In this document: piece by piece, positions 1 to 64,000 of the stretch
Layout: each line of letters begins with the position of its first letter
Position numbering within the stretch: position 1 is the stretch's first letter
Assembly: GCF_024346055.1 (NCBI RefSeq)
Contig: NZ_JAGQCH010000005.1
Location: forward strand, 62,001-126,000
DNA length: 64,000 nucleotides
Direction of reading: 5' to 3'
DNA from: Cyanobium sp. Cruz CV13-4-11
Lineage (GTDB): Bacteria; Cyanobacteriota; Cyanobacteriia; PCC-6307; Cyanobiaceae
Program-made: the position numbers and the translations under genes
The notes under the pieces: generated by a model
The model's database searches: none
The model's input: the letters and a program-made list of their open reading frames with translations, nothing else
What the model was told of the DNA's origin: nothing

Positions 1-89
1 CTCCGTCAAACCCTCCGTCAAGCGATTGGCAGCCCTGCGGCCATCATGGTTTCGCGATTGGCTGATAAGGGCAGCTGATCAGTGCGACA

Positions 90-109
90 CAAAAAGCAAA
101 CTTTGCTTG
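90..109 (-). terminator. Putative terminator of sbtA-sbtB
   Basis: On the minus strand, about 44 bases past the sbtB stop, the sequence forms a six-base-pair stem (AAGCAA with TTGCTT) around a three-base loop, followed directly by a short T run. The AT-rich pocket stands out in otherwise GC-rich DNA. The stem is short, so efficiency is uncertain. Confidence 0.45.
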
Positions 110-152
110 ATCGCTGCTGCCGCCTCGGCCGCTGCGGCGCCGCCTGCCGCGT

Positions 153-434
153 TCAGAGGGGCTCGGCGCTCGAGACGAAGCCCACGCCGCCGTAGCGCTT
201 CAGCAGGGGGCGCAGGGCCTTGCCCACGGCGTCCAGCACGGCGTCCTCCACGAACACGATCACGTGGGCATTGGCCCCCAGCCCGCTGAAATCCATCCCC
301 TCCGAGATCTCCCCGGACGGCCCCATGCCCGTGACGTGCCGCATCACTGAATAGCCCTTGGCCCCGGCCGCGGTGATGGCCTTGCAGACGCGGTTCAACT
401 CCCGTTCGCTGAGAAACAGATCGATTCGCTTCAT
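153..434 (-). CDS. sbtB: SbtB, PII-like regulator of bicarbonate transporter SbtA
   Basis: A 93-residue PII-like protein. The family binds adenine nucleotides (cAMP, AMP, ADP, c-di-AMP) and docks on SbtA to control bicarbonate uptake. It starts MKRIDLF; residues about 40-55 (GMGPSGEISEGMDF) are the flexible T-loop region, and the hydrophobic strand AHVIVFV follows. It lies 46 bases downstream of sbtA on the same strand, the usual sbtA-sbtB order, so the two are probably cotranscribed. It ends at SSAEPL and lacks the paired-cysteine C-terminal extension known from several beta-cyanobacterial SbtB proteins. The call rests on family resemblance plus gene order. Confidence 0.88.
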   Translation of the reverse strand: MKRIDLFLSERELNRVCKAITAAGAKGYSVMRHVTGMGPSGEISEGMDFSGLGANAHVIVFVEDAVLDAVGKALRPLLKRYGGVGFVSSAEPL

Positions 435-480
435 GGTGTCGGGGCGAAGGTTCGGCGACGGGATGGCAGACGGCCTGCGT

Positions 481-1512
481 TCAGCCGACGGGGATGAAGT
501 GTCGGGTCAGCGCCATGTACAGGGGAATCCCGACAACCACATTGAAGGGGAAGGTGAGGCCCAGGGCCGTGGAGATGTAGAGGCTCGGGTTGGCCTGGGG
601 AACGGTCATACGCATCGCCGCCGGCACGGCGATGTAGGAGGCGCTGGCGCAGAGCACCATGAACAGCAGGGTGTTCCCCTGGCTCAGGCCCAGCAGGGCA
701 CTCACCAGCAGCCCCAACAGGGCATGCACGGGGGGGGCCAGCAGGGAGAAGCCGATCAGGAAGGCCCCTGTCTGGCGCAGGTCCCGCAGCCTCTGCGCCG
801 CCACGATGCCCATGTCGAGCAGGAAGAAGCAGAGGGCGCCGTAGAACAGTTTTTCGGTGAAGGGATCCATCTTTTCCAGCCCCGCCGGGCTGAAGGCGGC
901 CACCACATAGCCAATCACCAGGCTGCCGATCAACAGGTACACGGAACCGTTGAGAAAGGCCTCCTGGAGAACTTCCCGCCAGCGCAGACTGCCACTGCCC
1001 TCCTGATCCCCGCCGTTCTCTTGATCCCTGACGGACTCCGCATCTTCGGCAGGGGCCGAGAGCTTGGCCAGGATCACCCCCACCACGATCGCCGGCGATT
1101 CCATCAGGGCCAGGGCCGCCACCATGAAGCCGTCGAAGTTCACCTCGAGAACATTGAGGAAGCTCTCGGCGGTGATGAAGGTGACGGCACTGATGGAGCC
1201 GTAGGAGGCGGCGATGGCGGCGGCGTTGTAGCCATCCAGCCGCAGCCGCAGCAGCAGGAAGCTCGTGAGGGGCACCAGCAACGACATCACCACCGCCGCC
1301 CCGATCGTCAGCAACACCTGCGGGCCGAGGCCGCTGTGGGCCAGTTCCATGCCCCCTTTGAAGCCGATCGCCAGCAGGAGGTAAAGGGAGAAGAGCTTTG
1401 GCAGCGGTGAGGGGATCTCCAGGTCGGAGCCGACCAGAACACCGAGGATGCCCAGGAAGAAGAACAGCACCGGCGCTGAGAGCAGGTTCTGTAGGACCAG
1501 GCTCGACTGCAT
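481..1512 (-). CDS. sbtA: SbtA, sodium-dependent bicarbonate transporter
   Basis: A 343-residue inner-membrane protein with about ten hydrophobic helices in two similar halves, as expected of the SbtA family, which imports bicarbonate with sodium for the CO2-concentrating mechanism. The start at MQSSLVLQNLL is chosen because it leads straight into the first helix; an ATG ten codons upstream adds only a Pro/Arg-rich tail. A hydrophilic loop near residues 190-210 (acidic, Glu/Asp/Gly rich) separates the halves and corresponds to the cytoplasmic linker. sbtB follows, and csoS1D 5.5 kb away serves the same pathway. Slightly shorter than the usual roughly 370 residues. Confidence 0.93.
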   Translation of the reverse strand: MQSSLVLQNLLSAPVLFFFLGILGVLVGSDLEIPSPLPKLFSLYLLLAIGFKGGMELAHSGLGPQVLLTIGAAVVMSLLVPLTSFLLLRLRLDGYNAAAIAASYGSISAVTFITAESFLNVLEVNFDGFMVAALALMESPAIVVGVILAKLSAPAEDAESVRDQENGGDQEGSGSLRWREVLQEAFLNGSVYLLIGSLVIGYVVAAFSPAGLEKMDPFTEKLFYGALCFFLLDMGIVAAQRLRDLRQTGAFLIGFSLLAPPVHALLGLLVSALLGLSQGNTLLFMVLCASASYIAVPAAMRMTVPQANPSLYISTALGLTFPFNVVVGIPLYMALTRHFIPVG

Positions 1513-1747
1513 TGCCCTCCGGGGCCCAAAGGGTGGAGGCAACCTAGGGGCGATTCCGGCTGGCGAACGTCACCGGTCGCGCAATGTTGCCCGCCGTTTC
1601 GTCCGATCGGTGGCGAATTCCCTATCCTCCGCCCGGGGCAGGAACCCTGGAGTTCTCCGGGGGTGGAATGTTCAACCCGTCCTGCCCCACCCCTTCAGCG
1701 ACCTCCCTACCCCGCTGCACCACAATGGGGCCCCCCGTGGGCCCGGT
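1513..1747. promoter_or_regulatory. Divergent intergenic region sbtA / rdgB
   Basis: This 235-base gap separates the starts of sbtA (leftward) and rdgB (rightward) and must hold the sbtA promoter and probably the rdgB promoter. I see no convincing -35/-10 pair, no T-rich terminator and no small RNA signature. Low-carbon regulators of the LysR type control sbtA in other cyanobacteria, but I cannot point to a clear binding site here. Confidence 0.4.
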
Positions 1748-2356
1748 TTGTCCCTCTCCCCTTCCCGCCCGGTGCTGGTGATCGCCAGCGGCAACCCCCA
1801 CAAGGTGGCCGAGATCACGGCCATGCTCGAGGGTGTAGGTCCGGAGGTGGCTCTGGAGGTGCGGCAGCAGCCCAAGGGCCTGGAGATCGAGGAGACGGGC
1901 CTCACCTATGTGGAGAATGCGCGCCTGAAGGCCTCCACCGTGGCCTCCCTCACGGGCTGCTGGTCGCTGGCCGATGATTCGGGCCTGGAGGTAGATGCCC
2001 TCGATGGCCGCCCGGGTCTGCATTCGGCCCGCTATGCCCCCACCGACCACGAGAAGATTCACCGGCTGCTGCACGAGCTGGGGCCCACGCCCTATCGCAG
2101 CGCCAGTTTCAACAGCGCCATGGCCCTGGCCGATCCCAGCGGTACCACGGTGCTCGAGGCCGAGGGGATCTGCCGCGGCGAGATCCTTACCGCGCCCCAG
2201 GGCCATGGCGGCGGCTACGACCCGATCTTCTGGGTGCGGGAGGCGGGCCTGAGCTACGCCGAGCTCCCCGAGCACCTGCGCCATAAGCTGGGTAGCCGCG
2301 GCAAGGCGGCGCGGACGATGGCCCCCGGGCTCAGGCACTGGCTGGGGGTGGCCTGA
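1748..2356 (+). CDS. rdgB: RdgB/HAM1 non-canonical purine NTP pyrophosphatase
   Basis: About 202 residues. The enzyme hydrolyses dITP, ITP and XTP to monophosphates and so keeps deaminated purines out of DNA and RNA. The family signature ASGNPHKVAEI opens the protein, and SLADDSGLEVDAL (the metal/substrate loop) and GGYDPIFW follow in order. There is no ATG in a sensible position; TTG at 1748 gives MSLSPSRPVLVIASGN, while GTG at 1772 would start flush with the first strand. Length matches the family. The downstream signalling operon begins 46 bases later. Confidence 0.9.
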   Translation: MSLSPSRPVLVIASGNPHKVAEITAMLEGVGPEVALEVRQQPKGLEIEETGLTYVENARLKASTVASLTGCWSLADDSGLEVDALDGRPGLHSARYAPTDHEKIHRLLHELGPTPYRSASFNSAMALADPSGTTVLEAEGICRGEILTAPQGHGGGYDPIFWVREAGLSYAELPEHLRHKLGSRGKAARTMAPGLRHWLGVA

Positions 2357-2397
2357 CGCCCCATTTGTGTTAAAGCATTACCCCTAGCATGGGCGTC
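2355..2397. promoter_or_regulatory. Inverted repeat ahead of the LOV/c-di-GMP operon
   Basis: GACGCCCCAT at 2355-2364 is matched by ATGGGCGTC at 2389-2397 with one bulged base. Between them is an AT-rich pocket containing TTGTGT and TAGCAT hexamers. It spans the rdgB stop codon and ends just before the GTG start of the LOV gene, so it could be an rdgB terminator hairpin, an operator, or part of the operon promoter. There is no T tract and the two hexamers are only 14 bases apart, so no single reading is secure. Confidence 0.25.
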
Positions 2398-2402
2398 GGT
2401 CT

Positions 2403-3869
2403 GTGGTTCAGGGGCGTCGCTGGTTGGGTCTGCGGCTTATGCCGCGCATAGCTGGCGGCATCGGCAAACTGCGCCGGGTTCTGCTGCGGCCTGATGCCAT
2501 CCTCTGGCTGTTGCTGGCCTGCCTGTTGCTGCTGCCCGTGGTGGGGCTCAACGCGATCTCGAGCGCCACCATCAGCCAGATGCAGTTGCAGGCCCGGGAG
2601 GTCTCGACGCTGGCGTCGGGCATCCGCGCCTACTACGCCGACAATGTGATCGCCCGCCTGCAGGCCGCTGACGGCCAGGCGGTGTATTCCGAGAAGTACC
2701 GCGAGGTGCATGGCGGCATTCCGATTCCTGCCACCCTTTCCATTGAGCTGGGCGCCCTGTTTGACAACGCCCATACCGACGGGCGCATCTCCTATGAGTT
2801 CATCTCCGACTATCCCTTTGCCAATCGGGTATCCCGCAGGCTCGATCCCTTTGAGGGGCAGGCACTGGAGGCCTTCCGCAGCGACCCTGGCCTGAAGACC
2901 GTCACCAAGCTGGAAGGCAATGGCCTGGGGCGCTCCTCCTACCGCCTGGCCACCCCGGTGCTGATGCGTCAGGCCTGTGTGACCTGCCACAACGCCCATC
3001 CCGATTCGCCGAAGCGCGACTGGAAGCCGGGCGATGTGCGCGGCATCCAGGCGGTGACGGTGCGCGGCCTGCGCGTGGACGGCTTCGGCAACCTCGGTTA
3101 CTTGTTGGGCTACGTGGGGCTGCTGGGCGTGATCTCCGTCGGGGCGACAGGCGTCTTTCGGCATCAGAGCCTGCAGTTGAACAAGACGAACCGGCGGCTG
3201 GTGGAGGCCAATGCCCGCGAGTCGACGCTCTCGGCCCGCATGGCCGACCAAGTGCAGGAGCTCTCCATCTTCGGCACGGTCGTTGACCATTCCGTGGTGG
3301 GAATCGCCGTGGCCGACATGCGCCAGCCCGACAATCCGCTGGTGTACGTGAACCAGGCCTTCACGGCGATCACGGGCTATTCCAGGGCGCTGACCATCGG
3401 CTTCAACTGCCGCTTCCTGCAGGGCCCCGATACGGACCCCAAGGAGTTGGAGCGCCTTCGTCAGGCCATCCGCTCCGGGGCTCCCTACAGCGGTGAATTG
3501 ATCAACTACCGCCAGGACGGCAGCCGCTTCTGGAATCGCCTCACGCTGACGCCGGTGGGTGGCTCCAGCCGTGAGCAACCGGATTTCTATGTGGCCAATC
3601 AGGTGGATATCACCCGCCTCAAGGAGGAGGCCGGTGTGCCGCTGCGGGAGCTGCGTGCCCTGGAGGGAGAACTCCAGACGGCTGAGCAGGCCCTGAGCGA
3701 TGCTGCCCGCTTCGGTGACGCCCTGCAGCGCCAGATGGAGGCCGCGGGTGATCTCGCCTCCCTGCAGATGGAGGCGTTCCTGCGTTCGCAGCAGCAGGCC
3801 CTTGGTCAGCTCACCGAGGTGTTCGAGCGCATTGCCCAGCTGCTGCGAGAGCATCGCGACGCCGGATGA
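2403..3869 (+). CDS. Membrane sensor: heme-binding DUF3365 domain plus LOV domain plus coiled coil
   Basis: A 488-residue membrane sensor. Helix one (about residues 28-50) leads into an extracytoplasmic Tll0287/DUF3365-type domain with a c-type heme motif C192-V-T-C195-H196. A second helix (about 231-250) leads to a cytoplasmic PAS domain (about 289-405) carrying the LOV photoreceptor signature GFNCRFLQGPDTD, with the flavin-adduct cysteine at C336, then INYRQDG and FWN, the expected flavin-contacting positions. The last 80 residues are a heptad-rich coiled coil with no catalytic domain. The start is GTG at 2403 or ATG at 2439. The stop overlaps the next gene by ATGA, so output probably passes to the diguanylate cyclase downstream. 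Pairing a heme redox or gas input with blue light in one chain is unusual. Confidence 0.87.
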   Translation: MVQGRRWLGLRLMPRIAGGIGKLRRVLLRPDAILWLLLACLLLLPVVGLNAISSATISQMQLQAREVSTLASGIRAYYADNVIARLQAADGQAVYSEKYREVHGGIPIPATLSIELGALFDNAHTDGRISYEFISDYPFANRVSRRLDPFEGQALEAFRSDPGLKTVTKLEGNGLGRSSYRLATPVLMRQACVTCHNAHPDSPKRDWKPGDVRGIQAVTVRGLRVDGFGNLGYLLGYVGLLGVISVGATGVFRHQSLQLNKTNRRLVEANARESTLSARMADQVQELSIFGTVVDHSVVGIAVADMRQPDNPLVYVNQAFTAITGYSRALTIGFNCRFLQGPDTDPKELERLRQAIRSGAPYSGELINYRQDGSRFWNRLTLTPVGGSSREQPDFYVANQVDITRLKEEAGVPLRELRALEGELQTAEQALSDAARFGDALQRQMEAAGDLASLQMEAFLRSQQQALGQLTEVFERIAQLLREHRDAG

Positions 3870-5077
3870 AGGAGACGCGATCCCTGCACCGCCGAATGTC
3901 CAGCCAGCTGCTGCGCCTGCTGTTCGGCTACTGGCTGGGGGCCACGCTGCTGCTCACCCTGCTGCTCTCGTTGATCGACGTGTTGGAGCGTCACCGCGAG
4001 GTGATCCGCGCCGGTGAGCAGGCCAGCGAGGTCGTGGCCAGCTCCATGGCGGTGGTGATGCCGCCCGCTCTGCGCCAGAGCCTGGTGGAGGCCTATGGCA
4101 AAACCTCCGGGAGCAGGGGTGCCGATGACCTGAATCTGCTGCTGGTGCTGGATGGGGAGGGGCGCGTTGCGTACAGCTCCAGGCCTGCCTGGCGGACGCT
4201 GCCCATTGGCGATCCGGTGTTCTCCTTTCCCGAAACCAGCGATCCTGAATTCCGCGCGGTTGTCGACTGCTTTCGGCTGAATCGTGACGACTGCGGCCTG
4301 TTGCGATCCAGCAACATCAGGCTCGCCACCGACAGCCTGACGGTCATCAGGTCCGTGGAGATGGCGTCGCAGGATCTGGGCCTTCCCCGCCAACGCTTCC
4401 TGGTGGTGGTGAATTTCGACGCCGGCCTCATCTGGGTCCATCTGCTGGAGGACGTGCTGGTCTGGCTGCTGGTGTCGATGCTGTTCGCCACCCTGCTGGC
4501 GGGATTCTGCTGGCTGACCATCGCCATGCGGCTGCTGCCGCGGATGGCCGAGGAGGCCCAGACGGATGGCCTCACCGGATTGAGCAACCGCAACCACTTC
4601 ATGGAGCAGGCCATCACCCTGCTGGCCGCTGCCGAGGAGAGCCATGGCTCCTATGTGTTCGCCATCCTCGATATCGACCACTTCAAGCGCATCAACGACA
4701 CCTATGGCCACGGCTGTGGCGACGCGGCCCTGGTGGCCGTTGCCGGCGTGCTCAAGGCGGTGACCCGCCCCGAAGATCTGGTGTGTCGCTTCGGCGGCGA
4801 GGAGTTCGCCCTGCTGATCCCCGCCCCTAAGGAGGCCGGTCGCAGGGCGATGGAGCGGCTGCGGATTCAGCTGGAGACCAGTTCCGTGCTCTATGGCGGT
4901 CATCGCCTGTCGATCACGGCCAGCATCGGCGCCTTGGCCACAGCCGATAGCGGCTACAACATCGACTATCTCTATACCGTGGCGGACCGCGCCCTCTACC
5001 AGGCCAAGCAGGAGGGCCGCAACCGGGTTGTGTGGTTCGGCGGTGAGTCGATCTCGCTCCTGAGGCTGTCGCCATGA
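3866..5077 (+). CDS. Membrane diguanylate cyclase (GGEEF)
   Basis: A 403-residue protein likely to make c-di-GMP from two GTP. A helix at about residues 17-38, an extracytoplasmic region to about 190, and a second helix (about 193-215) precede a GGDEF domain that opens with DGLTGLSNR. The active signature is G310-G-E-E-F314, preceded five residues upstream by an RPED (RxxD) inhibitory site, so product feedback is expected. It overlaps both neighbours by four bases (ATGA), so the three genes form one translationally coupled unit. The sensory half matches no domain I recognise, so its ligand is unknown. Confidence 0.9.
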   Translation: MKETRSLHRRMSSQLLRLLFGYWLGATLLLTLLLSLIDVLERHREVIRAGEQASEVVASSMAVVMPPALRQSLVEAYGKTSGSRGADDLNLLLVLDGEGRVAYSSRPAWRTLPIGDPVFSFPETSDPEFRAVVDCFRLNRDDCGLLRSSNIRLATDSLTVIRSVEMASQDLGLPRQRFLVVVNFDAGLIWVHLLEDVLVWLLVSMLFATLLAGFCWLTIAMRLLPRMAEEAQTDGLTGLSNRNHFMEQAITLLAAAEESHGSYVFAILDIDHFKRINDTYGHGCGDAALVAVAGVLKAVTRPEDLVCRFGGEEFALLIPAPKEAGRRAMERLRIQLETSSVLYGGHRLSITASIGALATADSGYNIDYLYTVADRALYQAKQEGRNRVVWFGGESISLLRLSP

Positions 5078-7041
5078 CGGGGATGCAGGAACCCGCGATT
5101 CCGGCCGATGAGCACGCCAGGTTGCTGGACCTCTACAGCCTGGGCGTCCTCGATACGGGTGCGGACGCCCGCTTCGATGACATCAGCGAGTTGGCGCGGC
5201 GCATCGCCGGCACGGAGATCGCCATCATCAGCCTGGTGGATGCCAACCGCCAGTGGTTCAAGAGCTGCGTGGGTGTGCCCCTGGCCCAGGAGGAGACGCC
5301 GCGCCGCATCTCCTTCTGCGGCCACACGATCCTGCAGCGCGATCCGATGATCGTGGATGACTGTCTGGAGGATCCCCGCTTCGCCGGCAATCCCCTGGTG
5401 AGCGGTGAGCCCCATATCCGCTTCTATGCCGGCTTTCCGCTGATCACCACCAGGAGCTTCGCGGTGGGGAGTCTGTGTGTGATCAGCCGCGAGCCGCACC
5501 AGCTCGATCAGCAGCAGATCGACAGCCTCACGCGGCTGACCCTGCTCACCGTAGGCCTGCTGGAGGGAAGACCCGACGCCGGCCGTCCGGCCGGCCGCAC
5601 GCTGGGCCAGGAACCGAAGCGCCGGGGTGAGGCTTCCCCCAGGCGCCTGAGCTCCCTGGAGCGCCTGATCAGTCGCGATCAGATGGTGCAGAGGCTGGAT
5701 CTGCTGTTCACGATGGATGTCGGCGCCCCCTTCGCCGTGATGCGCTGCCGCTTCCGCGATTACGAGCGGATCAACGCCACCCTGGGCGGCAGGGTGGCCG
5801 AAGACTTCATCAATGAAGCGGCACGGAGGATGTTCGCAGCCCTCCCCAGGGCCGCCACCATCGCCCGCTTTGCCGATGCCGAACTGGTGGTGTTGCTGCC
5901 CTTCCAGCAGGATCAGCCCGCCGTGGAGCAGCTGGCGGAACGGGTGATCGCCTTCAGCGGCCAGCCCTATCGCAGCGGCTCCCAGGCCCTGTCGATGGGG
6001 GTGGCCATCGGCCTTGCCATCTGCCGCCAGAACGATCAGAACGCCGAGACGATTCTGGCTGATACCAGCATGGCGCTGCGGATGGCGAGCCGCCGCACGG
6101 CCAGTGCCTGCTGCCTGATCGATGCGGAGGCCCGCGTGGCTGCCCAGCAGATCTATCGGCTGGAATCGGATTTCCGCGATGCCGTGGCCCGCAAGCTGCT
6201 GGTGCCCTACCTGCAGCCGATCGTGGACCTCGCCAGCAGCGAAACCGTGGGCTTTGAGGCCCTGGCGCGCTGGCCCCAGAACGGCGAGGTGCTGCAGCCG
6301 AGCCACTTCCTGCCGCTGGCCCTCGAGACCGGCCTGACCGGCGAACTCGACCTGCTGATCCTGGAGAAGGCCCTGGCGGCGCTGCCGTTGCTGGCCCAGC
6401 CGATTCCGCGCCAGGAGATGACGATGAGCGCCAATCTCTCCGGCACGCTGCTGGAGGATCCCCAGCTGCGCGAACGGCTGCTCAACCTCATTGACGAGAC
6501 GCCGATTCCGCCGGGCTGGACCCTGCAGGTGGAGCTTGTGGAGGACATCTTTCAATACACGGATGCGGCCTTTGATCAGTTCCTTGATGCCCTGGCGCAC
6601 CGCGGCGTGAGGATTGCCCTGGACGACTTCGGCACCGGCTATTCCTCGCTGGCCCGACTGCTCTCCCTGCCGATTCAGATCGTCAAGGTCGATCAGACCT
6701 TCGTGACCCGCCTCAGTGGACAGCAGGATTCACCCCGCACCCTGCTGCGCACCATGCTCACGATGGTGCAGGATCTGGGGCTGGCGACGATCGCCGAGGG
6801 CGTCGACTGTGGCGACCAGCGTGACTGGCTGCTGCAGAACGGTGTGGCCAAGGCCCAGGGCTACCTGTTCTCCCCGCCGGTCTCGGTTTCCGAGGCGATT
6901 GAACAGCTGCAGCGGCAGGAGTTCCGTCCCCCGGCGATTCCCGTGGAAGCCAGTCGCCTGCGGGCCCTGCGCCGCCGTCTGCCGGGGCGTTCCTGGGCCG
7001 CTGATCTGCTGGGGCGTTTCAGGCGCCGGCGCCGGCGTTGA
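5074..7041 (+). CDS. GAF - degenerate GGDEF - EAL c-di-GMP phosphodiesterase
   Basis: 655 residues, soluble. The N-terminal GAF domain (about 15-165) may bind a small molecule or chromophore, but no bilin cysteine motif is evident. The middle GGDEF-like domain (about 205-350) has ADAEL where GGDEF should be, so it is not a cyclase and may act as a GTP-sensing or structural domain. The EAL domain (about 370-625) keeps E395-A-L, D517-D-F-G-T-G, K538-V-D and E575-G-V, so hydrolysis of c-di-GMP to pGpG is expected. It pairs synthesis (previous gene) with breakdown in one operon. The arginine-rich tail exists because its 3' end overlaps csoS1D on the other strand by 23 bases. Confidence 0.9.
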
Positions 7042-7819
7042 TCTGGGCCACGGCGCGCATGGCGGCGGCGGCGGCCTCCTCCACATCGCCCTCCTTGCCC
7101 GCCAGGGTGAGGCGGCCGAAGGCACCGACGGCCTTGACGTCGACCACGGTGATGTTGGAGCCCTTCTCCGCCTCATTGGCGGCGATCAGCACGTAGCCGG
7201 CCGGCTCGGTCTCGAGGATGAACATGCTCATGCCGGCCTGGATCATCGAACCGCGGCGGTTCTGGCGGTTGATCAGCACGGCATGGTCGGGGGTGATCGC
7301 CCGGATGATCTCGGTCCAGGTCACCTCACAGCGGCTGCGCAGCTCCACCCGGCTGCCGATGGCCTCCAGCACCACGTCACCGGAGTGGAGCACATTGCTC
7401 TGGTCCCGGTGGTAGAGGGCCAGGGAGCCGAAGGCCCGCTCCACCACCATCTGGCCGAGCCGCACCGTGCTGGCCTTCAGGGCAATGTCGGTGACCCGGT
7501 GCACCGCCATGCCCGGGGACACCTCCAGCCAGAGGCAGGCATCGCCGGGAATCGGCAGGAAGCCATGGGACACCGTGCCCATGTAGGACGCCAGCTGGGG
7601 CTGGAGCGAATCCAGGAAGACGTAGGTGCGCAGCTCGATCGACTGCACGTGGCTCGACTGGCGCGCCAGGCGCCTGCCCTCGCTGTCGGTGGTGATCACG
7701 CAGCTGGCCCCGGAGGCCTCGCCGCTCACATCGGTGCCGGTGATGCGGAGGTTCGCCGTCCTTCTCCTGGCGTCCGACCGGTCGTCGCGAAGGAAGGAAC
7801 GGGCAGCCTGCGAATCCAT
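7019..7819 (-). CDS. csoS1D: CsoS1D, tandem-BMC alpha-carboxysome shell protein
   Basis: 266 residues from ATG at 7819; a GTG at 7900 would add 27 poorly ordered residues. Two circularly permuted BMC domains follow a roughly 55-residue leader. The first contains [18 protein letters not shown] and [15 protein letters not shown]; the second contains [17 protein letters not shown] and [17 protein letters not shown]. CsoS1D forms trimers that stack into double layers with a large gated pore, thought to let metabolites through the alpha-carboxysome shell. This protein is the main reason to place the organism among alpha-cyanobacteria. No other cso gene is in the window. Confidence 0.92.
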
Positions 7820-7949
7820 CACGGCGCCAGGCGCCAACTCCCGGAAAGGACGATCGTCTCGATCACCGGGGGGTGAAGCACCGGGATCCCTGGTTGCCAC
7901 CGATGGCAGTCCAGGACTGGAGGGTACTCCCCCCCGGGGCGGCAGCGGC

Positions 7950-8510
7950 CTAATGACTGCTCAGGGCAAGGGCATCGGCGGCGCGCACCCGGTCGCCGGC
8001 GTCGTGGCCGAAGCTGTCGATGACCTGCTTGCCATGGTCGGAATCCAGTTCGATCAGGGAGTCGCTGGCGGGCAGCTTCCCCTCCTCCAGGGTTCGACGG
8101 TTGGCCAGGCCCGTGTGTGGATCGCAGAGGGCAGTGGTGTTGCGGGCGGCCACCTCGTGGGTCTCCCGTCGCTGGGGGTGTCGAAAGACCTCAGCCAGCC
8201 GGGGCAGGGCGGCGCAAATGTCGGGGGCGGAGTGGTGACAGACGAGCCAGCGGATGGCGCCCAGATCGATGTTGGCGCGGAGTTTGGCGAGGGTGCCTTG
8301 GTTGGTGAACGGCGAACCCGGATCGATCAGCACGCCGTCCGAACCGTTGGCAATGACAGAGGTGTGGCACTGGAAATGGTCACTCGCCAGACGCACTCCA
8401 ACCCACCACACACCGGGGGCGATTTCTATGGGCTCTTCCCGTGATGCCGTCGCGTCGAACCGGGGGTACGCAGCGGAATGGTCGCGGGGCCGATGGAGAG
8501 AACGCTCCAT
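7950..8510 (-). pseudogene. Collapsed relic of an ODP/MBL-GGDEF signalling protein
   Basis: About 186 codons from ATG at 8510. The first half matches the N-terminus of an oxygen-binding di-iron metallo-beta-lactamase-fold (ODP) domain: APGVWWVGVRLASDHFQCHT, VLIDPGSPF, and the HHSAPDICAALPRLAEVF stretch. It then jumps to the start of a GGDEF domain (DPHTGLANRRTLEE, then LIELDSDHGKQVIDSFGHDAGD) and stops before the GGDEF signature. Most of the MBL fold, part of the region between the two GGDEF motifs and the entire catalytic half are missing. The frame is open, but neither domain can fold normally, so this looks like a gene reduced by deletions. A tiny repurposed protein is less likely. Confidence 0.7.
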
Positions 8511-8671
8511 GGGGACGGGGTAGAGGCACTGCGCGCTGGCACGGAAATGTGCGCGTAGAGCAGGGACTTCCATCCTGCGTTGATTCTGCTTGAGGCGGGC
8601 TTCAGAGCCCAGAGACCTTGCGAGACCGATGGCAACCGATACCTTCCGGTACAACCTTCCCAGGCGCGACC

Positions 8672-9175
8672 ATGACCAGCCGGCGCACCGCTTCCGCCCC
8701 TTCCGCCACCAGCGAATCCCCAGCCGCTGGGGTGTCGGGCGAGACCCATCCCCTGCGCCCCTCCCTCGACCAGGACACCGTGTCGGAATGGCTCACCCGG
8801 GCGCTGGATGAGGGGGTGCGGCCGGAGCAGGCCCTCGCCTTCATCGGCCTGGGTCTGATGCGGCGCATGGGCAGTGTCGGCGCCGACGGCTTCGGTGACT
8901 GGAAGGAGTCCGGGGAAGCGGACCACCCGGTCGATCTGACCGGCCTGCGCCAGCGGCTCGAGATCACCGACCTGGCCATCCGCACCGGCGCCCCCCTGAC
9001 CACCGCGGAGGTGGCCCAGCTGATGGGGGCCCGGCCGGGGGCAGCGCTTGTGGAACGCGGTGGGCTCAGGGCCCGCCGGCTGGGGCGCAACGTCTGGAAG
9101 CTCAGCCGCAGCGCCGATGGCGATCGCGACGAGCGCAGCGCCGGTTTCGGTGAGGGTTTCCGCCGCCGCCTCTGA
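8672..9175 (+). CDS. Conserved-looking hypothetical protein with HTH-like C-terminus
   Basis: 167 residues from ATG at 8672. The N-terminal 35 residues are Ser/Ala/Thr rich and probably disordered. The middle (TVSEWLTRALDEG, RPEQALAFIGLGLMRRM) is helical. The C-terminal PLTTAEVAQLMGARPG followed by LRARRLGRNVWKL resembles the winged or AlpA-like helix-turn-helix that reads DNA in excisionase-type proteins. It sits 73 bases upstream of chlN on the same strand. A role in regulating the chlNBL cluster is only an inference from position. I do not recognise a named family. Confidence 0.65.
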   Translation: MTSRRTASAPSATSESPAAGVSGETHPLRPSLDQDTVSEWLTRALDEGVRPEQALAFIGLGLMRRMGSVGADGFGDWKESGEADHPVDLTGLRQRLEITDLAIRTGAPLTTAEVAQLMGARPGAALVERGGLRARRLGRNVWKLSRSADGDRDERSAGFGEGFRRRL

Positions 9176-9245
9176 GCGCGGGAATCCGCACACGATCCCG
9201 AAAAGATGTAACGCAGTCGGGCGCGGACCCCGTCCGCCCCGCTAA

Positions 9246-10547
<1,302 letters not shown>

Positions 10548-10554
10548 GATCCCC

Positions 10555-12249
10555 ATGGAACTGACCCTCTGGACTTACGAAGGCCCCCCCCACGTCGGGG
10601 CCATGCGCATCGCCACCTCCATGGAGGGGGTGCATTACGTGCTCCATGCCCCCCAGGGCGACACCTACGCCGACCTGCTGTTCACGATGATCGAGCGGCG
10701 GGGCCTGCGTCCTCCCGTCACCTACACCACGTTCCAGGCCAGGGATCTGGGCGGTGACACCGCCGAGCTGGTGCAGCGCTCGATCCGCCAGGCCGTCGAG
10801 CGCTTCCAGCCCGAAGCATTGCTGGTGGGGGAAAGCTGCACCGCCGAATTGATCCAGGACCAGCCCGGCGCCCTGGCCGCCGGCATGAACCTGGGGGTGC
10901 CGATGGTGAACCTGGAGTTGCCGGCCTATTCCAAGAAGGAGAACTGGGGAGCGGCCGAAACCTTCTACCAGCTGGTCCGCACCCTGCTCAAGAGCCAGCT
11001 GCCTGCCCCTGGTACCGCCAAGCCCTCCCCGTCCCGCTGGCGCGACGAGGGCCGCCGGCCGAGGGTCAACCTGCTGGGTCCCAGCCTGCTCGGCTTCCGC
11101 TGCCGCGACGACGTGCTGGAGATCACCCGGCTGCTGGCCGAGCACGGCATCGATGTGGCGGTGGTGGCGCCCCTGGGGGCCCGGCCCGCCGATCTGCTGC
11201 GCATCCCCACGGCCGATGCCAACGTCTGCCTCTACCCGGAGGTGGCGGGGCCGGTGTGCAGCTGGCTGGAGCGAAGCTTCGGCACCCCGGTGGTGCGCAC
11301 GGTGCCAATCGGCATCGGCGCCACCGCCGCCTTCCTGCGGGAGCTGCACGGCGTGCTCGACCTGGCGCTGCCGGCCGAGCTGCAGGAGGTGGAGGGGCAG
11401 CCGAGCGAGGCCGAGCGCCGCTCCCGGCTGCCCTGGTACTCCAGGTCGGTGGATTCCACCTACCTCACCGGCAAGCGGGTGTTCATCTTCGCCGATGCCA
11501 CCCACGCCATCGCCGCCGCCCGGATCGCCTCCAAGGAACTGGGCTTCCAGGTGGTGGGTCTGGGCAGCTACAGCCGTGAGCAGGCCAGGGAGGTGCGGGC
11601 CGCGGCCGCCGAGCTGGGCCTGGAGGCCCTGATCACCGACGACTACCTGGTGGTGGAGAAGGCCATGGGCGAGGCGGCGGCCGAGCTGGTGCTCGGCACC
11701 CAGATGGAACGGCACAGCGCCAAGCGGCTGGGCCTGCCCTGTGCGGTGATCAGCGCCCCCCTGCATGTTCAGGACGTGCCGGCCCGTTACTCCCCCCAGA
11801 TGGGCTGGGAGGGGGCCAACGTGATCTTCGACTCCTGGGTGCACCCGCTGATGATGGGCCTGGAGGAGCACCTGATCGGGATGTTCCGCCACGACTTCGA
11901 GTTCGTCGACGGCCACCGCAGCCACCTGGGCGACGGCGCACCGGCGGCGGCCTCGGGCGCCGACCACGAGGGCCCCACAGCAACGGCCCCGACTCCGACG
12001 CCGGCCAGAGCCTCGGCTTCCGTTGGCGCCACCGCCGCCCCGGCCCCGGGCACCACCACGGCCGCCGCCGCCGTGCGGGAGGCGCTCGAAAGCCTCTGGA
12101 CGGCCGACGGGGAGGCGGAACTCGCCAAGATCCCCTTCTTCGTGCGGGGCAAAGTGCGTAAGAACACCGAAGCCTTTGCCCGTGAGCGGGGCCTGGAGAG
12201 GATCGATGCCGAAGCCCTCTACGACGCCAAGGCCCACTTCAGCCGTTGA
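10555..12249 (+). CDS. chlB: ChlB, dark-operative protochlorophyllide reductase subunit B
   Basis: 564 residues. It partners ChlN and supplies the fourth cluster ligand, an aspartate: Asp36 falls in [12 protein letters not shown] exactly where BchB Asp36 is known. [16 protein letters not shown] and the substrate-binding core follow. A low-complexity Ala/Pro/Thr linker (about residues 460-505) joins the core to the C-terminal DPOR domain ([18 protein letters not shown]). The linker makes it longer than the roughly 510-residue norm. The gene lies between chlN and chlL in one operon. Confidence 0.96.
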
Positions 12250-12308
12250 GGGCCTCTCTGGCGATGTTTCGGTTTGCGTGATCCCCCGACAGCCGGGATC
12301 CGAAATGA

Positions 12309-13277
<969 letters not shown>

Positions 13278-13354
13278 GTCTGTGGCCTGGTGCTGACCCG
13301 GCCAGGATTGACCTGCAGGTGGGTGGCTAAGGTCAGGCCCTACGCCACCGAAGA

Positions 13355-13906
13355 ATGATCCCTGAGTTGCTGCTGTTCACGGCAGTGCTGAGTGTGGATT
13401 CGTTCTCGGCGGCCATTGCCCTGGGATTCCGGCACTTCTCCTGGCGACGGGCGTTGTTCTTTGCCCTCAGTTCGGGCCTGTCGGAGGGGCTGGCCACGGC
13501 GATCGGTTTTCTGCTGGGCCGCATCGCCCGCAAGCTGATCATGGATGTCGACCACTGGGTGGCCTTTGCACTGCTGGTGGCCGTGGGGGCCCACATGTGC
13601 TGGGCGGCCTACCGGGAACAACACGACGGGGAGGGGCAGGAACAGGAGCTGAGAGTGCACGGACCCCTGCGCATTCTGTTTGTCTCCGCCATCACCAGTA
13701 TTGATTCCCTGGGAGTTGGTGTATCGCTGGGCATTGTGAACAAGCCCATTGGCCTCTACTCCACGGCCATCGGTGTGGGAGCCTTCGTTTCCACCTACCT
13801 GGGCCTGTTCCTGGCCCGCAGGCTCTCCGGGCATCTGGGCAGCAAGGTGGAAATGCTGGCCGGTCTGGTGTTGATCGCTCTGGGGTTCAAGATGCTGTCG
13901 ATCTAG
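13355..13906 (+). CDS. mntP: MntP-family manganese efflux pump
   Basis: 183 residues with six predicted membrane helices. The two inverted repeats each carry the family acidic motif: SVDSFSAAIALGF in the first helix and SIDSLGVGVSLGI in the fourth. MntP exports Mn(II) across the cytoplasmic membrane. A short charged loop (residues about 87-100) separates the halves. It follows chlL by 78 bases on the same strand and ends 40 bases before a convergent gene. Function is assigned by family only; metal specificity is not proven here. Confidence 0.85.
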   Translation: MIPELLLFTAVLSVDSFSAAIALGFRHFSWRRALFFALSSGLSEGLATAIGFLLGRIARKLIMDVDHWVAFALLVAVGAHMCWAAYREQHDGEGQEQELRVHGPLRILFVSAITSIDSLGVGVSLGIVNKPIGLYSTAIGVGAFVSTYLGLFLARRLSGHLGSKVEMLAGLVLIALGFKMLSI

Positions 13907-13946
13907 AAGCTGTGTGCGGACAGCACAGCGCCACCCGCTGCCACCT

Positions 13947-14831
13947 TCAGATTTCCGCGGCGGCCCGCTCCACCAGCCGGCGGGCCACCGCCTGAACCCC
14001 CGTGTGCTGGTAAGTGTCGGTGAAGGCATCAAGGAAGGTGGCCATCTGCTGGAAGCTCCCTTGCCAGGGGCCCAGGGTGTTCTCCAGGGCCTGCACGGCC
14101 TTCTGGCCGGTGAGGCCCAGCTGGCTGCTGAACCCGCCGGCCCAGCCCAGCCACTGGTCCACGCCGCGGCGCAGAAAGCTCAGGTGGGCCCCATCGCCCC
14201 GTCCCGGCAGCATGGAGGCCATCCCGGCGTAGGCGGGCAGCTGGTGCAGGTCCCGCTGGCTGACGCCCCCCAGCAGGCCATCCAGCCGCTGCAGGGCCTG
14301 GTCGCCCAGGGGCAACAGGGCATCGAAGCAGATCAGGGCCGCCATCCTCACCCGGGCCTCGCCGGCGTACTCGCCCAGGGAGGCGGCGAAATCGCCGAAG
14401 CTGTCACCGGGCAGGCCGTTCACCTGGGTGAAGGCCAGCATCTCGGCGGCCACCTTCAGACTCAGATCCGCCGCCTGCAGGGTCTCGCTGGTGGGGGTGA
14501 GGTCGGCAACCCGTTTCACCAAGGGCAGGGCGCCGCCGACATTGGCCAGCAGCCGCAGCCCACCGGCAGCCTTCTGGGAGCGGTTGACGGCGTCATACAG
14601 GCTCAGGGCACGGCCATAGCCTTCGTGGCGGGCCCGGCTCAAGGCGTCGGCCCGCTCACGCACCTGGCGGATCAGCTCCGGATCGCTGCTGCCCAGCACG
14701 TCGGCGATCAGGCCGTCGGCGCTGGTGATGTTCTTCCAGCCGCCGGGCACCAGGGTGCTGAGGCCCTTGATGGCAAGCACCGTCAGGTTGCGGCGGGGCA
14801 GGCGATCGAGGCGCTCGAGAACGGAGCTCAT
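13947..14831 (-). CDS. Hypothetical helical protein, coupled to 14828-15415
   Basis: 294 residues, soluble and strongly alpha-helical, with no signal peptide, cysteine motif or known active site. It opens MSSVLERLDRLPRRNLTVLA and contains GWKNITSADGLI, YAGEARVRMAALICFDAL and LPAYAGMASMLPGRGD. Its start overlaps the stop of the upstream gene by ATGA, so the two are made together. They sit between the dark (chlNBL) and light (por) protochlorophyllide reductases, which suggests but does not show a link to chlorophyll or thylakoid biogenesis. Family not recognised. Confidence 0.75.
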   Translation of the reverse strand: MSSVLERLDRLPRRNLTVLAIKGLSTLVPGGWKNITSADGLIADVLGSSDPELIRQVRERADALSRARHEGYGRALSLYDAVNRSQKAAGGLRLLANVGGALPLVKRVADLTPTSETLQAADLSLKVAAEMLAFTQVNGLPGDSFGDFAASLGEYAGEARVRMAALICFDALLPLGDQALQRLDGLLGGVSQRDLHQLPAYAGMASMLPGRGDGAHLSFLRRGVDQWLGWAGGFSSQLGLTGQKAVQALENTLGPWQGSFQQMATFLDAFTDTYQHTGVQAVARRLVERAAAEI

Positions 14832-15415
14832 GACGCGGGCTCCATCGCCGCAACGCGCTCAAGGCTCTGGCGTCCGGCGGAGTCTTGGCCGCTGGGCAGG
14901 GCCGCCCGCGGCCCGCTGGGCAGGGCCGGCTGCAGCGCCGCCAGGCCCCTGAGGTTGAACCGGCCGATCAGTTCCTGACGCTGCTCGGCCTCCAGCCCGT
15001 CGCCCTGGCCGATCACCTTGACCTGGAAGCGGTCGGCCACCAGCAGGGCCGTGGCCTGCGGACCCTGCTCCACCAGCGGCCAGCCCTGCAGCCGGCTCTG
15101 GCTGGTCTCAAACTTCTTGCGTGCCTCAGGCGCAGTGGTCACATCGGAGATGGCGAGCAGGGCCTTCACCTGGCCGTCATGCTTGAGCCGGGCCTCACTG
15201 AAGCCGCGCTTCTCCTGGGTGAACACCAGCTGGTCACCGTTGTCCGGCTCGGGAAACAGACGGTTGAACGCCGTGCCGTTCACCACCTGGCTGAGCGGCA
15301 CATCCGCCACCGTTCCGCCCGGCAGCCAGGAGCGGAACGGCAGCAGCAGGAAGGCACCGATCGACAGGCTGACGACCAGCAGCAGTCCCACTCCCCAGCG
15401 CAGCGTGCGGGCCAT
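14828..15415 (-). CDS. Hypothetical single-helix membrane protein
   Basis: 195 residues. An uncleaved-looking N-terminal helix (about residues 8-28, WGVGLLLVVSLSIGAFLLLP) anchors a domain of about 130 residues containing VNGTAFNRLFPEPDNGDQLVFTQ split by basic stretches and FQVKVIGQGDGL. The C-terminal 40 residues are Ala/Pro/Gly rich. It overlaps the next gene by four bases. Conserved-looking mixed alpha/beta pattern, but I do not recognise the family. Periplasmic or lumenal placement of the main domain is inferred from the helix. Confidence 0.7.
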   Translation of the reverse strand: MARTLRWGVGLLLVVSLSIGAFLLLPFRSWLPGGTVADVPLSQVVNGTAFNRLFPEPDNGDQLVFTQEKRGFSEARLKHDGQVKALLAISDVTTAPEARKKFETSQSRLQGWPLVEQGPQATALLVADRFQVKVIGQGDGLEAEQRQELIGRFNLRGLAALQPALPSGPRAALPSGQDSAGRQSLERVAAMEPAS

Positions 15416-15483
15416 CGACTCCGGGGGTGGTACTGGATGATTTTTAGCGGCTCCAGCACGCCCTACGTCTGAATCCGCAAACT

Positions 15484-15501
15484 CCGACGCAATGGCGTCG
15501 G
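15484..15501 (-). terminator. Hairpin downstream of por
   Basis: A perfect seven-base-pair stem, CCGACGC with GCGTCGG, around a four-base loop, lies 14 bases past the por stop codon. On the minus strand it is followed by AGTTTG rather than a solid T run, so it may be a weak terminator or a 3' stabilising hairpin. Confidence 0.5.
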
Positions 15502-15514
15502 CCCGCTGATCGCC

Positions 15515-17121
<1,607 letters not shown>

Positions 17122-17194
17122 CTGAGGAAAGGCTGCGAGCCCTTCGCTTGTAGCAGCCGGTACGCCCCTTGCCAAGGGCACAGCCCCTGCAGCT

Positions 17195-17299
17195 TCAGGC
17201 TTTGTAGAGGCTGAAGCAGAGACGCACGGCCAGCACGCCGGCATGGGCCGCCACGACGAGGGTAATCAGCACTTCGGCCTGGTTGATCGGGGTGACCAT
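17195..17299 (-). CDS. psaM: PsaM, photosystem I reaction centre subunit XII
   Basis: A 34-residue single-helix protein read on the minus strand. It begins MVTPINQAEVLITLVVAAHA and ends VRLCFSLYKA. It aligns by eye with known PsaM, whose pattern is a short leader, ALV-rich helix, then AFRLSxELYK; here TLVVAAHAGVLAVRL and SLYKA correspond. PsaM sits at the trimer face of photosystem I. It is easily missed because of its size. Its stop is 74 bases ahead of the GTG of the bitopic gene, so the two and por may be cotranscribed. Confidence 0.78.
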   Translation of the reverse strand: MVTPINQAEVLITLVVAAHAGVLAVRLCFSLYKA

Positions 17300-17390
17300 A
17301 TCCGTGACGGTGGATGGAGTTTGACCGACCCATTCTTCGGCCATCGCGAGCTACGGTCCAGCCTCAGACCTTGCCCTGTCACAGCTCTTG

Positions 17391-17876
17391 ATGGCGCCCC
17401 CACCCTGCTCCGACCCTCTGAAGGTGTCCGCCGACCAGGTGCGCGGGCTCGATCTCTCCCCCCTGGTGGGCCTGGCGTCCCTGGCACCCGCCGCAGTGCT
17501 CACCGCCGCCAGCGGACTGCAGATCGATTTCGACTGGCCCAGGGAGGCGGAGGATCCCCGCGAGCTCTCGGAGATCGCCGAACTGCGGCTGTGGAGTCTG
17601 CGGGCCGATGCGCTCCATCCCTGGCTGCCCCTGGTGCTGGAGCGCAGCGGCGGTCAGCTCACCCGCCATGTGGCGATGCTGCTCCCCCATGGCTTCAGTC
17701 CCACCGAGGGGATCCGCTTCGCCCCCGAGAGCCTGGAGCTCTGGATCACCCAGCGCCTGTTCCTGCTCGACCACTGGGCGGCCGCGGGGGGCATCGAGTG
17801 CCGCGCCAACCTGGGCCAGATGGCCGCCGTCCTCGGCTACGAGCTCGATCCCGGTTTCTGGAGCGTGATCCCCTGA
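17391..17876 (+). CDS. CRR6-family NdhI maturation factor
   Basis: 161 residues from ATG at 17391. In plants and cyanobacteria CRR6 helps mature NdhI during assembly of the NDH-1 complex used in cyclic electron flow and CO2 uptake. Family hallmarks are visible: GLDLSPLVGL, FDWPREAEDPRELSEIAELR split over two helices, LHPWLPLVLERSGGQL, and MLLPHGFSPTEGIRF with ALELWI-like helix LELWITQRLFLLDHW. It converges on the TauE gene and overlaps it by 40 bases. The assignment is from recalled family pattern. Confidence 0.82.
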   Translation: MAPPPCSDPLKVSADQVRGLDLSPLVGLASLAPAAVLTAASGLQIDFDWPREAEDPRELSEIAELRLWSLRADALHPWLPLVLERSGGQLTRHVAMLLPHGFSPTEGIRFAPESLELWITQRLFLLDHWAAAGGIECRANLGQMAAVLGYELDPGFWSVIP

Positions 17877-18646
17877 GCTTCGAACCACAGGCCCACGGCG
17901 CGGCGGCCGCTGTCCAGGGCCAGCACCAGGGTGATGGCCCGCAGCATCCACACCAGCCGCTCCTCCCGGACCTGCTCGAGTCGGCTGGCGGACCACTGGG
18001 CGGCCATGGCCGCGGTGCCCCCCAGCACCAGAGCCACCAGGGGATTGGCCCGGCCGTCGGCCAGAAAGGCCAGCGAGGCGCTGCAGGAGGAGGCCAGCAC
18101 CGCGACGGTGCTGTACCGGATCGCCCCGTGGACGGGCATCCCCAGCCCCGCCACCATCACCGGCACCATCACCAGGCCGCCGCCCACCCCCAGCAGGCCG
18201 GCGGCCACCCCCGCCAGGGCCCCCACCAGGGCCAGGGCAAGGGGATGGGGCTGCCGCTCCCGCGCCGGGGCCAGCTGGCTGCGGGGTTTGACCAGCCCCG
18301 TGAGCAGCGCATAGAGCGCCGCCTGCAGGCTCAGCAGCTGCCAGCCGGCGAGGCCCTGGCCCAGGTGGCTGAACAGCCCTGCACTGAGGGCGGCACCGGC
18401 CGCGATGGCCACCCCCCCGGGCCAGGTGAGCCTGCCGCTGCGCACATGGGCGACCGTGCCACCGAGGGTGGTGGGCACGATCGCCAGGGTGCTGGTGGCC
18501 AGGGCCTGGTGGGGCGTCAGGCCCAGCAGCAGCAGCAGGGGGGAGAAGATCAGCCCGCCGCCGATGCCCAGCAACCCGGAGAGCAGGCCCGCCACCAGTC
18601 CGAGGGGCAGCAGGGGCAGCAGACTCCAGATCAGGGACGTTGTCAT
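17837..18646 (-). CDS. TauE/SafE-family membrane transporter
   Basis: 269 residues from ATG at 18646 with seven to eight membrane helices. The glycine-rich hallmark GLLSGLLGIGGGLIFSPLL near residue 20 is repeated as AAGLLGVGGGLVMVPVM in the second half, as in the TauE/SafE/YfcA family of sulfite and organosulfonate exporters. Substrate is not predictable from sequence. The start is only 20 bases from the divergent lipoate ligase-like gene, and the 3' end overlaps crr6. Confidence 0.85.
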   Translation of the reverse strand: MTTSLIWSLLPLLPLGLVAGLLSGLLGIGGGLIFSPLLLLLGLTPHQALATSTLAIVPTTLGGTVAHVRSGRLTWPGGVAIAAGAALSAGLFSHLGQGLAGWQLLSLQAALYALLTGLVKPRSQLAPARERQPHPLALALVGALAGVAAGLLGVGGGLVMVPVMVAGLGMPVHGAIRYSTVAVLASSCSASLAFLADGRANPLVALVLGGTAAMAAQWSASRLEQVREERLVWMLRAITLVLALDSGRRAVGLWFEAQGITLQKPGSSS

Positions 18647-18675
18647 GGGCTGGGCGGGCAAACGTCATGACAACG
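18638..18675. promoter_or_regulatory. Perfect 10-bp inverted repeat over two divergent starts
   Basis: CGTTGTCATG at 18638-18647 is the exact reverse complement of CATGACAACG at 18666-18675, with an 18-base spacer. Both copies contain the start codon of the flanking gene, since both proteins begin Met-Thr-Thr with the same codons. Only 20 bases lie between the starts, so promoters must lie inside the opposite coding regions. It may be an operator for a dimeric regulator or a by-product of shared start codons. Confidence 0.35.
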
Positions 18676-19545
18676 CAGGCCTTCCCCTCCGACCAGCCGG
18701 CGGCGCCGGTTCGCTGGATCGCGCCCTGCCTCCGCGAGGGGGCCTGGCAGATGGCCATCGACGCCTGGTTGCTGGAGGGGCCAGGGGCCGTGAACCCCGC
18801 GTCCTTGGTGGGTCCTGCGCCGGCCTTCCGTCTCTACCGCTGGTCGCGTCCGACCCTCTCCCTGGGCTGGCACCAGCGGCGCCTGGAGCCCCACTGGAGC
18901 GATCTGGTTCGCCAGGGGCGCCTCTCGCTGGTGCGCCGGCCCAGTGGCGGCCGGGCCGTGCTCCACGGCGGCGATCTGACCTATGCCCTGGTCTGGCCCC
19001 GGCCCCAGGGATCCCGTGCCGAGGTCTACGGCCGCGCCCTTGCCTGGCTCATTGAAGCGTTCGCGGCCATGGGCGAGCCGCTGCGAAGCGGCAGCCAGGC
19101 GGCCAGCCTGCAGCGCAGCAGCTGCTTCGCCACCAGCACCGCCGCCGATCTGGTGCACGCCAATGGGGCCAAGCGGGTGGGCAGTGCCCAGCTGTGGCGC
19201 GGCGGCCATCTGCTGCAGCACGGTTCGATCCAGCTGGACCCCTGCCCCGTCCTCTGGCGCGAGGTGTTCGGCGGCGCCGCTCCGAAGCTCGATCCCCTGC
19301 CCCTGGCCGGAGAGCCGCTGGAACAGCACCTGTACCGATCGGCGGCCCGCTGGCTGCCCCTGCTGGCGGGCAGCGTCGCTGAGGGGGGGCCTGGAGGCGC
19401 CGCTCAAGCCAATCCCATGCCAGACGCCTCGCCCCTCAGTCCCGCGGCGCTCGCCCTGATCGCCCGGGGCCTGGGCCGTTATCGGGCGACCTTGTCGGTG
19501 AGCGGCGACACGTCGCCCGAGCTGACCATGCCGCGGGCCACCTGA
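18667..19545 (+). CDS. Lipoate-protein ligase A-family protein
   Basis: 292 residues from ATG at 18667. The family transfers lipoate or octanoate to E2 subunits and GcvH. Motifs in order: RWSRPTLSLGWHQ, VRRPSGGRAVLHGGDLTYAL (the lipoyl-AMP binding loop), and NGAKRVGSAQLWRGG containing the presumed catalytic lysine. In cyanobacteria such proteins may be octanoyltransferases (LipM type) rather than true ligases; sequence alone does not decide. The last 67 bases overlap the convergent M50 protease gene, so the C-terminal SVSGDTSPELTM stretch is constrained by both frames. Confidence 0.83.
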   Translation: MTTQAFPSDQPAAPVRWIAPCLREGAWQMAIDAWLLEGPGAVNPASLVGPAPAFRLYRWSRPTLSLGWHQRRLEPHWSDLVRQGRLSLVRRPSGGRAVLHGGDLTYALVWPRPQGSRAEVYGRALAWLIEAFAAMGEPLRSGSQAASLQRSSCFATSTAADLVHANGAKRVGSAQLWRGGHLLQHGSIQLDPCPVLWREVFGGAAPKLDPLPLAGEPLEQHLYRSAARWLPLLAGSVAEGGPGGAAQANPMPDASPLSPAALALIARGLGRYRATLSVSGDTSPELTMPRAT

Positions 19546-20789
19546 CCCAGGGCCATGCCGAGGGGGTAGCCGTTCTCGCGCCGGGCCACCGACAGGAGAT
19601 TGGCGGGCAGGCGCAGGCCCAGCTTCTTCAGCACAGCGTCACCCAGCTCGGGGCGCTCCACGGTGCCGCAGGGCAGACCGGCGGGACTCAGCACCAGCAG
19701 CCGCTGGTGGTTGCCGTCATCGAGCTGGAGGGCGGCCTGCCACAGCGGGGCGGACTCCGGGATGGCGGGCAGGCTGGAGAGGGGCTGGAGATGGTCGCCC
19801 ACCCGCTCCCTGTCCCAGCACTGCACCGGCAGGGTCTGCAGGGGGGCGTCGTCGATGACCCCCTGCCAGCGGCCCCGGTCGCAGACGAGCAGCCATTCCG
19901 CGGGGCCATTGGCGTCCTTGTCGGCTGGTGCGGCCCCTTCACCGGCCTCCGCGATCGGTGGGGCGGTGCCGAGACGGATCCGGCTCAGCTCCCGCAGGCT
20001 GGTGTCGGCCTCGAGCACCCGGAAGCGGCGCTGGGCCACATCCCTGACCTTGAGATCCTTGAGGGCCTGCTGGACGACCAGCATCTGCTTCTGGTTGCGG
20101 GCCGCCCCCAGGCCGAACCAGCCCAGCAGGATCAGCCAGGCCCCGCCGATGACGCCGCCCCGAAGCAGCAGCACCGTTCCCATCCCCACGGCGAACAGGG
20201 ACAGGAACCGGCCGCAGGCATTGGCCACCTCCACACCCCGCCGCTGGCTGCCGGAAAACTCCCAGACCAGGGCCTTGACGATCAGACCCCCATCCAGGGG
20301 CAGTCCGGGCAGCAGGTTGAACAGCCCCAGGACCAGGTTGAGGGCGCCGAGCCGCTCCACCACCTGGCCGAGGACGGGGGTGAGGTGGCTGGCGGCATGG
20401 GTGGTCGCCAGCAGGCCGATGCCCAGCACCAGGCTCACCGCCGGTCCGGCCGCCGCCACCATCAGGGCACCGCGGGCGGTGGCGCATTCGCGCTCCACAC
20501 TGGCCACCCCCCCCAGCAGGAAGAGGGTGATCGATTTCACCTTCACCCCCTGCTGCAGCGCCACCAGGGAATGGCCCAGCTCGTGCAGCAGCACGGAAAC
20601 AAACAGGGCCAGGGAGGTGACCAGGGCCACGGCCCAGAGCGCCGCCGGCGAGAGCTGGCCGCGCAGGCTGAGGGCGTACTGCTGCTGGAACCCCAGGGTG
20701 GCCAGCAACAGGATCACGAACCAGCTCGGATGGATGCGCAGGGGAATGCCGCGGATCGTCAGCAATTGCCAGCCTTCACCCACGGGCAC
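19479..20789 (-). CDS. M50 site-2 intramembrane metalloprotease with CBS-like C-terminus
   Basis: 436 residues from GTG at 20789. Zinc ligands are in FVSVLLHELGHSLVAL (HExxH as HELGH) and LLPGLPLDGG (the distal aspartate). Four to six membrane helices fill residues 15-235, including the FLLGGVASVER stretch typical of the FtsH-linked S2P group III. The C-terminal 200 residues resemble a degenerate CBS pair (VRDVAQRRFRVLEADTSLREL). Such proteases cut membrane-bound regulators such as anti-sigma factors. Its start faces trpF; its end overlaps the lipoate ligase-like gene. Confidence 0.88.
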   Translation of the reverse strand: MPVGEGWQLLTIRGIPLRIHPSWFVILLLATLGFQQQYALSLRGQLSPAALWAVALVTSLALFVSVLLHELGHSLVALQQGVKVKSITLFLLGGVASVERECATARGALMVAAAGPAVSLVLGIGLLATTHAASHLTPVLGQVVERLGALNLVLGLFNLLPGLPLDGGLIVKALVWEFSGSQRRGVEVANACGRFLSLFAVGMGTVLLLRGGVIGGAWLILLGWFGLGAARNQKQMLVVQQALKDLKVRDVAQRRFRVLEADTSLRELSRIRLGTAPPIAEAGEGAAPADKDANGPAEWLLVCDRGRWQGVIDDAPLQTLPVQCWDRERVGDHLQPLSSLPAIPESAPLWQAALQLDDGNHQRLLVLSPAGLPCGTVERPELGDAVLKKLGLRLPANLLSVARRENGYPLGMALGQVARGMVSSGDVSPLTDKVAR

Positions 20790-20865
20790 CGTCCGGGCAG
20801 TGATCCGGCCGTGGCCGGAATTATCGCGCCCATCCTAGAAAGGCAGCCCGGCCGACCTGGTTCTG

Positions 20866-21522
20866 ATTTCCTCTCCGCTGCTGAAGGTCTGTGGGCTCAG
20901 GGAGCCGGCCCAAGCCACCGCCATCGCGGCTTTGGGGGTGGATGCGATCGGGGTCATCGCCGTTCCCAGCTCGCCCCGCTTCGTGCCGGCGGCACAACGC
21001 CCTGCGTTGTTCGCGGCCATGGCCGCCGGCGCTGCCGATTGCTTCGGTGTGCTGGTGGTGGCCGATCCCAGCGACGATCAGCTGGAGGAGCTCGGCCCGT
21101 GCCGGGGCCATGCGGTGGTCCAGCTGCATGGCAGTGAAACTGTGGAGCGCTGCCGCGAGCTGGCCCAGCTACTGGGTGGTGTGCGGCTCTGGAAGGCCCT
21201 GCGGGTGCGCTCCCCCGAGGATCTGGAGACGGCGACCGCCTACGCCGGTGTGGTGGAGGCCCTGTTGCTCGATGCCTGGCAACCGGGCCAGCTGGGGGGC
21301 ACCGGGCACCGGATCCCCATCGCCTGGCTGGAGGGTTTCCGCCCGGCCTTCCCCTGGTGGCTGGCCGGCGGCGTCGGCCCCGAGACGGTGGCCGAGCTGC
21401 TGGACCGCCTGCAGCCCGACGGTCTGGATGCCTCCAGTGCCCTCGAGGATCGCCCCGGCGTCAAGAACCTGGCCCGGGTCGCGGCCCTGCTGGCGGCGAT
21501 GCGTGGATCCACCACCGGTTGA
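20866..21522 (+). CDS. trpF: TrpF, phosphoribosylanthranilate isomerase (non-standard start)
   Basis: About 218 residues. Catalyses the Amadori rearrangement in tryptophan synthesis. The catalytic cysteine is in LLKVCGLREP and the catalytic aspartate in ALLLDAWQPG; VVQLHGSE and the phosphate loop WWLAGGVGPETV are also present. The frame opens after a TAG at 20836-20838 and then has no ATG, GTG or TTG until 20932, which would remove the catalytic cysteine and the first strand. I place the start at ATT 20866, with CTG 20863 equally possible. A sequencing error upstream is the alternative. Confidence 0.85.
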   Translation: MSSPLLKVCGLREPAQATAIAALGVDAIGVIAVPSSPRFVPAAQRPALFAAMAAGAADCFGVLVVADPSDDQLEELGPCRGHAVVQLHGSETVERCRELAQLLGGVRLWKALRVRSPEDLETATAYAGVVEALLLDAWQPGQLGGTGHRIPIAWLEGFRPAFPWWLAGGVGPETVAELLDRLQPDGLDASSALEDRPGVKNLARVAALLAAMRGSTTG

Positions 21523-21553
21523 TTGGCGTTTGGCGCTGCCGGGTGCAGGATCG

Positions 21554-22108
21554 GTGCAGTCCGACATCTGGATCCCGTTGACCTTCCTTCGTCGCACCCT
21601 CAGCGTTCGTGCCGCCCTGCCCCTCGGCCTGCTTCTGCTGCTGGGGCCAGGGGCCGGCTCCAAAGCCCAGGACCTGGTGGGCTGCCAGCTGGTCCAGGGG
21701 ACGCTGCAATGCGTCCCGGGAATCACGGCCGATCCCCAGCAGCAGATCCAGCTGTTGCGCCAGGAGATCGCCGGGGATCAGCAGATCGAAGGTGCGGTGG
21801 AGCAGCGGATCACCGGACTCAACCGGCTGTTGCTGCAGGGGGAAGCCCGTCAGGGGGCGCTGCTGCAGGCCATGGCCACGGCGGATGTTCTGGCCGCCCT
21901 GCCCCCCAGTGCATTCCACTGGTATCGCCTGGCCCCCGGCCGTCGCAACTGGCAGCTCATCCAAGGGGCCAGCGGCCCCAACTATGCCTTGACGCCGGCT
22001 GACGTGGCGTACCAGGTGATGGTGGTGGTGGCCGTTCCCACCGCCTCCGGCAGCCAACGCAGTGTCTCCCAGGTGGTGGGGCCGGTGATGGCCCGACCCG
22101 GATCCTGA
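21554..22108 (+). CDS. Secreted hypothetical protein
   Basis: 184 residues from GTG at 21554, or 176 from TTG at 21578. Residues about 12-38 form a signal peptide (TLSVRAALPLGLLLLLG, cut near SKAQ). The mature part has DLVGCQLVQGTLQCVPG with two cysteines that may pair, a Gln-rich helix (QQQIQLLRQEIAGDQQ), and a C-terminal domain with FHWYRLAPGRRNWQLI. It follows trpF by 31 bases on the same strand and converges on folE. No known family recognised; an extracytoplasmic location is the only firm inference. Confidence 0.65.
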   Translation: MQSDIWIPLTFLRRTLSVRAALPLGLLLLLGPGAGSKAQDLVGCQLVQGTLQCVPGITADPQQQIQLLRQEIAGDQQIEGAVEQRITGLNRLLLQGEARQGALLQAMATADVLAALPPSAFHWYRLAPGRRNWQLIQGASGPNYALTPADVAYQVMVVVAVPTASGSQRSVSQVVGPVMARPGS

Positions 22109-22123
22109 ACGCCGCTCAGCCGC

Positions 22124-22867
22124 TCAATTGCCGAGCAGCGACTCCTGCTGACGCACGAGCTCGAAGAACTCCTGCTTGAGGCTGGGGTCGTGGCGGAAAT
22201 CACCGCGAACGACCGAATTCACCATGCTGGTCTGGGGTTCCTTCACCCCGCGCCATTTCATGCAGTAGTGCTGGGCTTTGACAAGGATCGCAAGGCCGAG
22301 GGGCTCGCAGAGCCGTTCGATCTCATCGGCTAAGATGATCACGGCCTCCTCCTGGATGTGGGGCCGTGAGAACACCCAGTCGGCCACCCGGGAGAACTTC
22401 GACAGACCGATCACCCGTTCACCGGGTTTGATCCCGATCCAGCAGTTGCCGAGGATCGGCACCAGGTGGTGGGAACAGGCGGAACGGATGGAGATGGGCC
22501 CCACCGTGTAGATCTCATCGAGCTGCTTCACGTTGGGGAAGCTGGCGATCTTGGGTTGCTCGTGGTAGCGCCCCTTGAAGACCTCGTGGAGGTACATCTT
22601 GGCCACCCGTTCGGCCGTCTCCTCGGTGTTGTGGTCGTTCTCAATATCGATCACCAGACTGCGCAGCAGTTCGCGCACCTTGCCGGCGACCTCAATCTCC
22701 AACTGGTCGAGCTCACCCTCGCGCAGATGCTCCGAGATGTTGTCGTTGGCCAGAAACGGCACACCTTCCTTCTGCAGTCGCTCGCGGATCCGCAGGCTGA
22801 CGGGAATTGGAGTCGTGACGGAAGCGGCCTGACGGGCGCTGAGGCCGCTGGGGAGGGTGGATGTCAT
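22124..22867 (-). CDS. folE: GTP cyclohydrolase I
   Basis: 247 residues. Converts GTP to dihydroneopterin triphosphate, the first step to folate and pterins. Zinc ligands are in RSACSHHLVPI (Cys and His) and HYCMKWRGVKE (Cys); the GTP-binding helix region GLSKFSRVADW and the QTSMVNSVVRGDF segment are intact. The N-terminal 25 residues are variable. It lies eight bases downstream of the SDR gene and is last in a leftward run with ado, aar and accA. Confidence 0.95.
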   Translation of the reverse strand: MTSTLPSGLSARQAASVTTPIPVSLRIRERLQKEGVPFLANDNISEHLREGELDQLEIEVAGKVRELLRSLVIDIENDHNTEETAERVAKMYLHEVFKGRYHEQPKIASFPNVKQLDEIYTVGPISIRSACSHHLVPILGNCWIGIKPGERVIGLSKFSRVADWVFSRPHIQEEAVIILADEIERLCEPLGLAILVKAQHYCMKWRGVKEPQTSMVNSVVRGDFRHDPSLKQEFFELVRQQESLLGN

Positions 22868-22875
22868 AAGGGGGG

Positions 22876-23586
22876 TTAGAAGGCTCCGGCGGCTGGCATC
22901 AGGGTGAGGTCCTCAACCGTCTGGCTGTGGGGCTGCCGCGCAAGGTAAAGCAGGGAATCAGCCACCTGCTCTGCGCAAAGCATGGCACGTCGGTCGAAGG
23001 AGCTGTGGACGGTTTCACTGTCCCAGAGAGGTGTATTCACCGCCCCCAGGGTGAGGGTGCTCACCGCGATGCCGGCGGCCCGTTCCTCGGCCTCAAGGCA
23101 GCGGCTGAAGGAGGCCAGGGCGGCCTTGCTGACGCAGTAAGCGCCCCAGTCCGGGAAGGCATTCCTGGCGGCATGGCTGCTGACGTTGATGATCCGTCCG
23201 CCTCCGGCCTGGCGCAGGCCGGGCAGCACCGCCAGGCAGACCTGGAAGACGCTGGTGAGATTGAGCTGCAGGAGCCACTGCCAGCGTTCGAGGGGCATGG
23301 CCGCCAGGGGGCCGGTCCAGGCGGCACCGGCGTTGTTGATCACCACCGAAGGGCTCAGCCCCCGCCCGAGCAGCTCGGCCATCGCCCCAGGGATGGCCTC
23401 CGCCTGAGCCAGGTCGAAGGCCAGGGTTTCGACGCGCCGTCCCAACCGCCGCAGCTCCCCGGCGAGGTCGTCAAGGTCGGCACCGCTGCGGGCCACCAGC
23501 AGGAGGTCGTAGCCCTCAGCGGCAAAGCGACGGGCGGCGGCGGCGCCGATGCCGCGGGAGGCACCGGTGATCAGGGCGGCGGTCAA
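22876..23586 (-). CDS. Short-chain dehydrogenase/reductase, function unknown
   Basis: 236 residues of the classical SDR fold. The cofactor loop TGASRGIGAAAARRF, the NNAG motif (VINNAGAAW), a catalytic serine in NVSSHAARNAF and the YCVSK active site are all present, so it should be an active NAD(P)-dependent oxidoreductase. An arginine after the second strand (LLVARSG) favours NADPH. It lies between accA and folE in the run that makes alkanes and fatty acids, so a carbonyl or pterin substrate is possible, but none can be named. Confidence 0.85.
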   Translation of the reverse strand: MTAALITGASRGIGAAAARRFAAEGYDLLLVARSGADLDDLAGELRRLGRRVETLAFDLAQAEAIPGAMAELLGRGLSPSVVINNAGAAWTGPLAAMPLERWQWLLQLNLTSVFQVCLAVLPGLRQAGGGRIINVSSHAARNAFPDWGAYCVSKAALASFSRCLEAEERAAGIAVSTLTLGAVNTPLWDSETVHSSFDRRAMLCAEQVADSLLYLARQPHSQTVEDLTLMPAAGAF

Positions 23587-23611
23587 CGGACGAATGGGCA
23601 GTGAGACAACC

Positions 23612-24601
23612 CTACGGGGCGAGAGCGGGATCCGTTGCCGCCCCCTCCAGGACCTGGCCCATGCGCCGGAACTTGGCGTAGCGGGCGTTCACCAGATCGG
23701 ATTCGCTGCAGGTCTGCAGCTCGGCGAGCTGGTCCAGCAGGGCCGTGCGGAGGGTCTCGGCGGCCTGCATCGGTGCCCAGTGGTTGCCCCCGGAGGGCTC
23801 CTTCAGCAGGGCATCCACCAGCCCCAGCTGCAGCAGGTCGGCACCGGTGATGCGCAGGGCCTCGGCGGCGGCGGGGGCCTTGGCCGCATCGCGCCAGAGG
23901 ATCGAGGCACAGGCTTCGGGGCTGGCCACGGTGTAGACGCTGTGCTCGAACATCAGCAGCCGGTCGGCCACGCCGATGCCGAGGGCACCGCCGGAGCCCC
24001 CTTCCCCGATCACCACGGCGATGATCGGCACCCGCAGGCGGAACATCTCACGCAGGTTCACGGCGATCGCCTCCCCCTGGCCCTCCTCCTCGGCCTTGAC
24101 GCCGGCGTAGGCCCCGGGGGTGTCGATGAAGCTGAGGATCGGCAGGCGGAAGCGGTCGGCGTGGTCCATCAGCCGCAGCGCCTTGCGATAGCCACCGGGC
24201 GAGGCCATGCCGAAGTTGCGGGCCACGTTCTCCTTCATGTCCCGGCCCTTCTGGTGGCCCAGCAGCACCACGGGCTGGTCGCCGATGCGACCCACGCCGC
24301 CCACCAGGGCGCGGTCGTCGTTGCCGCGGCGGTCGCCGTGCAGCTCGATCCACTCGTCGGTGATGACCTGGATGTAGTCGAGGGTGCTGGGCCGCTGGGG
24401 GTGGCGGGCCACCTGGATCTTCTGGGCCGGGCTGAGGGAACTGAAGATCTCCTCCCGGCGCCGGGTGGCGAGGGTTTCCAGCTGCAGCAGCTGCTGGCTC
24501 ACATCGACCTCGGAATCGCGGGCCAGCTGGCGGATCTGCTCGATCTGCTCCTCCAGCTCCACCAGCGGTTTCTCGAAGTCCAGCAGGACGCGGCGGGCCA
24601 T
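23612..24601 (-). CDS. accA: AccA, acetyl-CoA carboxylase carboxyltransferase subunit alpha
   Basis: 329 residues from ATG at 24601. With AccD it transfers the carboxyl group from biotin to acetyl-CoA, giving malonyl-CoA for fatty acid synthesis. It begins [20 protein letters not shown], a helical lead, followed by the crotonase-like core with [20 protein letters not shown] in two parts and [19 protein letters not shown], the oxyanion and biotin-binding loops. It lies 38 bases after aar, so fatty acid supply and alkane synthesis are probably co-expressed. Confidence 0.96.
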
Positions 24602-24639
24602 GGTTGGAGGTGCAGGGGACGGATCAGGCGGAGGGGAAA

Positions 24640-25689
24640 TCAGGTGGAGGAGAGGCTGGGGACCGGAGCAGGACGCTCCAGGCCCAGGGCCTGGAAACCG
24701 TGGCGAAGCGAGGCGGCGCCGATGAGGTCCATCTTCTCCAGGGTGATGTTGTTGCGGCCCCAGCTGAAGTTGGTGTGCAGGCCTTCGAACTCCAGCAGCA
24801 TCGCTTCGGCGAAGCAGGCGAACATCTCGCGCTGGGGGTTGGCCATGTCCGCTGCCTCCATCATCTGCCAGCCGATATCGGACCCGAAGGCCACGATGCC
24901 CCCCTTGAGGACGTGGATGCCATCGCCGCTGGCCTTGGTGTCCAGATTCTTGGGGTAACCGCCATCGATCATCAGGCAGGGGCGGCGCAGGCGGCTGGGA
25001 TCGAGGCTGCTGGCCTGGGCCAGGCTGGCGACCCACACCACCACATCCGCCTCCTCCAGGGCCTCCTCCAACGCAAGGATGCGACCACCGCCCAGCTCCT
25101 GCTGGAGATCGGCCAGTGGCTGGGGACGGCGGGCCACCAGCAGCAGTTCCTGCACGCCGGTGCGCTGGGAGAGCCAACGGCAGACGGCACTGCCGATGTC
25201 ACCGGTGGCGCCCACCACGGCCACCTGGGCCCGCCGCAGGTCAATGCCCAGCCTTGGCGCATTCTCTTCCACCTGGCGGCAGATCACCCAGGCGGTGTGG
25301 GTGTTGCCGGTGGTGAACCGCTGCCAATCCAGGGTGGTGGCTCGCACCTGCTGTTCACTGAGCAGCTTGAAATCCTCGAAGATGATCGAGGTGAAGCCAC
25401 CGAGGGCGGTGATGTCGATGCCGTTCTTCTGGGCCAGCTCCATGGCATTCAGCACCTTGCGCTTGGCCGTCTTGAAGCGGCTCAGCATTTCCGGGACGAA
25501 CACCGAATCGATGTAGGCCCCTTCAATGCGCTTGCCCGTGGGGCTGGTGACGCTGATCCTCTCCACCAGCTGGGGGGGAGCACTGCACCACATGTCCAGA
25601 TCCCCGTCGGCGTACTCCTCAAAGCCAAGGCCTCGCGCCAGATTGCGCGCCGACTCAAAGCTGGTGGAATGACCGATGAGGCCGAACAT
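24640..25689 (-). CDS. aar: Long-chain acyl-[acyl-carrier-protein] reductase (AAR)
   Basis: 349 residues. Reduces fatty acyl-ACP to the aldehyde with NADPH, the first step of cyanobacterial alkane synthesis. [16 protein letters not shown] at the start is characteristic; [15 protein letters not shown] is the Rossmann loop; the acyl-accepting cysteine is in [14 protein letters not shown]. Its product feeds ADO, encoded 83 bases upstream on the same strand. Length is normal for the family. Confidence 0.96.
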
Positions 25690-25772
25690 GCAGGAACAGG
25701 AAAGCGGCGGCGAGAGCGGGGCCGGATGTCGCCGACGCTACATCCTCCTCCGATGGGAGCGAGCGGTTCGGC

Positions 25773-26513
25773 TCAGCCCACCAGTGCCGCTGCAGCCATG
25801 CGGGCGATCTCCCGAGGGGTGAAGCCGATGTCCGTGAGGGCGTCCTGGTAGGCGATCAGGAAATCCTCGATCAGGTCTTCCTTCTCCATGTGCAGGACGG
25901 CGGCATCGGCGGCCACCCGATCCAGCATGCGACGGACGTGGGGAAGGTTGTCGCGGTTGGCCTGCTCCAGCTCGGCGCGGGACTCCTCGAGGTGGGCCTT
26001 GAGCCACTCCTGGCCGTAGTTGAGGTGGGTGTACTCATCCTTGACCACCCCCTCGGTGATCTTGCGGGCGAAAGGATCGGCCACAGGAATATAGATGTGA
26101 TAGGCCGAGATGGCGAAGGCTTCAATCAGCAGGGCCTGAATCAGCAGACAGGTGACCACCTTGCCGTCCTTCAGGGCCGCCTGGAAGTTGTTGCGCAGGG
26201 GGGAGAAGAACTCCTGGGCGAAGGGCATGTCGGCGGTGACGCCCAGGTTGTTGGCGCAGGCGGTGAAGCCCTTCATGTGCTTCAGCTCCATGCGGGCCAG
26301 ACGGGTCAGCTCTTCGGCCTGGTCGGGAAGCAACGTTCCCAGCGACATGTAGTTGTCATGGGCTTCCTGCTCGCCTTCGATCACGATCGCGTTGATGCGG
26401 CTGTAGGCGTCCTTGTAGGCGGCGGCGGTGAAGTCGGGAAGCTCACTCCCCTCGAACGGGCCTGAGGGATCCAGTGCCGAATCGACAGACGTGGTGGTTT
26501 CGAGGGTGGGCAT
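25773..26513 (-). CDS. ado: Aldehyde-deformylating oxygenase (ADO)
   Basis: 246 residues from ATG at 26513; an ATG seven codons earlier is possible. Ferritin-like di-iron enzyme that turns fatty aldehyde into alkane and formate. Iron ligands sit in [36 protein letters not shown] and [12 protein letters not shown]. The first 30 residues are a variable acidic leader. Together with aar it is the complete alkane pathway. Confidence 0.96.
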
Positions 26514-26548
26514 GGGAACCACAGGCTCAGGCAATCAGACGACTCTAG

Positions 26549-27352
26549 TCATGGTCTGCCGGAAGTCGGCGGCCAGTTGCTGCGCACCAGGGCGTCCAGG
26601 CGCCGCTCCCAGCTGCCCACCAGGCGCAGGAAGAGCTTGCGGCCAAGGTCGTCGCTGGCATCACGGGGATCCCCGATGACCCCGCTGCTGCTCAGTTCCT
26701 CCGTGCGCCAGGAGCAGGGGCAGGCCCCCTCCAGGCTCCAGCCGGTGGGCGGGGGGGAGGGGGCCAGTCCGTCGGCGGCGGGCAGGGCGCCGACGGTGGC
26801 CGGCTCGAGGAACAGCATCAGGCTGGTCTCGGCCAGGCCGGCATGCAGCCCCGTGCTGCGTTCAGGTTCGGGAATCAGTTCCGCCAGGCCATCGGCACCA
26901 CGCCAGAGGAAACAGGGCAGGACCGCCAGGCCGGGTTCCAGCACCCGCAGCTCCCTCGCCGCCGCCTCCAGCAAACCGATCTGGCCGCCGTGGGCGTTGA
27001 AGAGCACCAGCCGCTGGAAGCCCGCCGCCGCGATCCCCCTGCCCACGCTGCGCACCAGCTCAATCACCAGATCGGCGGGCAGGCTGAGGGTTCCGGGGAA
27101 CCCAAGGTGCTCCGGAGAAAAGCCGATGCTCTGCAGCGGTAGCCGCCAGATCGGCAGGTCGGGGTCGAGCCGCTCCAGCACCGCCTCAGCCACCCGTTCG
27201 GCGAACAGGCCATCGGTGCCCAGGGGCAGCAGGGGCCCATGCTGCTCGATGGCACCGAACGGCCAGACCACTGTGCTGCCCGGTCGGGAGGCCTGCTCAC
27301 GCACCGCCGTCCAGCTGAGACTGGCGAGGCGTCGCTCGGTGCTGGGGGGCAT
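26549..27352 (-). CDS. Creatininase-family amidohydrolase
   Basis: About 267 residues from ATG at 27352. Metal-binding motifs of the family are present: VVWPFGAIEQHGPLLPLGTD (Glu and His ligands), LVLFNAHGGQIGLLEAA (the NxHGG motif) and HAGLAETSLML (Glu ligand with preceding His). Family members open cyclic amides such as creatinine or process riboflavin or F420-type precursors (ArfB, MftE). In cyanobacteria the substrate is unknown. It lies upstream of ado on the same strand with a 35-base gap. Confidence 0.83.
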   Translation of the reverse strand: MPPSTERRLASLSWTAVREQASRPGSTVVWPFGAIEQHGPLLPLGTDGLFAERVAEAVLERLDPDLPIWRLPLQSIGFSPEHLGFPGTLSLPADLVIELVRSVGRGIAAAGFQRLVLFNAHGGQIGLLEAAARELRVLEPGLAVLPCFLWRGADGLAELIPEPERSTGLHAGLAETSLMLFLEPATVGALPAADGLAPSPPPTGWSLEGACPCSWRTEELSSSGVIGDPRDASDDLGRKLFLRLVGSWERRLDALVRSNWPPTSGRP

Positions 27353-27423
27353 CGGCGGGGGGAGGACGGGCCTCAACGGGTGATTCGTACAGTGTGGAGC
27401 CCCGTGCTTCGCTGAGGACCTCC

Positions 27424-28698
27424 ATGGCAGGAATCGGCAACCCCGCGCCGCGTCAGCCCCGGAACCCCGCCCAGCGCCCCATGCCGCCGGCGCGGCCTAC
27501 CGGGTCGGCCCCGGCGCCGCTGCGCAAGCCCCCCCAGGTGTTGATGATCAAGAAGGAGGAGGAGGTGGTGGCCGAAGCCCCCTCCGCTCCTGCCGCGTCG
27601 AGCCCGGTCGCGCCGCCGGTGCGGCCGCCCTCGTCCGCCCCGGCGGACGAGGACCTCTTCAGCATGGACGGCCTCGAGGGCCTCACCATGGCCGACTTGC
27701 TCGGCCCGGCGCCCGATCGCCGCGGCGGTTCGGCCGGTGCGGCCACCCGTGGTGCCGCTGCCGCCGACGCCTCCCCTGCGGCGGCGTCCCGCCAGGCCCG
27801 CACCGTGGATGACTTCGATTTCGACGAGGAGGCCTTCCTCGCCGCCCTCGATGAGAACGCTCCGGTCGGCACCACCGGTGAGGTGGTCAAGGGGGTGGTG
27901 ATCGGCATGGAAAGCGACGGCGTCTATGTGGACATCGGCGGCAAGGCCCCCGGCTTCATGCCCAAGAGCGAGTGCGGCCTCGGGGTGATCACCAACCTCA
28001 AGGAGCGCTTCCCCAAGGGCTTGCCGATCGAGGTGCTCGTCACCCGCGAGCAGAACGCCGATGGCATGGTGACCATCAGCGCCCGCGCCCTCGCCCTGCG
28101 CCACAGCTGGGAGAAGGTGCGCCAGCTGGAGAAGGAGGGCAAGGTGGTGCAGGTCAAGGTGAGTGGTTTCAACCGCGGTGGCGTCACCTGCGATCTGGAG
28201 GGGCTGCGCGGCTTCATCCCCCGCTCCCAGCTGAACGCCGGTGAGAACCATGAGGCCCTCGTCGGCCAGACCCTGGGGGTCGCTTTTCTGGAGGTCAACG
28301 CCGAGACCCGCAAGCTGGTGCTTTCCGAGAAGCGGGCCGCCACCGCCGCCCGCTTCGCCACCCTGGAGGTGGGGCAGCTGGTGGAAGGTCATGTGGCGTC
28401 GGTCAAGCCCTACGGCTACTTCGTCGATCTGGGCGGCGTCAGCGGCCTGCTGCACCACTCCTGCATCACCGGCGGCGTCCTGCGCGACCTGCGCGAGGCG
28501 TTCCAGCAGGGGGAACCCATCAAGGCCCTGATCACCGCCATCGACCCCGCCCGGGGCCGCATCGCCCTCAACACGGCCCTGCTGGAAGGGCCTGCCGGCG
28601 AGCTGCTGATCGCCAAGGACACGGTGATGGCCGAGGCCGAGGACCGGGCCCATCGGGCCCGGTCGCTGCTGCGCCAGCAGGAACAGGACGCGGGATGA
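27424..28698 (+). CDS. S1-domain RNA-binding protein (30S ribosomal protein S1-like)
   Basis: 424 residues from ATG at 27424. An N-terminal Pro/Ala-rich leader of about 125 residues includes an acidic patch (DDFDFDEEAFLAALDE). Three S1 OB-fold repeats follow: VVKGVVIGMESDGVYVDIGG, VVQVKVSGFNRGGVTCDLEG and LVEGHVASVKPYGYFVDLGG. It resembles the second S1-type protein (Rps1b) of cyanobacteria rather than the main ribosomal S1. Its stop overlaps the tab2 start by ATGA, so an RNA-level role with Tab2 is plausible. Confidence 0.87.
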   Translation: MAGIGNPAPRQPRNPAQRPMPPARPTGSAPAPLRKPPQVLMIKKEEEVVAEAPSAPAASSPVAPPVRPPSSAPADEDLFSMDGLEGLTMADLLGPAPDRRGGSAGAATRGAAAADASPAAASRQARTVDDFDFDEEAFLAALDENAPVGTTGEVVKGVVIGMESDGVYVDIGGKAPGFMPKSECGLGVITNLKERFPKGLPIEVLVTREQNADGMVTISARALALRHSWEKVRQLEKEGKVVQVKVSGFNRGGVTCDLEGLRGFIPRSQLNAGENHEALVGQTLGVAFLEVNAETRKLVLSEKRAATAARFATLEVGQLVEGHVASVKPYGYFVDLGGVSGLLHHSCITGGVLRDLREAFQQGEPIKALITAIDPARGRIALNTALLEGPAGELLIAKDTVMAEAEDRAHRARSLLRQQEQDAG

Positions 28699-29579
28699 GC
28701 AGAGCGTTGCAGGCGCCTGGCCCTGACTGGGAACTCGACTATTACTCCAGGCCGATCCTGGAGGCCGATGGCAAGAAGCGCTGGGAACTGCTGATCTGCA
28801 CCACGGCCGGGCTGCAGCCGGCGCCGGACCCCTTCCGCTGGTCGATGGCGTGCCCGGCCGCCAGCGTCAATTCCCAGTGGTTGCGGGGGGCCATCGAAGC
28901 GGCCATCCAGGACGCCGCCGCCCAGGGCTACGGCCCACCGCGGCGGCTGCGCTGCTGGCGCGGCTCGATGCGCGCCATGGTGCAGCGGGCCGCTGAAGGG
29001 CTTGGCCTGGAGCTGGTGCCGAGCCGGCGCTGCTACGGCCTGGTGGAGTGGCTGCAGGAGCGGCAGGCGACTGTCTACCCCCAGGAGCCGGGTTACATGG
29101 CCGGTCCCCTGGCCCCGCCGCCACAACCGATCGCACCCGTGGCACTGCCCCTGCCGGAGGCGGCCCGGGGCGACAGCTGGAGCTGGGCCACGCTCAGCGC
29201 CGCCACCCTGGCCGAAGCGGCCGGCTGGGAGATTGCCTTCCCCGGCCTGGTGGCCCTGCCCGAGGGCCTGGATCCCACCACTCCCGTGCCGGGGATCCGG
29301 CTGTTCAGCCGCCGGCGGGCCCTGGCCATCGCCGGCTGGCTGTCCGGCCTGGAGCCGGCGCGGCTGGAGGTCTGCGCCAGTCAGCTGGTGCTGGAGGCCG
29401 GGCTTGAGGACCGCTGGATCCTGGCCCGCCTGCCGGAGGAGGAAGCGCGGCTGGCCAGTGTGGCCCTGACGGAAGCCCGGCAGCGGGCCGGCGGCCTGCA
29501 GTTCATCGCCATCCAGGCGAGCGAGGAGGCGCCCGCCCTCGAAGGCTTCTGGCTGCTGCGGGACCTGCCGGATGGCTGA
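28695..29579 (+). CDS. Tab2/Atab2-family RNA-binding protein
   Basis: 294 residues. In algae and plants Tab2 binds psaB and other photosystem mRNAs and promotes their translation. WELDYYSRPILEADGKKRWE near the start is the family signature; CPAASVNSQWLRGAIEAA, GYGPPRRLRCWRGSM and CYGLVEWLQER follow, and the protein ends FWLLRDLPDG. It is coupled to the S1 gene upstream (ATGA) and to pgeF downstream (8-base overlap), suggesting a unit for photosystem translation. Confidence 0.87.
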   Translation: MSRALQAPGPDWELDYYSRPILEADGKKRWELLICTTAGLQPAPDPFRWSMACPAASVNSQWLRGAIEAAIQDAAAQGYGPPRRLRCWRGSMRAMVQRAAEGLGLELVPSRRCYGLVEWLQERQATVYPQEPGYMAGPLAPPPQPIAPVALPLPEAARGDSWSWATLSAATLAEAAGWEIAFPGLVALPEGLDPTTPVPGIRLFSRRRALAIAGWLSGLEPARLEVCASQLVLEAGLEDRWILARLPEEEARLASVALTEARQRAGGLQFIAIQASEEAPALEGFWLLRDLPDG

Positions 29580-30405
29580 GGCGCTCGAGTCCCCTTTCGA
29601 GCGGCCCGATGCGGGCTTCAACGACCTGCCTGGCTGGACCTGGGTGGGCACCTACGGCGGCCAGTACCTCCAGTGCGACCTGCTGGCCGGCTTTGAACAT
29701 GGCTTCTTCACCCGCCAGTGGCAGGGCCGTCAGCCGGAGGAGCTGGCCGGGGAGATCAGTGCCGGTGTGAGTGTGCACCGCACCCGCCAGGTGCATGGCG
29801 GCACGGTGCTGGTTGCTGGGGAGGCCGAGGGGGCCCCCTGGCCGGAGGCCGATGGACTGTGCAGCGATGGCGGCGGCCAGAGCCTCTGGGTGTGCGGCGC
29901 CGACTGCACACCGGTGCTGATCGTCGATCCCGCCGGCGGCCGGGTGGCGGCCTGCCACGCCGGCTGGCGTGGCGTCGCGGCGCGGATCGTGCCGGCGGCG
30001 ATCGAAGCGCTGGAGGCGGACGGGGCCAGCCGTGAGCAATTGCTGGTGGCGCTCGGGCCGGCCGTGGACGGCCTCCGCTACCAGGTGGAGCGCTCCGTCA
30101 CCCTGCAGGTGGCAGCCTCCCTGGACGCCGGGGCCCCTGACCCGGCACCGGATGGCGCCCTGGAGGATCTCCAACGCTGCGGTGCCTTGCTGCTGGATCC
30201 GGAACCCGGCCGGGATCGGCTGGACATCCGCCGGGCCACGGCGCTGCAGCTGGAGCGGCTGGGGCTGGGGCCGGAGCGGATCGCCCTCTGCCCGCTCTGC
30301 ACGGCGGCCGAACCGCTGCTGTTCCATTCCTGGCGCCGTGATCAGGTCAAGGCCGTGCAGTGGAGTGGGGTGGTGTCCCAGGCAGGGGTGTCCCGCAGAG
30401 GCTGA
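29572..30405 (+). CDS. pgeF: PgeF/YfiH-family peptidoglycan editing factor (laccase domain)
   Basis: 277 residues. Members hydrolyse misincorporated serine from peptidoglycan precursors or act as purine nucleoside phosphorylases; older annotation calls them polyphenol oxidases. Motifs are HGFFTRQW, VHRTRQVHGGTV (His ligand), VCGADCTPVLIVDP (Cys ligand) and VAACHAGWRGVAARI (His ligand). It overlaps tab2 by 8 bases at the start and the convergent FAD oxidoreductase by 59 bases at the end. Confidence 0.88.
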   Translation: MAEALESPFERPDAGFNDLPGWTWVGTYGGQYLQCDLLAGFEHGFFTRQWQGRQPEELAGEISAGVSVHRTRQVHGGTVLVAGEAEGAPWPEADGLCSDGGGQSLWVCGADCTPVLIVDPAGGRVAACHAGWRGVAARIVPAAIEALEADGASREQLLVALGPAVDGLRYQVERSVTLQVAASLDAGAPDPAPDGALEDLQRCGALLLDPEPGRDRLDIRRATALQLERLGLGPERIALCPLCTAAEPLLFHSWRRDQVKAVQWSGVVSQAGVSRRG

Positions 30406-32047
30406 GGGCCACCGCCTCCGCCACCTTGATGCCGTCGATCGCCGCCGAGAGGATGCCACCGGCGTGGCCTCCCCCTTCCCCCGCGGGGAACAGCCCCGGG
30501 GTGTTGAGGCTTTCCAGCCGCGTCGGGTGACGCTGCAAGCGCAGGGGCGAGGAGGTGCGGGTCTCGACGCCGGTGAGCAGGGCGCCTTCCATCGCATAGC
30601 CGGGGATGCGGCGGGCGAAAACAGGCAGGGCCTCCCGGATCGCCCCAAGCACATAGTCCGGCAGGCAGCCATCAAGGCTGCCGAAGCGCAGGCCGGGTTG
30701 GTACGACCCCTCCACCGCCTCCGGGGGTGGCTCCCGGCTGGCTCGACCGGCCAGGAAGTCCCCCAGCCACTGGGCCGGTGCCCGGTAGTCGCCGCCGCCG
30801 GCGCGGAAGGCCTGCTGTTCCCAGTGGCGCTGGAAGGCCATCCCAGCCAGGGCCTCCCCCCCCGGCGCGCCGTAGGGCGCCAGATCCTCCTGGGTCACGG
30901 GCACCACCAGGCCGCTGTTGGCATTGCGCTCCTGGCGGGAGTGCTGGCTCATGCCGTTGGTGACGACGCAGCCCTCCTCCGAGGTGGCGCCCACCACCAG
31001 GCCGCCGGGACACATGCAGAAGCTGTAGACGCTGCGGCCGGCGTTGGCTTCGCCGTTGCAGTGGTGCACAAGCTTGTACTCGGCGGGGCCGAGGCGCGGA
31101 TGGCCGGCGGCCTCCCCCCAGCGGGCCCGGTCGACCAGGGCCTGGGGATGCTCGATCCGCACCCCGACCGCGAACGGTTTCGGCTCCATGGCGACCTCCA
31201 GCCCGTGCAGCATCAGAAAGGTGTCGCGGGCGCTGTGGCCCGGCGCCAGCACGAGATGCCGGGTGGGGATGGCCGTGCCGTCAGCCAGGCGCACACCGGC
31301 CAGCTGCCGGTCGGACCCGCCCTCCAGGACCAGCGCGACCACGTGCTGGCCGAAGCGGACCTCACCGCCCAGGGCCTCGATCCGGGCCCGCAGCCCCCGC
31401 ACCACCGTGGCCAGCTTGAAGGTGCCGATGTGGGGATGGTGCAGGGTGAGGATGTCGGGATCGGCCCCGGCCTCCACCAGTTCTTCGAGCACCTTGCGGA
31501 TGTAGGTGGGGTCCTCGCTCACCTGGCTGTAGAGCTTGCCGTCGGAGAAGGTGCCCGCGCCCCCCTCGCCGAACTGGGCATTGGAGCCGGGATCGAAGCG
31601 GCGCCGTCCCTGCCAGAAGCCGAAGGTGTCCGCCGTGCGCTCCTTCACCACCTTGCCCCGCTCCAGCAACAGGGGCCGCCAACCCATCTGGGCCAGCAGC
31701 AGGGCGGCGAAGTAGCCGCAGGGGCCGGCGCCCACCACCACCGGGCGGATCGCCGTGCTCGCCCCATCGGCCCGGGCCACGGGCCGGTAGCGGCTGTCCG
31801 GGGTGGGACGCAGGTGGGGGTCGCCGGCGAAGCGGCGCAGCAGGCGGCGCCTGGCGCCTCCCTCGAGCTCAAGGTCGAGGCAGTACACCAGCGAGATCGC
31901 CCCCCGCCGCCGGGCATCGACGCTGCGTTTGACCAGCTGGTGGCGGCGCAGTTCACCGGGCGCCAGCCGCAGCCGCAGGGTGATGGCCGCCTCCAGATCG
32001 GCGGCGCTGTGATCAAGCGGCAACTTCAGCTCGCTGAGGCGCAGCAC
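30347..32047 (-). CDS. FAD-dependent oxidoreductase (COG2509-type)
   Basis: 566 residues from GTG at 32047. About 95 N-terminal residues, including VKRSVDARRRGAISLVYCLD, precede the FAD-binding VVGAGPCGYFAALLLAQMG. GSNAQFGEGGAGTFSDGKLY, the LVLAPGHSARDTF segment, CMCPGGLVVGATSEEG and the closing GLFPAGEGGGHAGGI are characteristic of this large uncharacterised family of predicted dehydrogenases. The substrate is unknown. It converges on pgeF. Confidence 0.85.
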   Translation of the reverse strand: MLRLSELKLPLDHSAADLEAAITLRLRLAPGELRRHQLVKRSVDARRRGAISLVYCLDLELEGGARRRLLRRFAGDPHLRPTPDSRYRPVARADGASTAIRPVVVGAGPCGYFAALLLAQMGWRPLLLERGKVVKERTADTFGFWQGRRRFDPGSNAQFGEGGAGTFSDGKLYSQVSEDPTYIRKVLEELVEAGADPDILTLHHPHIGTFKLATVVRGLRARIEALGGEVRFGQHVVALVLEGGSDRQLAGVRLADGTAIPTRHLVLAPGHSARDTFLMLHGLEVAMEPKPFAVGVRIEHPQALVDRARWGEAAGHPRLGPAEYKLVHHCNGEANAGRSVYSFCMCPGGLVVGATSEEGCVVTNGMSQHSRQERNANSGLVVPVTQEDLAPYGAPGGEALAGMAFQRHWEQQAFRAGGGDYRAPAQWLGDFLAGRASREPPPEAVEGSYQPGLRFGSLDGCLPDYVLGAIREALPVFARRIPGYAMEGALLTGVETRTSSPLRLQRHPTRLESLNTPGLFPAGEGGGHAGGILSAAIDGIKVAEAVALSLCGTPLPGTPPHSTARP

Positions 32048-32255
32048 GGCCGGCGCAGGCAGGGGTCTGCTGGCGTTCTAGGGCACGGCGCCGCAAGAGG
32101 TGCCATGGTGGAAGCTGATCGAGGTTGGGGCCGGCGTTCTGATGGGTCTGGCTCACTGTCCCCTCTGCATGGGTCTGGCGGCGCTCTGCGTGGTGCGCTG
32201 CAGCGCCCACGCCCTGCTGCTCTGGCGCCTCTGGGCCCCACCCTTGGGCGCCCCC

Positions 32256-34718
<2,463 letters not shown>

Positions 34719-34822
34719 CCCCTTCGCCCTGACTGTCCCAAATCTGGAGCCGCGACCCCCTTCCGGCCGCAGGCTGTGATGTTCTCGCATGGGGTCTGGC
34801 AGGCCGCCAACCACCCATGGAC

Positions 34823-35026
34823 TCAGGGGTCGGAGGGGGGCGGGCCGGGTTCGGGCAGCAGCTGGGCCAGCAGACCGGCTCCCATCAGGATTCCCCCCAG
34901 GGTGAGCGCCAGGCCGCGGTTGGCGGCGGCCGGGCCCTCCATCCAGGTGCCGGCGGCTAAGAAGGCCCCGCCGAGCAGCAGGGTGGGCACCAGCACGATG
35001 CCCTTGGCGGTGCGGTTGAGGCTCAT
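34823..35026 (-). CDS. Small two-helix membrane protein
   Basis: 67 residues from ATG at 35026. Two hydrophobic helices (KGIVLVPTLLLGGAFLAAG and RGLALTLGGILMGAGLLAQL) flank a short WMEGPAAAN loop. The start overlaps the stop of the nuclease-like gene by four bases, which supports it as a genuine coupled gene. No family recognised; the C-terminus is Pro-rich. Confidence 0.55.
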   Translation of the reverse strand: MSLNRTAKGIVLVPTLLLGGAFLAAGTWMEGPAAANRGLALTLGGILMGAGLLAQLLPEPGPPPSDP

Positions 35027-35430
35027 GGGCAGGCCTCCGCCGTGGCCAGGCCGGCCTCGATCAGGCCGGTGGCGATGTCGGCGCCGCTGGAGAGCAGGCT
35101 CACCTGGGCCAGCAGCGTGCCATCCCGCTGGCCCATGGGGCGCAGATTCACCTTGGTGCGGCGGGGCAGGGCCTGCCGCAGCCAGGCGGTCGCCTGCTGC
35201 TCCTGCTCCGCCACCAGTTCCATGCAGGCCAGCTCGACGGCATAGCTGCGGTTTCCATCCCCCACCTGCAGCAACGTGCCGCTGCGCACCTGGAACACCT
35301 CCGCCGCCGCCGCCGCGCCGGGCCAGGCGAGCAGCAGGGCCAGCAGGATCCCGAGCAGGCTCAGAGTTTGGCGCCGCAACTGGGACAGAAGAGGTGGGCG
35401 CTGGCCGTGGTGCTGCCGCAGGCATTGCAT
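35023..35430 (-). CDS. Secreted thermonuclease-like (SNase-fold) protein
   Basis: 135 residues from ATG at 35430, or 118 from TTG at 35379, which gives a cleaner signal peptide ([19 protein letters not shown], cleaved near AAAAAE). The mature part, [40 protein letters not shown] and [18 protein letters not shown], follows the strand and helix order of staphylococcal nuclease OB-folds, but the usual Asp/Arg/Glu catalytic set is not obvious, so it may not be an active nuclease. It overlaps ilvB by 70 or 19 bases depending on the start. Confidence 0.6.
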
Positions 35431-37271
35431 TGGCGGATCGTGTCGATGGCGAGTTCGGGATGGCTGGGCAGACCCACCATCTGGGCGTTGCTGGCTCCCG
35501 GGGGCACCATCGGGTAGCAGTTCTCGTTGCGCCGAACGCGCACGTCGACGAACACCGGACCGGGGTGGGCCAGGGCCTCGGCAAGGCCCGAGTGCAGCTG
35601 GGCCCGGTCGGTGATGCCGATGCCCTTGACCCCGAAGGCCTCCGCCAGGGCGGGGAAGTCCGGCATGCCGCCGGTCATCTCGGAGCTGGAGTAGCGCTCC
35701 TCGTAGAAGCTTTCCTGCCACTGGCGCACCATGCCCTGCCACCCGTTGTTGAGCACCACCACCTTCACCGGCAGCTGGTACTGGCTGAGGGTGCCCAGTT
35801 CCTGGATATTCATCAGGATGCTGGCGTCCCCGGCCACGCAGATCACCCGCTCGTCGGGGAAGGCGGTCTGGACGCCCATGGCGGCGGGCATGCCGAAGCC
35901 CATGGTGCCCAGGCCGGCACTGCTGATCCAGCGACGGGGTCCGTTGCGCAGGAACTGGGCTGCCCACATCTGGTGCTGGCCCACATCGGTGGTGAAGAAC
36001 GCCTCCGGGGCCAGTTCCCGCAGGGCGATGACCACCTCCTGGGGGGCGATCTCGCCGGCGGGCTGGGGGATCACCAGGGGGTAGTGGTGTTTCCAGGTGT
36101 CGATGCGCTCCAGCCAGGCATCGGTGCGGCGGTTGGAGCTTTCGCCGACGGAGGCCTGCAGCAGGGCCTCAAGGGCCAGGCGGACATCGGAGACGACCGG
36201 CACCTCGGGCACCCTGTTCTTGCCGACTTCGGCCGCATCGATGTCGATGTGGATCACCTGGGCCCGGGGGGCGAAGCTGTCGAGGCGGCCGGTGACGCGG
36301 TCATCGAAGCGGGCACCGACGGCGATCAGCAGATCGCATTCGGTGACGGCGAAATTGGCGTAGGCGGTGCCGTGCATGCCCAGCATGCCCACCGCCAGGG
36401 GATGGTTCTCGTCGAAGGCCCCCTTGCCCATCAAGGTGGTGGTGACCGGCAACCGGAACCGTTCCGCCAGCTGATGCACTTCGCCATGGGCGTCGGAGGC
36501 GATGGCACCGCCCCCCACGTACAGAAGGGGGCGCCGGGCCTGGCGGATCAGGGCCAGGGCAGCCTCGATGGCTTCCGGCCTGGGGGCCGGCGGACGCTTG
36601 AAGCCCGAGGGGATCGCCGATCCCGGGGCCACCGGGGTGTAGTCGAACTCCTCGGCACCAACATCTTTAGGCACATCGATCAGCACCGGCCCCGGCCGGC
36701 CGCTGGCGGCAATCAGGAAGGCTTCGGCCACGATGCGGCCGATGTCGGCCGGGTCGCGCACCACCCAGGAGTGCTTCACGATCGGCAGGGTGATGCCGAA
36801 GATGTCGGTTTCCTGGAAGGCATCGGTGCCGATCGCGGCGCGGGGCACCTGCCCGGTGATGACCACCATCGGCACCGAATCCATCTGGGCGGTGGCGATG
36901 CCGGTGACCAGGTTGGTGGCGCCAGGGCCGGAGGTGCCGAAGCAGACGCCCACCTTGCCGGTGGCACGGGCGTAGGCGTCGGCGGCGTGGGTGCCGCCCT
37001 GCTCGTGGCGCACCAGGATGTGCTTCAGCCAGCCCCGGGACTCGGCCTTGTGGAGCTCGTCGTAGATGGGCAGGATCGCCCCACCCGGGTAGCCGAAGAT
37101 GTGCTTCACCCCGTGGCGGTGCAGGGCATCCATGAGGGCGTAGCCGCCGCTGACCCGCATCGGTGCCGACGCCTCCAGGGCCTCCTCAGGGGCGTAGACG
37201 GCGGCTGTCTGCCCTGCGGCGGCTGATGGCCCTGCGGCGGCTGTGGTGGGGGGAAGGGGCGTGAGCGTCAC
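35361..37271 (-). CDS. ilvB: Acetolactate synthase large subunit with C-terminal zinc ribbon
   Basis: 636 residues. ThDP enzyme at the head of valine, leucine and isoleucine synthesis. [17 protein letters not shown], the catalytic glutamate in [19 protein letters not shown], and the ThDP/Mg motif [15 protein letters not shown] with NNGWQGM are in order. After the normal end ([12 protein letters not shown]) the chain continues about 30 residues to a CNACGS...FCPSCGAKL module with two CxxC pairs, a zinc-ribbon signature. The N-terminal 40 residues are Ala/Pro rich. The regulatory small subunit gene is not in the window. Confidence 0.94.
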
Positions 37272-37366
37272 GGCGGCGGCTGGGACTGGCGAGGGGGAAC
37301 GGGGTCGTCAGGATGGAAGGCCGAAGCACCCGGAAGGCAAGACGCCGGGCAACGGTCTGGACACCA

Positions 37367-37981
37367 TCAGCGGAAGACACCCAGGTTAGGTCGCTGCAGG
37401 GTGATTGGGTTGCGCTGGCGGCGGCTCTCCGCCATGGCCCGCAACACCCGGGCCGGGTCCATCCAGGCGCCCCGGTAGCGCATGCCCCAGTGCAGGTGCG
37501 GGCCGGTGGTGCTGCCCGTCAGGCCGACGTGGGCGATCACCTGGCCGGTGGCCACCCGCTGGCCCACCCGCAGCAGCACGTTGCCGCTGCGGTAGACGCC
37601 GTTGCCGGCCTGGCCACTGAGGTGGCAATAAATGTGCTCATAGCTGCCCGAGCGGATCACCAGTCCGTTGCCGCAGCCGCCGTCGACGATCACCTCGCTC
37701 ACTGTCCCCGTCCACCAGCTGCGGATCGGAGACCCCAGGGGGGCGGCGATGTCGATGCCGTAGTGGGGCCTGACGTCGCCGCTGAGGGGGTGGGAGCGCA
37801 TGCCGAAACCGCTCGTGTAGCCCGCGAAGCTGGCCACCGGAAAGGCACCCCGGCCCCAGAGGCTGGCGTTGCGGGCTTCGGCGGGCAGACCCTGGCTGCT
37901 CAGGCCCAGGGTCGCCGCGATCACCAGCGACCGGCCCCGCAGACGGGGACGCCGGGGGCGATCAGAGCAGTCCGAGGGCAT
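37367..37981 (-). CDS. M23-family peptidoglycan metalloendopeptidase (LytM-like)
   Basis: 204 residues from ATG at 37981. An Arg-rich n-region and hydrophobic stretch ([19 protein letters not shown]) form a signal peptide. The zinc site motifs [14 protein letters not shown] (HxxxD) and [14 protein letters not shown] (HxH) are complete, so it may be active on cell-wall cross-links or act as a divisome activator. It overlaps the hemH 3' end by 20 bases, so it is likely cotranscribed with hemH. Confidence 0.88.
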
Positions 37982-39137
37982 GAAGCGGGCCTTGACCGGT
38001 GAGCAATTCCAGCAGAAAAGCGGAAAATCCGACCATCGCCAGGCGACCATTCCACACCTCGGAGCTGGTGTTCCAGCCCCAGGCCCATTTGTCCTGGGGG
38101 TAGAGCTTCACCTTCTTGGGCAGCTGGGCCGCCATGTCGAGGTTCACCTCCGGGCCCGCCATGGCCTCGTGCACCAGGTCGGCGAGGCCCTGGATGAAGG
38201 TGGGATCGGTGTCGAGGGCGGGCACCCGACGGAAGTGGGTGATGCCGGCTTCGGTGGCGATCTCCCTGTACTCGATGTCGATCTCCTCGAGGGTCTCGAT
38301 GTGCTCGCTCACGAAGCTGATCGGCACCACCACCAGCTCCTTGACGCCCTGCTCGCCCAGCTCCCGCAGGGCATCCTCGGTGTAGGGCTTGAGCCATTCC
38401 ACCGGTCCCACCCGGCTCTGGTAGGCCAGGGTGGAGGGGTTGGCATGGCCCAGCAACTCCTCCAGTCGCTGCATCACCAGGACGGCACAGGCCTCGATCT
38501 CCTTCTGGTAGGGGTCTCCCGCCTCCTCCACGTAGCTCTTGGGCACCCCGTGGGCACTGAAGAAAATGTGGGCCGCTTCCGGCGTGCCGGAGGCGCCGAC
38601 CTCCCGGGCAATCAGCCCGGCCATGGCATTGATGTAGCCGGGATGGTCGTACCAGCTGCGGATGCAGCGGATCGGCAGGCGCCGGAAGGCCGGGTCGGCC
38701 TGGCGCAGCCGCTGCAGTTCCCGGAAGCTGGAGCCGCTGGTGCTGATCGAGAAATGCGGGTACAGGGGCAGCACAACCACCTCCTCCACACCGTCGGCCT
38801 TGATGTCGCCCACGGCCGATTCGGTGAAGGGATGCCAGTAGCGCATCGCCACGTAGCTGGTGGCGTCGACCCCTTCCTGTCGCAGGCGGCTCTGCAGCTC
38901 CCTGGCCTGTTGCTCGGTGATGCGCCGCAGGGGGGAACCGCCGCCGATGGAGCGGTAGGCCTCCTTTGATTTGCCGCTGCGCAGGGTGCTGATCAGCCAG
39001 GCCAGGGGTTTCTGCAGCGCCGGCGTGGGCAGACGGATGATCTCCGGATCCGAGAACAGGTTGTAGAGGAAAGGCCCGACATCCTCGATCCGTTCCGGAC
39101 CGCCGAGGTTCAGCAGCAGCACGCCGACCCTGGCCAT
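37962..39137 (-). CDS. hemH: Ferrochelatase with C-terminal chlorophyll-binding (CAB) helix
   Basis: 391 residues from ATG at 39137. Inserts Fe(II) into protoporphyrin IX to make heme. [17 protein letters not shown] opens the protein, [18 protein letters not shown] contains the conserved His, and [17 protein letters not shown] is the second metal-site segment. The last 50 residues form the cyanobacterial Hlip-like tail with [10 protein letters not shown], a chlorophyll-binding motif linking heme synthesis to pigment supply. Divergent from the recombinase gene. Confidence 0.95.
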
Positions 39138-39314
39138 GCTTCCTATCAGAAACGATGAGCGTAACGCCGCCCACCGCCGCCAGGCGCCGCCTTGGCAAGG
39201 AACCACACCCTGGCGGCCCGGAGATGGCCTGGGTAGGTTCCGGCTCAGGTCCCTGCCTGCCGCGCCATCGCCCTGGCCGCCCTGCCATCGCCAGCCGCTG
39301 CCGATCCGGGTGCC

Positions 39315-40538
39315 ATGGCTGACACCGACCCGGCAACGCTGGTGCGGCAGGAGAATCAGCGTCTGGCGGCCCTGGGCACCGGCCTGCGCCTGGAGATCCG
39401 CCAGCAGCGGCTGGGTCTGCGCGGGCCCCTGCCCTGCCCGAAGGGCACGGCGGCGCGGCCGGTGCAGCGCATCAGCCTGGGGCTGCCGGCCACCGGTGCC
39501 GGCGTGACCGCCGCCCTCGAGCAGCTCCACCGGGTGCGGCAGTCGGTGGAGAAGGGAACCTTCCGCTGGGAGCCCTGGCGGCGGCGCCCGCCCGCTGCGG
39601 CGGCCCCTGCCCCTGCCCCTGCCCTGGAGATGGCTCAGGCGGTGGTGCCCCCTGAGGCTGGGGAACTGCTTCCCCTCCTGGCCGGCTTCGAGGCGGCCTT
39701 CTTCGCCGATCCCCGCCGCCGCCGCCGGCCCGCCGGCAGCCGCAGCACCTGGAGCGGCGCCTACCGGCCCTACCTGCGGCGTCTGGCGGCGGTGGCCGCC
39801 GCGTCGGGGTCCTCACCGGCGGCGGTCGACGCTCCTCTGCTGGAGCGGGTGCTGGAGACCTACCCCCTGGCCAGCCGCAGCCGCCAGCAGTGCGGCATCG
39901 CCCTCGGGGCCCTCGCCCGCCACCTGCAGCTGCCCCTGCCGGCCGACTGGAGCGAGCGCAGCGGCGGCTATGGCCTGCATGTGGCCCGGTTCCGGGGTCT
40001 GCCCAGTGATGCCCGCATCCTCGAGCTGGTGGAGGCCATCCCCAACCCCCGCTGGCGCCTGGCCTATGGCCTGATGGCCACCTACGGCCTGCGCAACCAC
40101 GAGATCTTCTTCTGCGATCTCTCCGCCCTGGCGCCGGGGGGCGACCGGGTGCTGCGGGTGCTGCCCACCAGCAAGACCGGGGAGCACCAGGTGTGGCCGT
40201 TCCAGCCCGACTGGGTGGAGCACTTCGGCCTGGAGGGCCTGGGGGAGGGCGGCGCCGAGTTGCCCCGGGTGTGCACCGATCTGCGCCGCACCACCCTGCA
40301 GCAGGTGGGCCGGCGGGTGGCGGAGCAGTTCCGCCGCTATGGGCTGCCGATCACCCCCTACGACCTGCGCCACGCCTGGGCCGTGCGCACCATCCACATC
40401 GGCCTGCCCGACACGGTGGCGGCCCGGATGATGGGCCACTCGGTGGCAATCCACACCCGCACCTACCACCACTGGATCACGCGGCGCGACCAGCAGCAGG
40501 CGGTCGACACCGCCCTGGCCCGCCTGCGGGCCTCCTGA
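39315..40538 (+). CDS. Tyrosine recombinase/integrase, solitary
   Basis: 407 residues. The catalytic set of phage-type tyrosine recombinases is readable: Arg in [12 protein letters not shown], Lys in [10 protein letters not shown], His-x-x-Arg in [13 protein letters not shown], His in [11 protein letters not shown] and the nucleophile Tyr in RTYHHWI. An N-terminal SAM-like DNA-binding half is joined through a Pro/Ala-rich linker (about residues 95-115). It should be active, yet no phage genes, excisionase, tRNA or attachment repeats lie nearby. It may be a resident chromosomal integrase. Codon use looks like that of the neighbours. Confidence 0.85.
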
Positions 40539-40601
40539 GGCGCGGGGCCGCCCGGGTCGCCAGGGGTTCCGCCAGAGTGCCTCAAACGAACACCGCTACC
40601 G

Positions 40602-41303
40602 ATGACGGCGATCGCTTCAACGACCCCAGCGGCTCCGGACGAGGCGTTGGCGCTGGATCGCCAGGCCGAGGAACTGGGCCCGGGGGGGGATCTGGCCCCC
40701 GAAGGGGACCAGGAGGCCTATCGGCGCCGCATGCAGCGTCGCCGCGAGGTTCAGCAGCAACGGGTGGGAGAGCGGAACCTGGAGAAGGGCCTGGTGCTCG
40801 TCTTCACCGGTGAGGGGAAAGGGAAGACCACCGCCGCCCTGGGCCTGGTGCTGCGCACCCTGGGCCATGGCGAGAACGTGGCGGTGGTGCAGTTCATCAA
40901 GGGGGGCTGGCAGCCGGGGGAGGCCAGGGCTCTGGAGCGCTTCGGCGAGGCGCTCCACTGGCATGCCCTGGGCGAGGGCTTCACCTGGGTGACCCAGGAC
41001 CGGGAGCGGGATCGCCAGCTGGTGCAGAGCGCCTGGGAACGATCCTGTGCCTACCTCGCCGACGCCGACCGCAAGCTGGTGGTGCTCGATGAGATCAATG
41101 TGGCCCTCAAGCTGGGCTATCTCGCCCCCGACCAGGTGCTGGCAGGTCTCGCCCTGCGCCCACCCCTCACCCACGTGGCCCTCACCGGCCGCGGCGCCCC
41201 GCCGGCCCTGCTGGAGCGGGCCGACCTGGTCACGGAGATGAAGGCGGTGCGCCACCCGTTCCGGGAGCAGGGGGTGAAGGCCCAGGCTGGGATTGAGTTC
41301 TGA
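40602..41303 (+). CDS. cobO: Cob(I)yrinic acid a,c-diamide adenosyltransferase
   Basis: 233 residues. Adds the upper adenosyl ligand during cobalamin synthesis. The nucleotide loop FTGEGKGKTTAALGL, VVQFIKGGWQPGEARAL, the LVVLDEINVALKLGYL segment and VALTGRGAPPALLERADLVTEM are characteristic. The first 50 residues are polar and helical. cobK, another cobalamin gene, is 21 kb away. No cobalamin riboswitch is visible in the 63-base gap upstream. Confidence 0.94.
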   Translation: MTAIASTTPAAPDEALALDRQAEELGPGGDLAPEGDQEAYRRRMQRRREVQQQRVGERNLEKGLVLVFTGEGKGKTTAALGLVLRTLGHGENVAVVQFIKGGWQPGEARALERFGEALHWHALGEGFTWVTQDRERDRQLVQSAWERSCAYLADADRKLVVLDEINVALKLGYLAPDQVLAGLALRPPLTHVALTGRGAPPALLERADLVTEMKAVRHPFREQGVKAQAGIEF

Positions 41304-41327
41304 GATCTCAGCCTGAGGCCACCGGGA

Positions 41328-41513
41328 TCAGCCCAGGTCGGCCCGCAGCCGGGCCAGGCTGCACACCAGCACCGACAGCCCGCTGACCAGCAGGGCGCGG
41401 TGCACTTCCGGCTCGCCCCAGAACCCGGGGCTGCCGCTGGCCCGATCCATGGCTGACAGCGTCAGGCGGGCCATCACGTCGCTGCTGCGGGGTCCGGGCT
41501 GGTCGCGGGCCAT
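41328..41513 (-). CDS. Small hypothetical protein between cobO and pyrH
   Basis: 61 residues from ATG at 41513. It has a polar start ([20 protein letters not shown]), a middle [18 protein letters not shown] and a hydrophobic C-terminal helix [18 protein letters not shown], suggesting a tail-anchored membrane protein. It converges on cobO with a 24-base gap and diverges from pyrH. Clear domain layering and a sensible start favour a real gene, but I know no family. Confidence 0.5.
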
Positions 41514-41613
41514 GGCGGTGCTCCTTTGGGGCAGTGAAGCGGGTGAAGGAGCGGCGGGCAACCTGGTGGCGCCGCGGGGAGGGTTGCTACTGTTCGGCCG
41601 ATCGCATGAGCCG

Positions 41614-42333
41614 ATGGCCTACAGGCGCGTTCTCCTCAAACTCAGCGGTGAAGCGCTGATGGGGGGCCAGGGGTATGGGATCGATCCCGCCATCGTTCAG
41701 TCGATCGCCAAGGATGTGGTCGAGGTGGTGGCCGGGGGCACCCAGTTGGCCATCGTGGTGGGTGGCGGCAACATCTTCCGGGGCCTCAAGGGTTCGGCGG
41801 CGGGGATGGACCGGGCCACGGCGGACTACGTCGGCATGCTGGCCACGGTGATGAATGCCATCACGCTGCAGGACGGGCTTGAGCGTGTCGGTGTGCCGAC
41901 CCGCGTTCAGAGCGCCATCTCCATGCAGGAGGTGGCCGAGCCCTACATCCGCCGCCGGGCCATCCGCCACCTGGAGAAAGGAAGGGTGGTGATCTTCGGG
42001 GCTGGCTGCGGCAACCCCTTCTTCACCACCGACACCACCGCTGCCCTGCGGGCCGCCGAGATCAACGCCGATGTGATCTTCAAGGCCACCAAGGTGGACG
42101 GGGTCTACGACAAGGACCCCGCCAAGCATGCCGATGCGGTCCGCTACGAGACCCTCACCTTCCTGGACGTGCTCAGCGGCGAGCTCGAGGTGATGGACAG
42201 CACCGCCATCGCCCTGTGCAAGGACAACGCCATTCCGATCGTGGTCTTCGACCTGTTCGGCTCGGGCAACATCGGGCGGGCCGTCGCCGGTGAGCCCATC
42301 GGCACCCGCATCGTGCCGGCGCCCCCCCGCTGA
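41614..42333 (+). CDS. pyrH: UMP kinase
   Basis: 239 residues from ATG at 41614. Phosphorylates UMP to [17 protein letters not shown] (ATP-phosphate loop), [10 protein letters not shown], the [17 protein letters not shown] stretch and [13 protein letters not shown] are family hallmarks. The gene pair pyrH-frr is widely conserved, and the gap to frr is only 27 bases. Confidence 0.97.
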
Positions 42334-42360
42334 CCCCTCTCCCTCCGCCCTTCCCCTGCC

Positions 42361-42900
42361 ATGGATCTCGAAGCCAGCATGCGCAAGTCGGTGGAAGCCA
42401 CCCAGCGCACCTTCAACACCATCCGCACCGGTCGGGCCAACCCTTCCCTGCTCGACAAGCTGACCGTGGAGTACTACGGGGCCGACACGCCGCTCAAGTC
42501 GCTGGCGACGATCTCCACCCCTGACGCCCAGACGATCCAGATCCAGCCCTTCGACAAGGGCTCCATGGCGCTGATCGAGAAGGCGATCGCCATGAGTGAT
42601 CTGGGCCTGACCCCCAACAACGACGGCCGCCTCATTCGCATCAACATCCCGCCCCTCACCGAGGACCGCCGCAAGGAGCTCTGCAAGCTCGCGGCCAAGT
42701 ACGCCGAGGAGGGCAAGGTGGGTCTGCGCAACCTCCGCCGTGAGGGCGTCGACCGGATCAAGAAGCAGGAGAAGGACGGGGAGCTCTCCGAGGACCAGAG
42801 CCACGACGAACAGGAGAAGGTCCAGAAGCTGACCGATCGCTACATCGCCGAACTGGAGAAGAAGCTGGCGGAGAAGGAAGCCGAGATCCTCAAGGTGTGA
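42361..42900 (+). CDS. frr: Ribosome recycling factor
   Basis: 179 residues. Splits post-termination ribosomes with [23 protein letters not shown], the domain II segment with [15 protein letters not shown] and the C-terminal helix [19 protein letters not shown] are intact. Length is near the usual 182-185. Its TGA overlaps the GTG start of the next gene, so translation is coupled to that oxidoreductase. Confidence 0.97.
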
Positions 42901-44036
42901 GCCAGCCCGCCCATGCCGATGTGATCGTCGTGGGTGCCGGGGCGGCGGGCGGTGCGGCGGCCTTCCACCTGGCGGCCCGTGGCCGCCGCGTCATCCTGCT
43001 GGAGGCCCAGGCCCCGGGACGGTCCAAACCCTGCGGTGGCGGCATGGCCGCCTCGGTGCAACGCTGGTTCCCCTTCGATCTGGCCCCCAGCGTCGACCAG
43101 GTGATCCGCCGGGTGCGGTTCACCTGGTGCCTGGAGGATCCAGTGACGGCGGAGCTGCCGGGCGCGGCCCCCTTCTGGATCGTGCGCCGCAGCGTGCTCG
43201 ATGCCTTCCTGGCCGAGCAGGCCGTCCAGGCGGGCTGCGACCTGCGCCATGGCTGCAGGGCCGAGCGGATCGAGCGTTGCGCCGATGGCCTCTGGGAGGT
43301 GTCGGTTCCAGGCGAGGGTCCGCTGCGGGCCAGGGCCGTGGTGATCGCCGATGGCTCCGGTTCCCGGTTCGCGGCGCCCCTCGGCCTGGGCCCGCCCCGT
43401 CCCCGCTTCGCGGCCACCGTTTCGGTGGAGGTGGCGGCGGATCCGGATCCCGCCGACATGGCCCGCTTCGAGTTCGGCTTGGTGCACCATGGCTTCTGCT
43501 GGGTGTTTCCCCGCAAGGGCGGCTACAGCATCGGTGTAGGCACATTCGTCGGCCAGCAGGAGGCCGACAGCGGAGCGGTGCTCTCCTCCCTGTTGCCCAG
43601 CCTCGGGCTGCCAGCGGATGCCGGTGATCGGCGTCACGGCCAGCTGCGGCTCTGGAACGGCCACCATGCCTTGCATGGGCCGGGCCTGGTGGCGGTGGGC
43701 GATGCCGCCTCGCTCTGTGATCCCTTCCTGGCCGAGGGTCTGCGCCCGTCGCTGCTGAGCGGTTGCGAAGCGGCCGCAGCCCTCGATCGCTGGCTGGATG
43801 GCGAGGGCCCTGCCCTGGAGCACTACAGCCTGCGCATGCGCGAGGCATGGGGCGATTCGATGGCCTGGGGCAAACGCATCGCCCAGGTGTTCTACCGGGT
43901 GCCCCGGGTGGGCTACCAGCTCGGCGTCAAACGCCCCACCGCCCCCCAGCGCATCGCCCAGATCCTTTCCGGCGAGATGGGTTATGGGGAGATCGCCCAG
44001 CGGGTGATCCGGCGGTTGCTGTTCCAGCGGGGCTGA
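42897..44036 (+). CDS. Geranylgeranyl-reductase-family FAD oxidoreductase
   Basis: 379 residues from GTG at 42897. [20 protein letters not shown] is the FAD-binding loop, [14 protein letters not shown] the family PCGGG motif, and [20 protein letters not shown] the second FAD motif. Members saturate isoprenoid chains (ChlP) or act on other lipids. It is shorter than ChlP, so it is a paralogue with unknown substrate. Overlap with frr by the GTGA pattern suggests cotranscription. It converges on a cyclic-nucleotide-binding gene six bases away. Confidence 0.83.
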
Positions 44037-44042
44037 GCGGTT

Positions 44043-44432
44043 TCAGGTGCGGGGCACACCCTTGATGTCCCGCAGGCGCTGGTCGATCGAACCCAGCAGC
44101 TCGATGGCGAACATGGGCGCCTCCTGGACGGCGAACAGGAACTTTTCCCGGTTCATCACCAGCAGCCGGCAGGCGGTGAGGGCCGTGGCGTGGCCGTAAC
44201 GGCGGTGTTCCGCCGTGGCCAGGGCTCCGGCTCCGAAGACGTCGCCGGCCTGGATGTCCTCATGGCCCGCGTCAGCGTTCCAGCTGAGCCGCACCGTTCC
44301 CTCCAGCAGGCCAAACATGCAGTCGCCGGATTCGCCGGCACTGAAGATGACGGAACCGGCCTCGACATCCCTCACCTCACCCTTGTAGGCGAGGGCGCGC
44401 ATCGTGTCGAGAGCATGGACGGTGTGGGTCAT
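44043..44432 (-). CDS. Stand-alone cyclic nucleotide-binding domain protein
   Basis: 129 residues forming one cNMP-binding beta-roll: EAGSVIFSAGESGDCMFGLL and GDVFGAGALATAEHRRYGHA, then a hinge helix (KFLFAVQEAPMFAIELLGSI). The position normally holding FGEXA plus arginine for cAMP phosphate reads FGAGALATAEHRRYGHA, so the ligand pocket is not canonical and binding of cAMP is uncertain. No HTH domain follows, so it is not a CRP regulator by itself. It is downstream of the transaldolase with a 76-base gap. Confidence 0.8.
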   Translation of the reverse strand: MTHTVHALDTMRALAYKGEVRDVEAGSVIFSAGESGDCMFGLLEGTVRLSWNADAGHEDIQAGDVFGAGALATAEHRRYGHATALTACRLLVMNREKFLFAVQEAPMFAIELLGSIDQRLRDIKGVPRT

Positions 44433-44508
44433 TCGTCAGAGGGTGGGTTGCCCATCTTTGCCCATCAAGGTGAACATCTGATCAAGGAATGGGGCCCTGA
44501 GCGGACGT

Positions 44509-45678
44509 TCAGCGGCTGATTGCCAGCGGAGCTCCCAGGCCGCCGCGCACATCCTCGGGTGCCAGGCGACCGTCGTTGTCGGTGTCGAGGGCATCGAAGA
44601 CGGCATCGCTGCCGAGCCATTCCTCGCGGGTGATGCAGCCGTCACCATCGAGGTCGTTGAGCAGGAAGATCTCATGCACCGCATGGGTGAAGGCGGCTCC
44701 GCCCTCGATCACCGCCAGCCTGTGGGCCAGCTGACCTTCCAGGGTCTCGATGGCCTTGGTGAAACCGCGGATGCCCTCATCGAGCTTTTCGCTGGCCATG
44801 GGATCGGCCGCCATCATCGTGCGGAAGGTGGCCTCGTCGACGTGGAACCTGGCCTCGGTCGCGCCGGGACGGGAGGGATCAAGACGCCGTTCCAGGTGCT
44901 GCTCGCTCTGCCGCAGCTGGTCCATCAGGGCCGGGGAGATGGTGAGCAGATCGCAGCCCGCCAGTTCGACGATCTCGTCGATGTTGCGGAAGCTGGCGCC
45001 CATCACCTCGGTGCCGTAGCCATAGGTCTTGAAGTAGTTGAAGATCCGCGTCACCGACAGCACGCCGGGATCTTCGGCTCCGGGGTAGCTGTCGCGTCCG
45101 GTGGATTTCTTGTACCAGTCGAGGATGCGACCCACGAAGGGGGAGATCAGGGTGGCGCCCGCTTCGGCGCAGGCCACGGCCTGGGAGAAGCCGAACAACA
45201 GGGTGAGGTTGCAGTGGATCCCTTCACGCTCGAGAACCTCCGCCGCCTTGATCCCCTCCCAGGTGGAGGCGATCTTGATCAGCACGCGGTCGGTGCCGAT
45301 GCCGGCCTGGGCGTAGAGGCCAATCAGCTTGCGGGCCTTGGTGATCGTGGCCTCGGTGTCGTAGCTCAGGCGTGCATCCACCTCCGTGGAGACCCGGCCC
45401 GGCACGATCTTGAGGATCTCCTTGCCGAAGGTGACGCTGATCTCGTCAATGGCCTCGCGCACCACGTCCTCGGCGGGGGCCGCCGCGCCGATCACCTCAC
45501 GGGATTCGCGCAGGGAGCGGTCGATCAGGTCCTGGTAGGCCGGAATCTGGGCCGCCGCCAGGATCAGGGACGGATTGGTGGTCGCATCCCGCGGCGTGAA
45601 CTGGCGAATCGCCTCAATGTCGCCGGTGTCAGCCACGACCACGGTCATGGCGGCCAGTTGTTCGAGCAGGTTGGCCAT
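44509..45678 (-). CDS. tal: Transaldolase with C-terminal EF-hand pair
   Basis: 389 residues. Residues 1 to about 320 are a transaldolase barrel of the pentose phosphate pathway: [20 protein letters not shown] holds the catalytic Asp and the Schiff-base Lys is in [11 protein letters not shown]. The C-terminal 60 residues hold two EF-hand loops, [12 protein letters not shown] and [12 protein letters not shown], each with Asp at positions 1, 3 and 5 and an acidic residue at 12, so calcium binding is expected. Similar fusions are annotated in other picocyanobacteria. Calcium control of the enzyme is an inference. Confidence 0.94.
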
Positions 45679-45778
45679 CGTGGAACGGCGTCGGGAGGGA
45701 GGTCGTCAGGACCAGACGCTAGCCATGGCCCCCCTGGGCGAGGCAGCGGGGTTGTGGGAATGAGGACAGGGCCGGGCC

Positions 45779-47629
45779 TCAGGACGGCGTGGCTCGTCGG
45801 GGCCCGCTGACGATCGGCTGGCTGGGGGGCACCTTCTCGATCACGAGCAGGGCTTCGGCGATCTGGCGGGCCACCGGCAGGGCCACGGTGGAGCCGTAGG
45901 CGTTGCCGCCCTGGGGCTCGTCGACCACAACCAGCACCACATAACCGGGATCGTCCCCCGGCAGGATCGCCACGAAGCTGCAGATCCTGGCCCCGGGGAT
46001 GTACACGCCGTTCCGTGCCTTCTGGGCCGTACCCGTCTTGCCGGCGATGCGGTAACCGGGGATCTTCATCCCCTTGCCGTTCTCGACCACCGTTTCCATC
46101 CAGTTGACAACGGTGCGGGTGACCCCTGGATCCAGCATCTTCACGCCCGTCGGGGCTGTGGCGCTGGCCAGGGCATCACCGGATCGCAGACCTCGGGTGA
46201 TGTGGGGGCTCACCAGCCGGCCGCCGTTGGCGAGCATCCCGTGCAGCTGGAGCAGCTTGAGGGGGGTGAGGGAGAAGCCCTGGCCGAAGGCGGCGACCGC
46301 CGGTTCGATCGGCGCCGATGTGAACTCCTGGCGGCTCTTCAGCTGGCCCGCCACGGCTCCCGGCAGATCCGTGTCCGGCATCTCGTCGATGCCGAAGGCC
46401 CGCAGCCAGTGCCAGAAGCGATCCCGCTTCACCTGGGACATGGCCTTCACCATCGCCACGTTGCTGGACACCTGCAGCACCGTGGGGAAATCGATCAGGC
46501 CGTTGGCGCGGCGGTCGTGGTTGAAGATCGGCCAGCCGCCGATGCTCAGCTGCCCCACGTCGTTCACCTTGTCGCCAGGACGGATCGCTTTCTCCTGCAG
46601 CGCCAGGGCCAGATTGATGGGCTTGAAGGTGGAGCCGGGCTCGTAAAGGTCCTGCACCGACCATTCCCGGAACAGGGCGGGGTTGTACTTCCAGAACCTG
46701 TTGGGGTCGTAGCTGGGGGTGGAGGCCAGGGCGAGGATCTCGCCGTTGCGGGCATTCATCACCAGGGCGGCGCCCTGCTTGGCCCTCCATTGCTTCACCT
46801 GCTTGCCCAGCGCCTGCTGGGCCACCTGCTGCAGACGGGCATCGAGGGTGAGCTGCAGGCGCAGGTCGTCGCCATACAGCGCCCCGGCCTGCAGGCCATC
46901 CGGCAGGGGGGTGCCATCGGCGCCGCGGCGCATGCTCATCGTCACCTCATGGCGACGCAGGTCCCGGTCCCGGCTCTGCTCCAGACCCGCCTGGGCGACC
47001 CGCTCCAGGTTGAGAAAGCCCACCACGTTGGCGAACAGCTGACCCTGGGGGTAAACCCGTTGCGGGTAGGCCTCCAGATCGATGCCGCTGATGCCCAGTT
47101 CCCGCACCCGATGGGCCGTTTCCGGGTCCAGTCCGGTGGCGAGCTTGACGCCGCTGCGGCGGCTGCCAATGGTTTGCAGCAGCTCTCCGGGCGGCTGCGC
47201 CAGCACCTTGGAGAGTTCCCGTACGACGTCGGCGGGTGGGCGGATGTTCTGGGGTTCGTCACCCGGCAGGTTGAAGTAGCGCGGATGGGCCCAGAGGGTG
47301 AAGCGCTCCTCGTCGAGGGCCACCAGCCGGCCCATGCGGTCAACGATGGTGCGCCGCTTGCCGATGGGGGTGATCGCCTGGGTCTGGATGGCCCTGGCCC
47401 TGGCCTGGAGAGCCGGCGCCTGCACCACCTGGAGCCAGGCCAGGCGTCCCGCCAGCCCGACCAGGGCCGCGCAGAGCAGCAGATAGACAGCCAGCATCCG
47501 GCCGGTGGGGATCGGCTGGATCTCGACCACCCGCCGCGTCCCCGCTGTCTTGCTCCGGCGTCCGCTCGTCTTGCCGGAAGCGGCCTGGCCGCCGGCGTCG
47601 AAAGACCTCGAACGGAAAGGAGAAGGCAT
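45779..47629 (-). CDS. ftsI: FtsI/PBP3-type septal peptidoglycan transpeptidase
   Basis: 616 residues from ATG at 47629. A basic cytoplasmic tail precedes one membrane helix (MLAVYLLLCAALVGLAG, about residues 45-62). The dimerisation domain and the transpeptidase domain follow with SxxK in YEPGSTFKPIN, SxN in VSSNVAMV and KTG in AGKTGTAQKA, so the active site is complete. It makes septal cross-links with FtsW. The start overlaps the stop of an FtsL-like gene by one base (TGATG). Confidence 0.93.
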   Translation of the reverse strand: MPSPFRSRSFDAGGQAASGKTSGRRSKTAGTRRVVEIQPIPTGRMLAVYLLLCAALVGLAGRLAWLQVVQAPALQARARAIQTQAITPIGKRRTIVDRMGRLVALDEERFTLWAHPRYFNLPGDEPQNIRPPADVVRELSKVLAQPPGELLQTIGSRRSGVKLATGLDPETAHRVRELGISGIDLEAYPQRVYPQGQLFANVVGFLNLERVAQAGLEQSRDRDLRRHEVTMSMRRGADGTPLPDGLQAGALYGDDLRLQLTLDARLQQVAQQALGKQVKQWRAKQGAALVMNARNGEILALASTPSYDPNRFWKYNPALFREWSVQDLYEPGSTFKPINLALALQEKAIRPGDKVNDVGQLSIGGWPIFNHDRRANGLIDFPTVLQVSSNVAMVKAMSQVKRDRFWHWLRAFGIDEMPDTDLPGAVAGQLKSRQEFTSAPIEPAVAAFGQGFSLTPLKLLQLHGMLANGGRLVSPHITRGLRSGDALASATAPTGVKMLDPGVTRTVVNWMETVVENGKGMKIPGYRIAGKTGTAQKARNGVYIPGARICSFVAILPGDDPGYVVLVVVDEPQGGNAYGSTVALPVARQIAEALLVIEKVPPSQPIVSGPRRATPS

Positions 47630-48120
47630 CAATAGCCGGCCGGGATGGCGCGCAGCTGGAAGCCGGCGAGCAGGGGCAGGGAGGCGCGGGGCCGGTTGCT
47701 GCGCGGCTCCGGCAGGTGGATCAGTTTGTCGCTGCTGGTGGGCTCCAGCAGACCGGGCCGCCGGACCAGGCTGAGGTGGTGCTGTTCGAGCAGGGCGGAA
47801 GACTCCTGCATGCGGTGCTCCAGGGTCTTGGAGGCCTGCAACTGGCCGAAACTGCTGGCCCACTGGTTCTGCCAGTGGAGGGTGAGGGCACTCAGGCCGA
47901 GCATGGAGAGCCCCAGTCCCAGCAGGGCTCCGCTGCTGATCCGATGCAGACCGGCCAGCCAGGGCGCCTGCCGTTCAATCTTGCGCGCCGAAAGCGACCC
48001 CTCGATCAGATGCAGGGGCCTCAGTCTTGGCGAGGGATTCTGGCTGCGTGGGGCGGGGGAGGCGGCCAAGGGACCTGGAAGGCACTGCGCAAGTGAACCA
48101 CCCCAGGGGGGCGCCAGCAA
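47629..48120 (-). CDS. FtsL-like bitopic protein directly upstream of ftsI
   Basis: Up to 163 residues from TTG at 48120; later TTG starts would remove part of the Pro-rich tail. A cytoplasmic part of about 60 residues ends in basic RKIERQAPWLAGLHR, followed by one helix (SGALLGLGLSMLGLSAL) and a short extracytoplasmic coiled-coil-prone stretch (SFGQLQASKTLEHRMQESSA, then LLEQHHLSLVRR), and a Pro-rich end. Size, topology and the place immediately before ftsI, with TGATG coupling, are those of FtsL in other bacteria. Sequence identity to FtsL cannot be judged by eye. Confidence 0.6.
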   Translation of the reverse strand: MLAPPWGGSLAQCLPGPLAASPAPRSQNPSPRLRPLHLIEGSLSARKIERQAPWLAGLHRISSGALLGLGLSMLGLSALTLHWQNQWASSFGQLQASKTLEHRMQESSALLEQHHLSLVRRPGLLEPTSSDKLIHLPEPRSNRPRASLPLLAGFQLRAIPAGY

Positions 48121-48126
48121 GCGGTG

Positions 48127-49536
48127 TCAGTCGGCGAGAAAGAGGAGATTCATGAAGGTCAGCCCATTCCAGAGGGCATGCATCAGAACGGCCGCGCCCA
48201 GTCGGCCGCTGCGCCACCGCAACCAGCCGAGGCCGAGGCCGAGCACGAACAGGGGCGCCAGCTCCGCCAGGCTCAGGTGGGCGATCGCGAACATGGCGGC
48301 ACTGAGGATCACGGCTCCGGCGCCACCGAGCCTCTGCCCCGCCACCGGCAGCAGCACGCCCCGGAACAGAACCTCCTCGAACAGGGGGGCCACCACCAGG
48401 GCGGTGAGGGCGAAACAGGAGAGGGCCAGGGGATCGGCGCTGGTCAGCACGAGGTCCAGCAGCGGATTGCTCCCGCCTGGGTCGCTCCAGACCCTGTCGA
48501 TGACCCAGCTGGAGGCCGTCACCACCGGCAGCACCATCAACAGGCTGACGAGGGCACCGCTGACGGCGGACCGGGCCGGCCGCCACTGCCATTGCAGCCA
48601 GCCCCCCACAGGAGTGGGGGTTCGGCGCGGCAGCATCAGGGCGAGCAGCAGCAGGGGCACCGCCATCAGGGCCGCGTAGAGCACCAGCACCTCGAGGCCC
48701 TGGCTGAGGGCCCTCGGTGTGGCCAGGCGCTCCAGGGCGATCTGGAGCGGCGGCTGCACCACGACCGGGACAACGACCTCCCCGAGCACCACGAACCCGC
48801 CGGCGATCAGCAGGGTCACATCGACGGGGCTCAGGGGTGGACCCAGCAGCGGCGGCGCGGCCGGGAGCCGATGACGCCACGCCATCCAGCCCTGGCGCAG
48901 CAGAAGGATGACCCCCGTCAGCAGAAACAGGGCCGGCAGGGCGGTCACCGCCAGCAGCCTCAACAGCAATCCCAGGGACCGCTCCTCCGCCGGACAGGTC
49001 CCCGGGTCCCCCGGCAACTGTTCGCAGACCAGCTGCTGCACCATCAGCGGCGCTGACCAGGGGGCCAGCAGCTCCTGCCGTCGCCGGGCGTCCACGGAGC
49101 GTCCGGCAAGCAGGACGTCGATCAGGGGGCGCCGCTCGGCGTCCACCTGGGTGGCCAGGGCCCCCAGTTCCGTCCCATCGACCAGGGCCGCAGGGTCCGC
49201 CTCGGAGCGCTCCAGCAGGGCCAGTTCGAGGCGGCGCAAGGCCAGCGGCGGTTCTTCGGAGGCTTCCATCTGCCGCCTCAGCTCCAGCTTCAAGTCCTGG
49301 CGGGGAGCTTCCCCGGCCAGGAGCGGCCGCAGGCCCGGCGGGACAGCCTCGGCCGCCAGGGCCCCCAGTTCCAGCTGCCGCAGGCTGAGGGAGTCCACCA
49401 CTGACGGCCGCTCCAGGCTGTCGATCAGCCCCCCCACCCACAACAGGGCGCAGAGGGCCAGGCTGAGCAGGGCCAGCAGGCTCTTCCAGCCCGGCGGAGC
49501 GGCGGGGGGTCCGGATCGGGAAGGGGTTCCGTTCAA
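48127..49536 (-). CDS. CPBP-family intramembrane metalloprotease
   Basis: About 469 residues from TTG at 49536, which has AGGTGG just upstream; GTG at 49545 is an alternative. An N-terminal helix and a roughly 150-residue extracytoplasmic region with two cysteines (VCEQLPGDPGTCPAEE) precede seven or more helices. The CPBP motifs are FEEVLFRGVLLPV (EExxxR), FAIAHLSLAEL and LMHALWNGLTF, the catalytic Glu/His sites of Rce1/CAAX-type proteases. Substrate unknown. It lies six bases upstream of the FtsL-like gene. Confidence 0.86.
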   Translation of the reverse strand: MNGTPSRSGPPAAPPGWKSLLALLSLALCALLWVGGLIDSLERPSVVDSLSLRQLELGALAAEAVPPGLRPLLAGEAPRQDLKLELRRQMEASEEPPLALRRLELALLERSEADPAALVDGTELGALATQVDAERRPLIDVLLAGRSVDARRRQELLAPWSAPLMVQQLVCEQLPGDPGTCPAEERSLGLLLRLLAVTALPALFLLTGVILLLRQGWMAWRHRLPAAPPLLGPPLSPVDVTLLIAGGFVVLGEVVVPVVVQPPLQIALERLATPRALSQGLEVLVLYAALMAVPLLLLALMLPRRTPTPVGGWLQWQWRPARSAVSGALVSLLMVLPVVTASSWVIDRVWSDPGGSNPLLDLVLTSADPLALSCFALTALVVAPLFEEVLFRGVLLPVAGQRLGGAGAVILSAAMFAIAHLSLAELAPLFVLGLGLGWLRWRSGRLGAAVLMHALWNGLTFMNLLFLAD

Positions 49537-49629
49537 ACGGACCACCTCGGCGGCAAGGGCAGCTGATTCTCCCCTGCCCCCTGTCTCTGGCCGCTCCCAT
49601 ACGATGGCCGGGCCTGCGCCACAAGCACC

Positions 49630-50955
49630 GTGCCCCTTCGCATCGTGCTGGTCCGCCATGGGTTGAGCAGCTTCAACCTGGAGCACCGCATCCAGGGCCG
49701 TGACGACCTCTCCAACCTCACCGAGGAGGGGCAGCTCCAGGCCTGTCGCACGGGCGAGGCCCTCGCCGAGCTGCCGTTCCATGCCGTCTACAGCTCCCCC
49801 CTGCAGCGGGCCAGCGCCACGACGGCGGCCCTGCTCGCCAGCCATGGCTCGCCGCTGAGCCCCCTCTTCGACGACGATCTGCTGGAGATCGACCTGGCCC
49901 CCTGGAGCGGCTTGCTGCGCAGCGAGGTGCGGGCCTTGGACCAGGAGCAGGAGCGCCGCTGGCGCGAAGCCCCCGAGACCATGGAGCTGCAGCGCGCTGA
50001 CGGCAGCCGTTTTCTGCCGGTGCCCGAACTTCTGCAGCAGGCGGGCCGGTTCGCCGCTCGGCTGCTGGAGCGCCATGGCGACGACGACACCGTGCTCGTG
50101 GTGGCCCACAACGCCATCCTGCGCTGCCTGGTGCTGCATCTGCTCGGGCTGCCGGCCAGTGGTTTCCTTCGCCTCAGGCTCGACAACGCCTCCATCTCGG
50201 TGCTCAACCTGGTCCGCGGCGAGGGCGGACGCCCGGCGGTGCAGCTGGAATCCCTCAACGGCACAGCCCACCTGGGCACGGCCCTGCCGCCGGCCGGAGC
50301 GGGCTGCCGGCTGCTGCTGGTGCGCCATGGCGAGACCGACTGGAACCGGGAGGGCCGGTTCCAGGGCCAGATCGACATCCCCCTCAATGCCCACGGCCTG
50401 GCCCAGGCCGAAGCGGCACGGGCCTTCCTGGCCCCGATTCCGCTGCAGCGCGCCTACAGCAGCGACATGGCACGCCCCCTGCGCACCGCCGAGGTGATCC
50501 TGGGCTCCCACCCCGGGGTACCCCTCACCACCAACCGGGGTCTGCGGGAGATCGGCCATGGCCTCTGGGAGGGCCGGCTGGAGAGCGAGATCTCCGCCGG
50601 CTGGCCCGATCTCCTGGCGGCATGGAAGCGCAGCCCGGAAACGGTGCAGATGCCGGAAGGTGAGACCATCGTCGAGGTTTGGGACCGGTCCCTGGCGGCC
50701 TGGAACCACATCGCTGCCGGGCTGGGGCCCCAGGAGACGGCCCTGGTGGTCGCCCATGATGCGGTCAACAAGACCATTCTCTGCGCCTTGCTCGGTCTTT
50801 CCCCCGGCGACATCTGGACCGTGAAGCAGGGCAACGGCGGTGTCACCGTGATCGATTACCCCCAGGGGGCCACGGCAACGCCGGTGGTGACCGCCCTCAA
50901 CCTCACCGCCCATCTGGGCGGAGTGATCGACCGCACGGCCGCCGGCGCCCTCTAG
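49630..50955 (+). CDS. Double-domain histidine phosphatase (phosphoglycerate-mutase fold)
   Basis: 441 residues from GTG at 49630, with two tandem histidine-phosphatase domains. The first has LVRHGLSSFNLEHRIQG and VVAHNAILRCL; the second has LVRHGETDWNREGRFQG, EIGHGLWEG and VVAHDAVNKTI. Both keep the catalytic RHG and the distal histidine, so both could be active. Such two-domain proteins are common in cyanobacteria and may be phosphoglycerate mutases or other sugar-phosphate phosphatases. Next gene follows after 28 bases. Confidence 0.9.
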   Translation: MPLRIVLVRHGLSSFNLEHRIQGRDDLSNLTEEGQLQACRTGEALAELPFHAVYSSPLQRASATTAALLASHGSPLSPLFDDDLLEIDLAPWSGLLRSEVRALDQEQERRWREAPETMELQRADGSRFLPVPELLQQAGRFAARLLERHGDDDTVLVVAHNAILRCLVLHLLGLPASGFLRLRLDNASISVLNLVRGEGGRPAVQLESLNGTAHLGTALPPAGAGCRLLLVRHGETDWNREGRFQGQIDIPLNAHGLAQAEAARAFLAPIPLQRAYSSDMARPLRTAEVILGSHPGVPLTTNRGLREIGHGLWEGRLESEISAGWPDLLAAWKRSPETVQMPEGETIVEVWDRSLAAWNHIAAGLGPQETALVVAHDAVNKTILCALLGLSPGDIWTVKQGNGGVTVIDYPQGATATPVVTALNLTAHLGGVIDRTAAGAL

Positions 50956-50983
50956 CCGCTCCACTCCCCCCGAGGCCCCTGCC

Positions 50984-52264
50984 ATGGTCCGTCAGCTGCT
51001 GATCCGCGGGGTCCATCTGCTGGAATCCCCAGGCCGGCCGCCACGGCGGGCCGACGTGCTCCTGGAGCAGGACTTGCTGGTGGCGATCGATCCGGATCCG
51101 GCCGCCTTCCCGGAGGCGGCAGGCGCCAGCGTCGACGGCGACGGCTGCTGGTTCGGCCCGGCGCTGGTGGATCCCCACAGCGTGCTGGAGGTGCCCCTGC
51201 AGGGGAGGGCGGAAACCCTGGCCAGCCTTGGGGCCGCCGCCGCCGCCGGTGGCTACGGCACCGTGGCCCTGCTCCCCTGGGCCCCCACCTGGCGGGACCG
51301 CCCCGATCGGCTGGGCTGGAGCTGGCCCGAGCCCCTGCAGTTGCTCCCCTGGGGCAGCTTCAGCGTCGATGGCCTCGACCGGGAGCTGGCCCCCCACGCC
51401 GACCAGCTGGCGGCCGGAGCCTGCGGTCTGGCGGCCGGGGCGACCCTGCCGCCGATCGACCTGCTGGAGCGGGGCCTGAGGCTCGCTGAGATGGGGGACC
51501 GGCCCGTGCTGCTGCCGCCCCGGGACCGGTCCCTGGCCCAGCGGGGCTTTGTGCGGGAGCGGGTGGAGGCCCTGCGGGCGGGTTGGCCCCTCGACCCTCC
51601 CGGCAGTGAAACCCTCCCCCTGGAGACCCTGCTCACCCTGGCCGGCGACCTGCCCAGCCTCCAGCTGCGGCTGATGAACGTCTCCACCGCTGAAGCCGTG
51701 GCGCGTCTGCGGCGCGAGGCCCTCCCTGCGATGGCGTCCGTGTGCTGGTGGCATCTGGTCGCAGACAGCGGTGGCCTCGATCCGGCCGATGACGGCTGGC
51801 TGCTGGAGCCCGCCCTGGGGGGACCGGCCGACCGGCGGGCCCTGATCGATGCCCTCGCCGATGGCGTCATCGGGGCCGTTGCGGTCCACCACGTGGCCCT
51901 TGATGCCGAGGAGGAGCTGCTGCCCCTGGATCAACGCCGCCCTGGCGTGGCGGGCCACGGCCTGGTGCTCTCCCTGCTCTGGGAGGAGTTGGTGGGGCGC
52001 CAGGGTTGGCGGGCGGAGCAGCTCTGGCAGGCGCTCTGCTGGGGACCCGCCCGCTTCCTGGGGCGGCCCCAGCCCGTGCTGGCCCCGGGCACGCGCCAGT
52101 GGCTGCTGTTTGATCCTGGCCATGCCTGGCGTTGGGCCGACGCACCGCCTGGCTCCCTGGCGGCCAACCGGCCCTGTCGGGATCGTCAGCTGCAGGGACG
52201 GGTGATCGCCACAGGGCTCAGCGATCCAGCTGGTTGGGTTCTGGCAGCGGGCCCGCCGAACTGA
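50984..52264 (+). CDS. Dihydroorotase-like protein, probably catalytically inactive
   Basis: 426 residues of the cyclic amidohydrolase fold. The metal-binding HxH expected after the third strand is ALVDPHSVLEVPLQGR, so the second histidine is lost, and the place of the catalytic aspartate motif (TDHAPH in PyrC) reads AVHHVALDAEEELLPLD. Scaffold segments such as AAAAGGYGTVALLPWAPTW and LQLRLMNVSTAEAVARLR are retained. It may be a non-catalytic partner of aspartate transcarbamoylase or have a new role. The 3' end overlaps lepB by 47 bases. Confidence 0.85.
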   Translation: MVRQLLIRGVHLLESPGRPPRRADVLLEQDLLVAIDPDPAAFPEAAGASVDGDGCWFGPALVDPHSVLEVPLQGRAETLASLGAAAAAGGYGTVALLPWAPTWRDRPDRLGWSWPEPLQLLPWGSFSVDGLDRELAPHADQLAAGACGLAAGATLPPIDLLERGLRLAEMGDRPVLLPPRDRSLAQRGFVRERVEALRAGWPLDPPGSETLPLETLLTLAGDLPSLQLRLMNVSTAEAVARLRREALPAMASVCWWHLVADSGGLDPADDGWLLEPALGGPADRRALIDALADGVIGAVAVHHVALDAEEELLPLDQRRPGVAGHGLVLSLLWEELVGRQGWRAEQLWQALCWGPARFLGRPQPVLAPGTRQWLLFDPGHAWRWADAPPGSLAANRPCRDRQLQGRVIATGLSDPAGWVLAAGPPN

Positions 52265-52946
52265 ACGGGAAGAAACGCCAGAAGGCCCGGCCGATCAGCT
52301 CGGATTCGGGCAGCAGCGGTCCGCCGGGCCAGAAGCGGGCATCCCAGCTGTTGGCCCGGTTGTCGCCCATCACCACCAGATGGCCGGCGGGCACCACCAC
52401 ATCGAGGGTGCGGCAGGGGCCGACCCCCTGGCGATCGACGGGGCAGTAGTTGCGGACGTAGGGCTCGTCGAGGGGGCGGCCATTGATCGTGACGCGGCCG
52501 CGGGGATCGGCCACCACCCGCTCCCCGGGCAGGGCGATCACCCGTTTGATGTAGGCGTCGCAGGCCGGTTGCTGGAGGCCCGGCACGGAACCGATCAGGG
52601 GGAGGTTGACCAGCAGACAGCGCAACCCACCGGGCTTGGTCGGTCCGGTGAGGATCGGATCGAAGTGGTAGGGGGAACGGAACACCACCACCTCGCCGCG
52701 CTTGGGGGGGCGTTGTCGGAAGGTGAGCTTTTCCACCAGCAGCCGGTCCTGCAGTTGCAGGCCCGGAAGCATGGAGCCGGAGGGGATGTAGCGGGCCTCG
52801 AGCAGGAACTGGCGGATCCCCAGGGCCACCGCCAGGGTGATCAGGACACTGCGCCAGAAGGCCCAGGGGCTTTCCTGCTGCGGTTCTGAGTGGGGCTGCG
52901 GCTCATCGCGAGCGCCGTCGTCGACCTGGGGATCCGAGGGGCTCAA
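52218..52946 (-). CDS. lepB: Signal peptidase I
   Basis: 242 residues from TTG at 52946 (MSPSDPQVDDG); no ATG lies nearby. A polar leader precedes one membrane helix (WRSVLITLAVALGIRQFLL). The catalytic serine is in YIPSGSMLPGLQ and the lysine in AYIKRVIALPGERV; VVMGDNRANSWDARFW is the third conserved box. It cleaves signal peptides outside the membrane. Two cysteine-bearing inserts are present, as in other cyanobacterial LepB. Confidence 0.93.
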   Translation of the reverse strand: MSPSDPQVDDGARDEPQPHSEPQQESPWAFWRSVLITLAVALGIRQFLLEARYIPSGSMLPGLQLQDRLLVEKLTFRQRPPKRGEVVVFRSPYHFDPILTGPTKPGGLRCLLVNLPLIGSVPGLQQPACDAYIKRVIALPGERVVADPRGRVTINGRPLDEPYVRNYCPVDRQGVGPCRTLDVVVPAGHLVVMGDNRANSWDARFWPGGPLLPESELIGRAFWRFFPFSSAGPLPEPNQLDR

Positions 52947-53013
52947 GGGGTTCGTGCGGCAGGTTCGGTGGTCGGGAGGCAGATTAGGCACGCACCCGCC
53001 CGCCGCGTCCCCG

Positions 53014-54531
53014 ATGGCACGCCCACGCTGGCACCAGACCCTGGCCCTGCCCTCCAGTGGCCTGGGCCGCCGCTGGGATCGCTTCGTGGCGCTCTGGGCC
53101 GCCCTGAATCTGCTGTGGGTGGCGTTTGACGTCACCTACATCCCCTTGCGTACCTTCTGGCTGCAGCGCAACCTCTACCCGCTGGCGTCGGTGCCCCTGG
53201 TGGTGCCGCTCACCTTCATCCCCGACATCACCCCCTGGGTGGATCCGATCAAGGGGATCGAACCCCACCGAGAGACCCAGGCCTACCAGGCCCAGTTCGC
53301 TCGCCTGGATGCGGCCCTGCGCCAGGGGCCCCCTGGGCCGCCCAGCCCTGCCCAGGAAAAGCTCCTGGCGGAGCAGGTGCGGCTCACCGTTGAGATGATT
53401 GATTCCAACCCGATGCTGGCCTCGGGTACCTCCGGCACCCTGGAGAAGATCAAGAACCGCCTGCGTCAGCGCGCCGACAAGGACTCGGCCAAGCAGGCGG
53501 CGGCGGTGCTGCTGAGTCCCTCTTGGATCGCCTCCCATCCCTGGGACCAGGAGCGGTTGTTCTGGCGCCAGCAGGTGCTGCCCCTGGTGGCCACCACCTA
53601 CTGGCGCTCGATCGATGAGAACGGGCGCCCCACCGACCATTTCTGGCGCTACGACCTGATCCTGTTCCAGAGCGTCTTCGCCCTGGACATCCTGCTGCGG
53701 GCCTACCGCCTGCGTCGCCGCCTGCCGGGCCTGAGCTGGAACCGGGCCCTGCTGCGGCGCTGGATCGACCTGCCCCTGCTGCTGCCCTTCTGGCGCCTGC
53801 TGCGGGTGGTGCCGGTGCTGGAGCGGCTGCACACCAGCGGGCTGATCACCATCGAGCCGATCCGGGCCGTCATCAGCCGCGGCGTGGTGGCCCTGCTGGC
53901 GGTCGAGCTGTTCGAGGTGCTGGCGCTGCAGCTGATCGATGGTCTGCAGCAGCTGATCCGCTCGCGCCGCTGGCCGATGCGGATCCGGGCCCTGCGCAGC
54001 CATCAGACCGTGGTCAGTAACGATGAGCGGGAACTGGTGGAACTGGTGCGGATCTGGGGCCCCCTGCTGCTGGTGCGGGTGGCGCCGCGCCTGGCCCCCG
54101 AGCTGCAGGGGGTGCTGGGCCATGCCCTGCAGCAGAGCCTCCAGAACGCCATCGTGCCGCCGGGTCTGCGCCAGCTCCAGCCCCTGCTGCAGGTGGAGAA
54201 GGGGCTCTCCCGCCAGCTGGCCGGGGGGATGGTGGACAGCCTGCTCGACCTCACCCGCAGCACCGGTGAGCGCCTCAGCCGGCGCGATGACCAGCAGCTG
54301 GAGCTGCTGCAGCGCTTCATCGACCGCTTCTGGGAGGAACTGGCCGAAGCCCTGGAGAGCGGACCGGCCCTAGAACGCTCCCAGCAGTTGCTCTGCACCT
54401 TCCTCGAGGAGTTCAAGGGCACCTACCTGAGCCAGATCAGCCGGGCCGGCATCGAAGGGCTGATCGAGGAGCTTGACCAGCTGATGGTGAAGGGAACCCA
54501 GGGGCCGGGCGAAGGCAACGACCCGGCCTAG
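53014..54531 (+). CDS. Large conserved-looking membrane protein with S2-S4-like stretch
   Basis: 505 residues from ATG at 53014. The first helix (FVALWAALNLLWVAFDVTYI) is followed by an extracytoplasmic-looking region of about 180 residues, then FALDILLRAYRLRRR, RRWIDLPLLLPFWRLLRVVP and VVALLAVELFEVLALQL. The spaced arginines after an acidic helix resemble S2-S4 of voltage-sensor domains, but a pore signature is absent. The last 200 residues are cytoplasmic and helical. Divergent from lepB, convergent with the ArsC-like gene (4-base overlap). No named family recognised. Confidence 0.75.
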   Translation: MARPRWHQTLALPSSGLGRRWDRFVALWAALNLLWVAFDVTYIPLRTFWLQRNLYPLASVPLVVPLTFIPDITPWVDPIKGIEPHRETQAYQAQFARLDAALRQGPPGPPSPAQEKLLAEQVRLTVEMIDSNPMLASGTSGTLEKIKNRLRQRADKDSAKQAAAVLLSPSWIASHPWDQERLFWRQQVLPLVATTYWRSIDENGRPTDHFWRYDLILFQSVFALDILLRAYRLRRRLPGLSWNRALLRRWIDLPLLLPFWRLLRVVPVLERLHTSGLITIEPIRAVISRGVVALLAVELFEVLALQLIDGLQQLIRSRRWPMRIRALRSHQTVVSNDERELVELVRIWGPLLLVRVAPRLAPELQGVLGHALQQSLQNAIVPPGLRQLQPLLQVEKGLSRQLAGGMVDSLLDLTRSTGERLSRRDDQQLELLQRFIDRFWEELAEALESGPALERSQQLLCTFLEEFKGTYLSQISRAGIEGLIEELDQLMVKGTQGPGEGNDPA

Positions 54532-54893
54532 GCGAACAGCTCCTGCCATTCCTCGGGGCGGAATCCGGTGACGATCCGCCCCGAGGCCGTGACCAGAAAA
54601 GGACGCTTGATCAGGCGCCCATCGGCGGCAAGGGCCGCCAGGGCCGTGGCCGTGTCCATCGCCTTCACCGTGGCGGCGCCCAGGGCCCGGTAGCTCTGGC
54701 CACTGGTGTTGAACAGCCGGCCGAAACCACCCAGCTGGCGGTGGGCCTCGCTGAGCAGCTCCAGGGACGGGGGGCTGGTGGTGATGTCGATGGCCTCGAA
54801 CGGGATCTGCCGATCCCGCAGCCAGGCCAACGCTTTGCGACAGGTGCTGCAGCCGGCGTAATGAAAGAGGCGATGGACCGCCTGATCAGCCAT
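54528..54893 (-). CDS. ArsC/Spx-family thioredoxin-fold protein
   Basis: 121 residues. FHYAGCSTCRKALAWLRDR carries a CxxC near the N-terminus, the redox-active site of Spx/MgsR and ArsC-like proteins; IDITTSPPSLELLSE, GFGRLFNTSGQSYR and LIKRPFLVTASGRIVTGF complete the fold. The KRP motif is typical of the family. Without the ArsC catalytic arginines clear by eye, arsenate reduction is not assured; an Spx-like regulator or thiol reductase is equally likely. Ferredoxin gene lies seven bases upstream. Confidence 0.83.
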   Translation of the reverse strand: MADQAVHRLFHYAGCSTCRKALAWLRDRQIPFEAIDITTSPPSLELLSEAHRQLGGFGRLFNTSGQSYRALGAATVKAMDTATALAALAADGRLIKRPFLVTASGRIVTGFRPEEWQELFA

Positions 54894-54899
54894 TGAGGC

Positions 54900-55262
54900 T
54901 CACTTACGGCCGACGAGCGCCTTGAGGGCGCCGATCAGGCTGTTGGAGCCCTTGCCCACGCCGGAGTCCGGCTTGGTGCGGATGGTGACGTTCCCATTGA
55001 CGGTGGTGCGGCAGCTCAAGCGGTAGCTGGAGGGACGATCCGCCAGGTAGACCTCCTCGACGTCGCTGCGGGGGGACAGGTTGCGGGCCCCCTCCACCAC
55101 TTCCACCACACAGGTGCCGCACTGGCCGAGGCCGCCGCAGTTGTTGAGGTTGTTGAGGCCCGTGTAGGGATTCACCCCGGCGTCAAGGGCCGCCTTGCGC
55201 AGATTCGCCCCTTCAATGCAACCAACCTGCTGGCCTTCCTTTTCGAAACGGATGGTGGGCAC
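54900..55262 (-). CDS. Plant-type [2Fe-2S] ferredoxin
   Basis: 120 residues from GTG at 55262. The cluster ligands are C42, C48 and C51 in NNCGGLGQCGTCVVEV and C84 in YRLSCRTTV, spaced C-x5-C-x2-C-x32-C. This differs slightly from photosynthetic PetF (C-x4-C-x2-C), so it is a secondary ferredoxin with an unknown partner. A basic C-terminal tail of about 25 residues (GKGSNSLIGALKALVGRK) is extra. Probably cotranscribed with the ArsC-like gene. Confidence 0.87.
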   Translation of the reverse strand: MPTIRFEKEGQQVGCIEGANLRKAALDAGVNPYTGLNNLNNCGGLGQCGTCVVEVVEGARNLSPRSDVEEVYLADRPSSYRLSCRTTVNGNVTIRTKPDSGVGKGSNSLIGALKALVGRK

Positions 55263-55413
55263 GGTCGATCGTGGGTAGGGGGCGCCGCCCAACTTAGGCC
55301 ACACCCCGTCCCAACGATCCCACTTTCGTTGCCTTGGGCAAGGATCATGGCCTTGGGATTGGATCGGGACGGTCGGGAGGGGCTGCCTACGATGGGCAGG
55401 TTGCCAGCAGACC

Positions 55414-56100
55414 TTGCTCTCCTCCGACCCCGCCCCGGCCCGGCAAGGCACCTACGACCTGGTGGTGCAGCAGCTGATCCCCGGCTACGCCAGCCTCGCT
55501 CGACTGTCGGTGGCGCTGCTGGCCTCCTCTCCCCTGGCGTCAAGGCAAGCGGCGGAGGTGCTGGTGGCGGGCTGTGGTACGGGGGCCGAGCTGCTGGAGG
55601 CTGACGCCCAGCGACCCGACTGGCGGCTCACAGCCATCGATCCATCGGCGGAGATGCTGGCGGTGGCCCGGCAGCGGCTGCAGAACCGGGGCCAGATCGA
55701 CTGGTACCACGCCACGGTGGAGCAGCTGGGCGCCGAGGCCCGATTCGATGGCGCCCTGTCGGTGCTGGTGCTGCAGTCCCTCCCCGACGACGGCACCAAG
55801 CTGACCTTCCTGACCGCCCTGGCCCGCAGCCTCAGGCCCCAGGGGCAGCTGGTGCTCGTCGACCTGATGCGCCCAGAGCGCTCGCCCCTGTCTCCCCAGG
55901 TGGCCGAGGCCTGGCGTTGCTTCCAACAGGCCAGCGGCGTGGCTGGAGGGGCTGTGGATCCCACCGCCCAGATTCAGGGCTTCCACCCCATCGGCATCGC
56001 CCGTCTGACGGCCCTGGTGGAGGCCGCCGGCCTCAGCGATCCGGCGCCGTTTTTCCAGGCCCTGGACTTCCAGGGCTTTCTGCTACAGCGACGGGCCTGA
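55414..56100 (+). CDS. SAM-dependent class I methyltransferase
   Basis: 228 residues from TTG at 55414. VLVAGCGTGAELLEA is the SAM-binding glycine loop, TAIDPSAEMLAVARQRL the acidic strand 2 region, and FDGALSVLVLQSLPDD motif III. YDLVVQQLIPGYASL near the start resembles ubiquinone/menaquinone and tRNA methyltransferase relatives. Target not predictable. It is divergent from the ferredoxin gene across 151 bases with no clear hairpin, and overlaps the next convergent gene by 68 bases. Confidence 0.82.
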   Translation: MLSSDPAPARQGTYDLVVQQLIPGYASLARLSVALLASSPLASRQAAEVLVAGCGTGAELLEADAQRPDWRLTAIDPSAEMLAVARQRLQNRGQIDWYHATVEQLGAEARFDGALSVLVLQSLPDDGTKLTFLTALARSLRPQGQLVLVDLMRPERSPLSPQVAEAWRCFQQASGVAGGAVDPTAQIQGFHPIGIARLTALVEAAGLSDPAPFFQALDFQGFLLQRRA

Positions 56101-56461
56101 AGCGCCGCTCGCTGGACTGCTGTTCGCCGGGCAGAAGGGGCCTGTCGGTGATCACCCCGGCCAGGGGGACAAGCACAGTCGCCAGTCCGAGCAGAAATCC
56201 GGCGATGGCTCCCAGGGGCTGGTCAAAGAGCAGGTCAGAGGACGCCTCCGCACTGTTGCCGTAGCCAGGGGATCTGGGTCCCGGACTGTCAGGCTCTTCG
56301 CTGGGTTCTGCGTCGCCCGTGGAGGGGCCCAGTGCGAAGCCATCAACGGGACTGGAAGGGGATGCCGCGTTGATCAGGGCATCCGGGACGGCCGGGGAAG
56401 GGATGGTTCCGCGATGGGAACCGGCGCGGGGAAAGGGTCGGGCGTGTTGGACGTGATCCAT
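56033..56461 (-). CDS. Hypothetical protein with one membrane helix
   Basis: 142 residues from ATG at 56461. A long Pro/Ser/Glu-rich disordered stretch (about residues 1-80) precedes SSDLLFDQPLGAIAGFLLGL and VPLAGVITDRPLL, a single membrane helix followed by a short tail. The helix segment looks conserved in style. Base composition of the leader and large antiparallel overlap with the methyltransferase reduce confidence that the whole frame is translated. Confidence 0.4.
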   Translation of the reverse strand: MDHVQHARPFPRAGSHRGTIPSPAVPDALINAASPSSPVDGFALGPSTGDAEPSEEPDSPGPRSPGYGNSAEASSDLLFDQPLGAIAGFLLGLATVLVPLAGVITDRPLLPGEQQSSERRFRPVAVAESPGSPGPGKTAPDR

Positions 56462-56579
56462 GCAGTCGTGCAGCGGACGGACCGGGGCACTCGACGGGAA
56501 ACAAAGGATGTTTGGTTGATTCTGACACCGATCCGTCCGTTCTGCCCCCTGCCGGGCCTTCCGGACAGGGTTGCGGGAC

Positions 56580-57077
56580 TCAGGCAGCCGGCCGTGACTG
56601 GGAGTGCTGCTGGCGGTGCAGGTGGAGGTCGGTGGGGGTGGCGTCGGCCCCATCGAGCCGGGCGCGGATCGCCCGCAGTTCCTCCAGGATCGAAGCCAGC
56701 AATTGCTGGGTGGCGGTGGAGGGGGAGTTGAGCACCTCCACGGTCACTTCTTTGATGCGCAGCACGTCGCGGGCGAAACGGGCCACCTCGTGGGGGTGAA
56801 AGACGAGGGGTTCCTTTTGGTCGCTGCGGTACTCGGGATTGAGTTTGCGGGGGTTGAACGGGGGGTTGAGGTTGCGGGGATCGGTGTTGGTGTAGCGATA
56901 CACCGAGGCACGGGATCGGTTCAGGGAACGCTGCACCTCGTCAATGCCGATCAGGGTTTCGGCATCGGCGGCGGGCTCAGCCTGCAGCATTTGGGGCGGC
57001 GACAGAGGCTCTGACCGCTCCACCGAAGCAGCGGGGCCGCCCATGGAAGAGCCGGCCTGGGCAGGGTGAGCGAGCAT
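56580..57077 (-). CDS. Putative DNA-binding protein with helix-turn-helix and coiled coil
   Basis: 165 residues from ATG at 57077. A variable leader precedes LIGIDEVQRSLNRSRASVYR, which reads like a helix-turn-helix of AlpA/MerR-like proteins, then YTNTDPRNLNPPFNPRKLN and LVFHPHEVARFARDVLRI, a second helical block. The C-terminus (ATQQLLASILEELRAIRARL) is a short coiled coil likely to dimerise. It is divergent from proS over 173 bases. Target genes unknown; no transposon context. Confidence 0.65.
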   Translation of the reverse strand: MLAHPAQAGSSMGGPAASVERSEPLSPPQMLQAEPAADAETLIGIDEVQRSLNRSRASVYRYTNTDPRNLNPPFNPRKLNPEYRSDQKEPLVFHPHEVARFARDVLRIKEVTVEVLNSPSTATQQLLASILEELRAIRARLDGADATPTDLHLHRQQHSQSRPAA

Positions 57078-57250
57078 TGAGACTGGTGTTGGACACGCTG
57101 GACTAGCGGCTGACCATAGCAGAGCTTTTTGCCTGCGGCTGACCCCACGCCACAGGGAAGCCCGTTGCGGCGACTCCGTCTTCGCCCCCTGCGCTGCCGG
57201 GCTCAGCGGGCCTGCGGTGATAGCGTCCAGCGCCGATCCTGACTTTCTCC

Positions 57251-59041
57251 ATGCGCGTCTCCCGCCTGATGCTGGTGACGCTTCGGGACGACCCGGCCGA
57301 AGCGGAGATCATCTCCCACAAACTGCTGCTCCGGGCCGGCTACATGCGGCGGCTGGCGCCGGGGATCTTCGCCTACCTGCCCCTGCTCTGGCGGGTGCTC
57401 CAGAAGGTCTCCGCCATCGTCCGCGAGGAGATGGCCGCCGTCGACGCCCTCGAAACCCTGCTGCCCCAGCTCCAGCCCGCCGACCTCTGGCGCCGCAGTG
57501 GCCGCTGGGATGGCTACACCGCCGGGGAGGGAATTATGTTCCACCTGGTCGATCGCCAGGAGCGCTCCCTGGGGCTCGGCCCCACCCATGAGGAGGTGGT
57601 CACCGAGCTGGCGGCCGACCTGCTGCGCTCCTACCGGCAGCTGCCGGTTTGCCTGTATCAGATCCAGACCAAGTTCCGCGATGAGATCCGGCCCCGTTTC
57701 GGCCTGATGCGCGGTCGCGAATTCATCATGAAGGACGCCTATTCCTTCCATGCCGATGAGGCCTGCCTGCGGCGCACCTATGCCGCGATGGACGGGGCCT
57801 ACCGGCGCATCTTCGAACGCTGCGGCCTGCGGGCCGTGGCGGTGGAGGCCGACAGCGGCGCCATCGGCGGTTCCGCCAGCCAGGAGTTCATGGTCACCGC
57901 CGAGGCCGGCGAAGACCTGATCCTGGCCAGTCCCGATGGCCGCTACGCCGCCAACCAGGAGCGGGCCGTCTCCTTGCCGCCGGCGGCGGTGCCCCTGGAG
58001 GCCGGCGTCTGCCGGTCCCTGGCCACGCCCGCCCAGAAGAGCATCGAAGATCTCTGCACTGCCCATGGCTTCGACCCCACCCAGACGCTGAAGGTGCTGC
58101 TGCTGCTGGCCCGTTTCGCCGCGGCGCCCCCGCGGGGGGTGCTGGTGTGCCTGCGGGGCGACCAGCAGCTCAACGACGTCAAGCTGGCCAACGCCGTGAC
58201 GGCCCGCTGTCCCGATGCCGGAGCCCTGCTGGAGATCGTGCCGTTGCTGGCCGACCATCTCTGGGACGCCGTGCCTTTCGGCTTCCTTGGTCCCCATCTG
58301 GAGGATCCGGCCCTGCGCCACGGCGAAGCCCCCGGCAAGGCGGTTCCACTGCTGCGCCTGGCGGACTCCTCTGCCGCCGAACTCGAGGCCTTCGTCTGCG
58401 GTGCCAACCGCAGCGATGAGCATCTGGTGGGGGCGCGCTGGGGTGAGATCTGTCCGGTCCCTGAGGTGGAGGACCTGCGATCGGCCCAGCCTGGAGACCG
58501 CTGCCTGCACGATCCCTCCCAGCGGCTGGAGGCGGCCCGAGGCATCGAGGTGGGCCACATCTTCCAGCTGGGCCGAAAGTATTCCGAGGCCCTGGAGGCC
58601 CGCTTCACCAACGAGGCCGGTAACGAGGAGCCCCTCTGGATGGGCTGCTACGGCATCGGTGTCTCGCGGCTGGCCCAGGCCGCCGTGGAGCAGCACCACG
58701 ACGCCGACGGGATCCGCTGGCCCGTGGCGATCGCGCCCTACACGGTGATCATCGTGATCGCCAGCAGTCAGGATCCGGTGCAGGTGGCCCTGGCCGAGGA
58801 GCTCTACAGCCGTTTGCTGAAGGCCGGAATCGACGTTCTGCTCGATGACCGCCCCGAACGGGCCGGGGTCAAGTTCAAGGACGCTGACCTGATCGGCATC
58901 CCCTGGCGGCTGGTGGTGGGCCGTGGCGCTGGGCAGCGCACGGTGGAGCTTGTGGACCGCAGCGGCGACACGGGCAAGCGCGAGCTGAGCGCCGACGCCG
59001 CCCTCGAGCACCTGCTCGGGCTGCCGGGTGCATCCCCGTAG
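57251..59041 (+). CDS. proS: Prolyl-tRNA synthetase, bacterial type
   Basis: 596 residues. Class II synthetase. GLGPTHEEVVTELAAD with FRDEIRPRFGLMRGREFIMK in two parts forms motif 2, and MGCYGIGVSRLAQAA motif 3. The region at residues about 235-400 is the insertion (editing) domain of bacterial ProRS, containing KVLLLLARF and GDQQLNDVKL. The anticodon domain (KAGIDVLLDDRPERAGVKF) ends the protein. psb27 follows after a 25-base gap. Confidence 0.97.
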   Translation: MRVSRLMLVTLRDDPAEAEIISHKLLLRAGYMRRLAPGIFAYLPLLWRVLQKVSAIVREEMAAVDALETLLPQLQPADLWRRSGRWDGYTAGEGIMFHLVDRQERSLGLGPTHEEVVTELAADLLRSYRQLPVCLYQIQTKFRDEIRPRFGLMRGREFIMKDAYSFHADEACLRRTYAAMDGAYRRIFERCGLRAVAVEADSGAIGGSASQEFMVTAEAGEDLILASPDGRYAANQERAVSLPPAAVPLEAGVCRSLATPAQKSIEDLCTAHGFDPTQTLKVLLLLARFAAAPPRGVLVCLRGDQQLNDVKLANAVTARCPDAGALLEIVPLLADHLWDAVPFGFLGPHLEDPALRHGEAPGKAVPLLRLADSSAAELEAFVCGANRSDEHLVGARWGEICPVPEVEDLRSAQPGDRCLHDPSQRLEAARGIEVGHIFQLGRKYSEALEARFTNEAGNEEPLWMGCYGIGVSRLAQAAVEQHHDADGIRWPVAIAPYTVIIVIASSQDPVQVALAEELYSRLLKAGIDVLLDDRPERAGVKFKDADLIGIPWRLVVGRGAGQRTVELVDRSGDTGKRELSADAALEHLLGLPGASP

Positions 59042-59066
59042 GATTTATCCAGACGCCGTTCCTCCC

Positions 59067-59480
59067 TTGGTCGCCCTTCTGCGCCGCAGCCTGCTCCGTC
59101 CCCTTCTGGCCCTCGGCCTGTGTCTCTGCCTCGGACTGAGCGGCTGCAGCCAGGCCCCCGGCGGCCTCAGCGGCAACTACGTCGATGACACCGTCAGCGT
59201 GGCCCAGACCCTGCTGACCACCATCGCCCTGCCCCAGGAGGACCCCGCCCGCCAGGAGGCGGAGCTGCAGGCCCGGCAGTTGATCAACGGCTACACCGCC
59301 CTTTACCGGCCCCGCCAGGACATCCACGCCCTGGCCTCCTTCACTACCATGCAGACCGCGGTCAACGGACTGGCGGCCCACTACGCCGGCTACGCCAACC
59401 GCCCCCTGCCCGATGCCCTGCGCAGCCGGCTGGAGAAGGAGTTTAAGAAAGCTGAAGCGTCCGCGGTGCGCGGGGCCTGA
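59067..59480 (+). CDS. psb27: Psb27, photosystem II assembly lipoprotein
   Basis: 137 residues from TTG at 59067. The signal peptide ends in a lipobox (LGLSGCSQ), so the mature protein is lipid-anchored in the thylakoid lumen. GNYVDDTVSVAQTLLTTIAL, LASFTTMQTAVNGLAAHYAG and NRPLPDALRSRLEKE match the four-helix Psb27 core, which binds CP43 and keeps PSII intermediates inactive during assembly and repair of the Mn cluster. The end (AEASAVRGA) is normal. Confidence 0.93.
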   Translation: MVALLRRSLLRPLLALGLCLCLGLSGCSQAPGGLSGNYVDDTVSVAQTLLTTIALPQEDPARQEAELQARQLINGYTALYRPRQDIHALASFTTMQTAVNGLAAHYAGYANRPLPDALRSRLEKEFKKAEASAVRGA

Positions 59481-59531
59481 ACCTTTGACGAAGGGGGCCC
59501 CGATCTGAGAAGCTCTCCCCTTGTGCTTAGA

Positions 59532-59548
59532 AGCGGCTACGGGCCGCT
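59532..59548 (+). promoter_or_regulatory. Hairpin immediately before the purA start
   Basis: AGCGGC at 59532-59537 pairs with GCCGCT at 59543-59548 around a five-base loop. GTTTCC follows and the purA TTG start is at 59555. It could terminate the psb27 transcript weakly, or fold over the purA ribosome-binding region and limit translation. No Shine-Dalgarno sequence is obvious outside the hairpin. Confidence 0.35.
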
Positions 59549-59554
59549 GTTTCC

Positions 59555-60868
59555 TTGGCCAATGTTGTCGTCATCGGTGCGCAATGGGGTGACGAAGGGA
59601 AAGGCAAGATCACCGATCTGCTGAGTCGCTCCGCCGATGTCGTGGTCCGCTATCAGGGCGGGGTCAACGCCGGGCACACCATCGTCGTCGAGGACCGGGT
59701 CCTCAAGCTCCACCTGATCCCCTCGGGGATCCTCTATCCGGACACCATCTGCCTGATCGGATCGGGGACGGTGGTGGATCCCAAGGTGATGCTGGGCGAG
59801 ATCGACACCCTGCTGGAGCTGGAGATCGACGTCTCCGGGCTGAAGCTCGCCTCCACGGCCCACGTCACGATGCCGTACCACCGGCTGCTGGATCTGGCGA
59901 TGGAGCAGCGCCGGGGCGACCGCCGCATCGGCACGACGGGGCGGGGCATCGGCCCCACCTATGCCGACAAATCCCAGCGCAACGGCATCCGGGTCATCGA
60001 CCTGCTCGATCCGGACTGCCTGCGCGATCGCCTGCTCGGCCCCCTCGCCGAGAAGAACGACCTGCTCGAGAAGGTCTATGGCGTCCCCGGCCTGGATGCG
60101 GACGCGGTGATCGAGGAGTACGCCGCCTACGGCCGCCGGCTGGCCCCCCACGTGGTGGATTGCACCCGCACCATCCATGAGGCGGCCCGGGCCCGCAAGA
60201 ACATCCTCTTTGAGGGCGCCCAGGGCACCCTGCTGGATCTCGACCACGGCACCTATCCCTACGTCACCTCCTCCAATCCCGTGTCGGGGGGCGCCTGCAT
60301 CGGCGCCGGCGTGGGCCCCACCCTGATCGACCGGGTGATCGGTGTGGCCAAGGCCTACACCACCCGGGTGGGCGAAGGACCCTTCCCCACCGAACTGGAG
60401 GGCAGCCTCAACGACCACCTCTGCGACCGCGGCGGGGAGTTCGGCACCACCACCGGCCGTCGTCGCCGTTGCGGTTGGTTCGATGGGGTCATCGGCCGCT
60501 ATGCGGTCCAGGTGAACGGCCTAGACTGCCTGGCGATCACCAAGCTCGATGTGCTCGATGAGCTGGACGAGATCCAGGTGTGCGTGGCCTACGAACTCGA
60601 TGGCCGCCGCATCGACCACTTCCCCAGCAGCTCCGACGAGTTCGCCCGCTGCCGTCCGGTGTTCAAGAGCCTGCCGGGCTGGCAGTGCTCCACGGCCGAT
60701 TGCCGTGCCCTGGAGGATCTGCCCCCCACCGCCATGGCGTACCTGCGCTTCCTGGCCGAGCTGATGGAGGTTCCGATCGCCATCGTTTCCCTCGGTGCCC
60801 AACGGGATCAGACGATCGTGGTCGAGGATCCGATCCACGGCCCCAAGCGGGCCCTGCTCAGCGTCTGA
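59555..60868 (+). CDS. purA: Adenylosuccinate synthetase
   Basis: 437 residues from TTG at 59555. First step from IMP to AMP, using GTP and aspartate. [19 protein letters not shown] is the GTP loop with the catalytic Asp, GGVNAGHT the IMP-binding His, [19 protein letters not shown] the central signature, and [16 protein letters not shown] the aspartate loop. Length is normal. Confidence 0.97.
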
Positions 60869-60910
60869 GCCCAAGTCTCCGCCTCCCCATCCCCCCTGTC
60901 GCCCCTCCCT

Positions 60911-61909
60911 TTGACAAGCACCCCCAAGCGCTTCGACGTCGTCGGCATCGGTAACGCCATCGTTGATGTCCTTGTCCAGGCCGATGACGCCCTGCTCGAG
61001 GCCCACGGCCTCACCAAGGGCACCATGGCCCTGGTGGACGAATCCCAGGCCGAACGGCTCTACGCCAGCCTTGGTGCGGGCCTCGAGACCTCCGGGGGAT
61101 CGGCGGCCAACACCCTGGCCGGCATCGCCCAGCTGGGCGGCCAGGCGGGGTTCATCGGCCGGGTCCGGGACGACCAGCTCGGGGCGATCTTCGCCCACGA
61201 CATCCGGGCCGTGGGGGCCAGCTTCGAGACCCCCCCGGCCAGCAGCGGACCCTCCACCGCCCGCTGCCTGATCCTGGTCACCCCCGATGCCCAGCGCACC
61301 ATGTGCACCTACCTGGGGGCGTCGGTGGGCCTGGATCCCGCCGACCTCGATCTGGAGATGGTGCGTCAGGCCAAGGTGCTGTATCTGGAGGGCTACCTCT
61401 GGGACAGCGAGGAGGCCAAGCGCGCCTTCATCGCCGCCGCCGAGGTGATGCGCGCCAGTGGCGGCGAGGTGGCCCTTTCGCTCTCCGACGCCTTCTGCGT
61501 CGAGCGCCACCGCCAGAGTTTCCTGGAGCTGGTCGACGGCCACGTCGATGTGCTGTTCGCCAACGAGACGGAAATCACGTCCCTCTACGGGAGCGATAGC
61601 TTTGAAGCGGCCGCCGACCAGGTGCGGGGCCGCTGCAAGCTGGCGGCCCTCACCCGCAGCGAGCGGGGCTCCCTGCTGTTGAGCGGTGATACCACCCTGG
61701 CGATCGAACCGTTCCGGCTCGGCCCTTTGGTGGACACCACCGGCGCCGGCGATCTCTATGCCGCCGGCTTCCTCTACGGCCACACCAGGGGGGAGAGCCT
61801 GGAGCGCTGCGGTCAGCTCGGTTCGCTCTGCGCCGGCCAGGTGGTCACCCAGCTGGGTCCGCGTCCCCAGGCTTCATTGCCGGAGTTGGTGGCCCGCCAC
61901 CTGGGCTGA
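60911..61909 (+). CDS. PfkB-family sugar/nucleoside kinase
   Basis: 332 residues from TTG at 60911. VVGIGNAIVDVLVQADD at the start, LETSGGSAANTLAGIAQLGG (substrate lid) and DTTGAGDLYAAGFLYG (anion hole with catalytic Asp) are the PfkB signatures. The pattern most resembles bacterial adenosine-kinase-like members, consistent with purA directly upstream, but the sugar or nucleoside is not certain. The 3' end overlaps cutA by 65 bases. Confidence 0.88.
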   Translation: MTSTPKRFDVVGIGNAIVDVLVQADDALLEAHGLTKGTMALVDESQAERLYASLGAGLETSGGSAANTLAGIAQLGGQAGFIGRVRDDQLGAIFAHDIRAVGASFETPPASSGPSTARCLILVTPDAQRTMCTYLGASVGLDPADLDLEMVRQAKVLYLEGYLWDSEEAKRAFIAAAEVMRASGGEVALSLSDAFCVERHRQSFLELVDGHVDVLFANETEITSLYGSDSFEAAADQVRGRCKLAALTRSERGSLLLSGDTTLAIEPFRLGPLVDTTGAGDLYAAGFLYGHTRGESLERCGQLGSLCAGQVVTQLGPRPQASLPELVARHLG

Positions 61910-62234
61910 GCGGCAGCTGCTCGAGCAGCCAGCGGCCATAGGGGCCATCGCTGCTGGCCTGCCAATGGATCCACTCCGGTGTGTCGTAGCTGTGCAGCTC
62001 CCCCAGGTTGCGGCGCAGCTCCTCAAGCTTCCCGGGGCTCGTCTTGAGCAGCAGCTGCACCTCCTCACTCCGCTCCAGCTGCCCCTGCCAGCGGTAGAGC
62101 GACTCCACCGGGTGCAGGCTGGCGCAGGCCACCAGGCCCCGCTCCAGCAGTGCCAGGGCCAGGGCCTCGGCCCGCTTCCGGTCGGCTTCGGTGGTGAGCA
62201 CCAGGCTCACGGGGATGGGGTCGGTCTCAGGCAT
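61845..62234 (-). CDS. cutA: CutA-like divalent-cation tolerance protein
   Basis: 129 residues from ATG at 62234. The trimeric CutA fold is shown by VSLVLTTEADRKRAEALALA, GLVACASLHPVESLYRWQG, EEVQLLLKTSPGKLEEL and HSYDTPEWIHW. Family members bind copper in vitro but their physiological role is unsettled. The last 22 residues are a Pro/Gly-rich extension whose coding sequence overlaps the PfkB kinase gene. cobK overlaps its start by 8 bases. Confidence 0.9.
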   Translation of the reverse strand: MPETDPIPVSLVLTTEADRKRAEALALALLERGLVACASLHPVESLYRWQGQLERSEEVQLLLKTSPGKLEELRRNLGELHSYDTPEWIHWQASSDGPYGRWLLEQLPLSPGGGPPTPAMKPGDADPAG

Positions 62235-63048
62235 GGGGGCCACTCTGGCCGAGGCGTTGCAGCAGGTCCCGCAGCGGCAGGGCTTCCGCCTGGCCAGGCT
62301 CCGGCGGGCGCTCCAGGAGCAGCCGCCGCAGGCCCAGTTCGGCGCAGATGCGGTGCCACTGGGCTTCGTTGGTGCCGCCGGAGCGGCGGCACAGCACCGC
62401 TTCAATGCACCAGAGGCGGCAGAGGGCCCGCTCGATGCGGCCGTCGCCGCTGGGCCGCAGGGGGGCCAGCCGCTGGGCCGGGATCCCGGTGGCCAGGGCC
62501 AGCGCCAGGGCCTCGCCGTGGGGCAGCAGGCGGGCGTGGTGCAGGGCCTGCGGCGCGGCCGCCACGGCCTCGCCCAGGCGGCGGGCGCCGATGGCCAGCA
62601 GCAACCGCTCGCCTGGCCGGCAATGGGCGCCCAGGCTGGCCACATCGCCCAGGACCACGGCGCCTGCGGGATTGAGATCGGGTCGCTTCAGCCGCAGCAG
62701 GGGCTGCCCCTGGGCAGGGCAGGTGAGGGCGAGGGCGGCGCTGATGCGGGTGGCGAAGGGGTGGGTGGCGTCGATCACCCAGGTGTAGGGCTCGCCCCGG
62801 CGTCGGGCCTCGACCAGTTCGGCGGCCACCCCCGCCTCCGGCCCCTCCGAGGCGCCGATCGCCCCCACCGCCAGCTCCAGCTGGGGGTGGGCGCCGTAGG
62901 CCAGGGCGGCGGGCCGGCTCACCAGGGACACCTTCAAACGCCAGCCCCCAGCCAGCAGCTGTCGCGCCAGAGAGGGACCCTCCCCGGTGCCGGCGATCAG
63001 CCAGATCCTGCCGCCGTGGGGAGGATGCTTCAAGATGATGCCTCCCAT
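62227..63048 (-). CDS. cobK: Precorrin-6A reductase
   Basis: 273 residues. NADPH-dependent reduction of precorrin-6A in cobalamin synthesis. IWLIAGTGEGPSLARQLLAG is the nucleotide-binding loop, YTWVIDATHPFATRISAAL the family signature, and LLAIGARRLGEAV lies in the second domain. The C-terminal part is Leu/Arg rich but matches CobK/CbiJ length. It shares the cobalamin pathway with cobO. Confidence 0.9.
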   Translation of the reverse strand: MGGIILKHPPHGGRIWLIAGTGEGPSLARQLLAGGWRLKVSLVSRPAALAYGAHPQLELAVGAIGASEGPEAGVAAELVEARRRGEPYTWVIDATHPFATRISAALALTCPAQGQPLLRLKRPDLNPAGAVVLGDVASLGAHCRPGERLLLAIGARRLGEAVAAAPQALHHARLLPHGEALALALATGIPAQRLAPLRPSGDGRIERALCRLWCIEAVLCRRSGGTNEAQWHRICAELGLRRLLLERPPEPGQAEALPLRDLLQRLGQSGPHA

Positions 63049-63062
63049 CGGTTGGTGCCGGC

Positions 63063-63581
63063 GTGAATCACTGCTTGCTGGAGGTGGAGGTTCTGGAGGC
63101 GCCCCAGGTGCGCTACACCCAGGACAGCCAGACGCCGGTGGCCGAAATGGCTGTGCAGATCGAGGGCCTGCGGCCCGATGATCCCCCGGGCCAGCTGAAG
63201 GTGGTGGGCTGGGGAAATCTCGCCCAGGACCTCCAGAACAGGGTTCAGGTGGGTCAGCGGCTTGTCCTCGAGGGGCGGCTGCGCATGAACACCGTCACCC
63301 GGCAGGACGGGGTCAAGGAGAAGCGGGCCGAATTCACCCTGGCGCGGCTCCATCCCCTCACTCCCGGCGCGGCTGTCCCCCAGGCCCAGAGCCAGTCCCC
63401 AGCGCCTGCCCCCCAGCCGGCACCCCGGCCAGCCGCTGGCTCAACGACCCCAGCGCCGCGCCGCGCGCCGGCCCCGGCCGCTTCACGCCCCGCCAGCGTC
63501 GCGCCGGCCGAGGCGGCCGCGCCTGTCTGGGACACCTCCCCGCTGGTGCCCCTTGGCGACGACGACGACATTCCCTTCTGA
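63063..63581 (+). CDS. ssb: Single-stranded DNA-binding protein
   Basis: 172 residues from GTG at 63063. An OB-fold (LLEVEVLEAPQVRYT, VVGWGNLAQDLQNRV, LVLEGRLRMNTV) is followed by a Pro/Ala/Gln-rich linker and the acidic tip LGDDDDIPF, the site where SSB recruits replication and repair partners. It is 14 bases from the divergent cobK start. The fold strands vary from E. coli SSB, as usual for cyanobacteria, which also have a second SSB elsewhere in many genomes. Confidence 0.92.
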   Translation: MNHCLLEVEVLEAPQVRYTQDSQTPVAEMAVQIEGLRPDDPPGQLKVVGWGNLAQDLQNRVQVGQRLVLEGRLRMNTVTRQDGVKEKRAEFTLARLHPLTPGAAVPQAQSQSPAPAPQPAPRPAAGSTTPAPRRAPAPAASRPASVAPAEAAAPVWDTSPLVPLGDDDDIPF

Positions 63582-63600
63582 TTCGGGCCCTGATCCGGGT

Positions 63601-63852
63601 TCAGAGCCGTTCGCCGGCCTGGTCGATCAGCTGGCCCAGCTCCCTCTCCAGGGCCGCCAGATCCAGTCGCCATGGGCTCCAGCGGCCGCTGTCGAGCTGG
63701 CGCAGCAGCCAGAGCCGGTCCTCTCCCAGCTGAGAGAGGAGTTCGGCCGTCGAAGGGGCTTCGGTCGCGCTCCAGGGGGTGCCGCCGGCAGCACCTGAAT
63801 CCTCGCTGCTGCCGGTGGGGGCGTCGCTCTGGTGGTCGGGATGGCTGGCCAT
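63601..63852 (-). CDS. Small hypothetical protein
   Basis: 83 residues from ATG at 63852. The first 35 residues are polar and Ser/Thr/Gly rich. The rest, STAELLSQLGEDRLWLLRQL and SPWRLDLAALERELGQLIDQ, forms two amphipathic helices joined by a W-rich turn. Converges on ssb and diverges from the gene at the window end. No family recognised, but a clear domain pattern supports a real gene. Confidence 0.6.
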   Translation of the reverse strand: MASHPDHQSDAPTGSSEDSGAAGGTPWSATEAPSTAELLSQLGEDRLWLLRQLDSGRWSPWRLDLAALERELGQLIDQAGERL

Positions 63853-63912
63853 GGGGCTGGCGGACGGCCTTGTGGGGCTCCATCCTGCCCCCCGCTGCTG
63901 GACAATGGGGAG

Positions 63913-64000
63913 ATGCAAGCGTTTCTCTCCCCCGGCAGCCTGGTGACCGTGGCTGGTGCCGTGCTCACCGTGATCGGTTCGATCGCCTACGTCACCGACA
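63913..64000 (+). CDS. DUF2854-type membrane protein, truncated by window end
   Basis: Only the first 29 residues are present, from ATG at 63913: MQAFLSPGSLVTVAGAVLTV, then IGSIAYVTD. A hydrophobic helix directly after the start and the AYVTD turn match the opening of the cyanobacterial and plastid DUF2854 proteins as I recall them. A GGGGAG purine stretch about 2 bases upstream could serve as ribosome-binding site. The remainder lies outside the window. Confidence 0.6.
   Translation, partial: MQAFLSPGSLVTVAGAVLTVIGSIAYVTD

Follow-up and report, generated by a model that had tools for sequence, protein, structure and literature searches.

A conserved three-gene operon of Cyanobium combines a predicted heme- and LOV-domain receptor with c-di-GMP enzymes and lies near inorganic-carbon genes

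We analyzed a window of 64,000 nucleotides from the genome of Cyanobium sp. Cruz CV13-4-11 (3.41 Mb in 52 contigs). Near its start, three frames of 488, 403, and 655 amino acids (aa), here named genes A, B, and C, follow each other on one strand, and the A/B and B/C junctions each consist of a 4-base ATGA overlap. ORF reading bore out the frames, their lengths, and both overlaps as given in a preliminary description of this DNA. GTG at 2403 is the candidate start of A; the in-frame ATG at 2439 is also possible. The stop of rdgB/HAM1 lies 46 bases before A on the shared strand. The features of the locus are as follows (positions in the window, strand, feature, basis).

153..434, minus: 93-aa ORF adjoining sbtA (ORF list)
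481..1542, minus: sbtA, Na+-dependent bicarbonate transporter (PF05982, E = 6.2e-120)
1448..2356, plus: rdgB/HAM1 ORF (PF01725; Pfam)
2403..3869, plus: gene A, putative sCache_heme (Tll0287-like) - transmembrane - LOV - coiled coil receptor, 488 aa
2490..2561, plus: first membrane helix of A, about residues 30-53 (hydropathy)
2568..3062, plus: PF11845 Tll0287-like/sCache_heme domain of A, residues 56-220 (Pfam)
2976..2990, plus: c-type heme motif of A, C192-V-T-C195-H196 (CxxCH in 18/18 loci)
3093..3158, plus: second membrane helix of A, about residues 231-252 (hydropathy)
3279..3614, plus: LOV domain of A, about residues 293-404 (Pfam, structure comparison)
3408..3410, plus: LOV adduct cysteine C336 of A (18/18 loci)
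3624..3866, plus: C-terminal helices of A, residues 408-488, no output domain (least conserved part)
3866..5077, plus: gene B, putative membrane diguanylate cyclase, 403 aa, with two membrane helices flanking an extracytoplasmic region
4556..5026, plus: GGDEF domain of B, residues 231-387, with GGEEF and the RPED I-site (Pfam)
5074..7041, plus: gene C, predicted GAF - degenerate GGDEF - EAL phosphodiesterase, 655 aa
5167..5538, plus: GAF domain of C, residues 32-155 (Pfam)
6169..6879, plus: EAL domain of C, residues 366-602, signature positions present (Pfam, motif patterns)
7019..7900, minus: carboxysome-shell (BMC) protein, converging on C with a 23-base overlap

From its position, the BMC gene is presumably csoS1D. 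The 93-aa ORF next to sbtA, to which the NCBIfam models gave no match, is likewise taken by us to be sbtB.

The N-terminal half of A was matched by PF11845 with an E value of 7.6e-19 (69 bits against a curated cut-off of 24.1). Hydropathy segments at residues 25-58 and 231-252 flank this domain and predict an extracytoplasmic location, in agreement with the placement of the heme motif outside the membrane in the preliminary description; in the AlphaFold2 model of A, a helix comprises residues 30-88. The motif CVTCH at residues 192-196 had also been read correctly, and CxxCH was kept in all 18 loci with a relative of A. Close homology to Tll0287 was rejected at the level of direct sequence comparison: a single-sequence search of the heme domain against Tll0287 gave no match, and the profile of the heme part matched the Tll0287 structure 5B82 with an E value of 0.98. 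The putative heme domain is thus assigned on the basis of Pfam. Structure searches with the model of A (pTM, 0.39) returned LOV matches, a listing that says nothing against the heme-domain fold.

Besides CxxCH, no further conserved cysteine was found in the heme domain among the 18 A proteins, and the axial cysteine typical of redox-type sCache_heme members is absent from them as a conserved residue. This is a distinction within the family and no bar to membership. In the available text of the preprint PMC12889525, the tested member that is fused to signalling parts and lacks the axial cysteine is a tight NO binder that retains no O2, and the stand-alone member tested there looks redox-type. 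By analogy, the heme domain of A appears closer to the fused type that binds NO than to the redox type. Since a conserved axial cysteine is missing, we would guess NO or some other small ligand first as the input of A, and redox state second; this modifies the redox or gas input proposed earlier.

The cytoplasmic part of A contains a Pfam PAS_9 match at residues 308-404. Its best solved relatives were phototropin LOV1 (E = 6.9e-27) and YtvA, and comparison of the modeled domain with LOV structures gave Z scores of up to 18.5. NCRFLQ is located at residues 335-340, and the GFNCRFLQ context of C336 is canonical, as had been claimed for a cytoplasmic LOV domain. N335-C336-R337 was retained in 18/18 A proteins, together with N368, N378, and Q400, which we take to be flavin-contact positions of LOV. 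The AlphaFold2 model (mean pLDDT, 71.5) supports the LOV fold and says little on the heme domain or the interface.

Past the LOV domain, A has no output domain, consistent with the coiled coil that had been described as the only element there. Across the A proteins, mean pairwise identity reached 0.75 for the heme domain, 0.65 for the LOV domain, and 0.27 for the C-terminal coil, and the A protein of locus L056 stops shortly past LOV. The coil would be the contact surface of A, and its being the least conserved part counts against an action in trans.

For B, the GGDEF match (E = 1.2e-43) and the arrangement RPED-x5-GGEEF substantiate the prediction of a GGEEF cyclase with an RxxD site. GGEEF fills the GG[DE]EF signature in 16/16 B proteins read, and the RxxD I-site five residues before it is found in 13 of them (missing in G272b, G213, and G247). 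In genome G254, B is split over two frames. The AlphaFold2 model of B (mean pLDDT, 81.0; pTM, 0.48) supports the GGDEF fold and says little on the extracytoplasmic part, the helix-plus-strands order of which could be Cache-like.

The EAL domain of C was matched with an E value of 1.7e-56, and all seven signature patterns are present in the window protein. Its GGDEF domain is degenerate (FADAEL), and none of the 15 C proteins has an intact GG[DE]EF. An EAL protein with a dead GGDEF, as proposed earlier, was thus recovered on both counts; the GAF domain at residues 32-155 had been overlooked. Judged by loose patterns, the E, N, DD, E, and Q patterns of the EAL domain are present in 15/15 C proteins, the third-E pattern in 14, and the K pattern in 10, the five misses lying outside the clade of the window. 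The GAF motif of the window protein was also detected in 10/15 C proteins, and the five without it are again from outside this clade.

In the window's family, 15 of 400 genomes, from 4 of 59 genera, carry relatives of A (E <= 1e-40 to A, three candidates scored per genome), with 18 loci in total. When all candidates were scored, relatives were present in 6/42 genomes of the window's own genus and in 4/25 genomes of the genus of G205. The near-relative Synechococcus sp. GreenBA-s is 93% identical in A; GreenBA-s and G205 were counted once. Relatives with kept order and motifs were 49-93% identical to A, and the conservation of both order and motifs is more than chance. In the A tree, the twelve clade members were grouped with 96/96, the three ndhF3-ndhD3 loci and the two csoS1D loci each with 100/100, and G275, G035, G283, and G272a with 99/98; the placement of the long-branched L056 is unsure.

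In a survey of the phylum (386 genomes, four candidates scored per genome), 89 genomes had a match to A at 1e-25. Among the matches listed, both domains were spanned only by two from the window's own genus, and the remaining ones covered the heme part alone or the LOV part alone. The heme-part matches L007 and L008 are PF11845-HNOBA-class III cyclase proteins, and two Planctomycetota matches are kinase-PF11845 proteins; an sCache_heme-LOV fusion was likewise not found in the other relatives of A examined. A fusion common in cyanobacteria was rejected, as no match listed from outside the window's family in the 386 genomes spans both domains. The search for the heme-plus-LOV architecture and its neighbourhood that the preliminary description had proposed thus yielded the 18 loci, among the matches listed all in the window's family.

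A is followed by B at all 17 readable loci, and at 16 of these C comes next on the same strand. The exception is L056, where a distant EAL protein is encoded on the opposite strand; G035, in which B and C are missing because the contig ends past A, is not among the 17. At the 12 loci measured, the spacing was -31 to +13 bases between A and B and -122 to +12 bases between B and C. Consistent separation of the three genes, named earlier as an observation that would speak against a common unit, was therefore not seen. An ATGA-joined order peculiar to the window genome was also rejected, since the order is retained at other loci.

No link to inorganic-carbon uptake genes had been drawn in the preliminary description. 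In the window's clade, 11 loci are readable, and at 10 of them the operon lies at most 6.8 kb from chpXY, bicA, sbtA, or a BMC gene; G296 is the exception without carbon genes nearby, and G283 was left out of the count (contig of 3,180 bases). When the chpXY, BicA, SbtA, and BMC genes were positioned genome-wide in the 15 genomes, 1.3-2.7% of the genome was within 8 kb of such genes, which is the random expectation. None of the six loci outside the clade has such carbon genes on its contig. The recurrent neighbours were obtained by clustering of flanking genes and then identified with curated models: ndhF3_CO2 (673 bits; cut-off, 588.7), chpXY (732 bits; cut-off, 293.7), and BicA (900.5 and 894.5 bits; cut-off, 880). 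The sbtA neighbour was identified by PF05982. For ndhD3, named by position, only the general NDH_I_M model exceeded its cut-off, and cupS, also named by position, had a Fasciclin model match.

The exact place of the operon differs between genomes. In G020, G029, and G342, it is located between ndhF3 and ndhD3 on one strand. In G254 it lies directly upstream of ndhF3, and G275 and G035 have it downstream of cupS. The distance to bicA is 6-7 kb in G195 and G272. In the window genome and G205, the operon is flanked by rdgB and csoS1D, sbtA-sbtB being next. As a control, the ndhF3-ndhD3 gap was found to be 38-124 bases at 4/4 loci with the operon elsewhere. Similarly, sbtA and csoS1D are separated by 0.85-2.6 kb in 11 of 13 genomes; in the window genome and G205, which carry the operon in this gap, the distance is 5.5-5.6 kb. 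The ndhF3-type chpXY of the window genome is on a different contig from the operon, G195 is without ndhF3-type chpXY, the ndhF3 operon of G205 itself adjoins csoS1D, and G254 and G195 have five flanking gene families in common.

Because the unit stayed with carbon genes even as its exact position shifted, we infer selection for co-expression or a common function. The probability of 10/11 is about 6e-17 if the loci are independent, a value that is far too generous because they are related; with only two or three independent placements, it is about 4e-4 to 7e-6, for an 8-kb cut and a gene set that were picked after the neighbours had been seen. A single ancestral linkage is a possible origin of this neighbourhood: the ndhF3-csoS1D adjacency in G205 and the flanks shared by G254 and G195 would fit one ancient linkage kept through rearrangements. 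The module itself can do without the carbon link, which G296 and the six loci outside the clade lack. Within the clade, the linkage points to the physiological context of the unit.

We propose that the operon encodes a two-input receptor (A) and two effectors (B and C). The states of the heme and LOV domains would both reach the C-terminal coiled coil of A, and A would act in trans on B and C; these operon partners are its likely targets because A has no output domain. B would make c-di-GMP, subject to product inhibition through the I-site, and C would degrade it, with its GAF domain as an input of its own. In the window's clade, where it lies beside or inside carbon genes, the unit is probably expressed with carbon acquisition, that is, with the high-affinity genes ndhF3-ndhD3-cupA-cupS, bicA, or the sbtA/carboxysome locus. 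Blue light and gas or redox state would thereby be coupled to carbon supply via c-di-GMP. Cofactor binding, contacts in trans, the direction of regulation, co-expression, and the target are presumed here from domains, motifs, gene order, and genomic context. That a heme-plus-LOV receptor steers the cyclase and the phosphodiesterase in trans and is expressed with carbon acquisition is a reading for and against which we see about equal weight.

We put forward more tentatively, as a possible function, that the operon is a dedicated c-di-GMP controller of inorganic-carbon acquisition in alpha-cyanobacteria, tuning CO2/bicarbonate uptake or carboxysome function. The receptor would then set c-di-GMP according to blue light and either a gas or the redox state of the lumen or periplasm, alongside the control by cAMP and c-di-AMP through SbtB that has already been described. 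PilZ proteins, which are typical c-di-GMP receptors, are encoded in 14/15 genomes carrying A, and in G195 and G254 a PilZ gene lies 1.6-2.7 kb away from A. ComFB, presented in the available part of PMC13249358 as a c-di-GMP receptor tied to SyCRP1, was found in 0/15 of these genomes and was rejected as an effector. With ComFB absent, the ComFB-SyCRP1 route to carbon genes is unavailable, and the c-di-GMP receptors would be PilZ proteins or unknown ones.

The operon may instead be a heme- and LOV-controlled c-di-GMP module with a usual output (aggregation, biofilm, pili, or polysaccharide), and the carbon neighbourhood may be a preferred or inherited site of insertion that carries no functional meaning. 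G296 and the six other loci without carbon neighbours would fit such a module, as would the PilZ genes, including those close to A in two genomes, and a carbon linkage that could be one ancestral event; the accessible text of PMC10117731 links c-di-GMP in cyanobacteria mostly with light-dependent motility and aggregation. It accounts less well for an operon that moved relative to ndhF3, ndhD3, and cupS yet stays with carbon genes, that splits an otherwise tight same-strand operon in three genomes, and that in the window lies with sbtA/csoS1D although the ndhF3-type chpXY is on another contig. We consider a usual output with a meaningless neighbourhood rather unlikely.

Two further alternatives concern signalling within the unit, and both appear improbable to us. 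A could sense gas or redox state through its heme, with LOV acting as a flavin redox or structural relay and not as a light sensor. The heme within A would be an available redox partner, but the adduct cysteine and the presumed flavin-contact positions, unneeded for a pure redox role, are retained in 18/18 A proteins. The capacity of LOV proteins to signal by flavin reduction without an adduct, as reported in the available part of PMC5645311, speaks for such a relay. Alternatively, A, B, and C might share a promoter and signal separately, B by its extracytoplasmic region, C by its GAF domain, and A by an unknown partner. The sensory regions that B and C possess and the poorly conserved coil of A are in line with this, but A is without an output domain, and the loci examined retain the gene order and the close spacing. 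Control in trans by a heme-plus-LOV receptor is our preferred reading.

Each part of the unit is of a known kind; new are the combination of heme and LOV domains in one receptor with separate enzymes and the carbon-gene context. The literature searched contained no description of a covalent-heme Cache and LOV receptor that has no output domain and shares an operon with a cyclase and a phosphodiesterase, and to that extent the earlier statement that no system with this exact combination is described holds. If the carbon-gene linkage is functional, c-di-GMP would gain a role in the CO2-concentrating mechanism, a role not listed in the available parts of the reviews PMC10117731 and PMC13249358.

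A shares with the sCache_heme family, as far as it is presented in the available text of PMC12889525, a PF11845 match above the cut-off, CxxCH, an extracytoplasmic position by hydropathy, a membrane anchor, and fusion to a signalling part, and like Target 2 of that study it has no axial cysteine. It differs in its cytoplasmic partner, which is a LOV domain without enzyme, kinase, or MCP output; LOV is not mentioned in the main text of PMC12889525. Unlike A, the nearest other cyanobacterial matches examined (L007 and L008) are fusion proteins with HNOBA and a class III nucleotide cyclase.

Blue-light LOV control of c-di-GMP turnover in cyanobacteria, predicted here from genes, has a counterpart in SL2 of Synechococcus elongatus (PMC8846402, in its available part). 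SL2 is LOV-GGDEF-EAL in one chain and has no heme, whereas three proteins and a receptor with a heme domain are encoded here. The DosC-DosP (dgcO-pdeO) operon of E. coli, according to the same text, co-encodes a heme-tuned cyclase and EAL phosphodiesterase; each enzyme has its own heme domain, and neither LOV nor a separate receptor is present. The LOV-activated diguanylate cyclase of PDB entry 8C05 resembles both the LOV domain of A (Z = 18.4 over 122 residues) and the GGDEF domain of B (Z = 20.3 over 154 residues); it is a single polypeptide, and the domains are on separate proteins here. The H-NOX domain is unrelated and cytoplasmic; it holds its heme non-covalently and has no light input. 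In SwH-NOX/SwDGC and Legionella Hnox1/Lpg1057, as covered in the available part of PMC8846402, stand-alone heme sensors act on a separate DGC or DGC-PDE, and by analogy the operon most likely works like these pairs. The unit would represent a testable light-plus-gas logic gate for c-di-GMP.

The gene for A, the heme-Cache and LOV receptor, lies 1.6-2.7 kb from a PilZ protein gene in two genomes, G254 and G195, and these have flanking genes in common.

G254:C23:21177-21485 (L044 about 12178-12486), PilZ gene of G254
G195:C1:2478089-2478403 (L045 about 6090-6404), PilZ gene of G195
L044 6844-8063, minus strand, cyclase gene B of G254, in two overlapping frames

The PilZ protein near A is a possible c-di-GMP receptor of the A-B-C module. 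The split of gene B in G254 is a frameshift or an assembly error.

Additional GGDEF genes were found directly past cupS, the carbon-uptake gene named by position, in two of the genomes in which the operon splits ndhF3-ndhD3. One encodes a CHASE-PAS-GGDEF protein and the other Cache-GGDEF.

L022 3782-6040, plus strand, extra GGDEF gene
L023 14431-15906, plus strand, extra GGDEF gene

In the window, the 3' ends of C and of the csoS1D-like gene, which run towards each other, share 23 bases (7019-7041). A further reading frame lies nearby.

7950-8654, minus strand, metallo-beta-lactamase-like (ODP) domain, then GGDEF start

Its GGDEF part stops after about 50 residues, and the gene appears to have decayed or been cut short.

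Two other cyanobacterial proteins with a Tll0287-like domain carry a cyclase in the same chain.

L007 1363-2919, Tll0287-like, HNOBA and class III nucleotide cyclase
L008 1462-2967, Tll0287-like, HNOBA and class III nucleotide cyclase

Both proteins are predicted to combine the same heme input as A with a different second messenger.
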